The notes beneath the pieces are model-generated. The model was not told where the DNA came from, did not search any database, and worked only from the letters and a program-made list of their open reading frames with translations. From NCBI RefSeq assembly GCF_012927085.1, contig NZ_JABBFX010000001.1, positions 3,348,001 to 3,412,000 on the forward strand: a stretch of DNA of 64,000 nucleotides, given 5' to 3'. This DNA is from Ramlibacter agri (GTDB taxonomy: Bacteria; Pseudomonadota; Gammaproteobacteria; Burkholderiales; Burkholderiaceae_C). A program made the position numbers and the translations under genes. Of the stretch, positions 1 to 64,000 are shown in pieces. Each line of letters opens with the position of its first letter. The stretch's first letter is position 1.

Positions 1-1
1 C

Positions 2-106
2 GAGGGCTCGGGCGCGGCGCTGGCCTGGCCGCTGCTGCAATCGGCCTGCGCCATCCTCGCCGAGATGGCCAGCTTCGAATCGGCCGGCGTTTCGGACAAG
101 GCCTGA
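2..106 (+). CDS. cobT: CobT C-terminal fragment (enters from left edge)
   Basis: The last 34 codons of a frame that enters from the left edge and stops with TGA. The readable tail contains [14 protein letters not shown] and [12 protein letters not shown] recognise these as the C-terminal signature of nicotinate-nucleotide--dimethylbenzimidazole phosphoribosyltransferase, which makes alpha-ribazole phosphate for the lower ligand of cobalamin. One base separates its stop from the cobS start and cobS overlaps cobC, so the three read as one operon. The catalytic N-terminal part lies outside the window; the call rests on the tail and the context. Confidence 0.82.
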
Positions 107-107
107 C

Positions 108-905
108 ATGATGTGGCTGCGGCACTGGCTGCTGGCGCTGCAGTTCTTCACCCGGGTGCCGGTGACGGGCCGGCTCGCCGGCTGGGTGGGCTACAGCCCC
201 GCCATGCTGCGAGCGAGTGCCGCGCATTTCCCCGGCATCGGCCTGCTGGTGGGCGCGCTGGCGGCGCTGGTGGCCGGCGGGCTGCTCGTGCTGCTGCCGC
301 CCAATCCGTATGCGCCGTTGGTGGCGGCGGCGTTTTCCACCATCGCCACCTTGCTCTTCACCGGCGCCTTGCACGAGGACGGCCTGGGCGACGTCGCCGA
401 CGGCCTGGGCGGTTCGCCGGACCGCCAGCGCGCGCTGGAGATCATGAAGGACTCGCGCATCGGCAGCTTCGGCGCGCTGGCGCTGGTGCTCGCGATCGCG
501 ACCAAGCTGGCCTTGCTGGCGCTGCTGGGCGCGCACGACGTGCGCGCACTGTGCACCGGCCTGGTGCTGGCGCACGTGCTGTCGCGTGCCTGGCCGCTGT
601 TGCTGATCCGCTGCTTGCCGCACGTGGGCGACGCGGGCGGCAGCAAATCCAAGCCGCTGGCCGATGCGATCAGTGGCCGGGCCCTGGCCGCCGGCGCGGC
701 GTGGACGGCGCTGGTCGTGGCCGCGGTCGCGGGACTGCAGGGGCCGCTGTTCGTCGTCGCGCCGCTGCTGGCTTCGGCGCTGGCCTTTGCCTGGGTGCTG
801 CGCCTGTTCCGGCGGCGGCTGCAGGGTTTCACCGGCGATTGCCTGGGCACGACGCAGCAAGTGTGCGAGATTGCCTGCTACCTGGGCCTCGCCTTCCTCC
901 CATGA
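108..905 (+). CDS. cobS: Adenosylcobinamide-GDP ribazoletransferase (cobalamin synthase)
   Basis: An integral inner-membrane enzyme of 265 residues that joins adenosylcobinamide-GDP to alpha-ribazole (phosphate), the last committed step of adenosylcobalamin assembly. The acidic motif HEDGLGDVADGLGG near residues 88-101 is the family's metal/substrate signature. Several hydrophobic segments follow, rich in Leu and Ala, and the length is typical. The ATG lies one base after the cobT stop. Its TGA overlaps the ATG of cobC (ATGA), indicating translational coupling. The cobT-cobS-cobC order is common in proteobacteria. No cobalamin riboswitch is visible, as the operon begins outside the window. 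Confidence 0.93.
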   Translation: MMWLRHWLLALQFFTRVPVTGRLAGWVGYSPAMLRASAAHFPGIGLLVGALAALVAGGLLVLLPPNPYAPLVAAAFSTIATLLFTGALHEDGLGDVADGLGGSPDRQRALEIMKDSRIGSFGALALVLAIATKLALLALLGAHDVRALCTGLVLAHVLSRAWPLLLIRCLPHVGDAGGSKSKPLADAISGRALAAGAAWTALVVAAVAGLQGPLFVVAPLLASALAFAWVLRLFRRRLQGFTGDCLGTTQQVCEIACYLGLAFLP

Positions 906-1444
906 AACTCTGGCTGGTGCGCCACGCGCGGCCGCTGCTGGCGCCGGGGCTGTGCTATGGCGTGACGGATGTCGACGCCGATGCGGACGCAACGGCGTTC
1001 GCTGCGTCGGTGTTGGCTGCGCAATTGCCGCCGCACGTCGCCGTCGCGTGTTCGCCGCTGCGGCGTTGCCTGCAGCTGGCCGAGGCGCTGCAGGCCTTGC
1101 GGCCGGGCCTGGAGTTCCGCGTCGAGTCCCGCTTGGCGGAAATGGATTTCGGCTTGTTCGAAGGCGAGCGCTGGGATGCCATCGCGCGCGCCGAGTACGC
1201 GCGCTGGGAAGCGGACTTCGCCGGCTACCGTTTCGGCGGCCGCGAAAGCGTTGGTGAATTCATGGCGCGCGTCGGCGCCGCGCTGGCCGACGCACGCGGC
1301 GGCGGCGACGTGCTGTGGATCACCCACGCCGGCGTGGCCCGCGCAGTGCGGCTGCTGGCCACCGGTGTCACCGCGCCGCTGCAAGCCGCCGACTGGCCGC
1401 GCGAGGGGCTGGCTTTCGGAGAGTTGCAGTGCTTTCCGATGTGA
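902..1444 (+). CDS. cobC: Alpha-ribazole phosphatase, histidine phosphatase family
   Basis: A 180-residue histidine-phosphatase (phosphoglycerate-mutase-like) protein. It starts at the ATG inside the cobS stop overlap and has the catalytic LVRHARP motif at residues 5-11 and the second histidine in WITHAGVAR near the C-terminus. CSPLRRC and the acidic EMDFG..EG segment are also typical. In this position it is predicted to dephosphorylate alpha-ribazole 5'-phosphate, or adenosylcobalamin 5'-phosphate, at the end of the lower-ligand pathway. Sequence alone cannot separate it from other small histidine phosphatases; the cobT-cobS neighbourhood makes the role likely. Confidence 0.85.
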   Translation: MKLWLVRHARPLLAPGLCYGVTDVDADADATAFAASVLAAQLPPHVAVACSPLRRCLQLAEALQALRPGLEFRVESRLAEMDFGLFEGERWDAIARAEYARWEADFAGYRFGGRESVGEFMARVGAALADARGGGDVLWITHAGVARAVRLLATGVTAPLQAADWPREGLAFGELQCFPM

Positions 1445-1468
1445 TGTTCGCGTCGCATGGTGCCACGC

Positions 1469-1495
1469 GCTTCGACGATCGAACGTCGAAGCTTT
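1469..1495 (+). terminator. Candidate terminator hairpin after cobTSC
   Basis: Perfect inverted repeat GCTTCGACG (1469-1477) / CGTCGAAGC (1484-1492) with a 6-base loop, followed by TTT. It sits 25 bases after the cobC stop. The stem is strong but the T-run is short, so it could also be a plain RNA-end-protecting hairpin. Confidence 0.45.
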
Positions 1496-1611
1496 GGCAC
1501 AAAGGTTTCTCAGGGTAAACGCCAGCGCTCGTGTTTGCCGGAAGCAGCGTGCACGGACTATGCTTGCGCAGCCGCGGCACCCCGGCCGCAGCACTGTCTT
1601 GGGGGCATGTC

Positions 1612-2049
1612 ATGTACAAGAAGATCCTGGTGGCCTATGACGGCTCCGATGCCGGCCAGAAGGCCCTGCTGGAATGCAGGGAGCTGGCCAACTGGAGCCA
1701 TGCCGAGCTCTGCCTCGTCGCCGTGATGCCCTCAGCCATGAGCTTCGTCGGCCTGGAAGGCGGCGTCTACGACGTCGAACTCGAAGAGCGCGAGAAGAAG
1801 AAGTACCAGGGCGTGCTCGACGACGGCCTGCACCGCATGGCCGACGCCGGCTGGACGGCCAAGGGCGAAGTGGTCACCGGTGAAGCCGTCGAGGAGATCA
1901 CCAAGTACGCCAGGAAATGCGGCGCCGACCTCGTCATCGTCGGCCACAAGCACCTGGACAGCTGGGCCGCCCGCTGGTGGCGCGGCTCCATTTCCGGGGC
2001 GCTGATCGAGCACTCTCCCTGCAGCGTGCTGGTCGTCATCACGCACTAG
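1612..2049 (+). CDS. Universal stress protein, UspA family
   Basis: A 145-residue single-domain Usp protein beginning MYKKILVAYDGSD, the usual first beta strand and loop. The C-terminal nucleotide-binding stretch reads GHKHLDSW..RGSIS followed by HSPCSVLVV. The usual ATP-binding pattern is G-x2-G-x9-G(S/T); here the second Gly is His, so ATP binding may be altered. The start was chosen at MYKKIL because homologues begin there; an upstream in-frame extension has no family resemblance. It stands alone between the cobalamin operon and a methyltransferase gene. Probable role: a stress-responsive cytoplasmic protein; exact ligand unknown. Confidence 0.88.
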   Translation: MYKKILVAYDGSDAGQKALLECRELANWSHAELCLVAVMPSAMSFVGLEGGVYDVELEEREKKKYQGVLDDGLHRMADAGWTAKGEVVTGEAVEEITKYARKCGADLVIVGHKHLDSWAARWWRGSISGALIEHSPCSVLVVITH

Positions 2050-2073
2050 AGCCGAGCGAGCCTCCGCAATCCC

Positions 2074-2718
2074 ATGGCCTTGCCCTCCGGGCCGCGCCGG
2101 CGGCCCGACCTTTCGGTGTCGCTGGCGCAGTACCGGCGGCGCGCCGAGCACTATGACCTGGAGCTGCTGCCTTTCGAGCCGTTCCGCGCGGAGGCGATCG
2201 GCTTGCTGGACCTGCACGACGGCGACACGGTGCTGGACGTCGGCTGCGGCACCGGCCTGAGCTTCGCGGCGCTGGAGCAGCGCATCGGCCCGCGCGGCCA
2301 CATCGTCGGCGTGGACCCGAGTCCCGACATGCTGGCGCGCGCCGGCAGCCGCGTCACGCAACACCACTGGGCCAACGTCGAACTGGTGCGCGCCTGCGCG
2401 GCCGACGCACCGCTGCAAGTAGCCGCCGACGCAGCCTTGTTCCACTTCACCCACGACGTGCTGCAGGACGAGGTGGCGCTGGACAACGTCTGCGGCCACC
2501 TCAAGCCCGGCGCGCACGTCGTCGCCTGCGGCCTGCAGTGGGCGCCGTTCTGGATGGTGCCCACCAATGCCTTCGTGCTGGGCGCCGCGCTCTATTCGGT
2601 GTCCTCGCTGGCGGGGCTGGACTGCCCTTGGGAGCGGTTGTCGCGCCGCCTCACCGGTTTCCAGGTCCATGACGGCATGCTGGGTGGCGTGTTCGTGGCG
2701 CAAGGGCGGCTGGCGTGA
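2074..2718 (+). CDS. Class I SAM-dependent methyltransferase
   Basis: A cytoplasmic 214-residue protein. It has the SAM-binding motif I VLDVGCGTGLS near residues 48-58, an acidic motif II at VGVDPSPDML (aspartate binding the ribose), and later GHLKPGAHVV typical of the Methyltransf_11/25 fold. The substrate is not evident. The gene starts 24 bases after the Usp stop. Its TGA overlaps the GTG of the following lipoprotein phosphatase gene (GTGA), so the two are probably co-translated. It could methylate a small molecule or lipid; I see nothing that decides. Confidence 0.85.
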   Translation: MALPSGPRRRPDLSVSLAQYRRRAEHYDLELLPFEPFRAEAIGLLDLHDGDTVLDVGCGTGLSFAALEQRIGPRGHIVGVDPSPDMLARAGSRVTQHHWANVELVRACAADAPLQVAADAALFHFTHDVLQDEVALDNVCGHLKPGAHVVACGLQWAPFWMVPTNAFVLGAALYSVSSLAGLDCPWERLSRRLTGFQVHDGMLGGVFVAQGRLA

Positions 2719-4172
2719 GACGCCTGGCGCTGCTGCTGGCGGCGCTGCTGCTTGCGGCTTGCGCGAACTTGCCGGAGGCGCAGCGGCCGCCGCTCGTGGT
2801 CGTCTTCGTGGTCGATGGATTGCCCTACCGCCAGGTGGAGCAGCTGCGCGGCGACTTCGCGCCAGATGGCCTCAACCGCTTCCTGAAAGAGGGCGCCGTG
2901 TTCGACGCCGCCCACTACGGCCATGCGTTCACCGTGACGGCGGCGGGACACGCGACGCTTCTGACCGGTGTTTCGCCCAGCCGCCACGGCATCATCGGCA
3001 ACGAATGGCGCGACCCGCAGACCGGCGCCGCCGTCTACTGCGCCAGCGACCCGCAAGAGCACTACATCGGCCACCCGACCCGAGCGCTGGATGGAACCAG
3101 CCCCCGCAAGCTGCAGGCGGAAACGGTCGGCGACGTGCTCCGGCGCATCAGCCCGCAATCGCGCGTGATCGCGGTGTCCGGCAAGGACCGCGGCGCCATC
3201 CTGCCGGGCGGCCAGGCGGGCACTGCCTACATCGCGATGGCGGATGGCCGCTTCGCCTCCAGCACCTTCTACATGGCGGCGCACCCGGCCTGGGTGGACG
3301 CCTTCCAGCCGCCGGCGGCGGAAGGCCGCAGCGCCGAGGCGCAGCTCGATGCCGCCACGCTCGCCTTCGCCCGCGCCGCCGTCGCCGCGGAGCAGCTGGG
3401 GCGCCGCGACGCGCCCGACCTGCTGCTGGTCAGCCTCTCGGGCCACGACCTGGTCAACCACCGCTGGTCGGCGGAGTCGCCGCAATCGCGCGAACACCTG
3501 TTGCAGCTCGACGCGCTGCTGCAGGCCTTCCTGCGCGAACTGGATGCGGCGGTCGGCCGCGCCCGCTACGTCGCGCTGCTGACGGCCGACCACGGTTTCA
3601 CGCCCAGCCCGGAATGGGCGCGGGCCCAGGGCCTGGATGCCGGCCGCATCACCGGCAGCACCATGGTGGGGCGGGTGAACGCCGCGCTGGCGGCGCGCTT
3701 CCAGGCCGACAAGCTGGTGGCAGGCACCTCCGCCTCCGCGCTGCTGCTGGACCGCCGGCTGCTGGCCGCGCAAGGGCTGGCGCCGGATGAAGTGGCGGCG
3801 GCGGCGCGCGAGGCGCTGCTCGCGCAGCCGGGCATCGCCGCGGCGTATACGCGCCAGGAACTGGCCAGCGGCAGCCGCGCCGGGGCGCCGTTCTTCGCGG
3901 CGATGCAGCGCAGCTGGAACGCCGGGCGCTCCGGCGACGTCCAGTACGTCACGAAGCCGTTCTGGATGTTTGGCACCGCGGGCGCGACCCACGGCTCGCC
4001 CTATGAGGAAGACACCCACGTCCCGCTGCTGCTGTGGGGGCCGGCCTGGGTCCGGGCCGGCCACGCCGCGCAGCCGGTCGACATGGTCGACGTCGCCCCG
4101 ACCTTGGCCAACTTGCTGCGTTTGCCGCCACCCGCCGCCAGCGAAGGCCGGCCGCTCCCGCTACCTCACTAG
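2715..4172 (+). CDS. Lipoprotein alkaline phosphatase-superfamily hydrolase (phosphodiesterase-like)
   Basis: 485 residues, starting at a GTG that overlaps the previous stop. The N-terminus MRRLALLLAALLLAACAN is a clear lipoprotein signal with lipobox LAAC and lipidated Cys16, so it is membrane-anchored in the periplasm. The body is an alkaline-phosphatase/nucleotide-pyrophosphatase fold. Visible metal-site elements are VVFVVDGLPY (first Asp), TVTAAGHATLLTG carrying the predicted nucleophilic Thr, SGHDLVNH, and TADHGF (Asp-His). Pfam-type 'Phosphodiest' proteins with this layout cleave phosphomonoesters or diesters. The substrate is unknown. Confidence 0.85.
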   Translation: MRRLALLLAALLLAACANLPEAQRPPLVVVFVVDGLPYRQVEQLRGDFAPDGLNRFLKEGAVFDAAHYGHAFTVTAAGHATLLTGVSPSRHGIIGNEWRDPQTGAAVYCASDPQEHYIGHPTRALDGTSPRKLQAETVGDVLRRISPQSRVIAVSGKDRGAILPGGQAGTAYIAMADGRFASSTFYMAAHPAWVDAFQPPAAEGRSAEAQLDAATLAFARAAVAAEQLGRRDAPDLLLVSLSGHDLVNHRWSAESPQSREHLLQLDALLQAFLRELDAAVGRARYVALLTADHGFTPSPEWARAQGLDAGRITGSTMVGRVNAALAARFQADKLVAGTSASALLLDRRLLAAQGLAPDEVAAAAREALLAQPGIAAAYTRQELASGSRAGAPFFAAMQRSWNAGRSGDVQYVTKPFWMFGTAGATHGSPYEEDTHVPLLLWGPAWVRAGHAAQPVDMVDVAPTLANLLRLPPPAASEGRPLPLPH

Positions 4173-4207
4173 AAGCTGACGTCGTCTTCACAAAGGCGAT
4201 ACATGCG

Positions 4208-4217
4208 ACACATGTGT
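4208..4217. promoter_or_regulatory. Palindrome ACACATGTGT upstream of the RND operon
   Basis: A perfect 10-bp palindrome in the 203-base gap before the efflux operon, within a locally AT-richer patch (about 4190-4260). It is a plausible operator or promoter-proximal element for the pump genes. No regulator gene is adjacent, so this is a weak call. Confidence 0.25.
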
Positions 4218-4375
4218 GTGCAACGCACATCTCGCATGCTGCAATGCCGCCAAAGCACAGCAGAATTACGCCTACACGCAAAGAAGCAGGAAGCTGGCTC
4301 GCCGTTGAGCCACGGGGATGCACCCTCAGCCCCTGCTGAACTTGCCCGCCTTTGGACGGAACAAGAAGGACACCG

Positions 4376-6064
4376 ATGCCCGTACCGCCTCCCTCGCCGG
4401 CCGAGCCGCCCGAATATTTCGAGCAGCCCACGCCTCCCCCCGCTCCCCGCAGGAAACTGAGCCGGCGCGCCTCCATCATCGGCACGGTGCTGGCCCTGCT
4501 GGTCGCGGCCGGCCTGGCCTGGCTGGCCTGGGACCTGACGCGGCCGGACCAGACCGCCGCCGCGGCGCGCGGCGGCGCGGGTGCGCGCGGCGCGCCGGGT
4601 GGCCCCGGCGGCCCCGGCGGCCGCAACGCGGTGACGGTGGGCTTCGCCACCGCCGAAGCGGCCGACATCCCCGTCAACCTCGACGCGCTGGGCACCGTGA
4701 CGCCGCAGGCCACCGTACGCGTGCGCCCGCAGGTGAGCGGCGTGCTGACGCAGGTGCTGTTCCAGGAGGGCCAGAACGTCAAGCGCGGGCAACTGCTGGC
4801 CACCATCGACCCGCGGCCCTTCGAGATGGCGCTGCAGCAGGCCATCGGCACGCGCATGAAGGACGAAGCCTCGCTGGCCGCGGCCAAGGTGACCTTGAAC
4901 CGCTACGAGACGCTGCTGAAGCAGGATTCCATCGCCCGCCAGGACGTCGACACCCAGAGCGCGACCGTCAAGCAGCTGGAGGCCACGGTGGTGAGCGACC
5001 AGGCCGGCGAAGGCACGGCGCGCCTGAACCTGGCGTGGACGCGCATCACCTCGCCCATCGACGGCCGCGTGGGCCTGCGCAACGTCGACATCGGCAACCA
5101 GGTGAGCACGAGCGACACCAACGGCATCGTCGTCATCACCAAGATGACGCCGATCGACGTGCAGTTCTCCATCCCGCAGGACAACGCGGCCTGGCTGCAG
5201 CACAACGGCGGTGGCTTCATGGAAGTGCGCGCCTTCGACCGTACCCGCACCACGCTGCTGGACACCGGCGTGTTCGCCTCGCTCGACAACCAGATCGACA
5301 CCACGACCGGCACGGTCCGCGCCAAGGCGCGCTTCAACAACGCGCGGCTGCAGCTGTTCCCCAGCCAGTTCGTCAACGTGCAGCTGCAGGTACGCGTCAT
5401 CCAGAACGCGGTGGTCGTGCCGGTGACGGCGGTGCGCCAGAGCGGCAGCGGCGAGTTCGTGTTCGTGCTGCAGCAGGACCACACGGTCAAGCAGCGCCCC
5501 GTGGTGCGCGGCCAGCAGCTGGACGACAAGGTGCAGATCGCCAGCGGCCTGCAGATCGGCGAGCGCGTCATCACCGAAGGCGCCGACCGCCTGCGCGACG
5601 GCTCCAAGGTGATCCTGCCGGGCGAAGCGCCTTCGGGCGGCCAGTACGGCGGCGCGGGGCGGCGGCGCCATCCCGCCGGCGCAGCATCGGGTGCCGAGCC
5701 GGCGGCTTCCGCGCCCCTCACCGGCGCGTCCGCCGCCAAGGCCGCGCCTGGCCCGGCCACCAATCCCTTTGCCGGCGCGTCCGCGTCGCTGGAGGCGCAG
5801 AAGCAGGCGCCCGGCGCCAAGACCTGGCCGCGCGGCGAACCGACGCAGCCGGTCACGCCGGCGCAGGCCGCGGCCGATTCGGCCATGGGCGCGCCGGCCC
5901 AGCCCAATGCCAACGCGAACGCCGGGCCCTGGGCCAACCTGAGCCGCGAGGAGCGCGCGAAACGGCGCGAGGAATTCATGAAGCTGTCACCGGAGGAGCG
6001 GGAGAAGCGGCGCGCCGAGTACCAGAAGCGCCGTGAAGCGGGAACCACTTCCAGCCAGCAATGA
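4376..6064 (+). CDS. mdtA: RND efflux periplasmic adaptor, MdtA-like, with long charged C-terminal tail
   Basis: Membrane-fusion protein of a tripartite RND pump. The ATG at 4376 is preferred over 4352 because GAAGGA lies 5 bases upstream. Residues about 32-54 form one membrane anchor (IIGTVLALLVAAGLAWLAW), followed by a Gly/Ala-rich linker. The lipoyl and hairpin region (VRVRPQVSGVLTQVLFQEGQ, TARLNLAWTRITSPIDGRVG) and beta-barrel region match MdtA/AcrA. MdtA homologues end shortly after about residue 415. This protein continues for roughly 145 residues of Pro/Ala/Gly-rich sequence ending in two LS.EER.KRR..(F/Y) units (LSREERAKRREEF, LSPEEREKRRAEY). The stop overlaps the next gene (ATGA). 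Confidence 0.92.
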   Translation: MPVPPPSPAEPPEYFEQPTPPPAPRRKLSRRASIIGTVLALLVAAGLAWLAWDLTRPDQTAAAARGGAGARGAPGGPGGPGGRNAVTVGFATAEAADIPVNLDALGTVTPQATVRVRPQVSGVLTQVLFQEGQNVKRGQLLATIDPRPFEMALQQAIGTRMKDEASLAAAKVTLNRYETLLKQDSIARQDVDTQSATVKQLEATVVSDQAGEGTARLNLAWTRITSPIDGRVGLRNVDIGNQVSTSDTNGIVVITKMTPIDVQFSIPQDNAAWLQHNGGGFMEVRAFDRTRTTLLDTGVFASLDNQIDTTTGTVRAKARFNNARLQLFPSQFVNVQLQVRVIQNAVVVPVTAVRQSGSGEFVFVLQQDHTVKQRPVVRGQQLDDKVQIASGLQIGERVITEGADRLRDGSKVILPGEAPSGGQYGGAGRRRHPAGAASGAEPAASAPLTGASAAKAAPGPATNPFAGASASLEAQKQAPGAKTWPRGEPTQPVTPAQAAADSAMGAPAQPNANANAGPWANLSREERAKRREEFMKLSPEEREKRRAEYQKRREAGTTSSQQ

Positions 6065-9000
6065 GCCCCTCGCGTCCCTTTATCCTGCGGCCGGTCGCCA
6101 CCTCGCTGCTGATGGTGGCGATCGTGCTGGCGGGCCTGCTGGGCCTGAAGTTCCTGCCGCTGTCCGCGCTGCCGCAAGTCGACTACCCGACGATCCAGGT
6201 GCAGACGCTGTACCCGGGCGCGAGCCCGGAGGTGATGGCGCAGACCGTCACCGCGCCGCTGGAGCGGCAGTTCGGCCAGATGCCGGGGCTGTCCCGCATG
6301 GGTTCCACCAGCGCGGCTGGCGTCTCCATCATCACCTTGCAGTTCACGTTGGGCCTCGCGCTCGACGTCGCCGAGCAGCAGGTGCAGGCCGCCATCAATG
6401 CCGGCGCCTCGCTGCTGCCGGCCGACCTGCCGGCGCCGCCGGTGTACGCCAAGGTGAACCCGGCCGACGCGCCGGTGCTGACCTTGGCGATCACGTCGAC
6501 GACCTTGCCGCTGACCGAGGTGCGCAACATCGTCGACACCCAGCTCGCGCTGAAGATCAGCCAGGTCAATGGCGTCGGGCTCGTCACCTTGTCCGGCGGG
6601 CAGCGGCCGGCGGTGCGCATCCAGGCCGACACCAAGTCGCTGGCCTCGCTGGGCATCTCCATCGACACGCTACGCACCGGCATTGCCGCGGCCAACGCCA
6701 ACGCCGCCAAGGGCAGCATCGACGGGCCGACCCGCTCGTACACCATCAACTCCAACGACCAGCTGGTCACCGCGCAGGACTACAAGAGCCTGGTGGTGGC
6801 CTTCCGCAACGGCGCGCCGGTACGCCTGGGTGACGTGGCCACGGTGGCGGACAGCGCGGAGAACGTGAAGCTGGGCGCCTGGGCCAACCTGTCGCCGGCG
6901 ATCATCCTGAACGTGCAACGCCAGCCCGGCGCCAACGTGATCGCCACGGTGGACGCCATCAAGGCGCGGCTGCCGCAGCTGACAGGCGGCCTGCCGGCGT
7001 CGATCCAGGTGGACGTGCTGGCCGACCGCACCACGGGCATCCGCGCCTCGGTGGAACACGTGGAGATGGAACTGGTGCTGGCCGTGATCCTGGTGGTGCT
7101 GGTGATCTTCGCCTTCCTGCACAGCCCGCGGGCTACGCTGGTGGCGAGCCTGTCGGTGCCGATCTCGCTGATCGGCACGGCCGGCGCCATGTACCTGCTG
7201 GGATACAGCCTGAACAACCTGTCCCTGATGGCCTTGACCATCGCGACCGGCTTCGTCGTCGACGACGCCATCGTGATGATCGAGAACATCGCGCGGCACA
7301 TGGAGAACGGCGAGCCGCCGATGCAGGCTGCGCTGAAGGGCGCCGCGGAGATCGGCTTCACCATCATTTCGCTGACGGTCTCGCTGATCGCGGTGCTGAT
7401 CCCGCTGCTGTTCATGAGCGAGGTGATCGGCCGGCTGTTCCGCGAGTTCGCGGTGACCTTGGCGATCACGATCCTGATCTCCGCGGTCGTCTCGCTGACC
7501 CTGGTGCCGATGATGACGGCGCGCATGGTGCGCAGCCTGGAGCCGCCGGAGCATGGTATCGGCGCACGCATCCAGCATTACTTCGACCGTGTCATCGACA
7601 AGTACGACGGCGCGCTGACCTGGGTGCTGGCGCGCGAGCGGCTGACCCTGCTGGTGGCGCTGGCCACGCTGGTCGTCACGGTGCTGCTGTACATGGTGAT
7701 CCCGAAGTCGCTGTTCCCGGTGCAGGACACGGGCCAGCTGCAGGTGCGGGTGCAGGCGCCGCAGTCGACGTCCTTCCCGCGCATGGCTTCCATGCAGCAG
7801 GAGGTGGCGCGGCGGCTGCTGGATGACCCGGCGGTGCAATCCATCGCCAGCTTCGTCGGCGTGGATGCGGCGAACAACACCATGCTGCACAACGGCAGCA
7901 TGCTGGTGAACCTGAAGGATTCGCACGGTGGCCTGCAGGCGGTGATGGACCGGCTGCGCAAGGCCGGCGAGCAGGTGGCCGGCATCCGGCTGTACCTGCA
8001 GCCGGTGCAGGACCTGACGATCGAGTCGGAGACCGGCCCGACGCTGTACCGCATGTCGGTGGAGGGCTCGGACCCCACGGTCGTCAATGACTGGGCGCAG
8101 CGCATCGTCGAGCGCCTGTCGCAGGAGCGGCGGCTGGCCGACGTCACCTCCGACGCCGGCGCAACGGGCGCCGCGCTGTACGTGGACGTCGATCGCGGCA
8201 CCGCGGCCCGCCTGGGCATCGCCGCCACCACCATCGACGAGGCGCTGTACAGCGCTTTCGGCCAGCGCATCGTCTCCACCATCTTCACCGAGACCAACCA
8301 GTACCGCGTGATTCTGGAAGCGCAGACCGACCAGCTGCCCGACATCAGCGACCTCAACGCGATCCAGTTGATCAGCAGTTCCGGCGACGCGACGCCGCTG
8401 ACCGCGCTGGCCCACGTGAGCGAGCGCCGCGCGCCGCTGCAGCTGACCCACGTGGCGCAGTACCCGGCGGCCACCATCGGCTTCAACACCGCGCCGGGCG
8501 TGGCGCTGGGCACCGCCGTGGACAACATCCACAGCGTGCTGACGGAGCTGAAGCTGCCGCCCACGGTCAGCGTGACCATGCTGGGCGCCGCCGGCGCCTA
8601 CGAGTCCTCGCTGGCCAACCAGCTGTGGCTGATCCTGGCGGCCGTGGTCTGCGTCTACATCGTGCTGGGCGTGCTGTACGAAAGCTACGTGCACCCCTTG
8701 ACGATCCTGTCCACGTTGCCTTCGGCAGGCGTCGGCGCGCTGCTGGCGCTGTGGATCTCCGGCAGCGGCCTGGGCGTGATCGGCATCATCGGCATCATCC
8801 TGCTGATCGGCATCGTGAAGAAGAACGCGATCATGATGATCGACTTCGCGCTCGACGCCGAGCGCGAGCAGGGCAAGTCGCCGCGCGAAGCCATCCACCA
8901 GGCGGCGCTGCTGCGCTTCCGGCCGATCCTGATGACGACCCTGGCAGCTTTGTTCGCGGCGGTCCCGCTGATGCTCAGCTTCGGGCAGGGCGCGGAACTG

Positions 9001-9204
9001 CGGCGGCCGCTGGGCCTGGCCATCTTCGGCGGCTTGATCGTGAGCCAGTTGCTGACGCTGTTCACGACGCCCGTCATCTATCTCGGGTTCGACAAGCTGG
9101 GAAGGCGCTGGCGCAAGCGGGCGGGCGAGGGCGCGAGCGCCCCGGTGAGCGCGCCCAAGGACGAACGCGGCGACTACCTGCCGGGCCCGGCCGGCGGGGA
9201 GTGA
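6061..9204 (+). CDS. mdtB: RND multidrug efflux permease, MdtB-like
   Basis: A 1047-residue inner-membrane proton/drug antiporter subunit. The N-terminal helix begins MSPSRPFILRPVATSLLM, followed by LPQVDYPTIQVQTLYPGASPE of the porter domain. The proton-relay aspartate pair is in ATGFVVDDAIVMIEN (Asp401/402), and the C-terminal repeat contains GIVKKNAIMMIDFA. Twelve membrane segments in the usual two blocks can be traced. The length is close to E. coli MdtB (about 1040). It overlaps the adaptor gene by 4 bases and lies 7 bases before the second permease. In E. coli MdtB and MdtC assemble as a B2C heterotrimer; the same is inferred here. Confidence 0.95.
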   Translation: MSPSRPFILRPVATSLLMVAIVLAGLLGLKFLPLSALPQVDYPTIQVQTLYPGASPEVMAQTVTAPLERQFGQMPGLSRMGSTSAAGVSIITLQFTLGLALDVAEQQVQAAINAGASLLPADLPAPPVYAKVNPADAPVLTLAITSTTLPLTEVRNIVDTQLALKISQVNGVGLVTLSGGQRPAVRIQADTKSLASLGISIDTLRTGIAAANANAAKGSIDGPTRSYTINSNDQLVTAQDYKSLVVAFRNGAPVRLGDVATVADSAENVKLGAWANLSPAIILNVQRQPGANVIATVDAIKARLPQLTGGLPASIQVDVLADRTTGIRASVEHVEMELVLAVILVVLVIFAFLHSPRATLVASLSVPISLIGTAGAMYLLGYSLNNLSLMALTIATGFVVDDAIVMIENIARHMENGEPPMQAALKGAAEIGFTIISLTVSLIAVLIPLLFMSEVIGRLFREFAVTLAITILISAVVSLTLVPMMTARMVRSLEPPEHGIGARIQHYFDRVIDKYDGALTWVLARERLTLLVALATLVVTVLLYMVIPKSLFPVQDTGQLQVRVQAPQSTSFPRMASMQQEVARRLLDDPAVQSIASFVGVDAANNTMLHNGSMLVNLKDSHGGLQAVMDRLRKAGEQVAGIRLYLQPVQDLTIESETGPTLYRMSVEGSDPTVVNDWAQRIVERLSQERRLADVTSDAGATGAALYVDVDRGTAARLGIAATTIDEALYSAFGQRIVSTIFTETNQYRVILEAQTDQLPDISDLNAIQLISSSGDATPLTALAHVSERRAPLQLTHVAQYPAATIGFNTAPGVALGTAVDNIHSVLTELKLPPTVSVTMLGAAGAYESSLANQLWLILAAVVCVYIVLGVLYESYVHPLTILSTLPSAGVGALLALWISGSGLGVIGIIGIILLIGIVKKNAIMMIDFALDAEREQGKSPREAIHQAALLRFRPILMTTLAALFAAVPLMLSFGQGAELRRPLGLAIFGGLIVSQLLTLFTTPVIYLGFDKLGRRWRKRAGEGASAPVSAPKDERGDYLPGPAGGE

Positions 9205-9211
9205 GCGGGGC

Positions 9212-12200
9212 ATGAACCTTTCCGCCCCCTTCGTCCGCCGGCCCGTGGGCACGGTGCTGCTCACGATCTGGATCGCGCTGGCCGGCATCGCCGCCTTCTT
9301 CCGGCTGCCGGTGGCTTCGCTGCCGCAGGTGGACTACCCGGTGATCTCGGTGTCCGCCAGCCTGCCGGGCGCCAGCCCGCAGACCATGGCCAGCAGCGTG
9401 GCGACGCCGCTGGAGCGGCGGCTGGGCGTGATCGCCGGCGTCAACGAGGTCACGTCCTCCAGCGGCAACGGCAGCACGCGCGTCACCTTGCAGTTCGACC
9501 TGAACCGCGACATCGACGCGGCCGCGCGCGAAGTGCAGGCCGCCATCAACGCGACCCGCGCCGACCTGCCGGCCACGCTGAAAAGCAACCCGACCTACCG
9601 CAAGGCCAACCCCTCGGCCGCGCCGGTGATCATCCTGGCGATGACGTCGAACTCGCGTTCGCCGGGGCAGATCTACGACGTCGTCAACAACGTCGTGCAG
9701 CAGAAGATCGCCCAGGTGCCCGGCGTCGGCGACGTCGAGCTCGGTGGCGGTTCGCAGCCGGCGGTGCGCGTGGACCTGATTCCCTTCGCGCTGAACAAGT
9801 ACGGCATCGCGATGGAGGACGTGCGCGCGGCGGTGCAGGCCGGCACGGCCAACCGGCCCAAGGGCGACGTCACGGTGCGTGGCAACCGCCTGCAGATCTA
9901 CACCGGCACCGCCGACATGCCGAACAACGGCAAGACGGCGTCCGACTACAAGAACCTGGTGGTTGCCTGGCGCAACGGGTCCGCGGTGCGGCTGCAGGAC
10001 ATCGCCGAGGTCAGCGACGGCGTCGAGAACATCAACACCATGGGCCTGTTCAACGGCCAGCCCGCGGTGATCGTGCTCGTGACCTTGCAGCCGGGCGCCA
10101 ACGTCATCGAGACGGTGGACGGCGTGCGCGCGCTGCTGCCGGAGCTGCAGGCGTCGATCCCCAAGGACATCGCGATCCAGGTGGCCTCGGATCGCACCTT
10201 CTCGATCCGCTCCTCGCTGCACGAGGTGGAGGTGACGCTGTTCATCGCCATCATCCTGGTGGTGCTGGTGGTCAGCGTGTTCCTGCGCAGCGCGCGGGCG
10301 ACCTTCATCCCGGCGGTGGCCACAGTCGTCTCGCTGATGGGGACGCTGGGCATCATGTACCTGCTCGGCTTCTCGCTGAACAACCTGTCGCTGATGGCCT
10401 TGACCGTGGCCACCGGCTTCGTGGTGGACGATGCGATCGTGGTGCTGGAGAACACCTCGCGCCACATCGAGGAGGGCATGGGCCGCTTCGACGCCGCGCT
10501 GCGCGGTGCCCGCGAGGTGGGTTTCACGGTGCTGTCCATGAGCATCTCGCTGATCGCCGTGTTCATCCCGCTGCTGTTCATGGGCGGGCAGGTGGGGCGC
10601 TTGTTCCGCGAATTCGCGGTCTCGCTGTCGGCGGCCGTGATGATCTCGCTGGTGCTGTCGCTGACCACCACGCCGATGATGTGCGCCTGGCTGCTGAGCC
10701 CGACGGCGCACGAGAATGAGCCCGGCCGCATCTCGCGCTGGGCCGAGCGCATGTTCGACCGCGTGCAGCACATGTATGCCTACAGCCTGGACTGGGCGCT
10801 GTCGGCGCGCTGGCTGGTGCTGCTGATGCTGGTGCTGCTGATCTTCCTGAACTTCTTCCTGTTCGTCCGCGTGCCCAAGGGCTTCTTCCCGCAGCAGGAC
10901 ACCGGCCAGATCAACGCCGGCATGCGGGCGGACCAGAGCATCTCCTTCCAGCAGATGCAGGACAAGCTGCGGCAGGTGGTGGACATCGTGCGCGCCGATC
11001 CGGCCGTCGACACGGTGGTGGCCTTTACCGGCGGCAGCCGGGCGGGCGGCGGCTTCATGTTCCTGAACCTCAAGCGCGGTGGCAACGCCGACAAGGGCCA
11101 GGCCGTCATCGCGCGGCTGCGGCCGCAGCTGGCGCGCGTCACCGGCCTGAGCCTCTTCCTGAACCCGGTGCAGGACGTGCGCATGGGCGGCCGCTCCAGC
11201 AACAGCACCTACCAGTACACGCTGAAGAGCGACAACGTGGCCGACCTGAAGCTGTGGGGCGGCAAGCTGACCGAGGCGCTGAAGGAACAGGCGGCGGTGA
11301 CCGACGTCGACAACGACCTGCAGGAAAACGGGGTCGAGACCTTCGTCGACGTGGACCAGAACAGCGCGTCGCGCATGGGCATCAACTCGCGCACGGTCGA
11401 CAACGCGCTGTACGACGCCTTCGGCCAGCGCCAGGTGGCGACCATCTACGAGGAGCTGAACCAGTACAAGGTGATCATGCAGCTGGCGCCGCGCTTCATC
11501 GTCAGCCCCGAGGCGCTGCACGACGTCTACCTGCCGGCCCGCAACACCGGCGCGGCGACTGTCCTGGCGGGCACGACCTCGGGCGCCAACGGCCCGACCA
11601 TCGCGGCGACGACGGCCAGCACCAGCACGGCCACCGCGACGGCCAGCACCGGCACGTCGGCCAACCTGTCGCTGCGCGACGCCTCCACCGGCAACGCCGT
11701 CAGCAGCACGGCCACCAGCATGGTGCCGCTGTCGGCGATCGCGCATTTCGCCGAGCGGCCGGCCGCGACCAGCGTCAACCACCAGGACGCGGAGCTGGCC
11801 GCCACCGTCTCGTACAACATCGCCGACGGCTTCACCATGGACCAGGCCCAGGCCGCGGTCCGGGCGGCGCAGGACGAGATCAAGATGCCGATCAACGTGC
11901 GCGGCAGCTTCCAGGGTACGGCACGCCAGGCGCAGGAAACCAACCAGCAGCAGCCCTTCCTGATCGCCGCGGCCATCGTCGTCATCTACATCGTGCTGGG
12001 CATCCTGTACGAAAGCCTGGTGCACCCGGTGACGGTGCTGTCCACGCTGCCCTCGGCGGGCATCGGCGCCGTGCTGGCGTTGCTGATCTTCAAGATGGAG
12101 TTCTCCATCATGGCGCTGATCGGGCTGTTCCTGCTGATCGGCATCGTCAAGAAGAACGCCATCCTGATCATCGACTTCGCGCTGGACGCCGAGCGCTCGC

Positions 12201-12490
12201 GCGGCCTGTCGCCCGAGGACGCGGTGCGCGAGGCCTGCCTGCTGCGCTTCCGCCCGATCCTGATGACCACCATGGCCGCCATCCTGGGCGCGCTGCCGCT
12301 GGCCGTCGGCTTCGGCGAGGGCGCCGAGCTGCGCCGGCCGCTGGGCATCGCCATCATCGGCGGCCTGGTGGCCAGCCAGGTGATCACGCTGCTGACCACG
12401 CCGGTCGTCTACCTGCTGATGGACAAGATGCGCCGCCGCACCGCCAACGAAAAGCTGCTGTCGCGGGACGGCGACCCGCAAACCGTGTGA
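9212..12490 (+). CDS. mdtC: RND multidrug efflux permease, MdtC-like, with Ser/Thr/Ala insertion
   Basis: A 1092-residue second pump subunit. It has LPQVDYPVISVSASLPGASPQ, the relay Asp406/407 in ATGFVVDDAIVVLEN, and GIVKKNAILIIDFA near the end. It is about 60 residues longer than E. coli MdtC. The extra length is a low-complexity block at residues about 777-833, between the periplasmic sequence DVYLPA and MVPLSAIAHF, rich in Thr, Ser, Ala and Gly. Flanking family sequence (SVNHQDAELAATVSYN) is intact, so the frame is not broken. Its TGA overlaps the ATG of the outer-membrane gene (TGATG). Confidence 0.94.
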   Translation: MNLSAPFVRRPVGTVLLTIWIALAGIAAFFRLPVASLPQVDYPVISVSASLPGASPQTMASSVATPLERRLGVIAGVNEVTSSSGNGSTRVTLQFDLNRDIDAAAREVQAAINATRADLPATLKSNPTYRKANPSAAPVIILAMTSNSRSPGQIYDVVNNVVQQKIAQVPGVGDVELGGGSQPAVRVDLIPFALNKYGIAMEDVRAAVQAGTANRPKGDVTVRGNRLQIYTGTADMPNNGKTASDYKNLVVAWRNGSAVRLQDIAEVSDGVENINTMGLFNGQPAVIVLVTLQPGANVIETVDGVRALLPELQASIPKDIAIQVASDRTFSIRSSLHEVEVTLFIAIILVVLVVSVFLRSARATFIPAVATVVSLMGTLGIMYLLGFSLNNLSLMALTVATGFVVDDAIVVLENTSRHIEEGMGRFDAALRGAREVGFTVLSMSISLIAVFIPLLFMGGQVGRLFREFAVSLSAAVMISLVLSLTTTPMMCAWLLSPTAHENEPGRISRWAERMFDRVQHMYAYSLDWALSARWLVLLMLVLLIFLNFFLFVRVPKGFFPQQDTGQINAGMRADQSISFQQMQDKLRQVVDIVRADPAVDTVVAFTGGSRAGGGFMFLNLKRGGNADKGQAVIARLRPQLARVTGLSLFLNPVQDVRMGGRSSNSTYQYTLKSDNVADLKLWGGKLTEALKEQAAVTDVDNDLQENGVETFVDVDQNSASRMGINSRTVDNALYDAFGQRQVATIYEELNQYKVIMQLAPRFIVSPEALHDVYLPARNTGAATVLAGTTSGANGPTIAATTASTSTATATASTGTSANLSLRDASTGNAVSSTATSMVPLSAIAHFAERPAATSVNHQDAELAATVSYNIADGFTMDQAQAAVRAAQDEIKMPINVRGSFQGTARQAQETNQQQPFLIAAAIVVIYIVLGILYESLVHPVTVLSTLPSAGIGAVLALLIFKMEFSIMALIGLFLLIGIVKKNAILIIDFALDAERSRGLSPEDAVREACLLRFRPILMTTMAAILGALPLAVGFGEGAELRRPLGIAIIGGLVASQVITLLTTPVVYLLMDKMRRRTANEKLLSRDGDPQTV

Positions 12491-13917
12491 TGAACAAGAA
12501 CATGATTCCTTCGCGCCTTACCGCGGCCGCCCTGGCGGCGGCCCTGCTGCTGTCCGCCTGTGGCAACCTCGCGCCCAAGTACGAAGTGCCCGCCGTCGAC
12601 ACGCCCACAGCCTTCAAGGAGGGCGCCGGCGCCTGGGTGACGGCGGCGCCCGCCGACACGCTGGAGCGTGGCCCCTGGTGGGAGCTGTTCGACGACCCGG
12701 TGCTCAGTTCGCTGGCTTCGCAGGTGAACGTGTCCAACCAGAACGTCGCCGCGGCCGTCGCCTCGTACGCGCAGGCCCGCGCGCTGACGCGCGAGCAGCG
12801 CGCCGCGCTGTTCCCGCAGGTCAGCCTGGACGCCAGTGCCACCCGCAGCGGCACCGGCAACGGCGGCGCGGCCAGCGCCTACCGCGTGAACATCGGCGGC
12901 ACCTGGGAGCCCGACGTGTTCGGGCGCCTGCGCCTGGGCGTGGACAACGCGCGCTTCGGCGAACAGGCCTCGGAGGCCGACCTGGCGGCGGCGGAACTGG
13001 CCGCCCAGGGCGAACTGCTGTCCGCCTATTTCGGCCTGCGGCTGAACGATGTCGGCCACAAGATCGTCGAGGACACCATCGGCGGCTACGAGCGCACGCT
13101 GAAGATCACGCAGAACCGCTACGAGGCCGGCGTGGTGCCGCGCACCGACGTGCTGCAGGCGGAGACCCAGCTCGCCAACGCGCGGGCGGACCTGCTGACG
13201 ACGGAGCAGAACCGCGGACAGTTCGAACACGCGATCGCGGTGCTGATCGGCAAGGCGCCGGCCAATTTCAGCCTGCCGGTCGACCCGAAGTGGACGGTGA
13301 AGGTTCCGGCGGTCCCGCCGGAAGTGCCATCGACCTTGCTGCAGCGGCGGCCCGACATCGCCGCGGCCGAGCGCGCCGTGGCCCAGGCCAACGCGCAGAT
13401 CGGCATTGCGCGCGCCGGCTACTACCCCAGCTTCACGCTGAACGGCAACATCGGCTCCAGCGCCGCGCACATCGGCGACCTGTTCAACGCGTCCAGCCTG
13501 GTGTGGTCGCTGGGCCTGTCGCTGGCGCAGACGATCTTCGATGGCGGCGCCACGACGGCCCGCGTGGACCAGGCGCGCGCCGGCCTGGAGAAGTCGTCCG
13601 CGACCTACCGGCAGACGGTGCTGACCGCCTTCCAGAACGTCGAGGACCAGCTGCTGGCGCTGCGTATCCTGCAGCAGCAGCAGGTGCTGCGGCAGGAAGC
13701 GCTGCGAGCGGCGCTGCTGGTGGAGCAGCAGACGCTGAACCGCTACCAGGCCGGGCAGGTGAACTTCACCGACGTGGTCACCGCGCAGGTGTCTGCCTTC
13801 AATGCCCAGCGCACGCTGGTGCAGTCGCAGATCGACCGCCAGCTGGCGGCCGTCTCGCTGATCCAGGCGCTGGGCGGCGGCTGGCAGGGATTGCCTGCTG
13901 TTGCCGGGGGCATTTGA
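12490..13917 (+). CDS. Outer-membrane efflux lipoprotein, NodT/OprM family
   Basis: A 475-residue TolC-like outer-membrane channel completing the RND pump. The N-terminus MNKNMIPSRLTAAALAAALLLSACG is a lipoprotein signal with lipidated Cys24. NLAPKYEVP follows, as in NodT-family proteins. Two outer-membrane-efflux repeats are visible: NRYEAGVVPRTDVLQAETQL in the first half and NRYQAGQVNFTDVV in the second. RRPDIAAAERAVAQANAQIG is a further hallmark. The start was chosen at the ATG overlapping the mdtC stop. Its presence in the operon means the pump need not borrow an unlinked TolC. Confidence 0.93.
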   Translation: MNKNMIPSRLTAAALAAALLLSACGNLAPKYEVPAVDTPTAFKEGAGAWVTAAPADTLERGPWWELFDDPVLSSLASQVNVSNQNVAAAVASYAQARALTREQRAALFPQVSLDASATRSGTGNGGAASAYRVNIGGTWEPDVFGRLRLGVDNARFGEQASEADLAAAELAAQGELLSAYFGLRLNDVGHKIVEDTIGGYERTLKITQNRYEAGVVPRTDVLQAETQLANARADLLTTEQNRGQFEHAIAVLIGKAPANFSLPVDPKWTVKVPAVPPEVPSTLLQRRPDIAAAERAVAQANAQIGIARAGYYPSFTLNGNIGSSAAHIGDLFNASSLVWSLGLSLAQTIFDGGATTARVDQARAGLEKSSATYRQTVLTAFQNVEDQLLALRILQQQQVLRQEALRAALLVEQQTLNRYQAGQVNFTDVVTAQVSAFNAQRTLVQSQIDRQLAAVSLIQALGGGWQGLPAVAGGI

Positions 13918-13960
13918 CGCCCGTCAACCCGCTGTCATCGAGCCGCGCTAAGGTGTCCCA

Positions 13961-14368
13961 GTGTCCAACCTCCGCTTCGCCTTCATCCTCGCGCTGCTGA
14001 TCTCGGTGGGCGTCGCGGCGTGGCCGGTGGTCACGCAGAAGAGCGAATACCGGGGCGTGACGGTGGCCGTGACGCCCGGCAACCTGGATCCGTCCAACGG
14101 CATCTGGGACTTCGCGATCGCCTTCGACTCCGCCCGCGGGGCGAAACTGACCGACGAGGTGATGGAGAACATCGTGCTGGTCGGCGACGGCCGCACCATG
14201 AAGCCGCTGGCCTGGGAAGGCGAAGCGGCAGGCGGCACGCACCGTGCCGGTGTCCTCAAGTTCATTGCGCTGAAGCCGCGGCCGAAGGAGCTGGAGATGC
14301 ATGTCCAGCGGCCGGGGGAGGCCAAGCCGCGCGTCTTCCGCTTCGTCTTCGGGGATTGGGCAGCCTAG
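13961..14368 (+). CDS. Small exported or membrane-anchored protein of unknown function
   Basis: 135 residues from a GTG start (AAGG lies upstream). The N-terminus MSNLRFAFILALLISVGVAAWPVV is a single hydrophobic segment, either a signal peptide or an anchor. The rest is beta-rich with the pattern NGIWDFAIAFDSARG, PLAWEGEAAGGTHRAGVLKF and a C-terminal RVFRFVFGDW. I have seen similar WDF / W.G..GG.HR.GVL.F proteins annotated only as hypothetical. It starts 43 bases after the efflux operon and could be transcribed with it. A periplasmic beta-sandwich is plausible; no catalytic residues stand out. Confidence 0.7.
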   Translation: MSNLRFAFILALLISVGVAAWPVVTQKSEYRGVTVAVTPGNLDPSNGIWDFAIAFDSARGAKLTDEVMENIVLVGDGRTMKPLAWEGEAAGGTHRAGVLKFIALKPRPKELEMHVQRPGEAKPRVFRFVFGDWAA

Positions 14369-14434
14369 CGCGCCGGAGTTGAGCTTTCCCCGCCGATGGG
14401 TAACACTCGGTGCGAGCAGCCGAGGGGAAGGCAC

Positions 14435-15343
14435 ATGGAACCGGCAACTGGCGGCGCCTATGGCGGAGGTCTCTCGAAAGCCTTCCGGGCGGACGCAAGC
14501 TCGCACCTGAGCACCACCGTTCTTCGCAAGTCGAGGCTGGCGGTCACGCGCGTGCGGCGCGACGCGCCGGGGCATGGCATGACCGTTGCCCTCCCGCCGG
14601 AACCCGCGTTCTCGGTGCTGCTGCAATTGCGGGACTGCCCGAAGCGCGAGCTCTTCATCGGCGGCCAGTCCGTCTTTCGCGGCGGTTATGGCGCGCGAAC
14701 CACCAGCATCGTCGACCTGCAGGAGCGGCCCACCGCCCACCTGGAAAGCCCGTTCGACACGCTGCATTTCTACGTGTCGCGCGCCGCGCTCGACGAGATC
14801 GCCGACGAGCACGGCGCCCGCCGCGTCGACACGCTGCGGTGGGAGCGCGGCGCCTTCGATCCTTCGGTGTGGCATCTCGGCGAGGCGCTGCTGCCGGCGC
14901 TGGAGCGTCCCGCCGAAATCGGCTCGATGTATGCCGACCACCTGCTGCTGGCGACGCACACCCACTTCGCGCTTGCCTTCGGGGGCATGCGCCCGCCGCG
15001 CCACGGCCGCCGCGGCGCGCTGGCGCCCTGGCAACTGCGCTGTGCCACGGAGCTGATGATCGAACGGCTCGCGGAAGACCTCTCCCTGGCCGAACCCGCG
15101 CGGGCCTGCGGGCTGTCGGTCAGCTACTTCTCCCGCGCCTTCAAGGCCAGCGTCGGCACGTCGCCGCACCGCTGGCTGCTGCAGCAGCGCGTGCTGCGCG
15201 CCAAGTCGCTGCTGCGGGAAGCCGGCCGGCCGCTGGCCGACATCGCCACGGCCTGCGGTTTCGCCGACCAGAGCCACTTCACGCGCGTCTTCACCGGACT
15301 GGTCGGGGCCAGCCCCGGCGCCTGGCGCAAGGAGCTCCGGTAG
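14435..15343 (+). CDS. AraC-family transcriptional regulator
   Basis: 302 residues from the ATG at 14435, which has a GAGGGGAAGG ribosome site 4 bases upstream; an in-frame ATG at 14396 lacks one. The N-terminal two thirds is a cupin-like effector region without a recognisable ligand motif. The C-terminal ~100 residues hold two helix-turn-helix units: LSLAEPARACGLSVSYFSRAFK and LADIATACGFADQSHFTRVF, the second being the standard AraC signature. The gene lies just upstream of two alpha/beta hydrolase genes in the same direction and probably controls them. Confidence 0.9.
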   Translation: MEPATGGAYGGGLSKAFRADASSHLSTTVLRKSRLAVTRVRRDAPGHGMTVALPPEPAFSVLLQLRDCPKRELFIGGQSVFRGGYGARTTSIVDLQERPTAHLESPFDTLHFYVSRAALDEIADEHGARRVDTLRWERGAFDPSVWHLGEALLPALERPAEIGSMYADHLLLATHTHFALAFGGMRPPRHGRRGALAPWQLRCATELMIERLAEDLSLAEPARACGLSVSYFSRAFKASVGTSPHRWLLQQRVLRAKSLLREAGRPLADIATACGFADQSHFTRVFTGLVGASPGAWRKELR

Positions 15344-15446
15344 GCGCCACGGCGTTTTCCGCCAAGAAGCGCCAGGATTCTTCAAGCGCTGCCGGCCGCC
15401 GGCCGCCATCCTCGGGCGGCCACCATCGATGGCAAGGAGGGTACCC

Positions 15447-16382
15447 GTGCGATTCCACCCCTGGCTCCGGCCCCTGGCCTGGGCGTTTGCGGCAACGGCG
15501 CTGGCGGCCGGGCCGGCGCTGGCCGACAGCTTCGATTTCCCCGCGGGCTTCCGCACCCAGGAGGTGCCGGCCAACGGCACGACCTTGCACGTCCGCGTCG
15601 GCGGGTCGGGCCCGGCGGTCGTGCTCATTCACGGCTACGGCGACACGGGCGACATGTGGGTGCCGCTGGCGGCGGAGCTGATGCGCGACCACACCGTCGT
15701 CGTGCCCGACCTGCGCGGCATGGGGCGGTCGGCGGTCGCTGCCGACGGCTTCACCAAGAAGAACCAGGCGCAGGACATCGCCGGCGTGATGGACGCGCTG
15801 GGCATCGCGCGGGCCGACGTCGTGGGCCATGACATCGGCAACATGGTCGCCTTTGCGTTCGCCGCACTGCACCCGGACCGCACGACGCGGCTCGTGATGA
15901 TGGACGCCCCCGTTCCGGGCATCGGCCCCTGGGACGAGATCCTCAAGAACCCGCTGCTGTGGCACTTCCGCTTCGGCGGCCCGGACATGGAACGCCTGGT
16001 GGCCGGACGCGAGCGCATCTACCTGGATCGCTTCTGGAACGAGTTCTCGGCCGACCCCGCGCATTTCCCGGAGGCGTCGCGGAACCACTACGCGCTGCTC
16101 TACGCGCAGCCTGGCCGCATGCATGCCGGCTTCCTGCAGTTCGCCGCCTTCGACCAGGATGCCATCGACAACCGCGCCTGGGCGGCGGCGGGCGCCCGCA
16201 TGCTGATGCCGGTGCTGGCCATCGGGGGCGACCACTCGTTCGGGACGACCATGGCGCAGGTGATGCGCTTTGCCGCCGATGACGTGCACGAGGCAGTGAT
16301 TGCCGGCAGCGGCCACTGGCTGATGGAGGAGCAGCCGCAGGCTACCGTGCAAGCGATCCGGAATTTCCTGAAGGGAGCATGA
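15447..16382 (+). CDS. Exported alpha/beta hydrolase with Asp nucleophile (epoxide hydrolase/dehalogenase type)
   Basis: 311 residues from a GTG with AAGGAGG 6 bases upstream; an ATG at 15429 would overlap that site, so the GTG is preferred. The N-terminus carries a signal peptide ending ALAAGPALAD, predicting export. HGYGDTGDMW is the oxyanion region. The nucleophile elbow VVGHDIGNM places Asp (residue 129), not Ser, at the catalytic position, as in epoxide hydrolases and haloalkane/haloacetate dehalogenases. GSGHW near the C-terminus supplies the histidine. It overlaps the following hydrolase gene by 4 bases. Substrate unknown; a periplasmic location is unusual for these enzymes. Confidence 0.85.
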   Translation: MRFHPWLRPLAWAFAATALAAGPALADSFDFPAGFRTQEVPANGTTLHVRVGGSGPAVVLIHGYGDTGDMWVPLAAELMRDHTVVVPDLRGMGRSAVAADGFTKKNQAQDIAGVMDALGIARADVVGHDIGNMVAFAFAALHPDRTTRLVMMDAPVPGIGPWDEILKNPLLWHFRFGGPDMERLVAGRERIYLDRFWNEFSADPAHFPEASRNHYALLYAQPGRMHAGFLQFAAFDQDAIDNRAWAAAGARMLMPVLAIGGDHSFGTTMAQVMRFAADDVHEAVIAGSGHWLMEEQPQATVQAIRNFLKGA

Positions 16383-17212
16383 GCATGTCCGAGTCCGGGA
16401 ACGAAACCATCGCGGGCGCCGCCGGCCAGCTTTTTGTCCGGGCCTGGCGGCCCGCCACGGCGCCGCGCGCCGTCGTGGCCATCTGCCATGGCTTCAACGC
16501 CCACAGCGGCCTGTACGCCTGGTCCGGAACGCAGTTCGCGCAGGCCGGGCTGGCTGCCTATGCGCTCGACCTGCGGGGCCGGGGCCGGTCGGAAGGCGAG
16601 CGCTTCTACGTCGAGAGCTTCGAAGACTACGTCGACGACCTGCACCGGCTCATCCTGCATGCCAGGGCCAGCGAGCCTGGCCTGCCGGTCATGCTGCTGG
16701 GACACAGCGCGGGCGGCGTCATCTCCTGCCTCTACGCACTCGACCACCCGGGCGACTTGGCCGGCCTGGTCTGCGAGGACTTCGCCTTCCAGGTGCCGGC
16801 GCCGGATGCGGCCCTGGCGATCCTGAAGGGCATCAGCCACTTCGTGCCGCATGCCCATGCGCTGAAGCTGAAGAACGAGGACTTCTCGCGCGACCCGGCG
16901 GTGGTGAAGGCGCTGAACGAGGATCCGCTGATCGCCGGCGAATCCCAGCCCTTCGCCACGATGGCGGCGCTGGTGCGAGCCGACCAGCGCCTGGCGACGT
17001 CGTTTGCGCAGCTCACGCTGCCCCTGTTCATCCTCCACGGCGCGGCGGACAAGGCGGCGAGGCCCGACGGCAGCCGGCGTTTCCACGAACAGGCGGGCTC
17101 GAGCGACAAGACGCTGCGCATCTACGAGGAGCGCTTCCACGATCCGCTCAACGACCTCGGCAAGGAGGAGGTGATGGCGGATATCGTGGGGTGGATCGGC
17201 CAGCGGCTGTGA
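16379..17212 (+). CDS. Alpha/beta hydrolase, monoacylglycerol-lipase/lysophospholipase-like
   Basis: 277 residues without a signal peptide, hence cytoplasmic. It starts inside the previous stop (ATGA); an ATG six bases later is an equally possible start. The fold is marked by ICHGFNAHSGLYAWSG, the serine elbow LLGHSAGG (Ser110), the acidic residue in LPLFILHGAADKAARPDGS and a histidine in ERFHDPLNDL. This is the layout of monoacylglycerol lipases (Hydrolase_4). Co-translation with the exported Asp-type hydrolase suggests a shared degradative route in which one acts outside and one inside, but the substrate is unknown. Confidence 0.87.
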   Translation: MSMSESGNETIAGAAGQLFVRAWRPATAPRAVVAICHGFNAHSGLYAWSGTQFAQAGLAAYALDLRGRGRSEGERFYVESFEDYVDDLHRLILHARASEPGLPVMLLGHSAGGVISCLYALDHPGDLAGLVCEDFAFQVPAPDAALAILKGISHFVPHAHALKLKNEDFSRDPAVVKALNEDPLIAGESQPFATMAALVRADQRLATSFAQLTLPLFILHGAADKAARPDGSRRFHEQAGSSDKTLRIYEERFHDPLNDLGKEEVMADIVGWIGQRL

Positions 17213-17230
17213 ACGCGGCGCTCAGCTGGG

Positions 17231-17506
17231 TTACGTCGGCTCGGTCCCTTGTCCCAGCAGCGCCAGCATCCCGCCCTCCAGCGAATCCATGTACTTGGCC
17301 AGTTGGGGCGTGGATTCCTTCGAGATCTTCATGTAGCCCTTGAAGGTGCGCAGCAGCGCCGGGCGGTCGCCGTGGTGCAGCAGCACCGTGGCCAGCGCGG
17401 CCTGCAGCACCTGCACCTGGGCGGCGAGCAGCACCTGGTTGTCCATCAGGCCCTGGATGCTCTGCGTGTGCACTTCCAGGGTTTCCTTGAATTCCTTGTC
17501 GTCCAT
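17231..17506 (-). CDS. Small conserved-looking hypothetical protein (91 aa)
   Basis: A 91-residue, mostly helical and hydrophilic protein starting MDDKEFKETLEVHTQSIQGLMDNQ. It contains heptad-like Leu/Val spacing (VLLAAQVQVLQAALATVLL) that could form a short coiled coil. No membrane segment, signal or known domain is visible. It lies between the hydrolase pair and a LysR gene, both separated by short gaps. Codon usage resembles its neighbours and the start has a purine-rich region upstream, so I think it is real, but I do not recognise it. Confidence 0.6.
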   Translation of the reverse strand: MDDKEFKETLEVHTQSIQGLMDNQVLLAAQVQVLQAALATVLLHHGDRPALLRTFKGYMKISKESTPQLAKYMDSLEGGMLALLGQGTEPT

Positions 17507-17541
17507 GACGGCCTCTGTCTAGATGCGCCCATTGTCGCCGC

Positions 17542-18441
17542 TCAGGCCCCGGCCTTGCGGGCGGCGCGCAGATCGCGCAACAGCCGCTGGGCATGCGGGT
17601 TGTCGCCGGCCTCGCGCCAGGCCAGGTGCAGGCTCGAGGTGGCGTCCTGGTCCAGGATGCGCTGGTAGGCGACGCCGGGCAGGGCGAAGCAGCGCGTGTC
17701 GCGCGGCACGATGGCGATGCCGATGCCCGCCGCCACCAGCCCGACGATCGTCCCCGTGTCGCGGGCCTCCTGCACCACCTGCGGCCGGAAGCCTGCCTGC
17801 GTGCACAGCGCCTGCACCTTCCAGTACAGGCCGATGCCCGAATCCTTGGGGTAGGCGATCAAGGGATGGTCGCGCAAGTCGGCGATGCGCAACGCCCGCT
17901 TCGCCGCCAGCGGCGAATCCGCCGGCACGGCAGCCACCAGCGGTGACTCCAGCCATTGTTCCAGCACGACGCCCGGTGGCGTCGTGGCCTCCGGCTTGCG
18001 CAGCACGCCGATGTCCAGCGTCCGCGCGTGCACCGCGTCCAACTGGTCCAGCGAAGTCCGCTCCTGCAGCATGAGGCGCACCGAGGGATGCGCCGCGGCA
18101 AAGCGCCGCAGCACGGCGGGCAGCACCGGCGACAGCATGGCCGAAGCCGTGTAGCCCAGGTGGATGCGCCCGACCTCGCCGCTGGCGGCATGGCGCGTCT
18201 CGTGCCGCGCCTCGTCGACGGCGGCGAGGATGGCGCGGGCCTTGTCCAGCAGGTGCTGGCCCGCGGGAGTCAGGTGGATGCGGCGCTTGTCGCGCTCGAA
18301 CAGCGGCGCCTTCAGCTCCTCCTCCAGCGCGCGGATCTGCGTGGACAGCGGCGGCTGCGCAATGTGCAGGCGCTGTGCCGCGCGGGTGAAGCTCAGTTCC
18401 TCGGCGACGGCGACGAAGTAGCGCAGGTGGCGCAGTTCCAC
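17542..18441 (-). CDS. LysR-family transcriptional regulator
   Basis: 299 residues from a GTG start (VELRHLRYFVAVAEE), the normal beginning of this family; the frame stays open upstream but has no homology there. The winged helix-turn-helix spans residues about 1-60 (AQRLHIAQPPLSTQIRALEEEL). The remainder is the periplasmic-binding-fold effector domain, with GIGIAIVPRD near the end. It is divergent from the aldolase-amidohydrolase operon, 79 bases away, and is the likely activator of that operon, responding to a pathway intermediate. Confidence 0.92.
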   Translation of the reverse strand: MELRHLRYFVAVAEELSFTRAAQRLHIAQPPLSTQIRALEEELKAPLFERDKRRIHLTPAGQHLLDKARAILAAVDEARHETRHAASGEVGRIHLGYTASAMLSPVLPAVLRRFAAAHPSVRLMLQERTSLDQLDAVHARTLDIGVLRKPEATTPPGVVLEQWLESPLVAAVPADSPLAAKRALRIADLRDHPLIAYPKDSGIGLYWKVQALCTQAGFRPQVVQEARDTGTIVGLVAAGIGIAIVPRDTRCFALPGVAYQRILDQDATSSLHLAWREAGDNPHAQRLLRDLRAARKAGA

Positions 18442-18444
18442 GAT

Positions 18445-18496
18445 CCATATCTCCTGGGTATCGATTTCTATCGTAATCAAGTATTTGCGGATATGG
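18445..18496. promoter_or_regulatory. Candidate LysR operator region between divergent genes
   Basis: The 79-base divergent gap contains GATT-N8-AATC (18463-18478), fitting the T-N11-A LysR box. It is flanked by an outer inverted repeat TCCATAT (18444-18450) / ATATGGA (18491-18497). The patch is much more AT-rich than its surroundings. The arrangement fits a LysR recognition site plus activation site serving both genes. Confidence 0.5.
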
Positions 18497-18520
18497 AATG
18501 GGCTGCCTAGGATGCCGTCC

Positions 18521-19309
18521 ATGCCTTCCCATCCCTCCCTCATCGCCATGCTGGAACGGCGCGAACCGGTGCTCGCGCTGGGCGTGCGCCACGCGCGCAG
18601 CCCCGACATCGCCCGCTACGCGCGCGCCAGCGGCCACCACTGCCTGTGGGTCGACCTGGAGCACAGCACCATGCCCGTCGACATTGCGGGGCAGATCTGC
18701 GCCGCCGCCCTCGACCTCGGTCTTGTTCCCCTGGTTCGCGTCCCGGAGCGCGACTACGGCGTCATCGGCCGGCTGCTCGACGCGGGCGCGCTGGGCATCA
18801 TCGCGCCTCGCATCGAGACACCGGAGCAGGCGGCGGACCTGGTGGCCGCCTGCCGCTTCCCGCCGCTGGGGCATCGCTCGGCGATCGCTTCGCTGCCGCA
18901 GTGGGGCCACGCGCGCATGCCGGCCGCCGAACTGCAGCAGGCCGCGAACGCGGCGACCGTGCTGCAGGTGCTGCTGGAAAGCCCGCGCGGCATCGCCAAC
19001 GCGGAGGCCATCGCACGGGTGCCCGGCGTCGACATGCTGGCCATCGGCACCAACGACCTGAGCGCGGAGCTGGGCGTGCCGGGCGACTTCCGCCATTCGC
19101 TGGTGCGCGCCGCGCACCAGGAGGCGCTGGCCGCCTGCGCCCGCGCCGGCAAGCCGCTGGCCATCGGCGGCATCGCCGATCCCGCCTACGCCGCGGAGCT
19201 GATGCGGCAAGGCGCCGCGCCCTTCGTGATGACGGGCATCGACAGCGACATCCTGCTGGCCGCGTTGAACGAGCGCGCCCGCCACGGCCTGGAGGCCTGC
19301 CAGGCATGA
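18521..19309 (+). CDS. HpcH/HpaI-family aldolase
   Basis: A 262-residue class II (metal-dependent) pyruvate aldolase of the HpcH/HpaI family, which splits 4-hydroxy-2-oxo acids. Signatures are WVDLEHSTMP at the barrel start, VPLVRVPERD, GALGIIAPRIETPEQA (arginine and metal region) and DMLAIGTNDLSAELG near the end. The start was set at 18521 (AGGA 8 bases upstream); 18512 is also possible. It is the first gene of an operon reading on to an amidohydrolase through an ATGA overlap and is divergent from a LysR gene. Expected to act late in a ring-cleavage or sugar-acid pathway; exact substrate undetermined. Confidence 0.88.
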   Translation: MPSHPSLIAMLERREPVLALGVRHARSPDIARYARASGHHCLWVDLEHSTMPVDIAGQICAAALDLGLVPLVRVPERDYGVIGRLLDAGALGIIAPRIETPEQAADLVAACRFPPLGHRSAIASLPQWGHARMPAAELQQAANAATVLQVLLESPRGIANAEAIARVPGVDMLAIGTNDLSAELGVPGDFRHSLVRAAHQEALAACARAGKPLAIGGIADPAYAAELMRQGAAPFVMTGIDSDILLAALNERARHGLEACQA

Positions 19310-20187
19310 GCGACATCCTGATTCCAACGCCTATGCGGTCGGCCGCCAGCCTGAGCCGTCCCGCCTTCGAAGTGCCGCCCGGCGCCTGCGATTGCCACGT
19401 CCACGTCTTCGAATCCGGCGAGCGTTACCCGCACGTCGCCAAGCCGCACTACACGCTGCCCGATGGCAACTTGCGGCAATTGCAGGCGGCGACGGCGGCG
19501 CTGGGCCTGGAGCGCTTCGTCATCGTGCAGCCGTCCTTCTACGGCACCGACAACCGTTGCATGCTGGATGCGCTGGCCGCGGCCGGGCCGCAAGCGCGCG
19601 GTGTCGCCATGGTGGAAGACGATACGAGCGAAGAGGAACTGCGCCGCATGCACGCGCTGGGCGTGCGCGCCCTGCGGCTGGACCTGTTCCTGCGCTCGGC
19701 GCTGCCCACGGCGGAACTCGCCGCCTTCATCCAGCGCAGCGTCGCGCGGACCCGCGCGCTCGGCTGGCACGTGCAGTTCTACACGCCGGGAGGGGTGGTG
19801 CGCGACCTGATCCCGCACCTGGCGGCCATCGAGTCGGACTTCGTCATCGACCACATGGGCTACATGCTGGAAAGCGACGGCCTGACGCGCGCCGACTTCG
19901 ACCGCCTGCTGCGCGCCGTGGCCGATGGCCGCGGCTGGTTCAAGCTGTCCGGCCCGTACCGGCTGGCGAAGGACGGCAACTACGCGAAGCTGCGGCCGCT
20001 GGCGCGCGCCATCGTCGAAGCGGTGCCGGACCGCGTGATCTGGGGCAGCGACTGGCCGCACATCCCGGAGGGCGGCCGCGACACCGGCGAACTGCTGAAC
20101 CTGCTGGCCGACTGGGTGCCGGAAGCGCCGCTGCGCCGGCGCATCCTGGTGGACAACCCGGCGCGGCTGTTCGGCTATGGGAGCTGA
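19306..20187 (+). CDS. Amidohydrolase-family protein (PDC-lactonase-like)
   Basis: 293 residues, starting at the ATG in the aldolase stop. It is a TIM-barrel metal hydrolase (amidohydrolase 2). Visible features are the HxH strand CDCHVHVFE (residues 28-36), a central IDHMGYM and the C-terminal VIWGSDWPH with the catalytic Asp. This set is shared with 2-pyrone-4,6-dicarboxylate lactonase (LigI) and related hydrolases of cyclic esters from aromatic degradation. With an aldolase next door, lactone hydrolysis followed by aldol cleavage is a reasonable inferred order. The true substrate is unknown. Confidence 0.87.
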   Translation: MSDILIPTPMRSAASLSRPAFEVPPGACDCHVHVFESGERYPHVAKPHYTLPDGNLRQLQAATAALGLERFVIVQPSFYGTDNRCMLDALAAAGPQARGVAMVEDDTSEEELRRMHALGVRALRLDLFLRSALPTAELAAFIQRSVARTRALGWHVQFYTPGGVVRDLIPHLAAIESDFVIDHMGYMLESDGLTRADFDRLLRAVADGRGWFKLSGPYRLAKDGNYAKLRPLARAIVEAVPDRVIWGSDWPHIPEGGRDTGELLNLLADWVPEAPLRRRILVDNPARLFGYGS

Positions 20188-20191
20188 ACGC

Positions 20192-21280
20192 ATGGACTGC
20201 ATCCAGACGCTGGACACCAGCGGCGCGCGGGCCGTCGAGACCTTCGTCGTCGATGGCGAGCGCTACCTCGTGGTGCCGCAACTGGCGGTGGACGTGCCCG
20301 GCCAGCCGGCCGCCATGACCTTGGGCAACAGCGACATCGAGGCGCTGGTGTTCCGCTGGGAGCAGAGCGCATTCACGCCTTGCGGGACGCTGCCGGTGCC
20401 GGGCGGCGAGGACGCGGAGTTCTTCACGCTGGGCGGCCGCAAGTTCCTGGCTACCGCCAGCCTGCGGACTGGCAAGGATCCTTACTCGTTGCGGACCGAC
20501 AGCACCATCTTCGAATGGAGCGAAGGCCGCTGGGCCCCGTTCCAGTCCATGCCCACGGTGGCGGCCAAGCAGTGGCGGCACTTCCGCATCGGCGAACGCG
20601 ACTTCCTCGCGCTGGCGCAGGGCGCGGCCGAGGCCGATGGCGGCCGCGACGATGAGCGCTCCTGCATCTTCGAATGGGATGGCGAGCGCTTCGCCTTCTT
20701 CCAGGCGCTGCCTTCCGCCTGGGGCTACAACTGGTGCTTCTTCGAGGTGGACGGCCTGCCACTGCTGGCACATGCGGACCACGTCGTGCCCTCGACGCTG
20801 TGGCGCTGGAAGGGAGAGCGCTTCGAGCCTTTCCAGGAACTGGAGGGCCGCGCGGGCCGCGCCTTCTGCTTCGTCGAGGCGGGCGGCGAGCGCTGGCTGG
20901 CCTTCGCGCGCCTGTTCTCCGAGACGCTGATGCTGCGCTGGAACGGCCAGCGTTTCGAACCGGCCCAGGTGCTGTCCGGTCCCGGCGGCCGCGAGTTCCG
21001 CTGGGTGCCCGGCTGGGACGGCGGCCGCCTGGTGCAGGTGAACTTCCTGCAAGGCTCGCGCGAGGCTCCCATCACCCGCCTGCAGTCTCTGGTGCACAAG
21101 CTGGAAGATGGCCGCTGGCAGGTGGACCAGGAATTCCCCACCAGCGGTGGCACCGACGCCGTGGCCTTCGAGGAGGACGGCGGTGCCATCGTGCTCGTGG
21201 TCTCCGAAAGCCTGGCGCCGGAAGTGCGCTTCCGCGCGCCCAGCCGCGTGTACCGCATCGCCAAGGAGGAGCGGCCATGA
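20192..21280 (+). CDS. Seven-bladed EAR/EPTP-repeat beta-propeller protein
   Basis: 362 cytoplasmic residues built almost entirely of ~45-residue repeats. Each repeat has the pattern 'F..DG..FLA.A', then a hydrophobic strand '(I/L)F.W', then 'G.F.(P)FQ.LP(T/S)'. Examples are STIFEWSEGRWAPFQSMPT (104-122), SCIFEWDGERFAFFQALPS (157-175), STLWRWKGERFEPFQELEG (201-219) and TLMLRWNGQRFEPAQVLSG (245-263). I count repeats starting near residues 15, 74, 128, 180, 223, 267 and 322. The last lacks the FQ.LPT strand, which the N-terminal CIQTLDT can supply, closing a seven-bladed ring. This is the epilepsy-associated (EAR/EPTP) repeat known from LGI1 and TSPEAR. No enzyme motif or signal peptide is seen. 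It sits inside a catabolic operon. Confidence 0.78.
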   Translation: MDCIQTLDTSGARAVETFVVDGERYLVVPQLAVDVPGQPAAMTLGNSDIEALVFRWEQSAFTPCGTLPVPGGEDAEFFTLGGRKFLATASLRTGKDPYSLRTDSTIFEWSEGRWAPFQSMPTVAAKQWRHFRIGERDFLALAQGAAEADGGRDDERSCIFEWDGERFAFFQALPSAWGYNWCFFEVDGLPLLAHADHVVPSTLWRWKGERFEPFQELEGRAGRAFCFVEAGGERWLAFARLFSETLMLRWNGQRFEPAQVLSGPGGREFRWVPGWDGGRLVQVNFLQGSREAPITRLQSLVHKLEDGRWQVDQEFPTSGGTDAVAFEEDGGAIVLVVSESLAPEVRFRAPSRVYRIAKEERP

Positions 21281-22401
21281 ACGCCAGCCCCGAACTGCTG
21301 CATCTGTTCGAGACCTACACCGGCGGCCCCGACAGCCTGGGCGCGACGCTGGCGCGGGTGACCGCGCAGGCGCATGCGGACGATCCGCTGATCGTCGCCA
21401 CCAGCGCCGACCTGGTGCTGTTCCCGGGCGGCGGCGGCACGCCGCAAGTGCAGGGCTTCCGGCTCGGCACGCGCGGCTTCAAGGAGCTGGCCGGCGTGTC
21501 GCACCTGGGGCCCGCCATCGCCTCGCTGCTGCGCCTGCGCGAACTGCAGGGCGACGCCGGGCCCTGGCGGGCCGAGGCCGAGCGCTTGCTGGCGAGCACA
21601 CGCACGGCCCGCGCCGCGAACTCGGTGCGGATGTGGCGCGAGCAGATCGCCGTGGCCGCCTTCCGCGGCCGCGAAGAGAAGATCGCCGCGCTGGTGAACG
21701 ACGCCTGCCTGGCCAGCGAGGACTACCTGGAGCGCGTGCTGCGTGCGCCGCAGGAGTTCACCCGCGAAGACCTGCGCCGGCGCCTGCTGGAGCCGAGGCT
21801 GAACGCGGTGATGATCGCCACCTTCTTCCTGGTGGGCATGGACATCGCGCACCGCGTGATCGCCTGGTTCGACGGCCTGGCGCTGGACTGGACCCGGGCG
21901 ATGGCGCTGATCGTCGGCCGCCAGGGCCGGCCCACGGCGGGCGTCACCTGGACCACCAATTCGGTCCACGCGATGATGACCGGCGCGGCGCGCGGGCGGC
22001 TGGCGCTGGAGCGCATCTTCATCGCGCCGCACGGGCCGGACTTCCGCGTGTCACAACCGCCCGATCTCGCGGCCTTGCGCGCACAGGAGCAGCCCCTGCG
22101 CGAGCTGTGGGCGCAGGTCCGCGCCACCTGCGAGCTGGCCCCGCTGATGTACGAAGGCTATCCCGCTTACGCGCCTGGCGCCGTGCAGCGGCCGGTCCTC
22201 ACGCCGGACACGCAGGCCGTCGCCGAGATGCCTGCAATCCACGCTCCCGACGACTGGCGCGCGCTCACGACGCGGCTGCGCGTGGTGCTGGAAGACCCGC
22301 GCCAGCTGCTTTCCGGCTGCGTCACCGACTACGCGGTGGCGCAGCTCGTCGCCCACGGCAACGATCCCGCGCGCGTGACCGTGCCGGGCCTGGATTCCTA
22401 G
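21277..22401 (+). CDS. Protein of unknown function in aldolase/EAR operon (374 aa)
   Basis: 374 residues, ATG overlapping the propeller stop, with AAGGAGGA upstream. I do not recognise the family. There is no signal peptide. The N-terminal third contains DLVLFPGGGGTPQVQGFRLG. The middle is helical with LNAVMIATFFLVGMDIAHRVI, which could be one buried or membrane-associated helix. GVTWTTNSVHAMMTGAARG follows and the tail is Arg/Asp/Ala-rich. Several conserved-looking His, Asp and Asn residues could form a metal or active site, but no known motif is matched. Its strict coupling to the propeller gene suggests the two proteins work together. Confidence 0.72.
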   Translation: MNASPELLHLFETYTGGPDSLGATLARVTAQAHADDPLIVATSADLVLFPGGGGTPQVQGFRLGTRGFKELAGVSHLGPAIASLLRLRELQGDAGPWRAEAERLLASTRTARAANSVRMWREQIAVAAFRGREEKIAALVNDACLASEDYLERVLRAPQEFTREDLRRRLLEPRLNAVMIATFFLVGMDIAHRVIAWFDGLALDWTRAMALIVGRQGRPTAGVTWTTNSVHAMMTGAARGRLALERIFIAPHGPDFRVSQPPDLAALRAQEQPLRELWAQVRATCELAPLMYEGYPAYAPGAVQRPVLTPDTQAVAEMPAIHAPDDWRALTTRLRVVLEDPRQLLSGCVTDYAVAQLVAHGNDPARVTVPGLDS

Positions 22402-22416
22402 GACAGGAGACAAGAC

Positions 22417-23379
22417 ATGCCAATGAATCGCCGCACTTTCGCCGCGGCGGGGCTCGCCTGCGCCGGCGTCCCCGCCTGGGCCCAGCCTTCCTGGCCCAGC
22501 CGCCCCATCCGCATCATCACGCCCAGCCCGGTAGGCGTGGGCTCGGACCTGTTCGCGCGCCAGTACGCAGAGCGCCTGACGCATGCGCTGGGCGTTGCGG
22601 TGCTGGTGGAGAACCGGCCCGGCGCCGCCTCCGTGCTGGGCACCGACGCCGTGGCGAAGGCCGCGCCCGATGGCTACACGGTGTTGTTCTCCACCAGCAA
22701 CCCGTTCACCATGACGCCCTTCCTGCTGAAGAAACTGCCCTACGACGCGCAGGCCGACCTGCAGCCGGTGACGCAGGCCTTGCGCGGTGGGTCGTTCATC
22801 GTCGCCAACAACGCATTTCCCGCGCGCACCATTGGCGAGCTCATTGCGCGCGCCAAGGCGGCGCCGGGCAAGATCAGCTATGCGTCCTACGGCCCGGGCA
22901 GCACCGCGCATCTGGGCATGGAGCTGGTGCAGGACGCGGCGGGCATCGAGCTGCTGCACGTGCCGTACAAGCAGGGCGCCATCACCGACGTGATCGGCGG
23001 GCAGGTGATGCTGGGTTTCGAACCGCCGGTGTCCGCGCTGCCGCACATCCGTGCCGGCCGCCTCAAGGTGCTGGCCTATACCGGCGGGCAGCGCAGCGCC
23101 GCGGCGCCGGAGGTCCCCACCGTTGCCGAGACCTTGCCGGGCGTGGAGGTCCTGACCTGGCTGGGCTTCTGGGTTCCCGCGAAGACGCCCGATGCGGTGG
23201 TGCAGCGGCTCTATCGCGAGGTCACGGCGATCAACAACTCGCCGGAGATGCGGAAGTACATCGCCGACCAGGGCCTGGAACCCGCGCCGGCCACACCGCA
23301 GGAAACTGCGGCCGTGGTGCGCAAGGACGCCGAGGTGATGGGCCGCCTGATCAAGGCGAAGAACATCAGCCTCGACTAG
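22417..23379 (+). CDS. Bug-family periplasmic solute receptor (TctC-like)
   Basis: 320 residues. The N-terminus MPMNRRTFAAAGLACAGVPAWAQ is a signal peptide with a twin-arginine pair. The mature part begins with the Bug signature WPSRPIRIITPSPVG.GSDLFAR and contains VLVENRPGAASVLG, YASYGPGS and HVPYKQGA. Bug proteins bind carboxylates such as aromatic or dicarboxylic acids and normally feed TctAB-type transporters. No TctA or TctB gene is present here. It is the last gene of the aldolase-amidohydrolase-propeller operon (15 bases after the previous stop) and is presumed to capture the substrate of that pathway. Confidence 0.93.
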   Translation: MPMNRRTFAAAGLACAGVPAWAQPSWPSRPIRIITPSPVGVGSDLFARQYAERLTHALGVAVLVENRPGAASVLGTDAVAKAAPDGYTVLFSTSNPFTMTPFLLKKLPYDAQADLQPVTQALRGGSFIVANNAFPARTIGELIARAKAAPGKISYASYGPGSTAHLGMELVQDAAGIELLHVPYKQGAITDVIGGQVMLGFEPPVSALPHIRAGRLKVLAYTGGQRSAAAPEVPTVAETLPGVEVLTWLGFWVPAKTPDAVVQRLYREVTAINNSPEMRKYIADQGLEPAPATPQETAAVVRKDAEVMGRLIKAKNISLD

Positions 23380-24020
23380 GCTTTGGGCGCGGGAGTCTTC
23401 GGCTGGAAGTCGCAATACTGCGAGACCGCGCACTGCCAGCACTTGGGCGTGCGCGCCACGCAGACGTAGCGCCCGTGCAGGATCAGCCAGTGGTGCGCGT
23501 CCACCCGGAATTCCTTGGGCACGCGTTGCTCCAGCTTGGCCTCGACCTGCTCCGGCGTCTTGCCCGGCGCCAGGCCGGTGCGGTTGCTGACGCGGAAGAT
23601 GTGCGTATCGACCGCCATCGTCTCCTCGCCAAAAGCGACGTTGAGGACCACGTTGGCCGTCTTGCGGCCGACGCCGGGCAGCGCCACCAGTTCGTCGCGG
23701 GTGCGGGGCACCTCGCCGCCGTACTGTTCGACCAGGATGCGGCAGGTCTCCAGCAGGTTCTTCGCCTTGGTGCGATAGAGGCCGATGGTCTTGATGTAGC
23801 CCTCCAGCCGCTCCAGCCCCAGGTCCAGGATCTTCTGCGGCGTGTTGGCCGCGTGGAACAGGTGGCGGGTCGCCTTGTTCACGCCGGCGTCGGTGGCCTG
23901 GGCCGACAGCAGCACTGCCGCCAGCAGCTCGAACACGGTGCTGTATTCCAGCTCGGAGACGGGCGAGGGGTTGGCGGCGCGCAAGGTCGCGAAGAAGGGG
24001 ACGACGTCTTTGTCTTTCAT
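23376..24020 (-). CDS. nth: Endonuclease III
   Basis: A 214-residue base-excision repair glycosylase/AP lyase for oxidised pyrimidines. It has the helix-hairpin-helix LPGVGRKTANVVLN with the catalytic lysine, the catalytic aspartate in AVDTHIFRV, and a C-terminal 4Fe-4S cluster motif C-x6-C-x2-C-x5-C in CVARTPKCWQCAVSQYC. The length matches E. coli Nth (211). Its start overlaps the stop of an upstream LysR gene by 3-4 bases, and its stop overlaps the convergent Bug gene by 4 bases. This is a housekeeping gene amid accessory catabolic units. Confidence 0.97.
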   Translation of the reverse strand: MKDKDVVPFFATLRAANPSPVSELEYSTVFELLAAVLLSAQATDAGVNKATRHLFHAANTPQKILDLGLERLEGYIKTIGLYRTKAKNLLETCRILVEQYGGEVPRTRDELVALPGVGRKTANVVLNVAFGEETMAVDTHIFRVSNRTGLAPGKTPEQVEAKLEQRVPKEFRVDAHHWLILHGRYVCVARTPKCWQCAVSQYCDFQPKTPAPKA

Positions 24021-24898
24021 GGAGGGAGTGTATTTTTGCCGCGGAACTCGCGCGCGACGGCGGTGACCACGTCGGCCTTTTCCGAATCGCGCCGCTGCAC
24101 CAGCGCGATGCGGCGCTCCTCGGCGTTGGGCAGTTCGATGAGGCGCAGCTTGGGGTCGCTGGCCCAGCGCGCGTCGCGCAGCAGCGGTACCAGCGCCACG
24201 CCCAGGCCGGAGCGCACCAGTTCGACGATGCTCTCCAGCGCGTTCAGCTCCAGCAGCTCGCGCGGCTGCACGCGCAGGCGCTTGAGGGTGCGCTCCACCA
24301 GGTGGCCGGTGTGCTGCGTGTGGTCGAAGCGCAGGAAGGGCTGTTCGGCGAGCAGCTGGCGCGGTGGCGCTTCGTCCAGCTTGCGCGGCGCGAGCAGCAC
24401 CATGGGCTCGGTGTAGAGCGAGCTCCAGGCCAGCTCGGGCCGCGCCGGGCCGGGCTCGCGCACCACCAGCGCGGCGTCCAGCTCGCCGGAGCGCACCCGC
24501 TCGATCAGCTCGATGGACTTGGCGGCCGACACATGCAGGTCGAGGCCGGCATGGCGCGCCTTCAGCCGCAAGGTTGCCTGGATCAGCGGCCGCGCCGCCG
24601 ACACCACGGCGCCCAGGTGCACCGTGCCGGCCATGCCTTCGGTGCCGGCGGGCTGCGCCAGCATCTGGTCGTACAGGGCGAGCAGGCGGCGCACCTGCGG
24701 CACCAGGGCCCGGCCGGCATCGTTGAGGGCCACCGTCTTGCCTTGCCGTTCGAACAGGGGCCGGCGCAGGTCCGACTCCAGCGCGCGCATCTGCTGGCCG
24801 ACCGCCGCCTGCGTGAGCGCCACGCGGGCCGCCGCGGCGGCGAAGGAGCCTTCCGCCGCCACGGCGGAAAAGGTGCGCAGGAGCCGGATGCTGCTCAT
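24017..24898 (-). CDS. LysR-family transcriptional regulator
   Basis: 293 residues beginning MSSIRLLRTFSAVAAEGSFAAAAARVALTQAAVGQQ, a standard LysR helix-turn-helix. The effector domain includes GHLVERTLKRL and SGLGVALVPLL. It is divergent from the Bug receptor gene at 24981, with an 82-base gap containing clear inverted repeats, so it probably controls the receptor-GGT pair. It also runs into nth with an ATGA overlap; part of nth expression may therefore come from this regulator's promoter. Confidence 0.93.
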   Translation of the reverse strand: MSSIRLLRTFSAVAAEGSFAAAAARVALTQAAVGQQMRALESDLRRPLFERQGKTVALNDAGRALVPQVRRLLALYDQMLAQPAGTEGMAGTVHLGAVVSAARPLIQATLRLKARHAGLDLHVSAAKSIELIERVRSGELDAALVVREPGPARPELAWSSLYTEPMVLLAPRKLDEAPPRQLLAEQPFLRFDHTQHTGHLVERTLKRLRVQPRELLELNALESIVELVRSGLGVALVPLLRDARWASDPKLRLIELPNAEERRIALVQRRDSEKADVVTAVAREFRGKNTLPP

Positions 24899-24913
24899 GT
24901 CGCCATGCTAAAG

Positions 24914-24954
24914 GAAAGCTTTCGCGTGGTTAAAGAAGGTTTCGCTTTTTCTTT
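24914..24954. promoter_or_regulatory. Candidate LysR binding region upstream of Bug-GGT operon
   Basis: The divergent gap holds a perfect 10-bp palindrome GAAAGCTTTC (24914-24923) and a second inverted repeat AAAGAA (24932-24937) / TTCTTT (24949-24954) with an 11-base spacer, both AT-rich against the background. Two adjacent dyads are the usual layout of LysR recognition and activation sites. Confidence 0.5.
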
Positions 24955-24980
24955 GGCGACGCCATTCTTATCATCGAGTG

Positions 24981-25946
24981 ATGAAGACGAAGTCGTTTGC
25001 CTCGATCCTGCTCGCCGCGGCCACGCTGTTCACGGCCGCCGCCCAAGCCCAGGGCTATCCCGCCCATCCCATCCGCCTGGTCGTGCCTTTCCCGGCCGGC
25101 GGCGCCACCGACATCTTCGCCCGCGCCGTTTCGCAGAAGCTCGGCGAACGCCTCGGCCAGACCGTGGTCGTCGACAACAAGCCCGGCGCGGGCGGCGCCA
25201 TCGGTTCCGACATCGTCGCCAAGGCGCAGCCGGACGGCTACACGCTGCTGCTGGCCACGACCAGCACGCACAGCATCGGCCCGGCGCTGAGCAAGCTGCC
25301 TTACGACGCCGTCCGCGACTTCACGCCGATCGCCCACGTGGGCGACGCGCCCAGCATCATGCTGGTGCCGAACAGCTCGCCGGCGAAGACGGTAAAGGAG
25401 TGGGTGGACTACGCTCGCAAGAACCCGGGCAAGCTGAACTACGCCAGCAGCGGCACCGGCACCATCGTCCACCTCACGGCCGAATACTTCAAGTCGCAGG
25501 CCAACCTGTTCCTGGTCCACATCCCCTACAAGGGCACGGCGCTGTCCATCCCCGACCTCGTGAGCGGCAAGGTGGACCTGCTGTTCGACGCGCTCCCCAG
25601 CGGCCTGCCGCACGTCAAGGCCGGCCGCCTGCGCGCGCTCGGCATCACCAGCCTGAAGCGCTCGCCGCTGCTGCCGGACCTGCCGGCCATTTCTGAAACC
25701 GTGCCCGGCTTCGAGTCGGTGACCTGGTTCGGCGTGTACGGCCCCAAGGCGCTGCCGCCTGAACTGGTCGCGAAGCTCAACGCCGGCCTCAACCAGGCCC
25801 TGCAGGACGCGGAGGTCAAGGCCAGCCTGGCCAAGCTGGGCATCGACCCGGTGGGCGGCACGCCGCAGCAGTTTGCCGCGATGCTGGACAAGGACCGCGC
25901 CAAGTGGCGCACTATCATCACCGAACGCAACATCCGGGTCGATTGA
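24981..25946 (+). CDS. Bug-family periplasmic solute receptor (TctC-like)
   Basis: 321 residues from ATG 24981 (a GTG directly before it is also in frame). Signal peptide [21 protein letters not shown]. The mature protein starts [26 protein letters not shown], the family hallmark, with [20 protein letters not shown] and HIPYKGTA further on. It would bind a carboxylic acid in the periplasm; no TctAB partner is linked. Five bases separate it from the following gamma-glutamyltransferase-like gene, suggesting that the ligand may be a gamma-glutamyl or other amide compound. It is regulated by the divergent LysR. Confidence 0.94.
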
Positions 25947-25951
25947 GCAGC

Positions 25952-27565
25952 ATGAAGAACTTCGACTTCCACAACCCCTATCCGACCACCCGCATTCCCG
26001 TCTTCGCGCGCAATGCGGTGTCCACTTCGCATCCGCTGGCCGCGCAGGCCGGCCTGCGCATCCTGTGGAAGGGCGGCAATGCGGTCGATGCGGCCATCGC
26101 CGCCGCCGCCTGCATGACGCTGGTCGAGCCGGTCAGCAACGGCCTGGGAAGCGATGCCTTCGCCATCCTGTGGGACGGCAAGCAACTGCAGGGCATCAAC
26201 GGGTCCGGCCCGGCGCCGGCCGGCTGGACGCCTTCCTACTTCCAGAAGAAATACGGCGCGGACGCGAAGACGCCGCCCAAGCGCGGCATGGATTCCGCCA
26301 CCGTCCCCGGCGCCGTCGGTACCTGGATGGCCCTGTCGGAACGCTATGGCAAGCTGCCCTTCGCCGACCTGCTGGCGCCCGCCATCGAGATCGCCGAACG
26401 TGGCTACCTGCTGCCCATCGTCGTGCAGCAGAAGTGGGCCGCGGCGACGCCGGAATTGGGCGGCCTGCCGGGCTTCGCACAGAGCTTCCTGCCCTGGGGC
26501 CGCGCGCCCAACGTGGGCGAGCTGTTCACTTTCCCGGCCGCGGCGCGCGCACTGCGCGCCATCGCCGAGACCAAGGGCAAGGCCTTCTACGAAGGCGAAA
26601 TCGCCGAGGCGCTGGCGAAATTCAGCCAGGCCAACGGCGGCGTGCACACGGTCAAGGACTTCGCTTCCTACAAGCCGGAGTGGGTGACGCCGATCTCGCG
26701 CGACTACCGTGGCTACGCGCTGCACGAGATCCCGCCCAACGGGCAGGGCATCGCGGCGCTGATGGCGCTGGGCATCGTGGAGAAGTTCGACATCGCCGGC
26801 ATGAAGGTGGACGGCGCCGATTCGCAGCACGTGCAGATCGAGGCGATGAAGCTCGCCTTCGCCGACGTCTACCGCCACTGCGCGGAGCCGTCGCACATGG
26901 AAGTGACGCCCGCGCAGATGCTGGACGACGCCTACCTCGCCAGCCGCGCGAAGCTGATCGACATGAAGCGCGCGCAGGACTTCCAGTCCGGCAACATCGT
27001 CAAGGGCGGCACCATCTACCTGACCGCCGCCGACGAGAACGGCATGATGGTCAGCTTCATCCAGAGCAACTACATGGGCTTCGGCTCGGGTTGCGTGGAG
27101 CCGCAGTACGGCATCAGCCTGCAGAACCGCGGCCACGGCTTCAGCCTGCGGCCGGGGCCCAACCAGGTGGCGCCGGGCAAGCGGCCGTTCCACACGATCA
27201 TCCCGGCCTTCCTGACGCGCGCGGGCCAGCCGGTCATGAGCTTCGGCGTGATGGGCGGCAACATGCAGCCGCAGGGCCACCTGCAGACCACGGTGCGCAT
27301 GCTGGACTACCACCAGAGCCCGCAGGCGGCCTGCGATGCGCCGCGCTGGCGCTTCAACCAGGGGCTGGAGATCAACGTCGAACAGCAGATGGACAAGGCC
27401 ACCGTGCAGGAGCTGGTGAACCGCGGCCACCGCATCGAAGTGATCAACGACAACTACCAGGACTTCGGCGCCGGCCAGTTCATCTGGCGCATGGGCGACC
27501 CGAAGCGCGAGGGCTACGTCGTCGCGAGCGATTCGCGGCGCGACGGGTTGGCGGCCGGTTTCTAG
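25952..27565 (+). CDS. Gamma-glutamyltransferase-family Ntn hydrolase
   Basis: 537 residues, start ATG 25952 just after the receptor gene. The GGT fold is evident from RNAVSTSHPLAAQAGLRILWKGGNAVDAAIAAAA near the N-terminus, GLGSDAFAILWDGK and a C-terminal ATV/HRIEV region. The autoprocessing site is KGGTIYLTAADENG with Thr354 as predicted nucleophile. The classical sequence there is TTHxS(V)xD, so two residues after the Thr differ (Ile-Tyr for Thr-His). No signal peptide is seen, unlike E. coli GGT, so it is probably cytoplasmic like YwrD-type homologues. It may cleave an imported gamma-glutamyl or cephalosporin-like amide; substrate unknown. Confidence 0.88.
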   Translation: MKNFDFHNPYPTTRIPVFARNAVSTSHPLAAQAGLRILWKGGNAVDAAIAAAACMTLVEPVSNGLGSDAFAILWDGKQLQGINGSGPAPAGWTPSYFQKKYGADAKTPPKRGMDSATVPGAVGTWMALSERYGKLPFADLLAPAIEIAERGYLLPIVVQQKWAAATPELGGLPGFAQSFLPWGRAPNVGELFTFPAAARALRAIAETKGKAFYEGEIAEALAKFSQANGGVHTVKDFASYKPEWVTPISRDYRGYALHEIPPNGQGIAALMALGIVEKFDIAGMKVDGADSQHVQIEAMKLAFADVYRHCAEPSHMEVTPAQMLDDAYLASRAKLIDMKRAQDFQSGNIVKGGTIYLTAADENGMMVSFIQSNYMGFGSGCVEPQYGISLQNRGHGFSLRPGPNQVAPGKRPFHTIIPAFLTRAGQPVMSFGVMGGNMQPQGHLQTTVRMLDYHQSPQAACDAPRWRFNQGLEINVEQQMDKATVQELVNRGHRIEVINDNYQDFGAGQFIWRMGDPKREGYVVASDSRRDGLAAGF

Positions 27566-27572
27566 GCGGCGA

Positions 27573-27599
27573 GCCGGGGTTCGCTGCGCGAAACCCGGC
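27573..27599. repeat. Palindromic intergenic hairpin (REP-like, possible two-way terminator)
   Basis: GCCGGGGTTCGC (27573-27584) and GCGAAACCCGGC (27588-27599) pair over 12 bases with one mismatch and a 3-base loop. It fills the gap between two convergent genes. The sequence type (GCCGGGTTTCGC..) is one I have seen as a dispersed intergenic palindrome in GC-rich proteobacteria. Confidence 0.55.
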
Positions 27600-28541
27600 C
27601 TACGTGCCCGGGAACAGGCCCGCGATCAACTCGCCCGCGAAGCGGTTCGACTCCTTGCCTTCCTTGCGCAGCCACTGCCCGAACTCTTCGACCAGGGCCT
27701 TGCTGCCCGAGGCCGGCGAGGCGAAGTAGTGGTAGTCGCGCGCGCCGACGCGCGGCAGGTACAGCGGCAGTACCAGGCGGCCGGCGGCGATGTCGTCGGC
27801 GGCCAGCGGCGAGGGCACCAGCGCCACGCCCATGCCGTCCAGCGCGGCCTGCATGGCGAAGTAGATCTCCTCGAACACCAGCTCCGAGCGCGGCTTCAGC
27901 TCCGGCACGCCGGCTTTCGCCAGCCACTCGGGCCATTCCAGCGCCTGCTGGTTGGAGTGCAGCAGCACGTGCTGCCGCAGGTCGCCGGGCTTGCGGATCG
28001 CCTGCTGCTCCAGCAGCTCCGGCGCGCAGACCGGCACCAGGCTGGCGGTGAGGAAGGGCACGGAGTCGAGCTTGCGCGAGGCGGAGGACTGGCGCCGCAC
28101 CACCAGGTCGAAGCCGCGGCCCACGACCTCGGCCAGCGGCTCCTTGCCCGTCGTCAGCCGGATCTCGGCATCCGGCCGGCGGCGCTGGTAGGCGGCCAGG
28201 CGCGGGATCAGCCAGCGCATGGCGAAGCTCGGTGGCACGTTGATCAACAAGGTCGATGGGCTGGCCTGCGCCTGCACGTTGCGCACCGCGGCCTGCAGGC
28301 GCTCGAAGGCCGGTGCGACATCCGCGAACAGGATGCGGCCGGAGTTGGACAACTGCAGCCGCGCCTTGTCGCGCGTGAACAGTTGCACCCCCAGCTGCGC
28401 CTCCAGCGCCGTGACCTGGCGGCTGACCGCGCTGTGCGTGACGCCCAGCACTTCGGCGGCGCGCGACACGCTCAGGTGGCGCGCCACCGCCTCGAAGGCA
28501 CGCAGGGCGTTGAGGGAAACGTCGGACTTGGGCTCGGGCAC
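27600..28541 (-). CDS. LysR-family transcriptional regulator (GcvA-like)
   Basis: About 313 residues. The helix-turn-helix lies in LNALRAFEAVARHLSVSRAAEVLGVTHSAVSRQVTALE, the GcvA/AmpR type, and the effector domain runs to the end. The start is uncertain: no ATG precedes the conserved part, so I place it at a GTG (28541) a few residues before LNALRAF; a GTG at 28556 is possible. It is divergent from a Bug receptor and NicC-like monooxygenase pair 129 bases away and probably controls them. Confidence 0.9.
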   Translation of the reverse strand: MPEPKSDVSLNALRAFEAVARHLSVSRAAEVLGVTHSAVSRQVTALEAQLGVQLFTRDKARLQLSNSGRILFADVAPAFERLQAAVRNVQAQASPSTLLINVPPSFAMRWLIPRLAAYQRRRPDAEIRLTTGKEPLAEVVGRGFDLVVRRQSSASRKLDSVPFLTASLVPVCAPELLEQQAIRKPGDLRQHVLLHSNQQALEWPEWLAKAGVPELKPRSELVFEEIYFAMQAALDGMGVALVPSPLAADDIAAGRLVLPLYLPRVGARDYHYFASPASGSKALVEEFGQWLRKEGKESNRFAGELIAGLFPGT

Positions 28542-28670
28542 ATCCGATGATCGCACGCGGCCCGACCTTGTGAGAAAAACGAACAGCCCGGGGTGGCCGC
28601 GTGAGTTGCCGCGCCCCTTCCCAGGCCGCACACTTCGTGCCGGACGAAACACTCACCGCAGCCTTCCCCC

Positions 28671-29642
28671 ATGACCTTGCAATCCGAACCGCGCCGCCGC
28701 CTCCTGCTGGGCGCCGGCCTGGCCGCGCTGCTGCCCTCGGCCTGGGCCCAGACCGGCTGGCCCGCCAAGCCCGTGCGCATCATTTCCCCGTACACCGCGG
28801 GCGGCCTCGGCGACATCCTGCCGCGGGCGCTTGCCTCCGTGCTGCAGCCGCGCATCGGCCAGCCGGTGCTCGTCGACAACAAGCCCGGCGCCAGCCAGGT
28901 GCTGGGTGCGCAAGCCGCCATGCGCTCGGAGCCGGACGGCCTGACCCTGTTCTGGGCCAGCACGACCAGCATGGCGATCAACCCGATCGCGCAGAAGAAG
29001 CTGCCCTACGATCCGCTGAAGGACTTCGCGCCCATCGCCATCTGCTTCACGGCGCCGCTGTACCTGATCGTGCGCCCGAGCTTGCCGGTGAAGAGCGTGC
29101 AGGAGCTGGTGGCCTACGCGCGCGCCAACCCCGGCAAGGTGACCTTCGCCTCCGGCGGCAACGGCTCGACCAACCACCTGGCCGGCGAGCTGTTCGCGCA
29201 GCAGGCCGGCGTGAAGATGCTGCACGTGCCTTACAAGGGCGCGGGCGGCGCCATCACCGACCTGATGGCCGGCACCGTGGACATCATGTTCGAGGGCAAC
29301 GGCGTCGAGTACGCCCGCAAGGGGCAGCTGCGCGCGCTGGCCGTGGCCAGCAACAAGCGCACCCGTGCCGCGCCGGAGCTGCCGACCATCGCCGAAGCCG
29401 GCGTGCCCGGCTGCGAAGTGGGCGTGTGGTTCGGCCTTGCCGCGCCGGCAGCCACGCCGCAACCGCTGGTGGAGCGCATCGCCACCGAGGTGCAACACGC
29501 GCTGGTCGACCCCGAGCTGGCCCGGCGCCTGCCCGACGTCGAGATCACGCCTTCCACCCCGCAGCAGATGGCCGCCCAGGTGCGCGCGGACACGGCGAAA
29601 TGGCGCAAGGTGATTGCCGCCGCCAACGTGACTTTCGATTGA
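28671..29642 (+). CDS. Bug-family periplasmic solute receptor (TctC-like)
   Basis: 323 residues with signal peptide MTLQSEPRRRLLLGAGLAALLPSAWAQ (Arg-rich n-region, possible Tat substrate). The mature part begins GWPAKPVRIISPYTAGGLGDILPRAL and contains VDNKPGASQVLGA and HVPYKGAGG, all Bug signatures. Its neighbour 11 bases downstream is an aromatic-acid hydroxylase, so an aromatic or N-heteroaromatic carboxylate is the likely ligand. No membrane transport components are linked. Confidence 0.93.
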   Translation: MTLQSEPRRRLLLGAGLAALLPSAWAQTGWPAKPVRIISPYTAGGLGDILPRALASVLQPRIGQPVLVDNKPGASQVLGAQAAMRSEPDGLTLFWASTTSMAINPIAQKKLPYDPLKDFAPIAICFTAPLYLIVRPSLPVKSVQELVAYARANPGKVTFASGGNGSTNHLAGELFAQQAGVKMLHVPYKGAGGAITDLMAGTVDIMFEGNGVEYARKGQLRALAVASNKRTRAAPELPTIAEAGVPGCEVGVWFGLAAPAATPQPLVERIATEVQHALVDPELARRLPDVEITPSTPQQMAAQVRADTAKWRKVIAAANVTFD

Positions 29643-29653
29643 GGACAGCAGGT

Positions 29654-30817
29654 ATGAAGAACGATCCCGTGGTGGTGCTGGGCGCCGGCATCGGCGGCCT
29701 GGCAGCGGCCGCCGCGCTGCGCCGCGTCGGCGTGGAAACCATCGTGTGCGAGCAGGCGCAGGCCTTCGCCCGCATCGGCGCCGGCATCCAGCAGAGCCCC
29801 AACGCCATGAAGGTGCTGCGCGGCCTGGGCCTGGAGCAGCGCATGCGCGACATCGCTTTCGAGCCCGCCACTTCGCTGAACCGCGACGCCTACAGTGGCG
29901 ACACCACCAACGAGTTCCCGCTGGGCCAGGGCCATGCCGTCGAAGAGCGCTATGGCGCGCCCTTCCTGGCCATGCACCGCGCCGACCTGCATGCGGCGCT
30001 GGCCGACATCGTGCCCGCGGACACGCTGCGCCTGGGCCACAAGCTGGTCGCGGTGGACCAGGACGCGAGCGGCGTCGAACTGTCCTTTGCCAACGGCGAG
30101 CGCCTGCGCGCCAGCGCGGTGATCGCCGCCGACGGCGTGCACTCCCTCATTCGCGAGCACGTCGTGCAGGGCGTCGAGCAGGCCCGCTTCACCGGCCGCG
30201 TCGCCTACCGCACGGTGTTCCCGACCGCGCTGCTGAAGGACGCGGACATCGGTTCTTCCCGCACCAAGTGGTGGGGCAAGGACCGCCACATCGTCATCTA
30301 CTACGTGACGGCCAAGCGCGACGAAATCTACTTCGTGACCAGCCAGCCCGAGAAGGCCGACTGGATCACGCGCGAATCCTGGTCGGCCAAGGGCGACGTC
30401 GACGAACTGCGCGAATCCTTCTCCGCCTTCCACCCCGATGTGCGCGCCGTGCTGGCCGCGGCGCCCGAGGTGCACAAGTGGGGCATCTTCGAGCGCGACC
30501 CACTGCCGCTGTGGACCCGCGGCCGCATCACCTTGCTGGGCGACTCCTGCCACCCCATGACGCCATACATGGCCTCGGGCGCGGCGATGGCGCTGGAAGA
30601 CGCCGCGGTGCTTTCGCGCTGCGTCGCCGAGTCCGGCCTGGCCGATCCCGGCGCGGTGTTCGCCCGCTTCGAGGCCACGCGCAAGGCCCGCACTTCGCAG
30701 GTGCAGGCCGGGTCGAGTGCCAACACCTGGATGCGCAACAACACCAACCCGGACTGGCTGTACGGCTACGACGCCTGGACCTGCCCGCTAGCCGAAGGCG
30801 AGGCCGTGCCTGCGTGA
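29654..30817 (+). CDS. FAD-dependent monooxygenase, 6-hydroxynicotinate 3-monooxygenase (NicC)-like
   Basis: 387 residues. It has the FAD-binding GAGIGGLAAA (residues 9-18), the second NAD(P)H/FAD motif in AADGVHS and the third FAD motif GRITLLGDSCHPMTPYMASGA. It resembles Pseudomonas NicC more than salicylate hydroxylase: KWWGKDRHIVIYYVTAKRDE and a C-terminal SANTWMRNNTNPDWLYGYD correspond closely to NicC sequences I remember. NicC converts 6-hydroxynicotinate to 2,5-dihydroxypyridine with loss of the carboxyl group. The other nic genes are absent here, so a related aromatic acid is possible. Confidence 0.8.
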   Translation: MKNDPVVVLGAGIGGLAAAAALRRVGVETIVCEQAQAFARIGAGIQQSPNAMKVLRGLGLEQRMRDIAFEPATSLNRDAYSGDTTNEFPLGQGHAVEERYGAPFLAMHRADLHAALADIVPADTLRLGHKLVAVDQDASGVELSFANGERLRASAVIAADGVHSLIREHVVQGVEQARFTGRVAYRTVFPTALLKDADIGSSRTKWWGKDRHIVIYYVTAKRDEIYFVTSQPEKADWITRESWSAKGDVDELRESFSAFHPDVRAVLAAAPEVHKWGIFERDPLPLWTRGRITLLGDSCHPMTPYMASGAAMALEDAAVLSRCVAESGLADPGAVFARFEATRKARTSQVQAGSSANTWMRNNTNPDWLYGYDAWTCPLAEGEAVPA

Positions 30818-31046
30818 GGGCCTTGCCACCGGCTGAGCCAGGGCAAATCCGCTTACGCTGCGGCCGCGCAGGCTTTCCCGGCTGAGTCGTGCACGGGCCG
30901 CGCAGGCGGGACTTTGCCACGTGTTGTCTCTCCTTTGCGGGTGAACGTCCGTGAAGCAAGTGCGCCGCTGCGCAACAGCTGTTTCCGGGACCGGCCCGCC
31001 GATTTGTTGACAACGCCTTGGCCGCGGAGTCTTCAGAGTAGGCAGC

Positions 31047-31307
31047 ATGAGTTTCGACATCAGCGTGACGCGGGAAGCGCAGCAGTCCCGCGTGACCATC
31101 AAGGGAGACGCGAGCTTGGGGCAGCTGCTGTCCCTCCTGCAGTTGCTGCAAGTGGAAAGCCGCCAGTGGCCGCGCGACGAGCTGATGCTGGACCTGAGCG
31201 GGCTCGAGCATCGCTTCGGGCCGTCGGAGCAATCGCGGCTGCAGTCCGAAGCCGCACGGCTGCTGCCGTGGATCCCGCGGATTACCGTGCGCTGGTGGCC
31301 GGCCTGA
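31047..31307 (+). CDS. Small hypothetical protein (86 aa), STAS-like topology
   Basis: 86 residues beginning MSFDISVTREAQQSRVTIKGDASLGQLLSLLQLL and containing LMLDLSGLEHRFGPSEQ. The alternation of strand, helix, and a strand ending in LDLSG resembles the anti-sigma-antagonist (STAS)/SpoIIAA-like fold, but the match is weak. It is preceded by a 229-base gap in which I see no other gene. Its TGA directly abuts the reverse-strand TCA of the cytochrome gene (TGATCA). Function unknown. Confidence 0.55.
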   Translation: MSFDISVTREAQQSRVTIKGDASLGQLLSLLQLLQVESRQWPRDELMLDLSGLEHRFGPSEQSRLQSEAARLLPWIPRITVRWWPA

Positions 31308-31883
31308 TCAGGGCCGCAGGCCCGTGAGGTAATTCCCGAGGTTCTCGATGTCGGTGTCGTTGAGCGTCTGCGCGACGCTCGTCATGGTGCCGGCGTCGTT
31401 GGTGCGCGTGCGCGCCTTGAAGGCCTTCAGCTGGAGGACGATGTACTCGTAGTTCTGCCCGGCCACGCGCGGAATCTCGTTCTGGCCCATGAAGCCGCCC
31501 AGGTGGCACATGGTGCAGAGCGTCTCGTCGGCCTTGGCCTTGCCGGCCTTGGCCTTCGTTTCATCGACCTTGAAGGCTGAAGGCTTCAGCGGCTGGGCCG
31601 CGTAGAAGTTGGCCAGCGCCATCATGTCCTCGCGGCTGAGGTTGGCCGCCATCGGCGACATCAGCGGGTTGCTGCGCCGGCCTTCGTTGAAGTCCTTCAA
31701 CTGCACGTAGAGGTAGCGCCAGGTCTGGCCTGCCAGGTTCGGGTACTCGGGCGAGACGGCGTTGCCGTCCGGCCCGTGGCAGGCTGCGCAGACCTGCGCC
31801 TTCGCGCGCACGGCCTCCTGGTCCTGCGCGGCCGCCGGCACGGTGGCCAGCAGGGCGAGCAGGAACAGGAGGCGCGCCGTCAC
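31308..31883 (-). CDS. Dihaem cytochrome c (c4/c553-like)
   Basis: 191 residues with signal peptide ending VPAAAQ, so periplasmic. Two haem-binding motifs are present, CAACH (first half) and CTMCH (second half). Each is followed by a Met-containing region (NPLMSPMA and DAGTMTSVA) that could supply the sixth ligand, as in cytochrome c4-type proteins. It starts 4 bases after the PQQ-dehydrogenase stop and is the obvious electron acceptor for that enzyme, passing electrons toward the terminal oxidase. Confidence 0.92.
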   Translation of the reverse strand: MTARLLFLLALLATVPAAAQDQEAVRAKAQVCAACHGPDGNAVSPEYPNLAGQTWRYLYVQLKDFNEGRRSNPLMSPMAANLSREDMMALANFYAAQPLKPSAFKVDETKAKAGKAKADETLCTMCHLGGFMGQNEIPRVAGQNYEYIVLQLKAFKARTRTNDAGTMTSVAQTLNDTDIENLGNYLTGLRP

Positions 31884-31887
31884 GCCT

Positions 31888-33609
31888 TCAGTCCGGCAAG
31901 GCGAACACCGCGAGCGTGTTGCCGCGCTTGAAATCGAGCTGGGTGTTGCCGCCGCAGCCCATGGCCACGTACTGCTTGCCCTTGACGCTGTAGCTCACGG
32001 GCATGGCGTTGGCGCCGGCGCCGCAGTTGAATTCCCACAGCAGCTTGCCGTTGCGAGCGTCGAGCGCGCGGAACAGGCCGTTGCCTTCGCCGTAGAACAC
32101 GAGGTCGCCGCCGGTGGCGAGCGCGCCGCCGATCAGGGGCTGCGCCGTGTCGAACTTCCAGGCCAACTTGCCGGTGTCGACGTTGACGGCCGCGAGCCGG
32201 CCCCATTGCTTTTCGCCTTCGATCACCTTGAAGGCGCCGCCCAGCCAGAGCTTGCCGCCCGGGTACTGGCCGGCTTCGACGTGGTAGGTCATGGGCTGGT
32301 GCAGGTTCAGCGCGTAGGCCATGCGCGTCTTCGGGCTGAAGGCCATGGGCGACCATTCGACGCCGCCGTTGGCGCCCGGCAGCATGCGCGCGCCGGTCGC
32401 GGTGGGCAGCACCCACATGTTCTCCTGCGGGATCATCGCCTCGGAGTAGCGGATCAGCTTGCCCGTGGCGCGGTCGTGGACGTAGACGTGGCCGGTCTTG
32501 CCGCCGTGGATGACGGCCGGGACCATCTTGCCGCTCGCGTCCTTGGCATCGACCAGGATCGGCGGGCTCACCGCGTCGAGGTCCCACACGTCGTGGGCGA
32601 TGTACTGCGAGTGCCACTTGTACTGGCCGGTGTCCAAGTCCACCGCGACCATCGAGTCAGTGTACAGGTTGTCGCCGGGCCGCACCGCGCCGTACAGGTC
32701 GGGTGAAGGATTGCCGACCACGAAGAAGATCGTGCGGCTGGCCAGGTCCACGGCCGGATTCATCCACACGCCGCCGCCCAGCGTCTGGTAGAAGTCGCTG
32801 TTCTTCGCGAGCGCGTCCTTCTCGGCGGGGATGTCGCGCTTCATGTTGCGGCCGGTCGCATCGTTCTCGGCCCACACGCCTTCATGGCCCTTGTCGGGGA
32901 TGGTGTAGAAGGTCCACAGCGCCTTGCCGTCGCGCGAGTCGAAGGCCTTCACGAAACCGCGGATGCCGTATTCGCCGCCGTTGGTGCCTATCAGCACCTT
33001 GCCGCCGACGACCGTGGGCGCCATGGTCTCGCTGTAGCCCTTTTCGGGATCGGCGATCTGCGTCTCCCACAGCTTCTGGCCGGTCTTGGCGTCCAGCGCG
33101 ACCAGCTTGGCGTCGAGCGTGCCCATGTAGAGCCGGCCGCCTTCGATGGCCACGCCGCGGTTGTTGGGGCCGCAGCAGAAGGTGGTGATCGGCCCCATGT
33201 TGTGCTTGTAGTGCCAGAACTCCTGCCCGGTGGTGGCGTCCAGCGCGTACACGTGGTTGAACGCGGTGGTCATGTACATGATGCCGTCGACCACGATGGG
33301 CGCGGTCTCCATCGATTCCTTCACCTCGGTCTGGAACAGGTAGACCGGGCGCAGCCGCTTGACGTTGGTGGTGTTGATCTGGCTGCCGGGGTAGTAGCGG
33401 TGCTGCGAGTAGCCGCCATTGGTGTGCAGCCAGTTCACCGACTGCTTGTCGGCGTTGTCCAGCATCTGCTGCGACACGTCCGGCGCCTTGATGATCATGG
33501 CCGGGCCGCGGCCGCCCTGGCCCTGGATTTCCTGGGCGGCGGAGGGCGCCGCCGCGAAGGCCAGCAGGAGGGCGGCAATCCAGTGGAAGCGGGGGGACGG
33601 GACTTGCAT
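31888..33609 (-). CDS. PQQ-dependent alcohol dehydrogenase (quinoprotein), DxD type
   Basis: 573 residues with signal peptide ending APSAAQ; periplasmic eight-bladed propeller. The adjacent-cysteine disulfide that contacts PQQ is Cys145-Cys146 ([10 protein letters not shown]). Metal-site residues by alignment to MxaF/XoxF are Glu213 (GGEYGIRG), Asn300 (GNPSPD) and the catalytic Asp343. A second acid, Asp345, gives the Asp-x-Asp (VWDLDA) associated with lanthanide-using XoxF/ExaF/PedH enzymes; calcium enzymes have Ala or Ser there. It has a good ribosome site (GAGGAG) and is followed by its cytochrome c gene. Likely substrate: small or aromatic alcohols. Confidence 0.92.
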
Positions 33610-33751
33610 ACGACTTCTCCTCGATCAGGTGGTGGACGTGATTCTTCGAGTGAAGTCCGGCGCGCAAGCGTCGGGCTGGCCGCACTAGGGCCGGCGCCAG
33701 TATCATGATTTCCAGTACGGATGACAATGCCCGAAGCCCTAGGGAGTGAGC

Positions 33752-34408
33752 ATGGAACACCGCATCGCCCGCCTCGCCGTTGTCCTGCTTCTTGGAACGC
33801 TGGGCGCCGCGGCCCACGCGCAGCGCGGCATGGGCGAGATCAACGCCAACAGCCAGCTGCTGGTCGCGGCCCGCTCGGACAACCTGCCGCGCGTGCGCGA
33901 GCTGCTGGCGGCCGGGGCCGCGGCCAACTCGCGCGACGGCAATGGCGATTCACCCTTGAACCTGGCTGCCAGGCACGGCAACCTGGCCCTGGCCGAAGCT
34001 TTGCTGCAGGCGAAGGCCGATCCCGAAACCCCCAACCTCGCGGGCGTCACGCCGCTGATGGCGGCCAGCTATGCCGGCAGCGGCGTGGTGGTGCGTAGGC
34101 TGCTCGCCGCCGGCGCGCGTATCGAACCGGTCGACCGCGTGCACAAGAACGCCGCCACCTATGCGGCGGCGCAGGGCTGCGGCGACTGCCTGCTGGCGCT
34201 GCTGCAGGCGGGCACGCCGGTGAACGCCCGGCTGGTCAACCAGCTCACGCTGCTGATGTGGGCGGCGGGGCAGGGCCAGGAGGGCACGACGAAGCTGCTG
34301 GTGGAGCAGGGCGCCGACCTGGCGCTGCGCGACGACCGCGGCAAGACGGCGGCGGACATCGCCCGGGAGGCGAACCACCCGGAGGTGCTTCGAATCCTGG
34401 AGCGGTGA
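33752..34408 (+). CDS. Exported ankyrin-repeat protein
   Basis: 218 residues from ATG 33752 (AGGG 7 bases upstream). Signal peptide ARLAVVLLLGTLGAAAHAQ, then four to five ankyrin repeats. Clear ones are GDSPLNLAARHGNLALAEALLQ, GVTPLMAASYAGSGVVVRRLL, QLTLLMWAAGQGQEGTTKLLV and GKTAADIAREANHPEVLRIL. Predicted to be a periplasmic protein-protein interaction module. It stands alone, convergent to the dehydroshikimate cluster and divergent from the PQQ dehydrogenase. Small exported ankyrin proteins are sometimes partners of periplasmic oxidoreductases, which would suit its neighbour, but this is only inference. Confidence 0.88.
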   Translation: MEHRIARLAVVLLLGTLGAAAHAQRGMGEINANSQLLVAARSDNLPRVRELLAAGAAANSRDGNGDSPLNLAARHGNLALAEALLQAKADPETPNLAGVTPLMAASYAGSGVVVRRLLAAGARIEPVDRVHKNAATYAAAQGCGDCLLALLQAGTPVNARLVNQLTLLMWAAGQGQEGTTKLLVEQGADLALRDDRGKTAADIAREANHPEVLRILER

Positions 34409-34445
34409 GGTGTCGGGGTGCGTGTGTAGGGTGCGGTAGGGCGCG

Positions 34446-35351
34446 TCAATCGCGCAGGCGCAACTGGCCGGGCAAAGGCACGGAGCGATGCAGCACGTCC
34501 TCCGCCAGCCAGATCGCCGAGCGCCGGGCCCGCTGCGCCACGAAGGGCAGCGGCATCTGCACGTAGTCGTCGTTGAACACTTCGAAGCTGTAGTCGCCGG
34601 CGTAGCCCAGCGCGTCCAGCTTCAGCACCAGGTCCACCAGCTGCGGCGTATGCACGCCCTCGCCGGGGAACACGCGGAAGGTGCGGGCGGTGGCCATGCG
34701 CTCCTCGAAGGTGCGCGTCTCCTGCCACATGAAGTCCGACAGCTGCACCAGGAAGATCTTGGCCGGGTCCAGGTCCTCGATCGCGTCCAGCGGCGTCTTG
34801 GCCGCCAGGATGTGGAAGGAGTCGATGCCGATGCCCAGGTTGGGGCAGTCGGCGCGGCACACCACGTCCCAGGCCGTCGTGTACTCGTTGACGTTGCGGC
34901 CCCAGGACAGGCCCTCGTAGGCGATGCGGATGCCGAAGGGGATGGCCAGCATCGCCAGCTTGCGCAGGTCGCGCGCGATGTGGTCCAGGTCCGCGCTGGC
35001 ATGCACGGAGGTCGACGAACAGGCCAGCAGCACGTCGCAGCCGAGCGCCGCGCACATCTCCAGCATCTGCTTGGCGATGTCCACCTTGTACTGGTGCAGG
35101 TGGCCCGACAAGCCTTCGAAGTCGCGCAGCACCTGGAAGCCGGTGCCCCGCAGCCCGCTTTCGCGCACCACCTTCACGGCGGCCTTCCAGCCTTGCGGAT
35201 GGCCGTTGAGGTCGTTGGCCTTCAGCATCACCTGCTTGAAGCCGGCTTCGGCCATGGCTTCCAGCTTGGCCTCCAGCGGGCCGGCCAGGGTGATGGTGTC
35301 CATGCCGAAATCGCGCATGGCTTGCTGCACGCCGCGGCTGGTTCCGGTCAT
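34446..35351 (-). CDS. 3-dehydroshikimate dehydratase-like TIM-barrel protein (QuiC N-domain type)
   Basis: 301 residues of the sugar-phosphate isomerase/epimerase (AP endonuclease 2) fold. Predicted metal ligands match dehydroshikimate dehydratase: Glu in IAYEGLSWGR, Asp and His in GIGIDSFHILA, Gln in FLVQLSDF and Glu in SFEVFNDDY. The enzyme would turn 3-dehydroshikimate into protocatechuate. In Pseudomonas QuiC this domain is fused in front of an HPPD-like domain; here it is a separate gene overlapping by 4 bases the preceding gene that encodes such a domain. It is the last gene of the leftward cluster with aroQ, shikimate dehydrogenase and a TRAP importer. Confidence 0.85.
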   Translation of the reverse strand: MTGTSRGVQQAMRDFGMDTITLAGPLEAKLEAMAEAGFKQVMLKANDLNGHPQGWKAAVKVVRESGLRGTGFQVLRDFEGLSGHLHQYKVDIAKQMLEMCAALGCDVLLACSSTSVHASADLDHIARDLRKLAMLAIPFGIRIAYEGLSWGRNVNEYTTAWDVVCRADCPNLGIGIDSFHILAAKTPLDAIEDLDPAKIFLVQLSDFMWQETRTFEERMATARTFRVFPGEGVHTPQLVDLVLKLDALGYAGDYSFEVFNDDYVQMPLPFVAQRARRSAIWLAEDVLHRSVPLPGQLRLRD

Positions 35352-36262
35352 GCCTGCTGCTCGCTGTGGACCAGCTCGAACACGACGCTGCCCAGGAAGG
35401 TCTTGGTGATGGCGCCACGCTGCTCGGTGTGGGCGTGCGGGCTCTCGACGAATTCCATGCCCAGCGCGCGCAGCGCACGCACGGCGGCCAGCACGTCGGG
35501 CACGCCCAGGCCGATGCGCTGCAGGCGTTCGCTGTTGTCGCGCGCCAGCGGGTCCGGTTCGATCAGCTGCAGCATGAAGCGGTTTTCCGGCTGCAGCGCG
35601 GGGGCGCGCAGCAGCTTGCCCGCCGGCATGATGCCGAAGCGCTGCTCGTCGGGGATCAACGCGGTGCCGAACAGCTCGGAGTAGAACTCGATCCAGTCGT
35701 AGCTGCGGCCGCTGCCGATGTACTGCACCACGCCGAAGAAATGGATGCCGGCCACCGCCGGCGGCTTCGGGTCCACCGTGGGGATCGGCACGAAGTCGAC
35801 GTCGTAGATCGAGAACTCGCGGTAGCGGTCGACGAAGAAGATGCGGCTGCCGCCCACGCCGTGGATGGCGGGGATGTTCAGCTCCATCGCGGCCGGGTGC
35901 GTGGGCACCTCCCAGGCGCCGCGCTCCAGCACGTACTGGTAGGCGGCGCGCGCGTCGCGCACGCGCACGGCGACGGCGGCGATGCGCGGCGCCTCCGGCA
36001 GCGGCGTGCCTTCGTCATCCAGCGGATGCGCGTTGACCACGATGTTCATGCCGCCCTGGCGGTACAGCAGCACCTCGCGGGAGCGATGCCGCGCCACCGG
36101 GCGGAAGCCCATCATCTCCAGCACCTGGCCCAGGGCCTGCGGCTTGGCGGTGGCGTATTCGATGAACTCGATGCCGTCCAGCCCGATCGGGTTGGATGCG
36201 TCGCTGAAGGAATCCTGCAGCGGTTCGCGGGCATGTTCCGGCTGAAGCAACAGGTCACTCAT
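35348..36262 (-). CDS. HPPD-like VOC-fold protein (separated QuiC second domain)
   Basis: 304 residues with two vicinal-oxygen-chelate halves: GIEFIEYATAKPQALGQVLEMMGF at the start and GIHFFGVVQYIGSGRSYDWIEFYSELFG in the middle, as in 4-hydroxyphenylpyruvate dioxygenase and in the C-terminal half of QuiC. Of the three HPPD iron ligands, His (GIHFF) and Glu (VFELVH) appear retained. The middle His (QHIAL in HPPD) reads RIGL here, so dioxygenase chemistry is doubtful. Its stop overlaps the start of the TIM-barrel dehydratase gene. It probably supports or regulates that enzyme. Confidence 0.78.
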   Translation of the reverse strand: MSDLLLQPEHAREPLQDSFSDASNPIGLDGIEFIEYATAKPQALGQVLEMMGFRPVARHRSREVLLYRQGGMNIVVNAHPLDDEGTPLPEAPRIAAVAVRVRDARAAYQYVLERGAWEVPTHPAAMELNIPAIHGVGGSRIFFVDRYREFSIYDVDFVPIPTVDPKPPAVAGIHFFGVVQYIGSGRSYDWIEFYSELFGTALIPDEQRFGIMPAGKLLRAPALQPENRFMLQLIEPDPLARDNSERLQRIGLGVPDVLAAVRALRALGMEFVESPHAHTEQRGAITKTFLGSVVFELVHSEQQA

Positions 36263-36274
36263 GGGGGAAGCCTT

Positions 36275-37111
36275 TCAATACTGCACGCGGGCGACGGCCC
36301 GCAGGTTCTCCGCGGTGGTGGTGGGGAAGCCGAAGAACTCCAGGTAGGCGGGGATCTGCTCGAACAACATGTCGGTGCCCACCTGGATCGGGCAGCCGCG
36401 CTGCTTCGCCTCGGTGAGGAAGGCCGTCATCTCGGTCTTCATCACCACCTCGCCGACGAAGGTGCGGGGCTCCAGGCGGCTCATGTCCACCGGCAACGGG
36501 TCGCCCGGGTTCATGCCCAGGGGCGTCGCGTTGACCACCAGGTCCAGGCCGGCGGGGTCGCGCCTGCCGGCCTGCACGGCGATTCTAGGGTAGTGCGTGC
36601 GCAGGCGCTGCGCCAGCGCCTCGGCCGACTCGGCGTGCACGTCGAACAGGTCCAATGCGCCCACGCCGGCCGCGGCCAGCGAGGCCGCGATGGCGCAGCC
36701 GACGCCGCCGGCGCCGACCACCAGCGCTTTCGCGCCCTGCACCTGCAGGCCCTTGCGCTTGACGCCGCGCACGAAGCCTTCGCCGTCGAACATGTCGCCG
36801 ACCAGGCGGCCCTGCGCATCGCGCTTCACGGCGTTGCAGGAACCGGCCACCTTGACGGTGGGCGTCACCTCGTCCAGCAGGTCCACCACGCTCACCTTGT
36901 GCGGCATGGTGATCAGCGCGCCACGGATGTTCTCCAGCGCGAACACGCTGCGCAGCACGTGGGCGAAATTCTCGGGCTTGCAGCCCATGGGCACCACGAC
37001 CGCGTTCACCCCCACCGACTCGAAGTAGGGGTTGTAGATCATCGGCGCCTTGAAGGAGTGCGTCGGCCAGCCGAGGTGCGCCACGAACTCCGTGTTTCCG
37101 TCGATGTTCAT
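36275..37111 (-). CDS. Shikimate/quinate dehydrogenase family protein (catabolic AroE-like)
   Basis: 278 residues. The substrate-binding N-domain starts [20 protein letters not shown], where biosynthetic AroE has GxPIxHSxSP, a divergence common in catabolic paralogues. The catalytic lysine lies in MPHKVSV and is followed by GSCNAV. The NAD(P)-binding site is [12 protein letters not shown], and NATPLGM follows. It oxidises shikimate (or quinate) to the 3-dehydro compound. It overlaps aroQ by 4 bases and is 12 bases upstream of the VOC gene, in a cluster leading to protocatechuate, so a degradative role is inferred. Confidence 0.88.
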
Positions 37112-37578
37112 CGCAGCGCCGGGTTGTCCTTGTCACGCAGGCGGGCCAGGCCTTCCATGGCGATGATGTAGCCCGTCACGCCGAAGCCGACGACGATGCC
37201 GGCGGCCGCGGGCGACAGGTACGAGTGGTGGCGGAACGGCTCGCGCGCGTGCACGTTGGAGATGTGGCACTCGATCACCGGCAGCTCCACGCCCTTGATG
37301 GCGTCGTGCAGCGCGACCGAGGTGTGGGTGTAGGCGCCGGCGTTGAACACGCAGCCGAGCGCCTGGCCTTCCTTCACCAGGCGGCCGTATTCCTGGATCT
37401 TGTCGATGAGGGCCCCTTCCCAATTGCTCTGGAAGCACTCGACTTCATAGCCTAGCCGCTGGCCTGCGGCGCGGCACATGGCCTCGACGTCGGCCAGCGA
37501 TGTGGACCCGTACTGGGTCGGTTCGCGCTGGCCCAGGAGGTTGAGGTTGGGTCCGTTGAGGACGAGGATCTTCTTCAT
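37108..37578 (-). CDS. aroQ: Type II 3-dehydroquinate dehydratase
   Basis: A 156-residue dodecameric-type enzyme that interconverts 3-dehydroquinate and 3-dehydroshikimate. [18 protein letters not shown] carries the catalytic Tyr, [13 protein letters not shown] follows, and [17 protein letters not shown] contains the catalytic His. The start was set at MKKILVLNG; the frame is open far upstream but that part is a shadow of the TRAP genes. It lies between the TRAP receptor gene and the shikimate dehydrogenase gene, so here it probably serves quinate/dehydroquinate breakdown rather than aromatic biosynthesis. Confidence 0.95.
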
Positions 37579-37607
37579 GGGGCTTGGGGCTCTCTTTACG
37601 TGGCTCG

Positions 37608-38606
37608 CTACTTGCGGGCCTTTTCCAGCTCGGCCATCATGGCCTTGACCGTCGCCTCGCCCACCGTGGCGGTGTGCTTGGCGAGCACGGGTTTCATTTT
37701 CTCGCGCAGCTTGGCCACTTCGGCGGGCGGCAGCTCGCTGACCTGCATGCCGCCCTTCTTCAGCTGCTCGATGCCGGCAGCCAGCTGGGCGCGCGACTGT
37801 TCGCGCTCGTACTTGACGGACTCGACGGCGGCGTCTTCCAGCACCTTCTTCTCGCCCGCCGACAGGCCGTCCCAGAACTTCTTGCTCACCACGATCGACT
37901 GCGGATTGTATTGGTGGTAGGTGAAGGTGATCTGCTTCTGCACCTCGTACAGCTTGGCGCCGACGATGGTGGCCACGGGGTTTTCCTGGCCATCCACGGC
38001 GCCCTGTTCCAGGGCCGAGTACAGCTCGGGGAAGGGCAGCGGCGTGGGGTTGGCGCCCAGGGCGGTCACCCAGTCGATGTTGATGGGGTTCGGAATGACG
38101 CGCAGCTTGAGGCCCGCGATGTCCTCGACCTTGTGGATGGGACGCTTGCTGTTGGTGATGTGGCGGAAGCCGAGCTCGTAGTAGCCCAGGCCCACCAGGC
38201 CCTTGTCTTCCAGCTTCTTGTGCATCATCTGGCCGAAGGGGCCGTCGACGACGATGTCGGCCTCCTTGGCGCTGCCGAACAGGAAGGGGAAGTCGTAGAT
38301 CGCGAAGTCCTTCACCGTGTTGGCGAAGATGCCCGAGTTCATCGAGGCCATTTCCAGCGTGCCGCCCTGCAGCGCGGAGACATTGGCCTGGTCGCTGCCC
38401 AGCGCGCCGCCGGGGAACACGTTGACCTTCAGCTTGCCGCCGGAGTTCTTGTCCACGAGCTCGGCGAACTTCTTCATGCCGAGGATGACGGGGTGGCCTT
38501 CGGCGTTCTGGTTGGCGAACTTGATGGTCCGGGTCTGCGCCTGCGCCAGGCCGGCGACGGCGATCGCCGCGACGGCCACCAGTGATTTCAGGAACACTCG
38601 TTTCAT
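37608..38606 (-). CDS. TRAP transporter solute receptor, DctP family
   Basis: 332 residues with signal peptide [17 protein letters not shown]. The DctP fold is shown by [25 protein letters not shown] at the start, then [13 protein letters not shown] and [19 protein letters not shown]. The conserved arginine that binds the ligand carboxylate is in [11 protein letters not shown]. It passes its ligand to the DctQM permease encoded immediately upstream in the operon. Given aroQ, shikimate dehydrogenase and dehydroshikimate dehydratase downstream, quinate, shikimate or dehydroshikimate is the likely ligand (inference). Confidence 0.93.
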
Positions 38607-38645
38607 GCTTCTTGTCTCCTTGCTTGAGAACTGCGTTGAGGGAAA

Positions 38646-39920
38646 TCAGCCGTAGAACCACCGCGCCGGTACTGTGACCAGCTGCGGGAAGAAAACCATC
38701 AGGAACATGCAGATGAATTGCGCGACCATGAAGGGCCACACGCCCTTCGTCACCGCGTCCATGCTCACCTTGCCGACGCCGGCCACGGTGCTGAGCACGG
38801 TGCCCACCGGCGGGGTGATCAGGCCGATGGCGTTGTTGATCATGAAGAGCACGCCGAAGTAGACGGGGTCGATGCCCGCGGCCTTCACCAGCGGCATCAG
38901 CACCGGCGTCAGGATCAGGATGGTGGGCGTCATGTCCATCGCCGTGCCCACGATCATCACCAGCACCATGATGGCGAACATCAGCAGGGTGGGGCGGTCC
39001 AGCATCGGCTGCAACAGCGACACCACTTCGGCCGGCAGGTTGGCCACCGTGATCATCCAGGCCGAGACCATGGCCGCGGCCACCAGGAACATGATGACCG
39101 CCGTGGTCTGCGCGGCCGCCTCGAACAGCTTGTACAGCTGGTTGAGCTTCAGCTCCCGGTAGATGACCATGGAGACGAACAGCGCGTAGACCGCGGCGAC
39201 GACGGCGGCCTCGGTGGGCGTGAACACGCCGAACTTCAGGCCCACCACGACGATCACCGGCATCACCAGCGCGAAGGTGGCGTCCTTGAAGGACTGGAGG
39301 ACCTCGGCCAGGCTCGCGCGCGGCGCGGCCTCGATCTTCTCCTTGCGCACCAGCCACCACCAGGTGATCCACAGCGCCACGCCCAGCAGCAGGCCGGGCA
39401 CCACGCCGGCCATGAACAGCTTGGAGATCGACACGTTGGCGGCCACGCCGAACACGACGAAGCCGATGGAGGGCGGGATGATGGGCGCGATGATGCTGGC
39501 CGCGGACAGCAGGCCGGCCGAGCGCGCGGTGTCGTAGCCGGCGCGGTTCATCATGGGCAGCAGCAGCGCCGCCAGGGCCGCGGCGTCGGCCACCGCGGAG
39601 CCGGAGAGCGCCGCCATGATGATGGCGGCCATGATGCCGACGTAGCCCAGGCCGCCGCGCACGTGGCCCACCAGCGTCATCGCGAAATTGACGATGCGGC
39701 GCGACAAGCCGCCCGCGTTCATGATCTCGCCGGCCAGCATGAAGAAGGGAACGGCCAGCAGCGGGAAGCTGTTGGCGCCCTCGATCGTGTTCTGCGCCAG
39801 GATCTGCGGATCGAAGGTGTCCATGTGCCACATCAGCGCCGCGCCGCAGGCGAGCAGCGAGAACGCGATGGGCACGCCCAGGGCCATGGCGCCGAGCAGC
39901 GCGCCGAGGAAGATGGTCAT
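38646..39920 (-). CDS. TRAP transporter large permease, DctM family
   Basis: 424 residues, about 12 membrane segments, beginning [23 protein letters not shown]. Family signatures include [45 protein letters not shown] and [15 protein letters not shown]. It is the sodium-coupled translocation subunit. The start overlaps the DctQ stop by 4 bases (ATGA). The stop is 39 bases before the receptor gene. An open frame continues upstream of the ATG but overlaps dctQ and is not coding. Confidence 0.95.
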
Positions 39921-40444
39921 GGCGTTTGCGGGACTTCGTCTTCGGATTCGGTGACGCCGATCAGCTCGGACTCGGCCAGCCGGCCGGTGAGCAGCTTGGC
40001 CAGATCGAAGAGGATGAAGAGGAAGGCGAACACGGAAAAGAACACCCCGCTCGCGTAGAACCAGCCCATGGACACTTCCATCACGGCGCTGGTGGTCTCC
40101 CGGTTGATCTTCATCTGCTGCCAGGAGCCCTGGAACATCAGCCAGCACAGGTACAGCATCAGCACCTGGCTGGCGCCGAGGCAGAACTTCTTGCCGGCCA
40201 CGGGCAGGCGCGAAACGAGGCTGTCGGTGCCCAGGTGCGCGCGCTTGCGCAGGGCCGTGAGCGCGCCGAGGAAGGTCATCCAGACGAAGAGCCAGCGCGA
40301 GAGCTCCTCGGACATCGTGATGCCCCGGTTGAAACCGTAGCGCAGCACGACGTTGCCGAACACCATCACGACCATCAGGAACAGGCTGACGACCATCACC
40401 AGGGTCAGCAGGCGGCAGAAGCGGTCGATCACGCGGTCGATCAT
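39917..40444 (-). CDS. TRAP transporter small permease, DctQ family
   Basis: 175 residues with four predicted membrane helices. It opens with [39 protein letters not shown], the conserved first helix ending in the RYGFN motif, followed by [16 protein letters not shown]. The protein partners DctM. It is the first gene of the leftward TRAP/dehydroshikimate operon and is followed by dctM with an ATGA overlap. A leader of 78 bases separates it from the TetR gene upstream, which reads the same way. Confidence 0.93.
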
Positions 40445-40475
40445 CGGAAGGGAATCTCCTCTCGACCGCGATTTT

Positions 40476-40492
40476 GTACGGACTGGTTAGTT
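40476..40492. promoter_or_regulatory. Candidate TetR operator upstream of the TRAP operon
   Basis: The 78-base gap between the tetR stop and dctQ contains an AT-rich patch with GTACGGACTGGTTAGTT, followed by CGGG-TTAT-CCCG (40502-40513). A related string, GTACTAGTTCGTT, occurs at 41197-41209 at the very start of the tetR gene. Shared spacing of GTAC and GTT blocks suggests a common regulator site; not proven. Confidence 0.35.
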
Positions 40493-40522
40493 TTAAACCT
40501 ACGGGTTATCCCGAGGCCAGGC

Positions 40523-41212
40523 TCAATCCTTGCGCATGAAGCGCACGATCATCTCGATGCAGCTCTCGCGCCGGTGCGCGATGTAGCTGGCCGAACGCGT
40601 GTCCAGCTTGAAGATCACGCCGAAGGTATGGCGGTTGGACACGTTGAAGAAGCTCAGGGCGGAGATGGAGGCGTGGATGTCCACCGCGTCCAGGCCCTTG
40701 CGGAAGGCGCCGGCCTTCACGCCGCGCTCGTACAGGTTCTTGATGGCCGCGATGGCGGGCACGTTCAGTTCCTGGATGTGCCGGCTCTGCGAGATGTACT
40801 GGCCGCGGTTGATGTTCTCGCTCATCACGAGGCGGATGTAGTTCTCGTGATTGAGGTGGTGGTCGAAGGTGAAGGCCACCAGCCGGCGCAGGGCGGCCTC
40901 GGGCTCGAGGTCCTGCAGGTGCAGTTCCGCCTCGATGTCGCGCACGCGCTTGTACGAGTCCTCCAGCACGGCCAGGTACAGGCCTTCCTTGCTGCCGAAG
41001 TAGTAGTAGATCATCCGCTTGCTGGTCTGCGTGGCGGCGGCAATCTCGTCGATGCGCGCGCCTGCGAGGCCCTTCTCGCCGAACTCCACCGCGGCCACTT
41101 CGAGGATGTTGGCCCTGGTGCGCTCCGGGTCGTTCGTGCGGGTCGTCTCCTTCGGCGCCTTGCCGTGCGGCTTCTTCGCCGCGGCCTTGCCGATTTGTAC
41201 TAGTTCGTTCAT
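40523..41212 (-). CDS. TetR-family transcriptional regulator
   Basis: 229 residues. A Lys-rich N-terminal stretch is followed by the TetR helix-turn-helix: RANILEVAAVEFGEKGLAGARIDEIAAATQTSKRMIYYYFGSKEGLY (residues about 34-80). The all-helical C-domain would bind the effector. It lies directly upstream of the TRAP-dehydroshikimate operon in the same direction and is the obvious candidate regulator, probably released by shikimate, quinate or protocatechuate (inference). The start was taken at MNELVQIG, the only ATG close to the domain. Confidence 0.92.
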   Translation of the reverse strand: MNELVQIGKAAAKKPHGKAPKETTRTNDPERTRANILEVAAVEFGEKGLAGARIDEIAAATQTSKRMIYYYFGSKEGLYLAVLEDSYKRVRDIEAELHLQDLEPEAALRRLVAFTFDHHLNHENYIRLVMSENINRGQYISQSRHIQELNVPAIAAIKNLYERGVKAGAFRKGLDAVDIHASISALSFFNVSNRHTFGVIFKLDTRSASYIAHRRESCIEMIVRFMRKD

Positions 41213-41242
41213 TTCGGCAGTATAGAGCCCGGCAGCCCTCGC

Positions 41243-41269
41243 GTCATCCCCGCGCAGGCGGGGACCCAG
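41243..41269. repeat. REP-like palindromic repeat, copy 1
   Basis: TCCCCGC (41247-41253) / GCGGGGA (41258-41264) with a 4-base loop, inside a longer string reading GTCATCCCC...GGGGACCCAGG. In reverse complement this matches a second copy at 57201-57226 over most positions (TGG.TCCC..C.TGCGC..GGATGAC). It lies between the 5' end of tetR and the 3' end of the kinase gene. Confidence 0.65.
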
Positions 41270-41286
41270 GGCGTCTGCCTTAGCGA

Positions 41287-42210
41287 TCAGAGTTCCGACC
41301 GCCGCGGCAGATCCGCCCCGCGCCGCGAGCAGGTGATTGCAGCCGCCTTGGCGGCGAACGCCAACATCTCTTTCAACTGCGCCGCCGGCAGCGCCTGCAT
41401 GGCCTGCGGCTTCAGCAAGTCGCGCTCCGCCAGCCAGGTGAGCAAAGCGGCCTGGAAGGTGTCGCCGGCGCCCACCGTGTCCACCAGCTGCACCGGCACG
41501 GCCTCGGTGCGCGCGCCTTCGCGCGCGGTGAAGGCGGCCGCGCCCAGGCTGCCGCAGGTGATGACGACCAGGCGCACGCCCTGCGCGAGCCAGCGCCGCG
41601 CCAGGGCCTGCAGCTGTTCGTCGGGATAGAGCAGGGCGGCGTCTTCCGAGGAGATCTTCAGCAGGTGCGTGCGCTGCGCCATCCACTCCACCGCGGCGCG
41701 CCAGCGCGGCACGGAAGGCTCCACGTTCAGGCGCACGTTGGGGTCGTAGGCGACGAGGCGCCGCTGGTGCTCGCGTTCGACCAGCAGGCGCAAGGTCGTC
41801 GCGATCGGCTCCACGACCAGCGCGAAGGACCCGAGCTGCAGCACTTGCGCCGCCGCGGGCAGCGTCTCCAGCGCGCGCGGGTCCAGCAGGCGGTCGGCGC
41901 CGTGCTCGCCATGGAAGGCGTAAGTGGGCACACCTTCGGCATCCGCCGCGACCACGCTCAGCGTGGTGGGCGCGGCCTGCCGCTGCACGGTGGCCAGGTC
42001 CACGCCTTCCTCGCGCAGCGCGTGCAGCAGGCGCTGGCCGAAGGTGTCGGTGGAGATGCCGCCGATGAAGCCCACCGGCTGTCCCAGCCGCGCCAGGCCG
42101 ACTGCCACGTTGAAAGGGGAGCCGCCCACGCGCGCATCCAGCGCCACGCCGGCCGGTGTCGTACCGGCGGGGAACACGTCCATCAAGGCTTCGCCACAGA
42201 CCAGGAACAT
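41287..42210 (-). CDS. PfkB-family sugar kinase, probable fructokinase
   Basis: 307 residues of the ribokinase fold. N-terminal MFLVCGEALMDVFP and VGGSPFNVAVGLARLGQPVGFIGGIS bind the sugar. The C-terminal anion hole DTVGAGDTFQAALL holds the catalytic Asp. It is divergent from a fructose-type ABC importer and ROK regulator. The same set (importer, regulator, kinase) makes up the frc system of Sinorhizobium, so phosphorylation of imported fructose is the best guess; other ketoses or mannose are possible. Confidence 0.87.
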   Translation of the reverse strand: MFLVCGEALMDVFPAGTTPAGVALDARVGGSPFNVAVGLARLGQPVGFIGGISTDTFGQRLLHALREEGVDLATVQRQAAPTTLSVVAADAEGVPTYAFHGEHGADRLLDPRALETLPAAAQVLQLGSFALVVEPIATTLRLLVEREHQRRLVAYDPNVRLNVEPSVPRWRAAVEWMAQRTHLLKISSEDAALLYPDEQLQALARRWLAQGVRLVVITCGSLGAAAFTAREGARTEAVPVQLVDTVGAGDTFQAALLTWLAERDLLKPQAMQALPAAQLKEMLAFAAKAAAITCSRRGADLPRRSEL

Positions 42211-42264
42211 TTCGCGTCTCCTTCACCCGCCCGCCATCATCGGTGACTTCGGGTTATCCATAAG

Positions 42265-42281
42265 TAAATCCACTTGATTTA
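42265..42281. promoter_or_regulatory. Candidate ROK-repressor operator
   Basis: TAAATC (42265-42270) / GATTTA (42276-42281) with a 5-base spacer, within an unusually AT-rich stretch of the 131-base gap between the kinase and importer genes. AT-rich dyads of this type resemble NagC/Mlc operators bound by ROK regulators. It is placed to control both directions. Confidence 0.5.
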
Positions 42282-42341
42282 TTAAAACACGACGACCAGA
42301 CTTCGCGCAACGCTTCCCCCGTACGCCAACCAGGAGACACC

Positions 42342-43334
42342 ATGCGTTCCGCCCTGCTCGTCCTCACCGCCACGGCCTTCGCGGCCGGAGCCCTTGCCCA
42401 GCAACAGCAACCCGTGATCGGCCTGATCACCAAGACCGAGACCAACCCGTTCTTCGTGAAGATGAAGGAGGGCGCCCAGCAGGCGGCCCAGGCCAAGGGC
42501 GGCAAGCTGCTCACCGGCGCGGGCAAGGCCGACGGCGACAACGCCGGCCAGGTGACGGCGCTGGAGAACATGGTCAACGCCGGCGCGAAGACGATCCTCA
42601 TCACGCCGAGCGACTCCAAGGCCATCCTTCCCGCCATCCAGAAGGCGCGCGCCAAGGGCGTGCAGGTGATCGCGCTGGACAGCCCGACCGACCCCGCCGA
42701 CGGCACCGACGCGCTGTTCGCCACCGACAACTACCAGGCCGGCGTGTTGATCGGCGAATACGCCAAGGTCGCGCTCGGCGGCAAGCCGGCGAAGATCGTC
42801 ACGCTGGACCTGTTCCCCGGCCACCCGGTGGGCGCGCAACGCCACAACGGCTTCCTCAAGGGTTTCGGCCTGGCCGCGCCCGACGCCAAGAGCAACGACC
42901 TGGGCAGGCCCGCCGAAGTGGTGTGCGCCGCCGACAGCTACGGCGACCAGGCCAAGGGCCAGACCGCGATGGAGAACTGCCTGCAGAAGTCGCCCGAGGT
43001 CAACGTGGTCTACACGATCAACGAACCCGCCGCCGCCGGCGCCTACCAGGCGCTGAAGAAGGCCGGCAAGGAGAAGGGCGTGATCGTCGTCTCGGTCGAC
43101 GGCGGCTGCGCGGGCGTGCGCAACGTGCAGGCCGGCGTCATCGCGGCCACCTCGCAGCAGTACCCGCTGAAGATGGCGGCCATGGGCGTGGAAGCCGGCA
43201 TCGCCTACGCCAATGGCGGGAAGAAGGCCAGCGGCTACACCGACACCGGCGTCGCGCTGATCGCCGACAAGCCGCTGCCCGGCATCCAGAGCATCGACGC
43301 CAAGCAGGGCCTGGCGCTCTGCTGGGGCAAGTGA
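42342..43334 (+). CDS. frcB: Sugar ABC transporter periplasmic binding protein, FrcB-like
   Basis: 330 residues with signal peptide SALLVLTATAFAAGALAQ. The mature protein has the type I binding-protein fold: VIGLITKTETNPFFVKMKEGAQQAA, then NMVNAGAKTILITPSDSKAI, TLDLFPGHPVGAQRHNGFLKGF and YTINEPAAAGAYQALKKAG. These match FrcB, the fructose/mannose/ribose receptor. It is the first gene of a four-gene operon (binding protein, permease, ATPase, ROK), 11 bases upstream of the permease gene, with a divergent fructokinase gene. Confidence 0.88.
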   Translation: MRSALLVLTATAFAAGALAQQQQPVIGLITKTETNPFFVKMKEGAQQAAQAKGGKLLTGAGKADGDNAGQVTALENMVNAGAKTILITPSDSKAILPAIQKARAKGVQVIALDSPTDPADGTDALFATDNYQAGVLIGEYAKVALGGKPAKIVTLDLFPGHPVGAQRHNGFLKGFGLAAPDAKSNDLGRPAEVVCAADSYGDQAKGQTAMENCLQKSPEVNVVYTINEPAAAGAYQALKKAGKEKGVIVVSVDGGCAGVRNVQAGVIAATSQQYPLKMAAMGVEAGIAYANGGKKASGYTDTGVALIADKPLPGIQSIDAKQGLALCWGK

Positions 43335-43345
43335 GGAGGACGACC

Positions 43346-44361
<1,016 letters not shown>

Positions 44362-44362
<1 letters not shown>

Positions 44363-45147
44363 TGAAAACCCCTGTCGTCCTGGAAGCGAACAACCTCGTC
44401 AAGCGCTATGGCCAGGTCACGGCGCTGGATGGCGCCGACTTCGAACTGCGCGCCGGCGAGATCCTGGCGGTGATCGGCGACAACGGCGCCGGCAAGTCCT
44501 CGCTGATCAAGGCGCTGTCGGGCGCGGTGGTGCCGGACTCGGGCGAGATCCGCCTCGATGGCGACGTGATCCACTTCAAGAGCCCCAGCGATGCGCGCAA
44601 GGCCGGCATCGAGACGGTCTACCAGGAACTCGCGGTGGCGCCGGCGATGACCATCGCCGAGAACCTGTTCCTCGGGCGCGAGGTCACGCGCTTCGGCGCC
44701 CTCGGCAAGCTGCTGCGCATCCTGGACAAGAAGCGCATGGTGGCGGAGGCCAAGGCGGCGATGGCGGACCTGAAGATCGGCATCCGCAGCATGACGCAGC
44801 CGGTGGAGACGCTCTCCGGCGGCCAGCGCCAGGGCGTCGCGGTGGCGCGCAGCGCCGCCTTCGCGCGGCACGTGGTGATCATGGACGAACCCACTGCGGC
44901 CCTGGGCGTGAAGGAGGGCAACATGGTCCTGGAACTCATTCGGCGCGTCCGCGACAAGGGCTTGCCGGTGATCCTGATCAGCCACAATATGCCGCACGTG
45001 TTCGAAATCGCCGACCGCATCCACATCGCCCGCCTCGGCAAGCGCGCCGCGGTGGTCAACCCCAAGACCATCAGCATGAGCGACACCGTCGCCGTGATGA
45101 CGGGGGCCATGCGGCCGGAGGACATCCCGCAGGAGTGCCTGGCTTGA
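44362..45147 (+). CDS. frcA: Sugar ABC transporter ATPase, FrcA-like (single nucleotide-binding domain)
   Basis: 261 residues. Walker A GDNGAGKSS (residues about 39-47), Q-loop VYQELAVAP, signature LSGGQRQGVAVARS and Walker B HVVIMDEPTAALG, with switch His in LISHNMPHV. Most sugar ATPases of the CUT2 group are double-length; this one has one domain, as FrcA does, which strengthens the frc assignment. The Walker B Glu is retained. The stop sits a few bases before the ROK gene. Confidence 0.92.
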
Positions 45148-45155
45148 GCTTCGTG

Positions 45156-46373
45156 ATGGACGCCGCCGCTGCCGGCGCCGGCCCGCTGCGCCCGCATGGG
45201 TCCAGCCAGGGTGGCGTGCGCCAGTACAACGAACGGGTCGTGCTGCAGGCGGTGCGCCAGCATGGCGCGATGGCGGGGGCGGACATCGCGCGGCTCACGC
45301 GCCTGACGGCGCAGACGGTGTCCCTCATCACCAAGCGCCTGCTGGACGACGGCCTGCTGGTGAAGGGCGAGCCGGTGCGCGGCAAGGTGGGCCAGCCCTC
45401 GGTGCCGCTGGCGCTGGATGCGGACGGCGCGTATTCGATCGGCATCAAGGTGGGGCGGCGCGGCATGGACCTGCTGCTGCTGGATTTCGCCGGCAACGTG
45501 CGCGAACGCGCCAGCGTGCCCTATGCATTCCCCGATCCGGACACGCTGCTGCCCGAGATCACGCAGCAGGTGAAGGCCTTCCGCAAGGCGCTGGCGCCGG
45601 CGCGGCGCGAGCGGCTGCAGGGCATAGGCATCGCCGCGCCGCTGTCGCTGGGCGGCTGGCACGAGCTGCTGGGCGTGGACGCCGCGATGGCGGACAAGTG
45701 GAACCACGTGGACCTGTCCGAGCGGGTCGAGCGCGCCTGCGGCCTGCCGGTGCACTTCGTCAAGGATACGGCGGCGGCCTGCGTCGCCGAACTCGTGGCA
45801 GGGCAGGGCCGCAACCTGCGCAGCTTTCTCTACGTGTTCGTCGACACCTTCATCGGCGGCGGGCTGGTGATCGACAGCCACCTGCGCTCGGGCGTCAACG
45901 GCAATGCCGGCGCGGTGGGTTCGCTGGCGCTCGAGACGCATGGCGGCAAGGCGCCGCCGCGGCAGTTGCTGAGCGTGGCGTCGCTGTTCAACCTGGAAGC
46001 GGCGTATCGCGCCGCGGGGCTGGATGCGGATGCGGCGCAGGACGAGCGCGCGCTGCAGGGCGCGTGGCAGCCGCATACGCAGCGGTGGATCCGCGAGGCG
46101 AGTCCCGCGATCGGCTTGGCGATCAACCATGCGGCCTGCCTGCTGGACCTGGACGGCGTGATCATCGACGGCTCCTTCGGGCGCGGCCTGCGCGACGCGC
46201 TGCTGGCGCAGGTGGAGGCCGACCTGGCGGGCTACGACTGGGAAGGCGTGGCGCGGCCGCAGCTGTGGGCCGGGAGCATCGGCAGCGATGCGCGCGCGCT
46301 GGGCGGAGCGCTGCTGCCGCTGTATGCGAACTTCGCGCCGGACCGGGATTTGTTCCTGAAGCTGGAACGGTAA
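45156..46373 (+). CDS. ROK-family transcriptional repressor of the sugar operon
   Basis: About 405 residues. The N-terminal winged helix-turn-helix is GADIARLTRLTAQTVSLITKRLLDDGLLV (residues about 36-64). It is followed by a ROK kinase-fold sugar-sensing domain with FVKDTAAACVAELVAGQG and GNAGAVGSLAL. The start is uncertain: TTG 45144 overlaps the ATPase stop and has AGGAG 8 bases upstream, GTG 45153 is in frame, and ATG 45156 is used here. The zinc-binding cysteine cluster of classical ROK proteins is not evident. It probably senses the imported sugar and binds the divergent promoter region. Confidence 0.88.
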   Translation: MDAAAAGAGPLRPHGSSQGGVRQYNERVVLQAVRQHGAMAGADIARLTRLTAQTVSLITKRLLDDGLLVKGEPVRGKVGQPSVPLALDADGAYSIGIKVGRRGMDLLLLDFAGNVRERASVPYAFPDPDTLLPEITQQVKAFRKALAPARRERLQGIGIAAPLSLGGWHELLGVDAAMADKWNHVDLSERVERACGLPVHFVKDTAAACVAELVAGQGRNLRSFLYVFVDTFIGGGLVIDSHLRSGVNGNAGAVGSLALETHGGKAPPRQLLSVASLFNLEAAYRAAGLDADAAQDERALQGAWQPHTQRWIREASPAIGLAINHAACLLDLDGVIIDGSFGRGLRDALLAQVEADLAGYDWEGVARPQLWAGSIGSDARALGGALLPLYANFAPDRDLFLKLER

Positions 46374-46379
46374 GCCGGC

Positions 46380-46814
46380 CTACTGGGTATCCGGCTCGGA
46401 GAGCAGCTTCTCCACCAACTCCGTCAAACGCTCCGCCGCCTCGGCCTCGCCATAGCGCCGCTGCCAGCGCACCAGGTCGACGAAGGCATTGCCGCCCAGC
46501 GCCCGCACCGCGATCTTCACGCTTTCGTAGAGCGCGTCGTCCAGCTGCAGTTCGCCTTCGACGCAGCGCACCGCGACGAAGGGCACGCGCGCCAGCGGCT
46601 CGCTGGCCTTCATGTGCCTCAGCAAGTCGTACATGCGGCCTTCGTCGAAATGGCAGCCGCAGACCACAACAGCGGGCACGGCTTCGTCCAGCACGTGCCG
46701 GGCTTCCGCCAGGTGCAGGGCCGGCGCCACCTCGTAGCTGCCGGTGAGCGCGCGCCGGAAGGCGGCGACGCCTTCGCGGGTGTCGGCGACGAGGATTCGG
46801 GGTGTGCTGGACAT
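46380..46814 (-). CDS. Receiver-like protein lacking the phospho-acceptor Asp
   Basis: 144 residues beginning MSSTPRILVADTREG, the first strand of a CheY-like receiver. The third strand reads PAVVVCGCHFDEGRMYDLLRHMK. In true receivers the residue at position 53 here would be Asp, but it is Gly in a CGC context, so conventional phosphorylation is unlikely. A C-terminal helix, WQRRYGEAEAAERLTELVEKLLSE, may form a dimer. The gene is alone, convergent with the ROK gene (6 bases apart) and divergent from the amidase gene. It could be a pseudo-receiver or a Cys-based sensor. Confidence 0.7.
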   Translation of the reverse strand: MSSTPRILVADTREGVAAFRRALTGSYEVAPALHLAEARHVLDEAVPAVVVCGCHFDEGRMYDLLRHMKASEPLARVPFVAVRCVEGELQLDDALYESVKIAVRALGGNAFVDLVRWQRRYGEAEAAERLTELVEKLLSEPDTQ

Positions 46815-46972
46815 GCGAAGAACATTGTAATGTAGTGTCATGAGATGACACCATTCGCCCCATGCCGGCGCGTGTTGCCGGCACAAGCGCTTCCTCCAAG
46901 CGGGGGATTGGCTCCCGGGTTTCCGCGCACTACCTTGGATGCCATCTCCAGGCAATTCAAAAGGAGCAGCGC

Positions 46973-47539
46973 ATGGACGCACCGGATGTCATCAACCGAC
47001 TGCAATGGGGCGCGCGGCCGTTCAAGGGCCAGCCGCGACCGCTTGGTGCGGTGCAACAGATCGTGGTGCATCACGCCGGCGGCTATGGCGCCGCCACCCG
47101 GCAGGAAGGCGCGCGGCAGGTCGCGGCCCTGCAGAAGCTGCACCAGGGCCCGCAGTGCAACTGCCCCGACATCGCCTACCACTTCCTCGTCGATTCGGGC
47201 GGCCACATCTACCAGGGCAGGCCCTTCCTGGGCGGCGACACGCTGGACGACGTGCCCGAGTTCGCGCTGGGCGGCCACATCCTCAACGTCGATTCGCACA
47301 AGCTGGGCATCTGCCTGCTGGGGTGCTTCGACGCCGAGGGCGGCGAGTGCTGCGACACGCCCACGCCCGAGGCGCTGGATGCGCTGGAGCGGCTGCTGGC
47401 CTTCCTGTGCCGCCACTACGGCGTGCATCCGGCCGACATCCTCACGCATCGCGATTTCGTGCCCACCACCTGCCCCGGCGAAAAGCTCTATCGCGCCGTG
47501 AGCCAGTTGCGCGGCCGGATGGTGGAACACGTGGCCTGA
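46973..47539 (+). CDS. N-acetylmuramoyl-L-alanine amidase/PGRP-fold zinc hydrolase
   Basis: 188 residues from ATG 46973 with AAGGAG 6 bases upstream. The amidase_2 (T7 lysozyme/PGRP) zinc site is complete: His in IVVHHAGG, His in LTHRDFV and Cys in TTCPGEK, plus the catalytic Tyr in DIAYHFLVD. No signal peptide is visible, so it is either cytoplasmic (recycling, AmpD-like) or released by lysis. It cleaves the bond between MurNAc and L-Ala. Additional Cys residues (GPQCNC, LLGCFDAEGGECCD) are unusual and might form disulfides or bind metal. Confidence 0.88.
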   Translation: MDAPDVINRLQWGARPFKGQPRPLGAVQQIVVHHAGGYGAATRQEGARQVAALQKLHQGPQCNCPDIAYHFLVDSGGHIYQGRPFLGGDTLDDVPEFALGGHILNVDSHKLGICLLGCFDAEGGECCDTPTPEALDALERLLAFLCRHYGVHPADILTHRDFVPTTCPGEKLYRAVSQLRGRMVEHVA

Positions 47540-47648
47540 GCGCGGCGCCCGGTAGTCCCGCGCCTACGCGGCCGCGCCTGCACGGACGACGCCGCGCTGG
47601 CGTTGCAGCGCTTACACCGGAAGCAGTGCAACGCAAGGAGAGCAAACA

Positions 47649-48233
47649 ATGCATACGGCCATCTGTTCCTTCGATGACCGGGCGCAGGCCGAGCGCACGG
47701 TGGAGCGCCTGGTGCAGGCCGGCTACGACCGCAGCAACATCCACCTGAAGCACCGCCATGGCGACGGCCGCCATTCCGGCACGAACCAGTGGGACGGCAT
47801 GGAGCGCGAAGTGGCCGTCGACCCGGGCGTACTCGCGTCCTTCGGGCGCTTCTTCGCCAGCCTGTTCGGCAAGGACGACGCCAGCCGCCATGCGGACACC
47901 TATTCCAGCGCGGTGGAGCGCGGCCAGTGCGTGGTGATCGTGGACGCCGGCGACGATGCCGCCGCCATGCGCGCGCAGCACATGATGCACGACATGGAAG
48001 CGGACAACCTCAACGTCGTGCAGCGGCCGGCGCAGCCGGCTTTGCGCGACATCGTGACGGACGACCAGCTGACGATGACCGGCCTGACCAAGGACATGGC
48101 CGACAGCTTCGGCACGGCGCGCGGCGACACGAGCCTGACCGAGCGGGAGCGCGCCATGGCGGCGAACCGGGAGGCCTTGTACCCGCAGGGCCCGCGCTCC
48201 GGCGCCAAGGACAAGCCGAACGACGACCGATGA
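47649..48233 (+). CDS. General stress protein 17M-like (YflT) domain protein
   Basis: 194 residues starting MHTAICSFDDRAQAERTVERLVQAGYDRSNIHL, the typical beginning of the heat-induced/17M stress domain, with GQCVVIVDAGDDAAAMRAQHMM as its second half. The C-terminal third is hydrophilic and probably disordered (GARGDTSLTERERAMAANREA). It has a strong AAGGAG ribosome site. Such proteins accompany general stress responses; molecular role unknown. It is convergent with the tph-like operon, its stop directly adjoining the reductase stop. Confidence 0.78.
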   Translation: MHTAICSFDDRAQAERTVERLVQAGYDRSNIHLKHRHGDGRHSGTNQWDGMEREVAVDPGVLASFGRFFASLFGKDDASRHADTYSSAVERGQCVVIVDAGDDAAAMRAQHMMHDMEADNLNVVQRPAQPALRDIVTDDQLTMTGLTKDMADSFGTARGDTSLTERERAMAANREALYPQGPRSGAKDKPNDDR

Positions 48234-49232
48234 TCAGGTCGCCGCGGGGCCCGGCACGAACACGTCGCTGAAGAAGTGGTGCGGGTCCAGCCCGCGCTCT
48301 TCGACGCAGGCCTTGCGCACCGCGGCCACCATGCCTGGCGAGCCGCAGCAGTAGACCTCGTGGCCGGCGAGCGCGTCGAAGCGCTGGCGGACCGCGTCGT
48401 CGACGCGGCCGTTGAAGCCGTCCAGGGCCGCGGCATCGCCTGCATCTTCCAGCGCCGGCACGAAGGTGAAGCCGGGCAACTGCTTCTGCCACTTCTCCAC
48501 GGCGGCCAGCAGGTACAGGCCGCCCTTGTCGCGCCCGCCCCAGATCAGCGTGACCGGCCGCTGCACCTTCTTTTTCACCATGTCGTCCAGCAGGGACTTG
48601 ACGGGCGCGAAGCCGGTGCCGCCCACCACGCAGAGCATGGGCGCGGTGGATTCTTCCTTCAGCTCGAAGTTGCCATAGGGCAGCTCCACCTGCAGCGTGT
48701 CGCCGGCCTTCAGTTGCGGCACGATCTGCGTGAACTGGCCGCCGGGCACGTGGCGGATGTGCAGCTGCAACGAGTCGCTCTCGTGCGGCGGGTTGGCCAT
48801 GGAATACGAGCGGCGGCTGCCATCGGGCAGCGCGACCTGCAGGTACTGGCCGGCCTTGAACTTGGCGCGCTGGCCCGCGGGCAGGCGCAGCTGCAGCACG
48901 CTGACGTCACCCGCGGCCAGCGTGTTGCGGAACACCTTGGCGGTGAAGGTCTTGCGGGCCGTCGGGTCGAAGCGGTGCCAGCTCTCGGGAACGATCTCCA
49001 CGTCGGTCTGCGGCAGGCACTGGCAGTACAGGTGCTGGCCGGCCGGCCTGGCTTCGCTGGGCGGGCTCTGCACCTCGCCGGCGCTCACGCCGCCCGCGCA
49101 GTTGCCGCACACGCCCTTGCGGCAGGAATAGGGCATCTCGATGCCGGCGGCCAGCGCGGCGTCGAGGATGTTCTGGCCGGAGGCGCAGGAGAAATGCACG
49201 TCCGTTCCGGCGATGCGGATGTCGAAAGCCAT
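48234..49232 (-). CDS. tphA1: Terephthalate 1,2-dioxygenase reductase component
   Basis: 332 residues with three domains in order. Residues 1-~90 are a plant-type 2Fe-2S ferredoxin (Cys37, Cys42, Cys45, Cys70 in CRKGVCGNC and LYCQC). A flavin domain follows (RRSYSMANPP), then an NAD-binding domain (VGGTGFAPVKSLL and CCGSPGMV). It moves electrons from NAD(P)H to the oxygenase. The size and domain order match TphA1 of Comamonas. It is the last gene of the leftward tph-like operon, 10 bases after the dehydrogenase gene. Sequence alone would allow another aromatic oxygenase; the operon decides. Confidence 0.85.
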   Translation of the reverse strand: MAFDIRIAGTDVHFSCASGQNILDAALAAGIEMPYSCRKGVCGNCAGGVSAGEVQSPPSEARPAGQHLYCQCLPQTDVEIVPESWHRFDPTARKTFTAKVFRNTLAAGDVSVLQLRLPAGQRAKFKAGQYLQVALPDGSRRSYSMANPPHESDSLQLHIRHVPGGQFTQIVPQLKAGDTLQVELPYGNFELKEESTAPMLCVVGGTGFAPVKSLLDDMVKKKVQRPVTLIWGGRDKGGLYLLAAVEKWQKQLPGFTFVPALEDAGDAAALDGFNGRVDDAVRQRFDALAGHEVYCCGSPGMVAAVRKACVEERGLDPHHFFSDVFVPGPAAT

Positions 49233-49242
49233 GATGGAAATC

Positions 49243-50181
49243 TCAGGAGGAGAGGCCGGCGACGAGGCGCAGGCTGCGCAGCAGGGCATCCGGCCGGGCC
49301 AGGCCCGTGCCGGCGATGTCCATCGCGCTGCCGTGGCCGGTGCTGGCCAGCAGCACGTCCGCGCCGATGGAAATGGCGCTGGCCGCCTGCGGCGCCAGCA
49401 GCTTGACCGGGATGTGGCCTTGATCGTGCAGCATGGCCACGTAGAGGTCGTGCTTGCGCTCGGCCAGCAGCACGTCGGCGCCTTGCGGGCCGGTGATCGC
49501 GTAACCCCAGGCGCGCAGCCGTTCGGCCGCGGGCGCCACGCATTGCGCGTCCTCGGGCCCGAACAGCGTGCCTTCGGAGGCATGCGGGTTGATGCCGAAC
49601 AGGGCCACCTTGGGCTGGTCCACGCCGATCAGCTTGCAGCCGCGCACACCGGCCTCGGTGGCCGCGACCACCAGTTCGGGCGTGAGACGCGCCAGCGCGG
49701 AAGCCACGCTCTCGTGCAAGGTCACGTGCACGATGCGCAGGCCGCCGCCCACCAGCAGCAGGAACACGCTGCCTTCGGGCTGGCCGCAGACGCGCGCCAC
49801 CAGCGAGGGATAGCCGCTGAAGTGGATGCCGGCCTGGGCGATCGCGGTCTCGTGGTGCGGGCCCGCGACCACGGCGTCGAACTCGCCGGCACGCGTCGCT
49901 TCGATGGCGGCAGTGGCCGCGGCCACGGTGCTCGCGCCCGCCTTGGCGTCGATCTCGCCCCAGCGCAGCGCTTCCATCGGCAACTCGCCGCAGGGGCGCA
50001 GGTCCAGCGTGGGCAGCAGCGCCTGCAGGCCGGTCGAGGCCGCGGCGCGTTGCAGCACCGCGGGCGCGCCGAACACGGTGACCTGGATCCGCGAGTCGCC
50101 GGCCAGTTCGGCCAGCGCCTTCAGCACGATCTCGGGCCCGATGCCGTTGGGGTCGCCGAGCGACAGCGCGATCCGACGCAT
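49243..50181 (-). CDS. tphB: PdxA-family cis-dihydrodiol dehydrogenase (TphB-like)
   Basis: 312 residues from [17 protein letters not shown]. It is a PdxA-fold, metal-dependent decarboxylating dehydrogenase. The sequence GPHHETAI stands where true PdxA has GPINK, as I recall for TphB. Metal ligands are visible in [15 protein letters not shown] and HDQGHIPVK. In the terephthalate route it oxidises and decarboxylates 1,2-dihydroxy-3,5-cyclohexadiene-1,4-dicarboxylate to protocatechuate. It lies between the oxygenase small-subunit gene (5 bases) and the reductase gene, exactly the tph order, which argues against a role in vitamin B6 synthesis. Confidence 0.87.
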
Positions 50182-50186
50182 GGCAA

Positions 50187-50651
50187 TTACAGGGGCAGGG
50201 CGAGCAGGGTGTCCGTCACCGTGCTGTCGCACACGGCCACGCGCTCGGCCAGCAGCAGCTTGCCGCCGCTCTTGACGAAGCGGTCGCGGTACTCGCCGGT
50301 GGCGAACAGCGCCGTCTCGCCGGTGTGCATGATGCGCGCCACGAAGAAGGGCGTGCGGGCCACCGCTTGCGTGTCATCGGCCGACTCCACCAGCGGCACG
50401 CCCAGCAGGTGCCGGTAAGCCTGGCGCTCGTAGATGTTGGCCTGGCGCAGCGAAGCCACGCGGTCTTCCAGCATCGCGCGCGAGTCGGCGTAGACGATGC
50501 CCGCGGGCAGGCCATCGCGCTCGTTCTCCGCGTTGGTGATGCGGTAGTGGCAGTCCTCGGTGAAAAAGGCCGCCCAGGTCTCCAGGGCGTCGCTGTCGAT
50601 CGCCCGGGCGTAGGCCGCGTTGAACGCGCACAGTTGCAGCAGGTCGATCAT
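50187..50651 (-). CDS. tphA3: Terephthalate 1,2-dioxygenase small (beta) subunit
   Basis: A 154-residue protein of the ring-hydroxylating beta-subunit/NTF2-like fold: [35 protein letters not shown] at the start and a central [21 protein letters not shown]. It has no cofactor motif, as expected, and packs against the alpha subunits. The size equals that of Comamonas TphA3. Only 2 bases separate its start from the large-subunit stop, consistent with tightly coupled 1:1 production. Confidence 0.88.
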
Positions 50652-50653
50652 GC

Positions 50654-51880
50654 TCAGGCTTCCATGTGGTTGCGGTAGGCCTTCCAGAAGCCGCGCACGG
50701 AGGTTTCGGTGGCGCGGCCATCGCTGGAGGCGGTGGTGTCGCCACCCATTTCGACGATGGCTTGCAGGTCGGCGGCGCCGGCGATGCCGCGCTGCACGAA
50801 GCTGCCGACCGCGCCGTCTTCCATGGAGATGAAGCCGGCCGGGCCGACCAGGTTCAGCTGCTTCAGGCGCGCCTTGCGCTGCTGGGGCGTGTCGCCGGCG
50901 TAGCCCAGGTAGGTCCAGTTCAATTCGCAGCGGCCATCGCCCTTGGGCAGCACCTGGCGCACGGCGATGCAGTTCTTGATCTGCTGCAGCACGAAGCCGG
51001 GGAACACCGAGAGGATCTGCAGCGTGATGCCGTCGTCGAACTCCTCGAAGCCTTCCAGCACCGTCGTGTCCTTCAGCTTGTGGTCGGCGTCGGAACGCAG
51101 GCCCTGCTCCTTGTACGAAGCGTCGGCCGCGGCCTTGTCGATCATCGAGTAGCTGACGTGGTTGCCGCCGCTCTCGTCGACGATGACGCCGCCCTTCTGC
51201 GACAGGCGGTTCAGCTCGAAGGTGGTGAAGAACAGGTGCAGCAGGCTGGCGTGGTAGCTGTCACGCACGTTCTCCACGTACAGCTTCCAGTCGTTCGGCA
51301 GCGCCTGGGTGAAGCGGCCGATGACTTCGACCGGCCGGTTCATCACGCGCTCGATGCGCTGGCAGATCTCGTCGCCCAGGTACTCCTCGACCGAGGGCAC
51401 GTCGTCGCTGAAGCTGCCGAACACCAGGCCGCAGTAGACCGCGACGCGCAGCTTGCGCGGGCCATGGTCCTCCTTGCAGAAGGAATCCGGCATGCCGCCC
51501 TTGCCCTTGACGCCCTTCTCGAAGGCCACGCCGGTCAGGTTGCCCTGCAGGTCGTAGCTCCAGGCGTGGTACACGCACTGGAAGCTGTCGGCCTTGCCGC
51601 TCTTGTCCAGCGCGATCAGGGCGCCGCGATGCGCGCAGCGGTTCTCGAAGGCGTAGATCTCGCCGTCGGCGTCCTTGTTCACGATCACCGGCGTCTCGCC
51701 GACGTGGGTCGTGCGGTAGCTGCCGGCCTCGGGCAGTTCGGCTTCCAGGCACAGGTAGTTCCAGGTGGCGCCACGGAAGACGCGCTCCTGTTCCTGCTGC
51801 TGCGTCTGCGGGTCGCTGTACAGGCCGTAGGGGATCCGGGTGTAGCCCGGGCCGGGCCAACGGGTCGTCTGCTCGCTCAT
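50654..51880 (-). CDS. tphA2: Terephthalate 1,2-dioxygenase large (alpha) subunit, Rieske oxygenase
   Basis: 408 residues. The Rieske centre is Cys82-x-His84 and Cys102-x2-His105 (CAHRGAL, QCVYH). The mononuclear iron ligands are His210, His215 and Asp355, with bridging Asp207 ([18 protein letters not shown]). Arg308 (AIAVRQ-like context) and Arg389 (DGRATETS) align with the two arginines that I recall binding the terephthalate carboxylates in the TPADO structure (309 and 390 there). Long stretches match Comamonas TphA2 as I remember it. The complex adds O2 across C1-C2 of terephthalate. The start was chosen at the ATG 2 bases after the receptor stop. Confidence 0.9.
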
Positions 51881-51882
51881 GC

Positions 51883-52857
51883 TCACTCCACCGTCACGTT
51901 GGCGGTCTTGATGACCTTGGCCCACTTGGCCGTCTCGTCCTGGATGAACCTGGCCGTCTGCTGCGGCGTCCAGCCCGCGGGCGTGGCGCCCTGCGCGGCG
52001 AACTTGCCGCGGGTGTCGGCCTGGGCCAGCGCGCCGGCGAAGTTCTTGTAGGTCACGTCGACGATGGCCTGGGAGGTGCCAGGGGGCGCCACCATCGTGA
52101 AGAAGGTGACCGCCACCATGCCGGGCAGCTTGTTTTCGACGAAGGTCGGCACGTCGGGCAGTTGCGGCGAGCGCTTCTGGTCGGCCACGGCCAGGATGCG
52201 CAGCTTGCCGCTCTTGTGGTACGGGAACGAGGAGCTCAGGTTGTCGAAGAACACGTCGACCTGGCCGCCCACGATGTCCACCAGCGCCGGCGCCGTGCCC
52301 TTGTACGGCACGTGGATCATCTCGGTGCCCGTGAGCTGCATGAACAGGTGCGCCGTCAGGTGCGAGGTGGAACCGTTGCCCTGCGACGCATAGGTGACCT
52401 TGCCCGGGTTGGCCTTCACGTAGGCGATGAACTCGGCGAGGTTCTTTGCCGGGAAGTCCTTGCGCACGTCCAGCACGTTCGGCACGGTGGCGATCACCGT
52501 GATCGGCACCCACTTGGACGGGTCGAACGAGAGCTTCTTGTACAGGTTCTGGTTGATCGCGATCGGACCGGGCGGCGACACCAGGAAGGTCAGGCCGTCC
52601 GGGTCGGAGCGCGCCACGTACTCGGCGCCGATGTTGCCGCCGGCGCCCGCGCGGTTCTCGACGATGATGCCGGCCGGGTAGGAGGTGTGCACCTTCTCGG
52701 CCAGGATGCGGGGCAGGATGTCGGCGGTGCCGCCGGCCGGGAAGGGCACGACGAGCTTGACCGTGGACTTGGGCTGGGCGAAGGCGGGCAGGGCGCGCGC
52801 GGCCGCGGCCAGGGCCGACAGCGCGAGCAGGCCGCGCCGGGTGATGGAAGCTTGCAT
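51883..52857 (-). CDS. tphC: Bug-family terephthalate receptor, TphC-like
   Basis: 324 residues from [28 protein letters not shown], a twin-arginine-type signal peptide. The mature part has the Bug signatures [37 protein letters not shown] and HVPYKGTA. It is the first gene of the tph-like operon and divergent from an IclR gene, as tphC is from tphR. In Comamonas TphC brings terephthalate to the TpiAB membrane proteins encoded elsewhere; no such genes are in this window. Confidence 0.88.
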
Positions 52858-52933
52858 GGGGGAACGTCTCCGGAAGGGACTGCTACAGCGATGCGCCAGT
52901 GTCCGCGCCGAGGGGGCGCCGGCCAAGCCAGAA

Positions 52934-52948
52934 TTGCGCTATGCGCAA
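52934..52948. promoter_or_regulatory. Candidate IclR (TphR) operator
   Basis: Inverted repeat TTGCGC-TAT-GCGCAA in the 83-base divergent gap, overlapping the start codon of the IclR gene. A dyad at this place could mediate autoregulation and activation of tphC. The rest of the gap shows no other strong symmetry. Confidence 0.42.
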
Positions 52949-53729
52949 AAACTCGACCGCACCCTTGCGCCAGGACAAGGACTTCGTGGCCTCCTTGCAA
53001 AAGGGGCTGGATGTATTGACCGCGTTCAACCGGCAGAATTCCAGGCTGACCTTGTCGGAAGTGGCGCGGCTCACCGGCAGCTCGCCGGCTTCGGCGCGGC
53101 GCTCGCTGGTGACGCTGCACGCGCTGGGCTACCTGGGCAGCGACGGCAAGCGCTTCTGGGTGGCGCCGCGGGCGCTGCTGGTGGCGCATGCCTATCTCTC
53201 GTCGCGCCCGACGCCCGCGCTGGCGCAACCATTGCTGGACGCTTTGTCGGAGCGCACGCGCCAGTCGGCCTCGCTGGGCCAGTTGCTGGACGACGACGTG
53301 ATCATCATTGCGCGCTCGACGGCGCGGCGTTCGCTGTCCACCGGCCTGGGGATCGGGTCGCGCTTGCCGGGCTATTGTTCGGCGTTGGGGCGGGTGATCC
53401 TGGCCAGCCTGCCGCCGGCCGAGGCCGCGCGCCGCGTGCGCGCGATGCAGCGCGTGCCGCTGACCACCAGGACGATCTACGAAGTGGATGCGGTGCTGGC
53501 CGAGGTGGAGCGCTGCCGCCGCGAAGGCTGGATCGGCGCCGACGGCGAGCTGGAACTGGGCGTGCGCTCGATGGCCGCGCCGGTGTACGACCGCAACGGC
53601 ACTTTCGTCGGCGGGCTCAGCATCTCGGTGCGGGCCGAGCGCATGACGATGGCGGAGTTCCGGGACGAGCTGCTGCCGGTGCTGCTGAAGGCGCGGGACC
53701 GGCTGGGGGAGATGCTGTTCGGGGAGTGA
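52941..53729 (+). CDS. tphR: IclR-family regulator, TphR-like
   Basis: 262 residues from MRKNSTAPLRQDKDFVASLQKGLDVLTAFNR. The IclR winged helix-turn-helix covers residues about 15-75 (LSEVARLTGSSPASARRSLVTL). The effector domain contains GSRLPGYCSALGRVILASL and GGLSISVRAERMTMAEF, as in PcaR/PobR/TphR types. It is divergent from the receptor-oxygenase operon and is therefore the likely terephthalate-responsive activator. Confidence 0.88.
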   Translation: MRKNSTAPLRQDKDFVASLQKGLDVLTAFNRQNSRLTLSEVARLTGSSPASARRSLVTLHALGYLGSDGKRFWVAPRALLVAHAYLSSRPTPALAQPLLDALSERTRQSASLGQLLDDDVIIIARSTARRSLSTGLGIGSRLPGYCSALGRVILASLPPAEAARRVRAMQRVPLTTRTIYEVDAVLAEVERCRREGWIGADGELELGVRSMAAPVYDRNGTFVGGLSISVRAERMTMAEFRDELLPVLLKARDRLGEMLFGE

Positions 53730-53766
53730 CAAAATGACGGGCTGGACCCTCCGAAAGAAGACCGAC

Positions 53767-54963
53767 ATGCCCCTGCAATTCGCCGACCGCCTGAACAACG
53801 TTGAAACTTCCGCCATCCGCGAGCTGTTCAAGCTCCTGGGCAAGCCCGGCATCATCAGCTTTGCCGGCGGCTTCCCGGACAGCGCCATGTTCGACGTGGA
53901 GGGCCTGCGCGAGGCCTCCGCCCGCGCGCTGCAGGAGGAGCCGGGCGCCGCGCTGCAATACGGCGCCACCGAAGGCTACGAACCGCTGCGCACACAGCTG
54001 GCCGCCTTCGAGCGCAGCAAGGGCGTGACGGACATCGAACCGCAGCAGCTGATCGTCACCACCGGCAGCCAGCAGGCGCTGGACCTGATCGGCAAGACCC
54101 TGGTCAACCCGGGCGACAAGGTGATCGTCGAAGGCCCGACCTTCCTGGCCACCATCCAGTGCTTCCGCCTCTACGGCGCCGACGTGATCCCGGCGCCCAT
54201 CGACGCCCAGGGCGTGCAGGTCGACAAGCTCGAAGCCCTGATCAAGGAGCACAAGCCCAAGTTCGTCTACCTGGTGCCGACCTTCGGCAACCCCAGCGGC
54301 GCGCTGCTGACGCGCGAGCGGCGCCTGAAGGTGCTGGAGCTCGCGGTGAAGTACCAGACCCTGATCGTCGAGGACGATCCCTATGGCGACCTCTATTTCG
54401 GCGATGCGCCGCCGCCTTCGATGCTGGCCTTGTCCAGGGACGTGCCAGGCAGCCGCGAGTGGGTGGCCCACTGCGGCAGCATGAGCAAGGTGCTGAGCCC
54501 GGGCCTGCGCGTGGGCTGGCTGGTGGCGCAGCCGGAGCTGCTGCAGCGCGCGGTGATGTGCAAGCAGTTCAGCGACGCCCACACCAGCACTTTCGCCCAG
54601 GCGACCGCCGCCCAGTACCTGAAGGCCGGCCGCATGCCTGCCACCTTGAAGCGCGTGCGCGAGGTCTATGCCGAGCGTGCCCGCACGATGGCCGTGGCCC
54701 TGAAGCGCGAACTGGGCGATGCGATCGAGTTCATCGAGCCGCAGGGCGGGCTGTTCTTCTGGGCCCGCCTGACCGGCGCGGGCGGCAAGGTCAAGGATGC
54801 GAACGAGTTCGCGAAGCGGGCGATCGAGAAGGGCGTGGCCTTCGTGCCTGGCGCGCCGTTCTTCGCGAAGGATCCGGACCTGAGCACGCTGCGGCTGTCG
54901 TTTGCGACGGCGGGGGTGGAGAAGATCGAGGAGGGGTTGGGGCGGCTGGGGCAGGCGCTCTGA
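53767..54963 (+). CDS. PLP-dependent aminotransferase, class I/II (LysN/2-aminoadipate type)
   Basis: 398 residues, fold type I. Starts MPLQFADRLNNVETSAIRELFKLLGKPGIISFAGGFPD, as in 2-aminoadipate and other MocR-like stand-alone aminotransferases. The PLP lysine is Lys241 in SMSKVLSPGLRVGW, the ring-stacking region is TTGSQQALDL, and YLVPTFGNPSG and EDDPYGDLYF bind the cofactor. It transfers amino groups, typically from aromatic or branched amino acids or aminoadipate. The start was placed at 53767 because homologues begin there; an ATG at 53734 adds a non-conserved stretch. It is 37 bases after tphR and may be co-transcribed. Confidence 0.9.
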   Translation: MPLQFADRLNNVETSAIRELFKLLGKPGIISFAGGFPDSAMFDVEGLREASARALQEEPGAALQYGATEGYEPLRTQLAAFERSKGVTDIEPQQLIVTTGSQQALDLIGKTLVNPGDKVIVEGPTFLATIQCFRLYGADVIPAPIDAQGVQVDKLEALIKEHKPKFVYLVPTFGNPSGALLTRERRLKVLELAVKYQTLIVEDDPYGDLYFGDAPPPSMLALSRDVPGSREWVAHCGSMSKVLSPGLRVGWLVAQPELLQRAVMCKQFSDAHTSTFAQATAAQYLKAGRMPATLKRVREVYAERARTMAVALKRELGDAIEFIEPQGGLFFWARLTGAGGKVKDANEFAKRAIEKGVAFVPGAPFFAKDPDLSTLRLSFATAGVEKIEEGLGRLGQAL

Positions 54964-54986
54964 GGGTTGCGATCTTGCGTTCGAAA

Positions 54987-55013
54987 TCCAATGCGCATAG
55001 CATGCGCATTGGA
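54987..55013. promoter_or_regulatory. Operator-like 27-bp palindrome upstream of ccdA
   Basis: TCCAATGCGCAT (54987-54998) and ATGCGCATTGGA (55002-55013) form a perfect 12-base inverted repeat with a 3-base centre. Its right end overlaps the GGAGGA ribosome site of ccdA. This is the expected place and shape for the autoregulatory site of a CcdAB complex. Confidence 0.7.
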
Positions 55014-55023
55014 GGATTCCGTC

Positions 55024-55266
55024 ATGCCTTCGCAAACTGATCGTAAACGTGCCGTCAACCTGACCTTGAGCGAGGGCTTGGTGGAACAGGCCCGCGGCTA
55101 TACGGACAACCTGTCCGCAACGGTTGAAGAACTGCTCACCGGCTACGTCGCTTCGCAAGACGATGCCCGGCAGGGCCGGCGCGAAATGGCCGACGCGTGC
55201 GCCGCGGACTGGAACGCCGTGCATGAAGCCATAGGTTCCTTCGCCGACGAGCACTCCACGCTCTGA
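55024..55266 (+). CDS. ccdA: CcdA-type antitoxin
   Basis: 80 residues. The N-terminal part MPSQTDRKRAVNLTLSEGLVEQARGYTDNLSATVEELL is the ribbon-helix-helix DNA-binding region. The C-terminal acidic tail (ACAADWNAVHEAIGSFADEHSTL) matches the CcdB-wrapping segment of CcdA, including the conserved W/N and F-x-D-x-x-x pattern. It is overlapped by the toxin start (the final A of its TGA is the A of the toxin ATG). It neutralises CcdB and, with it, represses its own promoter. Confidence 0.9.
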   Translation: MPSQTDRKRAVNLTLSEGLVEQARGYTDNLSATVEELLTGYVASQDDARQGRREMADACAADWNAVHEAIGSFADEHSTL

Positions 55267-55595
55267 TGGCGCAATTCGACGTCCACCAGAACAAGGGGGC
55301 GTTGCGGGAAGCGATCCCTTTCGTGGTGGTCGTGCAGTCGTCCCAGTTCGACCGCTACCGGCGCCGCGTGGTTGTTCCCCTGGTGCGAAGCAAGATGGTG
55401 CCTGCCGGCGGGACCGATCTGCGGTCGCGAATGAACCCGGTGTTCCGGGTGAAGAACATCGAGGTCGTATTGCATCCGCTCGATGTCGTTTCCGTGGCGG
55501 TCGACCAGCTTGGGCCCAAGGTGGCCTCGTTGGCCGAGCACGGCCAGACGATCACCGATGCTCTCGACGAGTTGCTGACCAGGACCCGGGGATAG
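55266..55595 (+). CDS. ccdB: CcdB-type gyrase-poison toxin
   Basis: 109 residues. MAQFDVHQNKGALREAIPFVVVVQSSQFDRYRRRVVVPLVR follows the CcdB pattern (Q.DV..N......PY.VDVQSDLLD...TRVVVPL). The C-terminal region, where gyrase contact residues lie (W-G-I in F-plasmid CcdB), reads TDALDELLTRTRG; the terminal Trp-Gly-Ile is not present, so target or potency may differ. It is coupled to ccdA by a one-base overlap. Chromosomal location suggests a stabilising or stress role, not plasmid maintenance. Confidence 0.88.
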   Translation: MAQFDVHQNKGALREAIPFVVVVQSSQFDRYRRRVVVPLVRSKMVPAGGTDLRSRMNPVFRVKNIEVVLHPLDVVSVAVDQLGPKVASLAEHGQTITDALDELLTRTRG

Positions 55596-55615
55596 GCGCG
55601 GGCCGCGCCTCGGAC

Positions 55616-56653
55616 TCAGGCAGCGAGACGGAGGCGCCTGCCTTTGACTCGGCCGAACAGGTCCTTGGGGTCCGGCAACTCGGGAACGAGGTCAAGCGTC
55701 TCACCGACACCCAGCGCCTCGGCGGCATCGCGCAGGTAGCGCAGCGCCGAGAAGTCTTCCAGAGCGAAGCCCACCGAGTCGAACACGGTGATCTCCGAAT
55801 CGAGTTGGCGGCCAGGACGGGCGCCCGCCAGCACCTGCCAAACCTCTGTCACGGGAAAATCGCGCGGCATCTGCTGGATGTCGCCTTCCGCCCGCGTCTG
55901 CGGCTCGTATTCGACGAACACCGAAGCAACCTCCAGCACACCCGGGTGCAGTTCGGTCTTCCCCGGGCAATCGCCACCCACCGCGTTGACGTGCATGCCG
56001 CGCTCCAGCATCTGCGGCGTGAGGATGGTCGCATTCGTCTTGTCGGCGGTGACCGTGGTCACGATGTTCGCGCCTCGCACTGCCTCGGCGATGCTGGCGC
56101 AGCGCACCAGCCGCAAGCCCGTGCCCTGCAGGTTGCGCACCAGCTTGTCTGTGGCCAACGGATCGACGTCGTACAGGCGAAGCTCCTCGATCCCCAGCAG
56201 ATGCTGGAACCCCAGCGCCTGGAACTCGCTCTGTGCGCCATTGCCGATCAAGGCCATCACCTTGCTGCCAGGACGCGCCAGCACCTGCGCAGCCACGGCC
56301 GACATCGCCGCGGTACGCAGCGCGGTCGTCAAGGTCAGCTCGCTCAGGAGGCGCGGCATGCCGGTCGCCACATCCGCCAGCACGCCGAAGGCCATCACGG
56401 TCGGCAAGGCCTGCAGGTGGTTCCGCGGATGCCCGTTGACGTACTTGAAGCTGTAGCTCTGCGCATCGGACACCGGCATCAGCTCGATCACGCCCAGCCC
56501 GGAATGCGCCGCCAGCCGGGCGCTCTTGTCGAAGGACTCCCAGCGCAGGAAGTCGGCCCGGATGTTGCCGGCGATGCCCGCGATGCAGGCCGCCACGCCG
56601 CGCTCGCGGACGATGGCCGCGACGTCGGCGACGCTCAGGAACAGGGTACGCAT
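55616..56653 (-). CDS. Ornithine cyclodeaminase/mu-crystallin family enzyme
   Basis: 345 residues. The family start is MRTLFLSVADVAAIVRERGVAACIAGI. YKYVNGHP-like FKYVNGHPRNHLQALPTV is the substrate region, VMALIGNGAQSEFQALGFQHLLG is the NAD-binding Rossmann site and VNAVGGDCPGKTELHPGVL follows. It is close in length and motifs to bacterial ornithine cyclodeaminase (ornithine to proline plus ammonia). The related lysine/alanine-type enzymes cannot be excluded. It is divergent from an Lrp/AsnC regulator 114 bases away, which probably controls it in response to an amino acid. Confidence 0.88.
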   Translation of the reverse strand: MRTLFLSVADVAAIVRERGVAACIAGIAGNIRADFLRWESFDKSARLAAHSGLGVIELMPVSDAQSYSFKYVNGHPRNHLQALPTVMAFGVLADVATGMPRLLSELTLTTALRTAAMSAVAAQVLARPGSKVMALIGNGAQSEFQALGFQHLLGIEELRLYDVDPLATDKLVRNLQGTGLRLVRCASIAEAVRGANIVTTVTADKTNATILTPQMLERGMHVNAVGGDCPGKTELHPGVLEVASVFVEYEPQTRAEGDIQQMPRDFPVTEVWQVLAGARPGRQLDSEITVFDSVGFALEDFSALRYLRDAAEALGVGETLDLVPELPDPKDLFGRVKGRRLRLAA

Positions 56654-56767
56654 GTTCGTCTCCCAATGACTGGGAACAGTCTCGCCCGGGCGCGTGCCAA
56701 TGAAAATCGGCAAGAATGCAGCGAAACACCCGCCTTCCTGCCATTCCGGCAGGGGCGACCTGGCGAA

Positions 56768-57193
56768 ATGGCAATGGACGAAGTCGACCAGCAGCTCATC
56801 GCGCTCCTGCGGCAGGACGCGCGCATGAGCGTCGCCGATCTCGCGCACAAGCTCGGCGTGTCGCGCGGCACCGTCACCAACCGCATCCGCAAGCTGGAAG
56901 ACTCGCAGGTGATCGTCGGCTACACGGTGAAGCTGCGGCCGGAAGCCGAGCCGGACCGCATCCGCGCCTGGATGGGCGTGATGGTGGAAGGCAACCAGAC
57001 GCGGCAGGTCATCGCCAGCCTCCTCGGGGAGCCGGGCGTCGCGGCGCTGCACGACACCAACGGGCGCTGGGACCTGCTGGCGGAGCTGGAGGCGCGCTCG
57101 ATGGGCGAGCTGTCAGAGGTGCTGGAGCGGATCCGGCTGATCAGCGGGATCCGGAGCACGGAGACCAACATCCACCTGGCGACGTATCGCTAG
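56768..57193 (+). CDS. Lrp/AsnC-family transcriptional regulator
   Basis: 141 residues from MAMDEVDQQLIALLRQDARMSVADLAHKLGVSRGTVTNRIRKLEDSQVIVGYTV, the standard helix-turn-helix. It is followed by the RAM effector domain (GEPGVAALHDTNGRWDLLAELEARS). An ATG six bases downstream is equally possible. It is divergent from the ornithine cyclodeaminase-family gene. The gap contains TCCCA-N5-TGGGA and CCTGCC-N5-GGCAGG dyads (the second at 56737-56753) that could be its sites. Likely activates amino-acid breakdown when its effector is abundant. Confidence 0.92.
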   Translation: MAMDEVDQQLIALLRQDARMSVADLAHKLGVSRGTVTNRIRKLEDSQVIVGYTVKLRPEAEPDRIRAWMGVMVEGNQTRQVIASLLGEPGVAALHDTNGRWDLLAELEARSMGELSEVLERIRLISGIRSTETNIHLATYR

Positions 57194-57200
57194 GGCAGCA

Positions 57201-57226
57201 TGGATCCCGGCTTGCGCCGGGATGAC
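57201..57226. repeat. REP-like palindromic repeat, copy 2
   Basis: ATCCCGGC (57204-57211) / GCCGGGAT (57216-57223), loop TTGC, inside TGGATCCCGG...GGGATGAC. It is the same family as the inverted copy at 41243-41269. It lies between two convergent stops (Lrp and the membrane protein) and may also end transcription. Confidence 0.65.
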
Positions 57227-57229
57227 AAC

Positions 57230-58474
57230 TTACATCAGCAATCCCGCCAGCTTCTTCACCAGATCCTCCATGGGCATGATGGTGAGCGCCAGCGGCGCGA
57301 TGGGCAGGAAGAGGGCGCCGGCCAGCTGCACGATGGCATCGCGCGTGATCGGGGTGAAGCGCATTTCCTTCACCACCTGGTAGCTGTTGCCCAGGTCGGC
57401 CAGCGACTGGATGTCGCCGCTGCCGATGAGGGGCTCGTCCGCCGGCGCCGCGCCGTGCACCCACTTGCGGTCGAACTCGCGCACGTAGCGTTCCGCCAGC
57501 GCGCCGTATTCGCGCAGGCCCGCCCGCTTGGCTTCGGCCAGCTGCGGCATGAACACCAGCAGCGGCCCGAACACCAGCAGGGCCAGGAAGGCGGCCATCA
57601 AACCGAGTTCCAGCTTGAAGTCCAGCAGCTGCGCGCCGGCGAAGAAGATGCGGTTGGCCAGCTGCGCCGACACGATCGCGCCGTGCGCCAGCGCCAGCAC
57701 GGCGAAGGCATAGACGGTGTTGCTCAGGAAGCCCAGCCCGCCCACGCGGTCCGGGTGCGTGGGCACCAGCGCCAGCCGGATGCGCGAGACCTGCCACAGG
57801 AAGCGGGCCCAGATGAACATCCGGAAGTACCAGCGCAGCAGCAGGAACTGGAACATCGGCACGCTGAGGTAGCCGTACCAGACGCCGGCCGGGGTCAGGA
57901 CGCTGCCGCCGGGGACGACCGTGCCGTACCACGAAGTGGTGTTCAGCACGCCGTACTGGCGCCAGACCACCAGCACGCCGAAGCCATAGACGAATGCGAT
58001 CAGCAGCACCTCCGCCAGCACCGAGTTGCGCAGGGCGAAGGCGCTGTGCACCGCTTGCTGGAACCGCTCGCGGCAGTCGTCCGGCACCAGGCGGCGGTCG
58101 AGGAAGGTGCGCGCGATGCGCCGCAGGCGCTGGTGCACCACCAGTTCCGCCAGGATCAGCAAGGGCAGGGCCACCAGGAAGCGGATTTGCACCTCCAGGT
58201 CGTAGACGAAGGGCACCGGCACGCTCCCGGGCAGCAGCCGCCCTTCGAACACCGACAGCACCAGCAGCGGCAGCCAGGCGATCGCGGCGATCGTGACGAT
58301 GCGCTTGCGCAGCATGTGCAAGGTATCGTCGCTCAGGCGCGCGCGCAGCAGCAGCTGGTACAGCGGGCCGCCGAGGACGAGCGAGAAATTGTTCGTTTCC
58401 TCGCCGATGTCTTCGCCCGCGAGCAGCGGGTGCGGCGGCATTTCGTCCGGGTCCAGGGCCTGGCTTTCGTTCAT
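57230..58474 (-). CDS. Multi-pass membrane protein of unknown function (414 aa)
   Basis: 414 residues from MNESQALDPDEMPPHPLLAGEDIGEETNNFSLVLGGPLYQLLLRARL. Six to seven hydrophobic segments are visible, among them VTIAAIAWLPLLVLSVFEG, FLVALPLLILAELVV, VLLIAFVYGFGVLVVW and LMAAFLALLVFGPLLVFMPQL. A cytoplasmic stretch carries AKRAGLREYGALAERYVREFDRKWVHG. No transporter, sensor or enzyme motif is evident to me. The C-terminus ends in another hydrophobic helix. Its start has a modest ribosome site and the gene is divergent from a DedA-type gene. Confidence 0.8.
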   Translation of the reverse strand: MNESQALDPDEMPPHPLLAGEDIGEETNNFSLVLGGPLYQLLLRARLSDDTLHMLRKRIVTIAAIAWLPLLVLSVFEGRLLPGSVPVPFVYDLEVQIRFLVALPLLILAELVVHQRLRRIARTFLDRRLVPDDCRERFQQAVHSAFALRNSVLAEVLLIAFVYGFGVLVVWRQYGVLNTTSWYGTVVPGGSVLTPAGVWYGYLSVPMFQFLLLRWYFRMFIWARFLWQVSRIRLALVPTHPDRVGGLGFLSNTVYAFAVLALAHGAIVSAQLANRIFFAGAQLLDFKLELGLMAAFLALLVFGPLLVFMPQLAEAKRAGLREYGALAERYVREFDRKWVHGAAPADEPLIGSGDIQSLADLGNSYQVVKEMRFTPITRDAIVQLAGALFLPIAPLALTIMPMEDLVKKLAGLLM

Positions 58475-58540
58475 CGGCTGGAACTCCTTTTCCAACCATC
58501 CATGTTGTCTACCCGGCCGTTGGTGTACAACTAGGGCAAG

Positions 58541-59170
58541 GTGTTGTTCGAACTGTTCCTCGGCTTCTTCTACGGCCTGGACCCGGCGTCCATGGCCGCG
58601 TGCGTGTTCCTGGTGCTGTTCGGCGCCGGCATGGGCCTGCCCCTGAGCCAGGACCTGATGCTGCTGGCGGCGGCGCCCCTGACGCTCATGGGCGTGCTGC
58701 CTCCGTTGAAGCTGGTGGCGCTGGCCTGGGTGGCCTTGCTGGCGGGCGACGCCGTGACCTTCTGGACCGGCCGCTATTTCGGGGCGCGCTGGATCCGCCT
58801 GCCGTGGGCGCAGCGCGGCGTGCCGCCGGCGGCCCTGCAACGGCTGGAGGAGGGCACGCGCCGGCGGGGGCCGCTACTGGCCTTCTTGGCGCGCTTCCTG
58901 CCCGGGCAGCGCGCCACGCTGTATTTCGCCTATGGGACCCTGCACATGCCCTGGCGGCAGTTCCTGGCCTTCGATGCGCTGGCCGCGGCCATCCACGTGC
59001 CGCTGCTGGTGTACGGCGTGCGCCTGCTGCACTGGCGCTGGGAAGCCTGGCAGGCGCCACTGGACCACATCGACGATGCGCTCACCTTGGCGCTGATCGC
59101 GCTGGTGTTCTTCTGGTACCGGCGGCAGAAGCGGCTCAGCCCGCCAGCATCCGCAGCAGCGTCTCGTTGA
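58541..59170 (+). CDS. DedA/VTT-domain membrane protein
   Basis: 209 residues from a GTG start with AGGGCAAG upstream. It has five or six membrane segments. The VTT (SNARE-associated) core is visible in LAGDAVTFWTGRYFGARWI and FLARFLPGQRATLYFAYG, the equivalent of the conserved R..PG.R.......G motif of DedA proteins. DedA proteins act in membrane lipid (undecaprenyl phosphate or phospholipid) translocation. The C-terminus is a short basic tail. Its last 35 bases overlap the 3' end of a convergent hydrolase gene. Confidence 0.85.
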   Translation: MLFELFLGFFYGLDPASMAACVFLVLFGAGMGLPLSQDLMLLAAAPLTLMGVLPPLKLVALAWVALLAGDAVTFWTGRYFGARWIRLPWAQRGVPPAALQRLEEGTRRRGPLLAFLARFLPGQRATLYFAYGTLHMPWRQFLAFDALAAAIHVPLLVYGVRLLHWRWEAWQAPLDHIDDALTLALIALVFFWYRRQKRLSPPASAAASR

Positions 59171-59984
59171 ACACCTGCGGCGCCTCGTACTGCACCCAGT
59201 GCCCGGCGTCCTTCACCATCAGCACCTTGCGCACGCCAGCGGCGTGCAGCGCTTCCTTCAGTTCCGTCAGCTTGCCGGTGTAGAGCACATCCTGCTCGCC
59301 GTAGATCGCCTGCACGGGGACGGTGATCCGGGTCAATGCGCGGGCCAGGGCGTCGGTCATCGCCAGCCGCCGGCGCGGCATGCGGTCGTGCGGCACGTTG
59401 GCGGCCTGCAGTTCCACGGCCAGTTCGTCGACCGCTGATTCGCGCCACAGCATCAGCGTCTTCAGGTTGCTGCGGTGGGCGGCCAGCTGCGCTGTGCGGT
59501 CTTCCAGGTGGCGCCAGGCCGTCAGCGCCACGCGGCGGTCGCGCAGGCCCAGGCCGGGTGCGCCCACCACGATCAGGCGTCGCACGAGCTCCGGATGCCC
59601 CGCCGTCAGCAAGCCGGCGGTGAGGCCGCCGAAGGAGAAGCCGACCAGGTCCACCGGGGCTTCGCCCACCAGGAGCGGCAGGCCCTGGGCGAGCGCTTCC
59701 GCCGCGCCATCGGCGTCCTTGTTGCCGGCCGGCAGGTCCGAGTCGCCCATGCCGGGCAGGTCCGGGACCAGCACGCGGCGGCCCGCCGCGGCGAGCGCCT
59801 CGACGTTGCGGATCCAGTGCGTCCAGCTGCCGCTGCCGCCGTGGAACAGCACCAGCGGCTGGCCTTCGCCCCAGGCATGCCACGTGATTTCGCCGTCGCC
59901 GCAGGGCGTCGTGTGGCAGGTGGCGTGGGAGAGGACGCGGAGGGCTTCGGGCGGGAGGGACGACGCGAGGGACTGCTGGGACAT
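59136..59984 (-). CDS. Alpha/beta hydrolase
   Basis: 282 residues, no signal peptide. LVLFHGGSGSWTHWIRNVEAL provides the oxyanion region and the nucleophile elbow is LVGFSFGGLTAG (Ser). Catalytic acid and base are in AIYGEQDVLY and VKDAGHWVQYEAP. The layout matches esterases and meta-cleavage C-C hydrolases. It overlaps the convergent VTT gene by 35 bases and precedes no obvious partner gene. It might be a general carboxylesterase. Confidence 0.85.
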   Translation of the reverse strand: MSQQSLASSLPPEALRVLSHATCHTTPCGDGEITWHAWGEGQPLVLFHGGSGSWTHWIRNVEALAAAGRRVLVPDLPGMGDSDLPAGNKDADGAAEALAQGLPLLVGEAPVDLVGFSFGGLTAGLLTAGHPELVRRLIVVGAPGLGLRDRRVALTAWRHLEDRTAQLAAHRSNLKTLMLWRESAVDELAVELQAANVPHDRMPRRRLAMTDALARALTRITVPVQAIYGEQDVLYTGKLTELKEALHAAGVRKVLMVKDAGHWVQYEAPQVFNETLLRMLAG

Positions 59985-60006
59985 CCTTCGATTGTCGCCG
60001 CGGCGC

Positions 60007-60636
60007 TCACCAGCGCGCCGGCAGGGGCTTCAGCAGGACGATGCGCTGGTCCTTCTTGGCGACGTAGCCGCCTGTCTCCAGGTCCTTCATCAGGCGGCTC
60101 ACCATCTCGCGCGAGCAGGCCAGGTGGCCGGCGATCTGCTTGTGCGTCATCGGCTCGGGGATGGTGCGGATGCCTTCGGCATCGGGTTCGCCCGCCAGTT
60201 GCTCCAGCAGGCGCTTGGCCCGCCCGTAGACGTCGATCAGTGCCAGGCTGCGCGTGCTTTCGGTGGCCAGGCGGGCGCGGCGGATCAGGCGGCCCATCAT
60301 CTCCAGCGCGAAACCCGGTTCCTCGGCGATGTAGGCCAGCAGCGTTTCGCGCGTGATCACCGCGCAGCTGGTGGCCTCCATCGTCTCCACGTTGGCGGAG
60401 CGCGGGCCGCCGTCCAGCGACATCTCGCCCACGTATTCGCCTGGGCCGTAGATGCCCAGGGTCACTTCCTTGCCCTGCGTGTCGGCAGCGAAGGCGCGCA
60501 GCCGGCCGCTGCGCACGATGTACAGCGTGCTGCCGATGTCGCCTTCCTGGATGAGAAGCAGGCCGCGCCGATAGCTCCGCAGCGTGCCGCGTGCGGCCAG
60601 CGCCTCCGTGTGGGTGGGGGCGCCGCCGCTCGTCAA
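60007..60636 (-). CDS. Crp/Fnr-family transcriptional regulator
   Basis: About 209 residues. The cyclic-nucleotide-binding beta roll spans residues about 15-125 (LLLIQEGDIGSTLYIVRSGRLRAF, GEYVGEMSLDGGPRSANVETMEATSCAVI). The C-terminal HTH is MTHKQIAGHLACSREMVSRLMKDLE. Glu and Arg of the CRP phosphate-binding cassette (GEMSLDGGPRSA) are present, so cAMP or a related ligand may bind; no Fnr cysteines are seen. No ATG is available: TTG 60636 overlaps the stop of the upstream LuxR-type gene (TTGA) and is the best start, implying coupled translation. Confidence 0.85.
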   Translation of the reverse strand: MTSGGAPTHTEALAARGTLRSYRRGLLLIQEGDIGSTLYIVRSGRLRAFAADTQGKEVTLGIYGPGEYVGEMSLDGGPRSANVETMEATSCAVITRETLLAYIAEEPGFALEMMGRLIRRARLATESTRSLALIDVYGRAKRLLEQLAGEPDAEGIRTIPEPMTHKQIAGHLACSREMVSRLMKDLETGGYVAKKDQRIVLLKPLPARW

Positions 60637-61310
60637 AGCAGGGCGTGCGCGCCCATGGGCGCGGCAAGGTGGAGGCTGACGGGCACGACGGGGGGCAGGG
60701 CGGCCACCCGCTGCACCAGCAGCCGGATGCTGTTGATGCCGGTCTTCAGGCGCAGCGCCCGCACCTGGGTGCGCACGGTGCACAGCGACACGCCGTGGGC
60801 GCTGGCGATGTCCTGCACGTCCAGGCCTTCGCACAGGCCGCGCAGCACGGCCTCTTCCTTCGGCGTCAGGCCGTGGGTGCGCGAGAAGAAGCCGAGGTTC
60901 AGGTTCTGCGTGCCGTGCTGGCGCGCCAGCATCAGCAGCACCGGGCCGCCGGCGCCTTCGTAGGCCTCGAACAGCGGCACGCAAGCCGCGGGCAGGGGGT
61001 CGCCCTCGCCGCGCAGCATCAGCATCTGGCGCCGGCCCTGGGCGGCGGCGCCCACCGCGCGGCGGAACTCGTCGGCCTGCAGGGGCGTGTGGCTGGCCAC
61101 CCGGCCGCCCGCCACGTGGAGAAAGCGCGCCCGCGACAGCTCGTGCCGCGCCAGGTGGTTGGCGTGCCGCAAGGTGCAATCGGCATCGACCAGGATCAGG
61201 CCGTAGTCGATCTCTTCCAGCGCACGCCAGGCGAGATCCACCTCCGTGGCGACGGGGCGCAGCCGGGCGGCGGAAGGAGCCGGGGAGAAGACGATGGTCT
61301 GGGCTTGCAT
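60633..61310 (-). CDS. LuxR-type HTH regulator with PAS-like sensor region
   Basis: 225 residues from MQAQTIVFSPAPSAARLRP with AAGGAG before the ATG. Residues about 25-70 (AWRALEEIDYGLILVDADCTLRHANHLARHEL) look like a PAS-type sensor. The C-terminal 60 residues are a LuxR/GerE HTH (LTPKEEAVLRGLCEGLDVQDIASAHGVSLCTVRTQVRALRLKTGI). No receiver domain is present. It is divergent from the hydrolase-caspase gene 173 bases away and coupled to a Crp-type gene. The two regulators are likely to control that locus or themselves. Confidence 0.85.
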   Translation of the reverse strand: MQAQTIVFSPAPSAARLRPVATEVDLAWRALEEIDYGLILVDADCTLRHANHLARHELSRARFLHVAGGRVASHTPLQADEFRRAVGAAAQGRRQMLMLRGEGDPLPAACVPLFEAYEGAGGPVLLMLARQHGTQNLNLGFFSRTHGLTPKEEAVLRGLCEGLDVQDIASAHGVSLCTVRTQVRALRLKTGINSIRLLVQRVAALPPVVPVSLHLAAPMGAHALL

Positions 61311-61333
61311 GCTGTGCTCCTTCTCATTGTGGT

Positions 61334-61357
61334 GCAACAAGTCTAAAAATTTGTTGC
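61334..61357. promoter_or_regulatory. Inverted repeat between LuxR-Crp pair and caspase gene
   Basis: Perfect GCAACAA (61334-61340) / TTGTTGC (61351-61357) with a 10-base AT-rich spacer, 24 bases upstream of the LuxR start. The divergent gap also holds the hairpin CCATCC-TGA-GGATGG (61408-61422) in the caspase leader. The first dyad is a good candidate operator for one of the two regulators. Confidence 0.5.
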
Positions 61358-61483
61358 CCGAAGCAAATACGGCCCGTACCCCGTGGCGTGTGATCCATTC
61401 ACCTCCTCCATCCTGAGGATGGTTCGTGTCAGCCGTATTTCCTATCTTGCGGTCCAACCGGGCCATCCCGGCAGGGGGAAGGG

Positions 61484-63298
61484 ATGCGAATCCTTGCGAT
61501 CCACGGCGTCGGCCACGGCGACGCCAAGACCGACTGGCCGCCGCAATGGCAGCAGGCCGTCCTGTCCGGGCTGCAGACCTGGCGGCCGGACCTGGACGTG
61601 CCGGCCATCGAGTTCCTGCACTACGACAGCTTCTTCGAGCAGGCCCCGCTGGGCGCGCCCGAGGTCGCCGAGGCGCTGTTCCGCCTGTCCGCGAGCGGGC
61701 TGTTCCACGGCCTGACGGACATGATGCGTTCGCGCGGCGGGCTGGGCACGGCCCTCGACGCCGTGCGCTGGACGGCCGGCATGGTCGCGCAGTGGGTGGC
61801 GCTGGACGACCTGCGCGAGCAGCTGCGCAAGCACCTGGCCGCCGCCATCCAGCAGCAGCAGCCGGACGTGATCCTGGCCCACAGCCTGGGCTCGCTGCTG
61901 GCTTACGACACGCTGCGGCGCGACGAAGCGGCCGGCGGCACGCTGGCCAAGGACCTCACCTTCGTCACCTTCGGCTCGCAGATCGGCAACCCGGCGGTGC
62001 GTTCGGTGTTCGGCGGGCGCATCGAGCCGCTGGCCAGCTGCCGCTTCTGGTGGCACCTGTTCAACCCCGAGGACGACGTCTTCACCTGCCCGCTCGGGCT
62101 GCCGGCGCGGGCCCGCTTCCGCCAGGTGACGACCTTCTTCGACATCCCCGGCATGGCCGACCACGACGGCGCCCATTACCTGGGGCACGAGCAGACCACG
62201 CTGACGGTCTGGCAGGACCTCGCGGCCAGCGCGCGCGGCAGCAAGCGCGCGGCGCCGGCGCAGCCGGCCAACCTGGCCGTGGCGCATCGCGCCGCCGTGC
62301 AGCCCAAGCCGGTGGAGCTGAAGCAGAAGGCGGTGCTGGTGGGCGTGGCCGACTACGCCGACCCGGCCAACAAGCTCGATGGGCCGGTGAACGACGTCTT
62401 CGCCGTCAGCGCCGCATTGCAGGAACTGGGCTTCCCGCCCGACGGCATCCGGGTGGTGCTGAACGATCGCGCCACCGCCGAAGGCATCCGCGAGCGCCTC
62501 AAGTGGCTGCTGCAGGAGGCGCAGGAGGGCGACCAGCTGTTCTTCTTCTTCGCCGGCCACGGCGCGCAGGTGCCGGGCTATGGCCGCGATTCGGAAGTCG
62601 ACCGGCTCGACGAATGCCTGGTGCCCTACGACTTCGACTGGACCCGCGGCCAGGGCATCAGCGACGACGAACTGGCCGCGCTCTATGGCCAGCTGCCCTA
62701 CAAATGCCAGTTCACCATCATGCTGGACTGCTGCCATGCGGGCGGGATGACGCGCGGCGGCCTGAAGGCGCGCGGGCTGGCGCCGCCGGACGACATCCGC
62801 CATCGCATGCTGCGCTGGGACCGGACCAGCCAGATGTGGCTGCCGCGCGAGCAACTGGCCAGCCCTACGGCGGCCGAGGAGAAGAAGGTGGCCCGGGCGG
62901 CGGACCGCGCATCGTGGCTGGGCGAAAGCGGCAGCGTGCGTCGCATCGGCCGCGGCACCAGCCTGTGGGCGCCGAGCGCGCGTGCCTACGGCGCGGCGAA
63001 GACGGCCAACCGGCACGCGGGCCCTTACGTGCCGATGATGCTGGAGGCCTGCGGCGAGAACCAGCTGGCCTACGAGTACCGGCATGGCGTCACCGCCTTC
63101 GGCGCCTTTACCTACAGCCTGGTCAGCGTGCTGCACCAGGTGGCGCGCGAGCAGAAGAAGCCGCGCCTGAGCTTCGAGCAGCTGATCGCGCGCACCGGCA
63201 AGCGCATCGCCACCGTCGTGCCCGAGCCGCAGCAACCGCAACTGCACTGCGCCTCCGCGCGCCGCAAGGACCTGATCCCCGGTTTATCCCCGCTCTAG
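61484..63298 (+). CDS. Alpha/beta-hydrolase and caspase-like (C14) protease fusion protein
   Basis: 604 residues, no signal peptide. Residues 1-~265 are an alpha/beta-hydrolase-like domain opening MRILAIHGVGHGDAK with a serine elbow VILAHSLGSLLAYD (Ser134), an Asp region (NPEDDVF) and a later His (DIPGMADHDG). After an Ala/Pro linker, residues about 285-600 are a caspase/metacaspase domain (QKAVLVGVADYADPANKLDGPVNDV). Its catalytic dyad is His359 (FFFAGHGAQVPG) and Cys417 (IMLDCCHAGG). A loop of about 100 residues after the Cys contains basic stretches that could be processing sites. The neighbour downstream is a zinc protease gene. Confidence 0.9.
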   Translation: MRILAIHGVGHGDAKTDWPPQWQQAVLSGLQTWRPDLDVPAIEFLHYDSFFEQAPLGAPEVAEALFRLSASGLFHGLTDMMRSRGGLGTALDAVRWTAGMVAQWVALDDLREQLRKHLAAAIQQQQPDVILAHSLGSLLAYDTLRRDEAAGGTLAKDLTFVTFGSQIGNPAVRSVFGGRIEPLASCRFWWHLFNPEDDVFTCPLGLPARARFRQVTTFFDIPGMADHDGAHYLGHEQTTLTVWQDLAASARGSKRAAPAQPANLAVAHRAAVQPKPVELKQKAVLVGVADYADPANKLDGPVNDVFAVSAALQELGFPPDGIRVVLNDRATAEGIRERLKWLLQEAQEGDQLFFFFAGHGAQVPGYGRDSEVDRLDECLVPYDFDWTRGQGISDDELAALYGQLPYKCQFTIMLDCCHAGGMTRGGLKARGLAPPDDIRHRMLRWDRTSQMWLPREQLASPTAAEEKKVARAADRASWLGESGSVRRIGRGTSLWAPSARAYGAAKTANRHAGPYVPMMLEACGENQLAYEYRHGVTAFGAFTYSLVSVLHQVAREQKKPRLSFEQLIARTGKRIATVVPEPQQPQLHCASARRKDLIPGLSPL

Positions 63299-63307
63299 GA
63301 GAGCACC

Positions 63308-64000
63308 ATGGCCCGCAAGAAGACAGCTGCCGAAACCGGCGCGTACCTGGCCCAGGCAGCCCGCAAGCACCGCTTCTGCGCGGTGGAATATCCCAAGGGC
63401 ATGCAGCCCGGCGGCGCGCCCATCAAGGACGAACGAACGCGCCTCCTGCGCGAGACCCAATACAAGTGGCTCAATGGGACGAAGCTGCGCTACTGGTTCT
63501 TCCCGAAACCCAAGGCCTGGGCCGGCAGCGACGCCGACCGCAACGTGGTGCGCCAGGCCTTCGCCGCCTGGAAGGCGCTGGGCATCGGTCTGGACTTCGA
63601 GGAGGTGCAGGCCAGGGAACAGGCCGACGTGCGCATCGCCTTCCTCGATGGCGATGGTTCCTGGTCCTACATCGGCACCGACGTCCTTACCAAGCGCGAC
63701 GACCCGCGCACCATGAACTTCGGCTGGAGCCTCACCGAGGACCTGGCCGAGGGCATGGACACCGCGCTGCACGAGATCGGCCACACGCTGGGCTTCCCGC
63801 ACGAGCACCAGAACCCCTTTGCCGGCATCGTCTGGAACGAGGCCGCCGTCTACAAGACGCTGGGGGCGCCGCCCAACAACTGGAGCAAGGCGACCACCCG
63901 GCACAACATCATCGACAAGCTGCAGGCCGACAAGGTGCAGGGCTCGTCCTGGGACCCGAACTCGGTGATGCACTATCCCTTCGAGGCGGGGCTGATCGTG
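63308..64000 (+). CDS. Astacin-like zinc metalloprotease (runs off right edge)
   Basis: The first 231 residues of a frame open to the window edge, from ATG 63308 with AGGAG upstream. The zinc site is HEIGHTLGFPHEHQN: His155, His159 and His165 with catalytic Glu156, the astacin-type HExxHxxGxxHE. The Met-turn is SVMHYPF (Met221), and a Tyr follows as in M12A proteases. Upstream is the core strand/helix region (LRYWFFPKPKAW, VRQAFAAWKALGIGLDFEEV, GDGSWSYIGTD). No signal peptide is visible at the N-terminus (MARKKTAAETGAYLAQAARKH), so export, if any, is not by Sec. It lies 9 bases after the caspase-fusion gene, implying a shared transcript. Confidence 0.88.
   Translation, partial: MARKKTAAETGAYLAQAARKHRFCAVEYPKGMQPGGAPIKDERTRLLRETQYKWLNGTKLRYWFFPKPKAWAGSDADRNVVRQAFAAWKALGIGLDFEEVQAREQADVRIAFLDGDGSWSYIGTDVLTKRDDPRTMNFGWSLTEDLAEGMDTALHEIGHTLGFPHEHQNPFAGIVWNEAAVYKTLGAPPNNWSKATTRHNIIDKLQADKVQGSSWDPNSVMHYPFEAGLIV

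Follow-up and report, generated by a model that had tools for sequence, protein, structure and literature searches.

A predicted alpha/beta-hydrolase joined to a caspase-like protease in Ramlibacter agri, with a closely spaced metzincin gene downstream

Caspase-like proteases and alpha/beta-hydrolases have been associated before in bacteria as the products of neighbouring genes. In the accessible part of a survey by Kaur et al. (2020, PMC7159879) that treats NTPase conflict systems, every VMAP with a caspase domain is stated to have a neighbouring alpha/beta-hydrolase gene, and joint action of the two was suggested. A caspase likewise accompanies a hydrolytic enzyme in the canu antiphage loci, where, in the available portions of their report (PMC12799240), the caspase activates a gated pro-nuclease under a model in which a protease unlocks a pro-enzyme. 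Compared by description from the same portions, canu differs in its partner enzyme, a metallo-beta-lactamase-type nuclease with a gene of its own, and in the Ig-like fold of its caspase. Bacterial metacaspases or orthocaspases (Asplund-Samuelsson et al. 2012, PMC3501461; structures 4afr and 6w8s) share a C14 domain and a His-Cys dyad with the protein described here, and the fusions named in the available text of that survey involve Lipase_GDSL and Amidase_2, not the present hydrolase.

The window analysed here is a 64,000-nucleotide stretch of Ramlibacter agri DNA that contains a single gene for both activities as predicted. The closest known thing to this fusion is the pairing recorded as neighbouring genes in VMAP-MoxR-vWA ternary and other NTPase conflict systems, in which, as far as the accessible text goes (PMC7159879), a hydrolase has a caspase partner, and to which the present hydrolase family is linked by one plasmid locus (L056, below). 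The preliminary description knew of no system with this pairing; that needs amending for the pairing as such, which the seen part of PMC7159879 records as adjacent genes, and still holds for the single-polypeptide fusion, of which we found no report in the open-access literature. What is new is that both parts lie in one polypeptide, that no related NTPase is encoded nearby, and that a closely spaced metzincin gene is co-inherited in part of the family. VMAP systems, by contrast, comprise two genes plus an NTPase system in the text available, whereas no similar NTPase lies in 15 neighbourhoods of the fusion (eight STAND, VMAP, MoxR and vWA proteins, used as tblastn queries at 1e-3, had no match in 16 locus records, 15 of them distinct) and a metzincin lies in seven of the 15. 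The accessible part of Kaur et al. (2020) does not mention a metzincin partner.

The fusion gene and its two predicted halves

61484..63298, + strand: predicted alpha/beta-hydrolase-caspase fusion gene of Ramlibacter agri, 604 aa (ORF translation without internal stop, Pfam, family alignment)
61470..61483, + strand: purine-rich stretch resembling a ribosome site, immediately 5' of the ATG (by eye)
61484..62212, + strand: N-terminal hydrolase half, residues 1-243 (family and stand-alone alignments, profile-profile comparison)
61721..61747, + strand: basic-rich loop, residues 80-88, candidate cut site (K/R count in the family)
61883..61885, + strand: Ser134 codon, predicted nucleophile in AHSLGS (alignment)
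62072..62074, + strand: Asp197 codon, predicted catalytic acid (family and stand-alone alignments)
62162..62164, + strand: His227 codon, predicted catalytic histidine (family and stand-alone alignments)
62213..62326, + strand: linker, residues 244-281, lowest conservation (family alignment)
62327..62803, + strand: caspase p20-like region, residues 282-440 (Pfam, family alignment, MCA2 alignment)
62558..62560, + strand: His359 codon, caspase dyad (alignment)
62732..62734, + strand: Cys417 codon, caspase dyad (family alignment, MCA2 alignment)
62804..63298, + strand: basic loop (456-479) and p10-like C-terminal part, residues 441-604, stop codon included (Pfam, family alignment)

The GC content of the gene by codon position (1/2/3 = 0.72/0.48/0.94) follows the pattern that genuine genes should show in high-GC DNA; length is little proof of a gene here, because 26 stop-to-stop frames of at least 600 aa lie within the window. 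No Rfam family scored above threshold within 55000-64000 of the window, and PADLOC called the gene with a generic caspase model and nothing more specific. The protein is presumably cytoplasmic, as no signal peptide was seen by eye. It is almost certain that it consists of a hydrolase half followed by a caspase half. The preliminary description had read it in this way, and the reading is borne out by a C14 domain at the C-terminal end and a predicted Ser-Asp-His triad at the N-terminal end, both conserved in the family; Ser134, His359 and Cys417 were all found at the positions it had named.

The caspase half is the more readily recognized. Peptidase_C14 (PF00656) matches residues 281-595 at 100.7 bits, well over its cut-off of 21.4 (E=1.3e-28), and among solved structures in the PDB the nearest in sequence are those of metacaspases (best E=1.3e-17; 4afr and 6w8s are among those named). 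His359 and Cys417 align with MCA2, and the Cys417 column holds Ala or Gly in both MCA2 chains compared, which we take to be deliberate active-site mutants. The acidic residues Asp304 and Asp415 sit at metacaspase-like positions that presumably have a role in Arg/Lys cleavage or in calcium dependence. Known metacaspases cut after Arg or Lys.

Assignment of the N-terminal half to the alpha/beta-hydrolases is a prediction from triad order, the nucleophile motif and sub-threshold Pfam matches. An HMM search of this half, as the preliminary description had proposed, returned hydrolase families below threshold (Thioesterase, E=0.0076; Ser_hydrolase, E=0.33) and no Pfam family over its cut-off. Abhydrolase_6 appears below threshold in six of the 14 members of alignment A2 (best E=0.00067), a hand-picked set of fused N-halves comprising 14 of 19 taken from the 35 rows of alignment A1, itself 35 of 120 listed proteins. 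The same family was matched in two of six stand-alone relatives scanned (E=2e-4 and 3.3e-4, both under cut-off). When the N-terminal half of the window's protein was aligned with five stand-alone relatives (22-31% identity), the Ser134, Asp197 and His227 columns were invariant; the invariant columns of the stand-alone set include the nucleophile motif, an Asp and a His, which correspond to these three. In profile-profile comparison with a sure Abhydrolase_6 family, the fused halves gave no match (0.7%) and the stand-alone relatives a weak one (24% over 50 columns around the elbow). The A2 profile found no hydrolase in the PDB. The stand-alone profile gave nine weak matches there (E up to 1; best E=0.041, not significant), among whose names are four lipases or phospholipases and one serine hydrolase; these names are suggestive only.

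Scoring of 8000 candidates yielded 1170 relatives of the whole protein, and the best 120 of 1170, window protein included, were aligned. Ser134, His227, His359 and Cys417 are kept in 120/120 of these and Asp197 in 119/120, so that 119 of these proteins have the full set of five; in P0045, the one that does not, alignment A1 is aberrant around Asp197. The fusion is thus a conserved family rather than a chance join or an assembly effect. Across the same best 120, mean conservation is highest in the p20 part (0.76), followed by the N-terminal half (0.64), the remainder of the protein (0.55) and the linker (0.42). Six members of 711-780 aa (P0084, P0091, P0098, P0102, P0105 and P0120) carry an N-terminal extension of about 100-190 aa that is helical by eye, and those of P0091 and P0102 had no Pfam match.

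The family is patchily distributed. A contig of Ramlibacter paludis (L002) encodes a relative that is 83% identical. Carriers at the thresholds used, own genome included, number five of 60 genus genomes (one copy in two pieces), at least six of 250 family genomes, and at least six of 349 order genomes (in one of which the match is divided between two contigs, while another matches only over positions 173-591). The own genome is the sole carrier found in the class set (at least 1/369), and at least nine of 398 phylum genomes have a match, with both halves matched in the own genome and G462 only, among the matches listed. At most 3 to 5 candidates were scored per genome in the family, order, class and phylum searches, and the true numbers there may be higher. 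Among plasmids, none was covered to 80% or more, 202 records matching and the best 40 of 202 doing so from residue 271 onward, and one phage record matched, in the caspase part only. Two fusion copies match in two pieces (G646, L036:7131-8938; G462, L024:7917-9651), pointing to frameshifts or assembly errors.

Stand-alone hydrolases and their caspase neighbours

A search of plasmids with the N-terminal half alone gave 14 weak matches (E=6e-6 to 0.1). At 11 of these 14 loci (L051-L058, L060, L062 and L063) the gene adjoining the hydrolase has a caspase-type motif, GHG followed by D-x-C; because L053/L060 and L055/L062 are near-duplicates (99.5% and 98.9% of aligned bases), this corresponds to nine of 12 distinct cases. 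The motif is absent from the adjoining gene in L059, L061 and L064. Across the 14 loci, 12 of 137 called genes have the motif, 11 of them adjacent to the hydrolase, as compared with one of 57 called genes in four control stretches, that one being itself caspase-like. The count depends on the pattern (7/14 loci with a strict form, 11/14 with a looser one), and the looser form was applied to the called genes of the 14 loci and the controls after a trial on six selected proteins. The strict pattern also matched a second, unexplained frame in L051, and L061 has an opposite-strand gene that may encode what we take to be a CHAT-like protein.

Nine of the caspase-motif partners were scanned for domains. 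C14 is over cut-off in L051, L054 and L058, just under it in L056 (21.0 against 21.4 bits), and not among the matches at 1e-3 for L052, L053, L055 and L063; this tally covers eight of the nine, L057, with 25 of 42 families listed, standing outside it. WD40 repeats occur in six of the nine (L052, L053, L055, L057, L058 and L063), five of which also have AAA/NACHT-type matches, and the sixth, L057, is annotated as an AAA ATPase. In the L056 set the hydrolase is accompanied by a caspase with VMAP-M2, by a MoxR-like AAA protein and by one that carries both EAD2 and VMAP-M0; this set is the single example, by context, of a VMAP-type link for the fused family. On the Streptomyces plasmids of L052, L053 and L060, the pair of hydrolase and caspase-motif NTPase has a type I-E cas gene and a gene for an HD-domain protein as neighbours.

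An alignment of stand-alone hydrolases (A6) matched the fused halves over 235 columns in profile-profile comparison (99.6%, E=4.8e-24). A6 was built without the window sequence from nine of the 14 plasmid relatives, picked by hand: L060 and L062 were dropped as near-duplicates, and L059, L061 and L064 for want of a caspase-motif neighbour, so that A6 is in effect chosen by that neighbour. Against an unrelated metzincin profile as control, the fused halves gave 1.3% and a set including the N-terminal half of the window's protein 0.5%. Given the profile match and the corresponding triad columns, the fused N-terminal halves and the plasmid stand-alone hydrolases are, as judged from sequence, one family. 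Closer stand-alone versions were also sought, and 10 were inspected among the best 120 of 158. At least five of them (P0149, P0157, P0180, P0186 and P0230) read on into the beginning of a caspase domain before they end or depart from it, which gives them the look of broken or truncated fusions, and they were rejected as true stand-alones; P0130, P0206 and others may be genuine.

In several plasmid relatives the caspase motif and an NTPase thus share one protein, and either partner could act downstream of the other. It is therefore worth considering that the hydrolase half serves as a sensor, whose turnover or ligand binding switches on a caspase that cuts cellular proteins as the executioner. 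The sequence leaves the order of dependence either way, yet a near-invariant triad suits an enzyme with an output of its own, and the protease is the activator in the protease pairs described in the available parts of PMC12799240. We regard this order of events as unlikely.

The downstream metzincin and other neighbouring genes

63308..64000, + strand: metzincin (AbsR1/SCO6992-like) gene, 9 bases past the fusion stop and truncated where the window ends; the whole gene, for a product of 366 aa, lies at G000:C1:3411308-3412408

The spacing suggests that the fusion and the metzincin are co-transcribed. The metzincin matches PF00413 (E=4.5e-9) and PF01400 (E=2e-8). It resembles AbsR1/SCO6992 of Streptomyces coelicolor (PMC9705864) in its zinc-binding motif and in a full-length match to NCBIfam NF050131 (E=1.3e-111), but at 373.1 bits it falls under the cut-off of 650 and is not that equivalog; no caspase partner is named for SCO6992 in the portion of that paper available. 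According to the same portion, SCO6992 appears to bind zinc and has beta-glucuronidase activity and no protease activity, and protease activity should accordingly not be assumed for the metzincin here.

The metzincin gene adjoins the fusion in G000 (the own genome), G649, G676, G663 and G974, with gaps of 6-38 bases. G646 has a metzincin fragment beside its broken fusion copy, and in G952 the metzincin lies on the strand of the fusion with four genes in between. Altogether, it is present at seven of 15 distinct fused loci in neighbourhoods of several kilobases, and was not found in the fetched stretch of the other eight (six by tblastn, two among the called genes listed). When fusions and metzincins were presumed to be of one genome if their longest contigs agreed in length, a metzincin was obtained for 15 of the 58 fusion proteins nearest to the window's (itself counted), against none of 62 others; the zero is biased, because the metzincins were the best 120 of 5218 most like the window's and partners of distant fusions could not appear. 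Chance pairing would give a mean of about 1 (maximum 6 in 2000 trials). Pairwise distances within the 15 presumed pairs correlate at r=0.894, a value reached in none of 5000 permutations, which shows joint inheritance of the two genes and not interaction. All 120 of these metzincins have the three zinc histidines. Cys24 is found in every one of the 114 with a residue aligned at that column (14 of the 15 presumed partners, 100 of 105 others, among the best 120 of 5218), and a possible cysteine switch would consequently belong to metzincins at large rather than to the pairing.

Next to the operon in the window are a gene for a TctC receptor and genes for CRP-like and LuxR-like regulators, and no defence genes. 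The CRP-like (cNMP_binding, HTH_Crp) and LuxR-type regulator genes are divergent (60007-61310, - strand). G649 and G646 have relatives of both close to the fusion, and G676 has one of the LuxR-type regulator; they may control the fusion/metzincin pair or reflect plain synteny. Perhaps the fusion is instead a non-suicidal enzyme of stress or lipid homeostasis whose protease half merely turns the protein over. Its chromosomal location among non-defence genes would suit such a role, and metacaspases have housekeeping functions. Most examined stand-alone relatives, in contrast, adjoin caspase-motif genes, often for NTPase/WD40 proteins, and presence in at least six of 250 family and five of 60 genus genomes is unlike that of a housekeeping gene, so that a role in homeostasis seems improbable to us.

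Several other carriers differ in what lies beside the fusion. In one (G236, L022:6786-10076), a single ORF joins a phospholipase-C-type phosphoesterase (PF04185, E=9.7e-68) to the hydrolase half and the caspase, and in G974 a patatin-like gene (28.0 bits against a cut-off of 27.7) lies two genes upstream of the fusion. A second caspase gene lies near the fusion in G462, and a separate caspase-like protein with an export signal by eye is encoded on the fusion's contig in G974 (L049:9218-10732). The third gene in R. paludis and G676 encodes a GH46 protein with a peptidoglycan-binding domain (domains scanned in R. paludis), a piece of which is present in G646. The G952 neighbours include a C70-like peptidase, Hcp, a metzincin and an amidase (Amidase_2). 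In that genome (L044, L048) the fusion sits in a long same-strand cluster with very large Pfam-less proteins, DUF6603, a sub-threshold DyP-like match and an alpha-amylase, and the genome has no TssC match. Neighbours other than GH46 were not seen to be common to the loci and may be local.

Some of these neighbours raise the idea that the fusion, metzincin, chitosanase-like protein and amidase are exported together against rivals or prey, delivered by a contractile injection machine or by some other route that bypasses Sec. In keeping with this, GH46, Amidase_2, C70-like and Hcp proteins are encoded beside the fusion in some carriers, no signal peptide is evident by eye at the starts of the fusion, metzincin, GH46 or amidase proteins, and a phage-sheath family is over cut-off in four of 16 carriers, own genome included. 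Yet TssC (VipB) is found neither in the own genome nor in 11 carriers outside the genus, occurs in two of five genus carriers as against 10 of 54 non-carriers, and the best sheath matches in the four sheath-positive genomes are either on a different contig from the fusion or some 566 kb from it. We therefore consider joint export quite doubtful. The sheath match in the own genome (G000:C2:1159272-1159742) could belong to a prophage or an injection machine. Type VI secretion cargo, a candidate prompted by the Hcp, amidase, GH46 and C70-like neighbours, was rejected as unsupported in the own genome, where TssC is absent.

A possible protease-gated hydrolase

Our working proposal, held tentatively and at somewhat less than even confidence, is that the fusion is a self-contained protease-gated hydrolase. 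Under this proposal, some trigger would switch on the caspase half, which would have the Arg/Lys specificity of metacaspases and would cut the protein's own basic-rich segments (loop 80-88, linker 244-281 and loop 456-479). Cleavage would free or open the hydrolase half, which might then attack a lipid or other ester and thereby arrest or kill the cell. That control runs from the caspase half to the hydrolase, and not in the opposite direction or not at all, we judge to be just short of an even prospect, and we give a self-harm or defence outcome much the same, nearly balanced standing.

Among the best 120 of 1170 relatives, the K/R fraction is 0.244 in the linker and 0.240 in loop 456-479, compared with 0.124 in whole proteins. 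In loop 80-88 it is 0.301 against 0.096 for the N-terminal half, with K/R present in 119/120. These counts ignore relatedness of the family members, and the enrichment, which fits the need of metacaspases for basic sites, is weak evidence, since many soluble proteins would be expected to have basic residues in their flexible loops. Opening of the hydrolase by caspase cleavage would have its published analogue in canu. Also in favour of the proposal are the five catalytic residues kept together in 119 of the best 120 relatives, the caspase-motif neighbours at 11 of 14 plasmid loci, the profile match to the stand-alone hydrolases, the phospholipase-C-type fusion partner in one carrier and the patatin-like gene near another, and alpha/beta-hydrolase effectors are described as acting on membrane lipids in the accessible text of Kaur et al. 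(2021, PMC8195603). Weighing against it are the lack of NTPase relatives beside the fused genes, the non-defence neighbours in the window, the metzincin missing at eight of 15 loci, the lack of a significant PDB match for the stand-alone profile, the failure of the fused halves to match a sure Abhydrolase_6 family by profile, the generic-only PADLOC call, and the absence of protease activity in the metzincin's closest characterised relative.

The metzincin might be a second zymogen of the cascade, its zinc perhaps blocked by the conserved N-terminal Cys24. In its fullest form, the arrangement would be an NTPase-free death cascade of two genes, in which the caspase, carrying its own pro-lipase in one protein, also activates a pro-metzincin by removal of Cys24. 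This is decidedly speculative and, in our estimation, improbable, but if true, a trigger, a protease and two executioners would be packed into two genes.

In bacterial immunity, the unlocking of another enzyme by a caspase has recently become a theme. The fusion looks like a compact one-protein version of the separate hydrolase and caspase genes found in presumed cell-death or defence systems of some other bacteria. The analysis also singles out a family of hydrolases that went unrecognised by Pfam models at their cut-offs in the sequences scanned. The caspase-accompanying hydrolase of NTPase conflict systems has been a prediction from gene neighbourhoods, and a small natural fusion makes that prediction testable.
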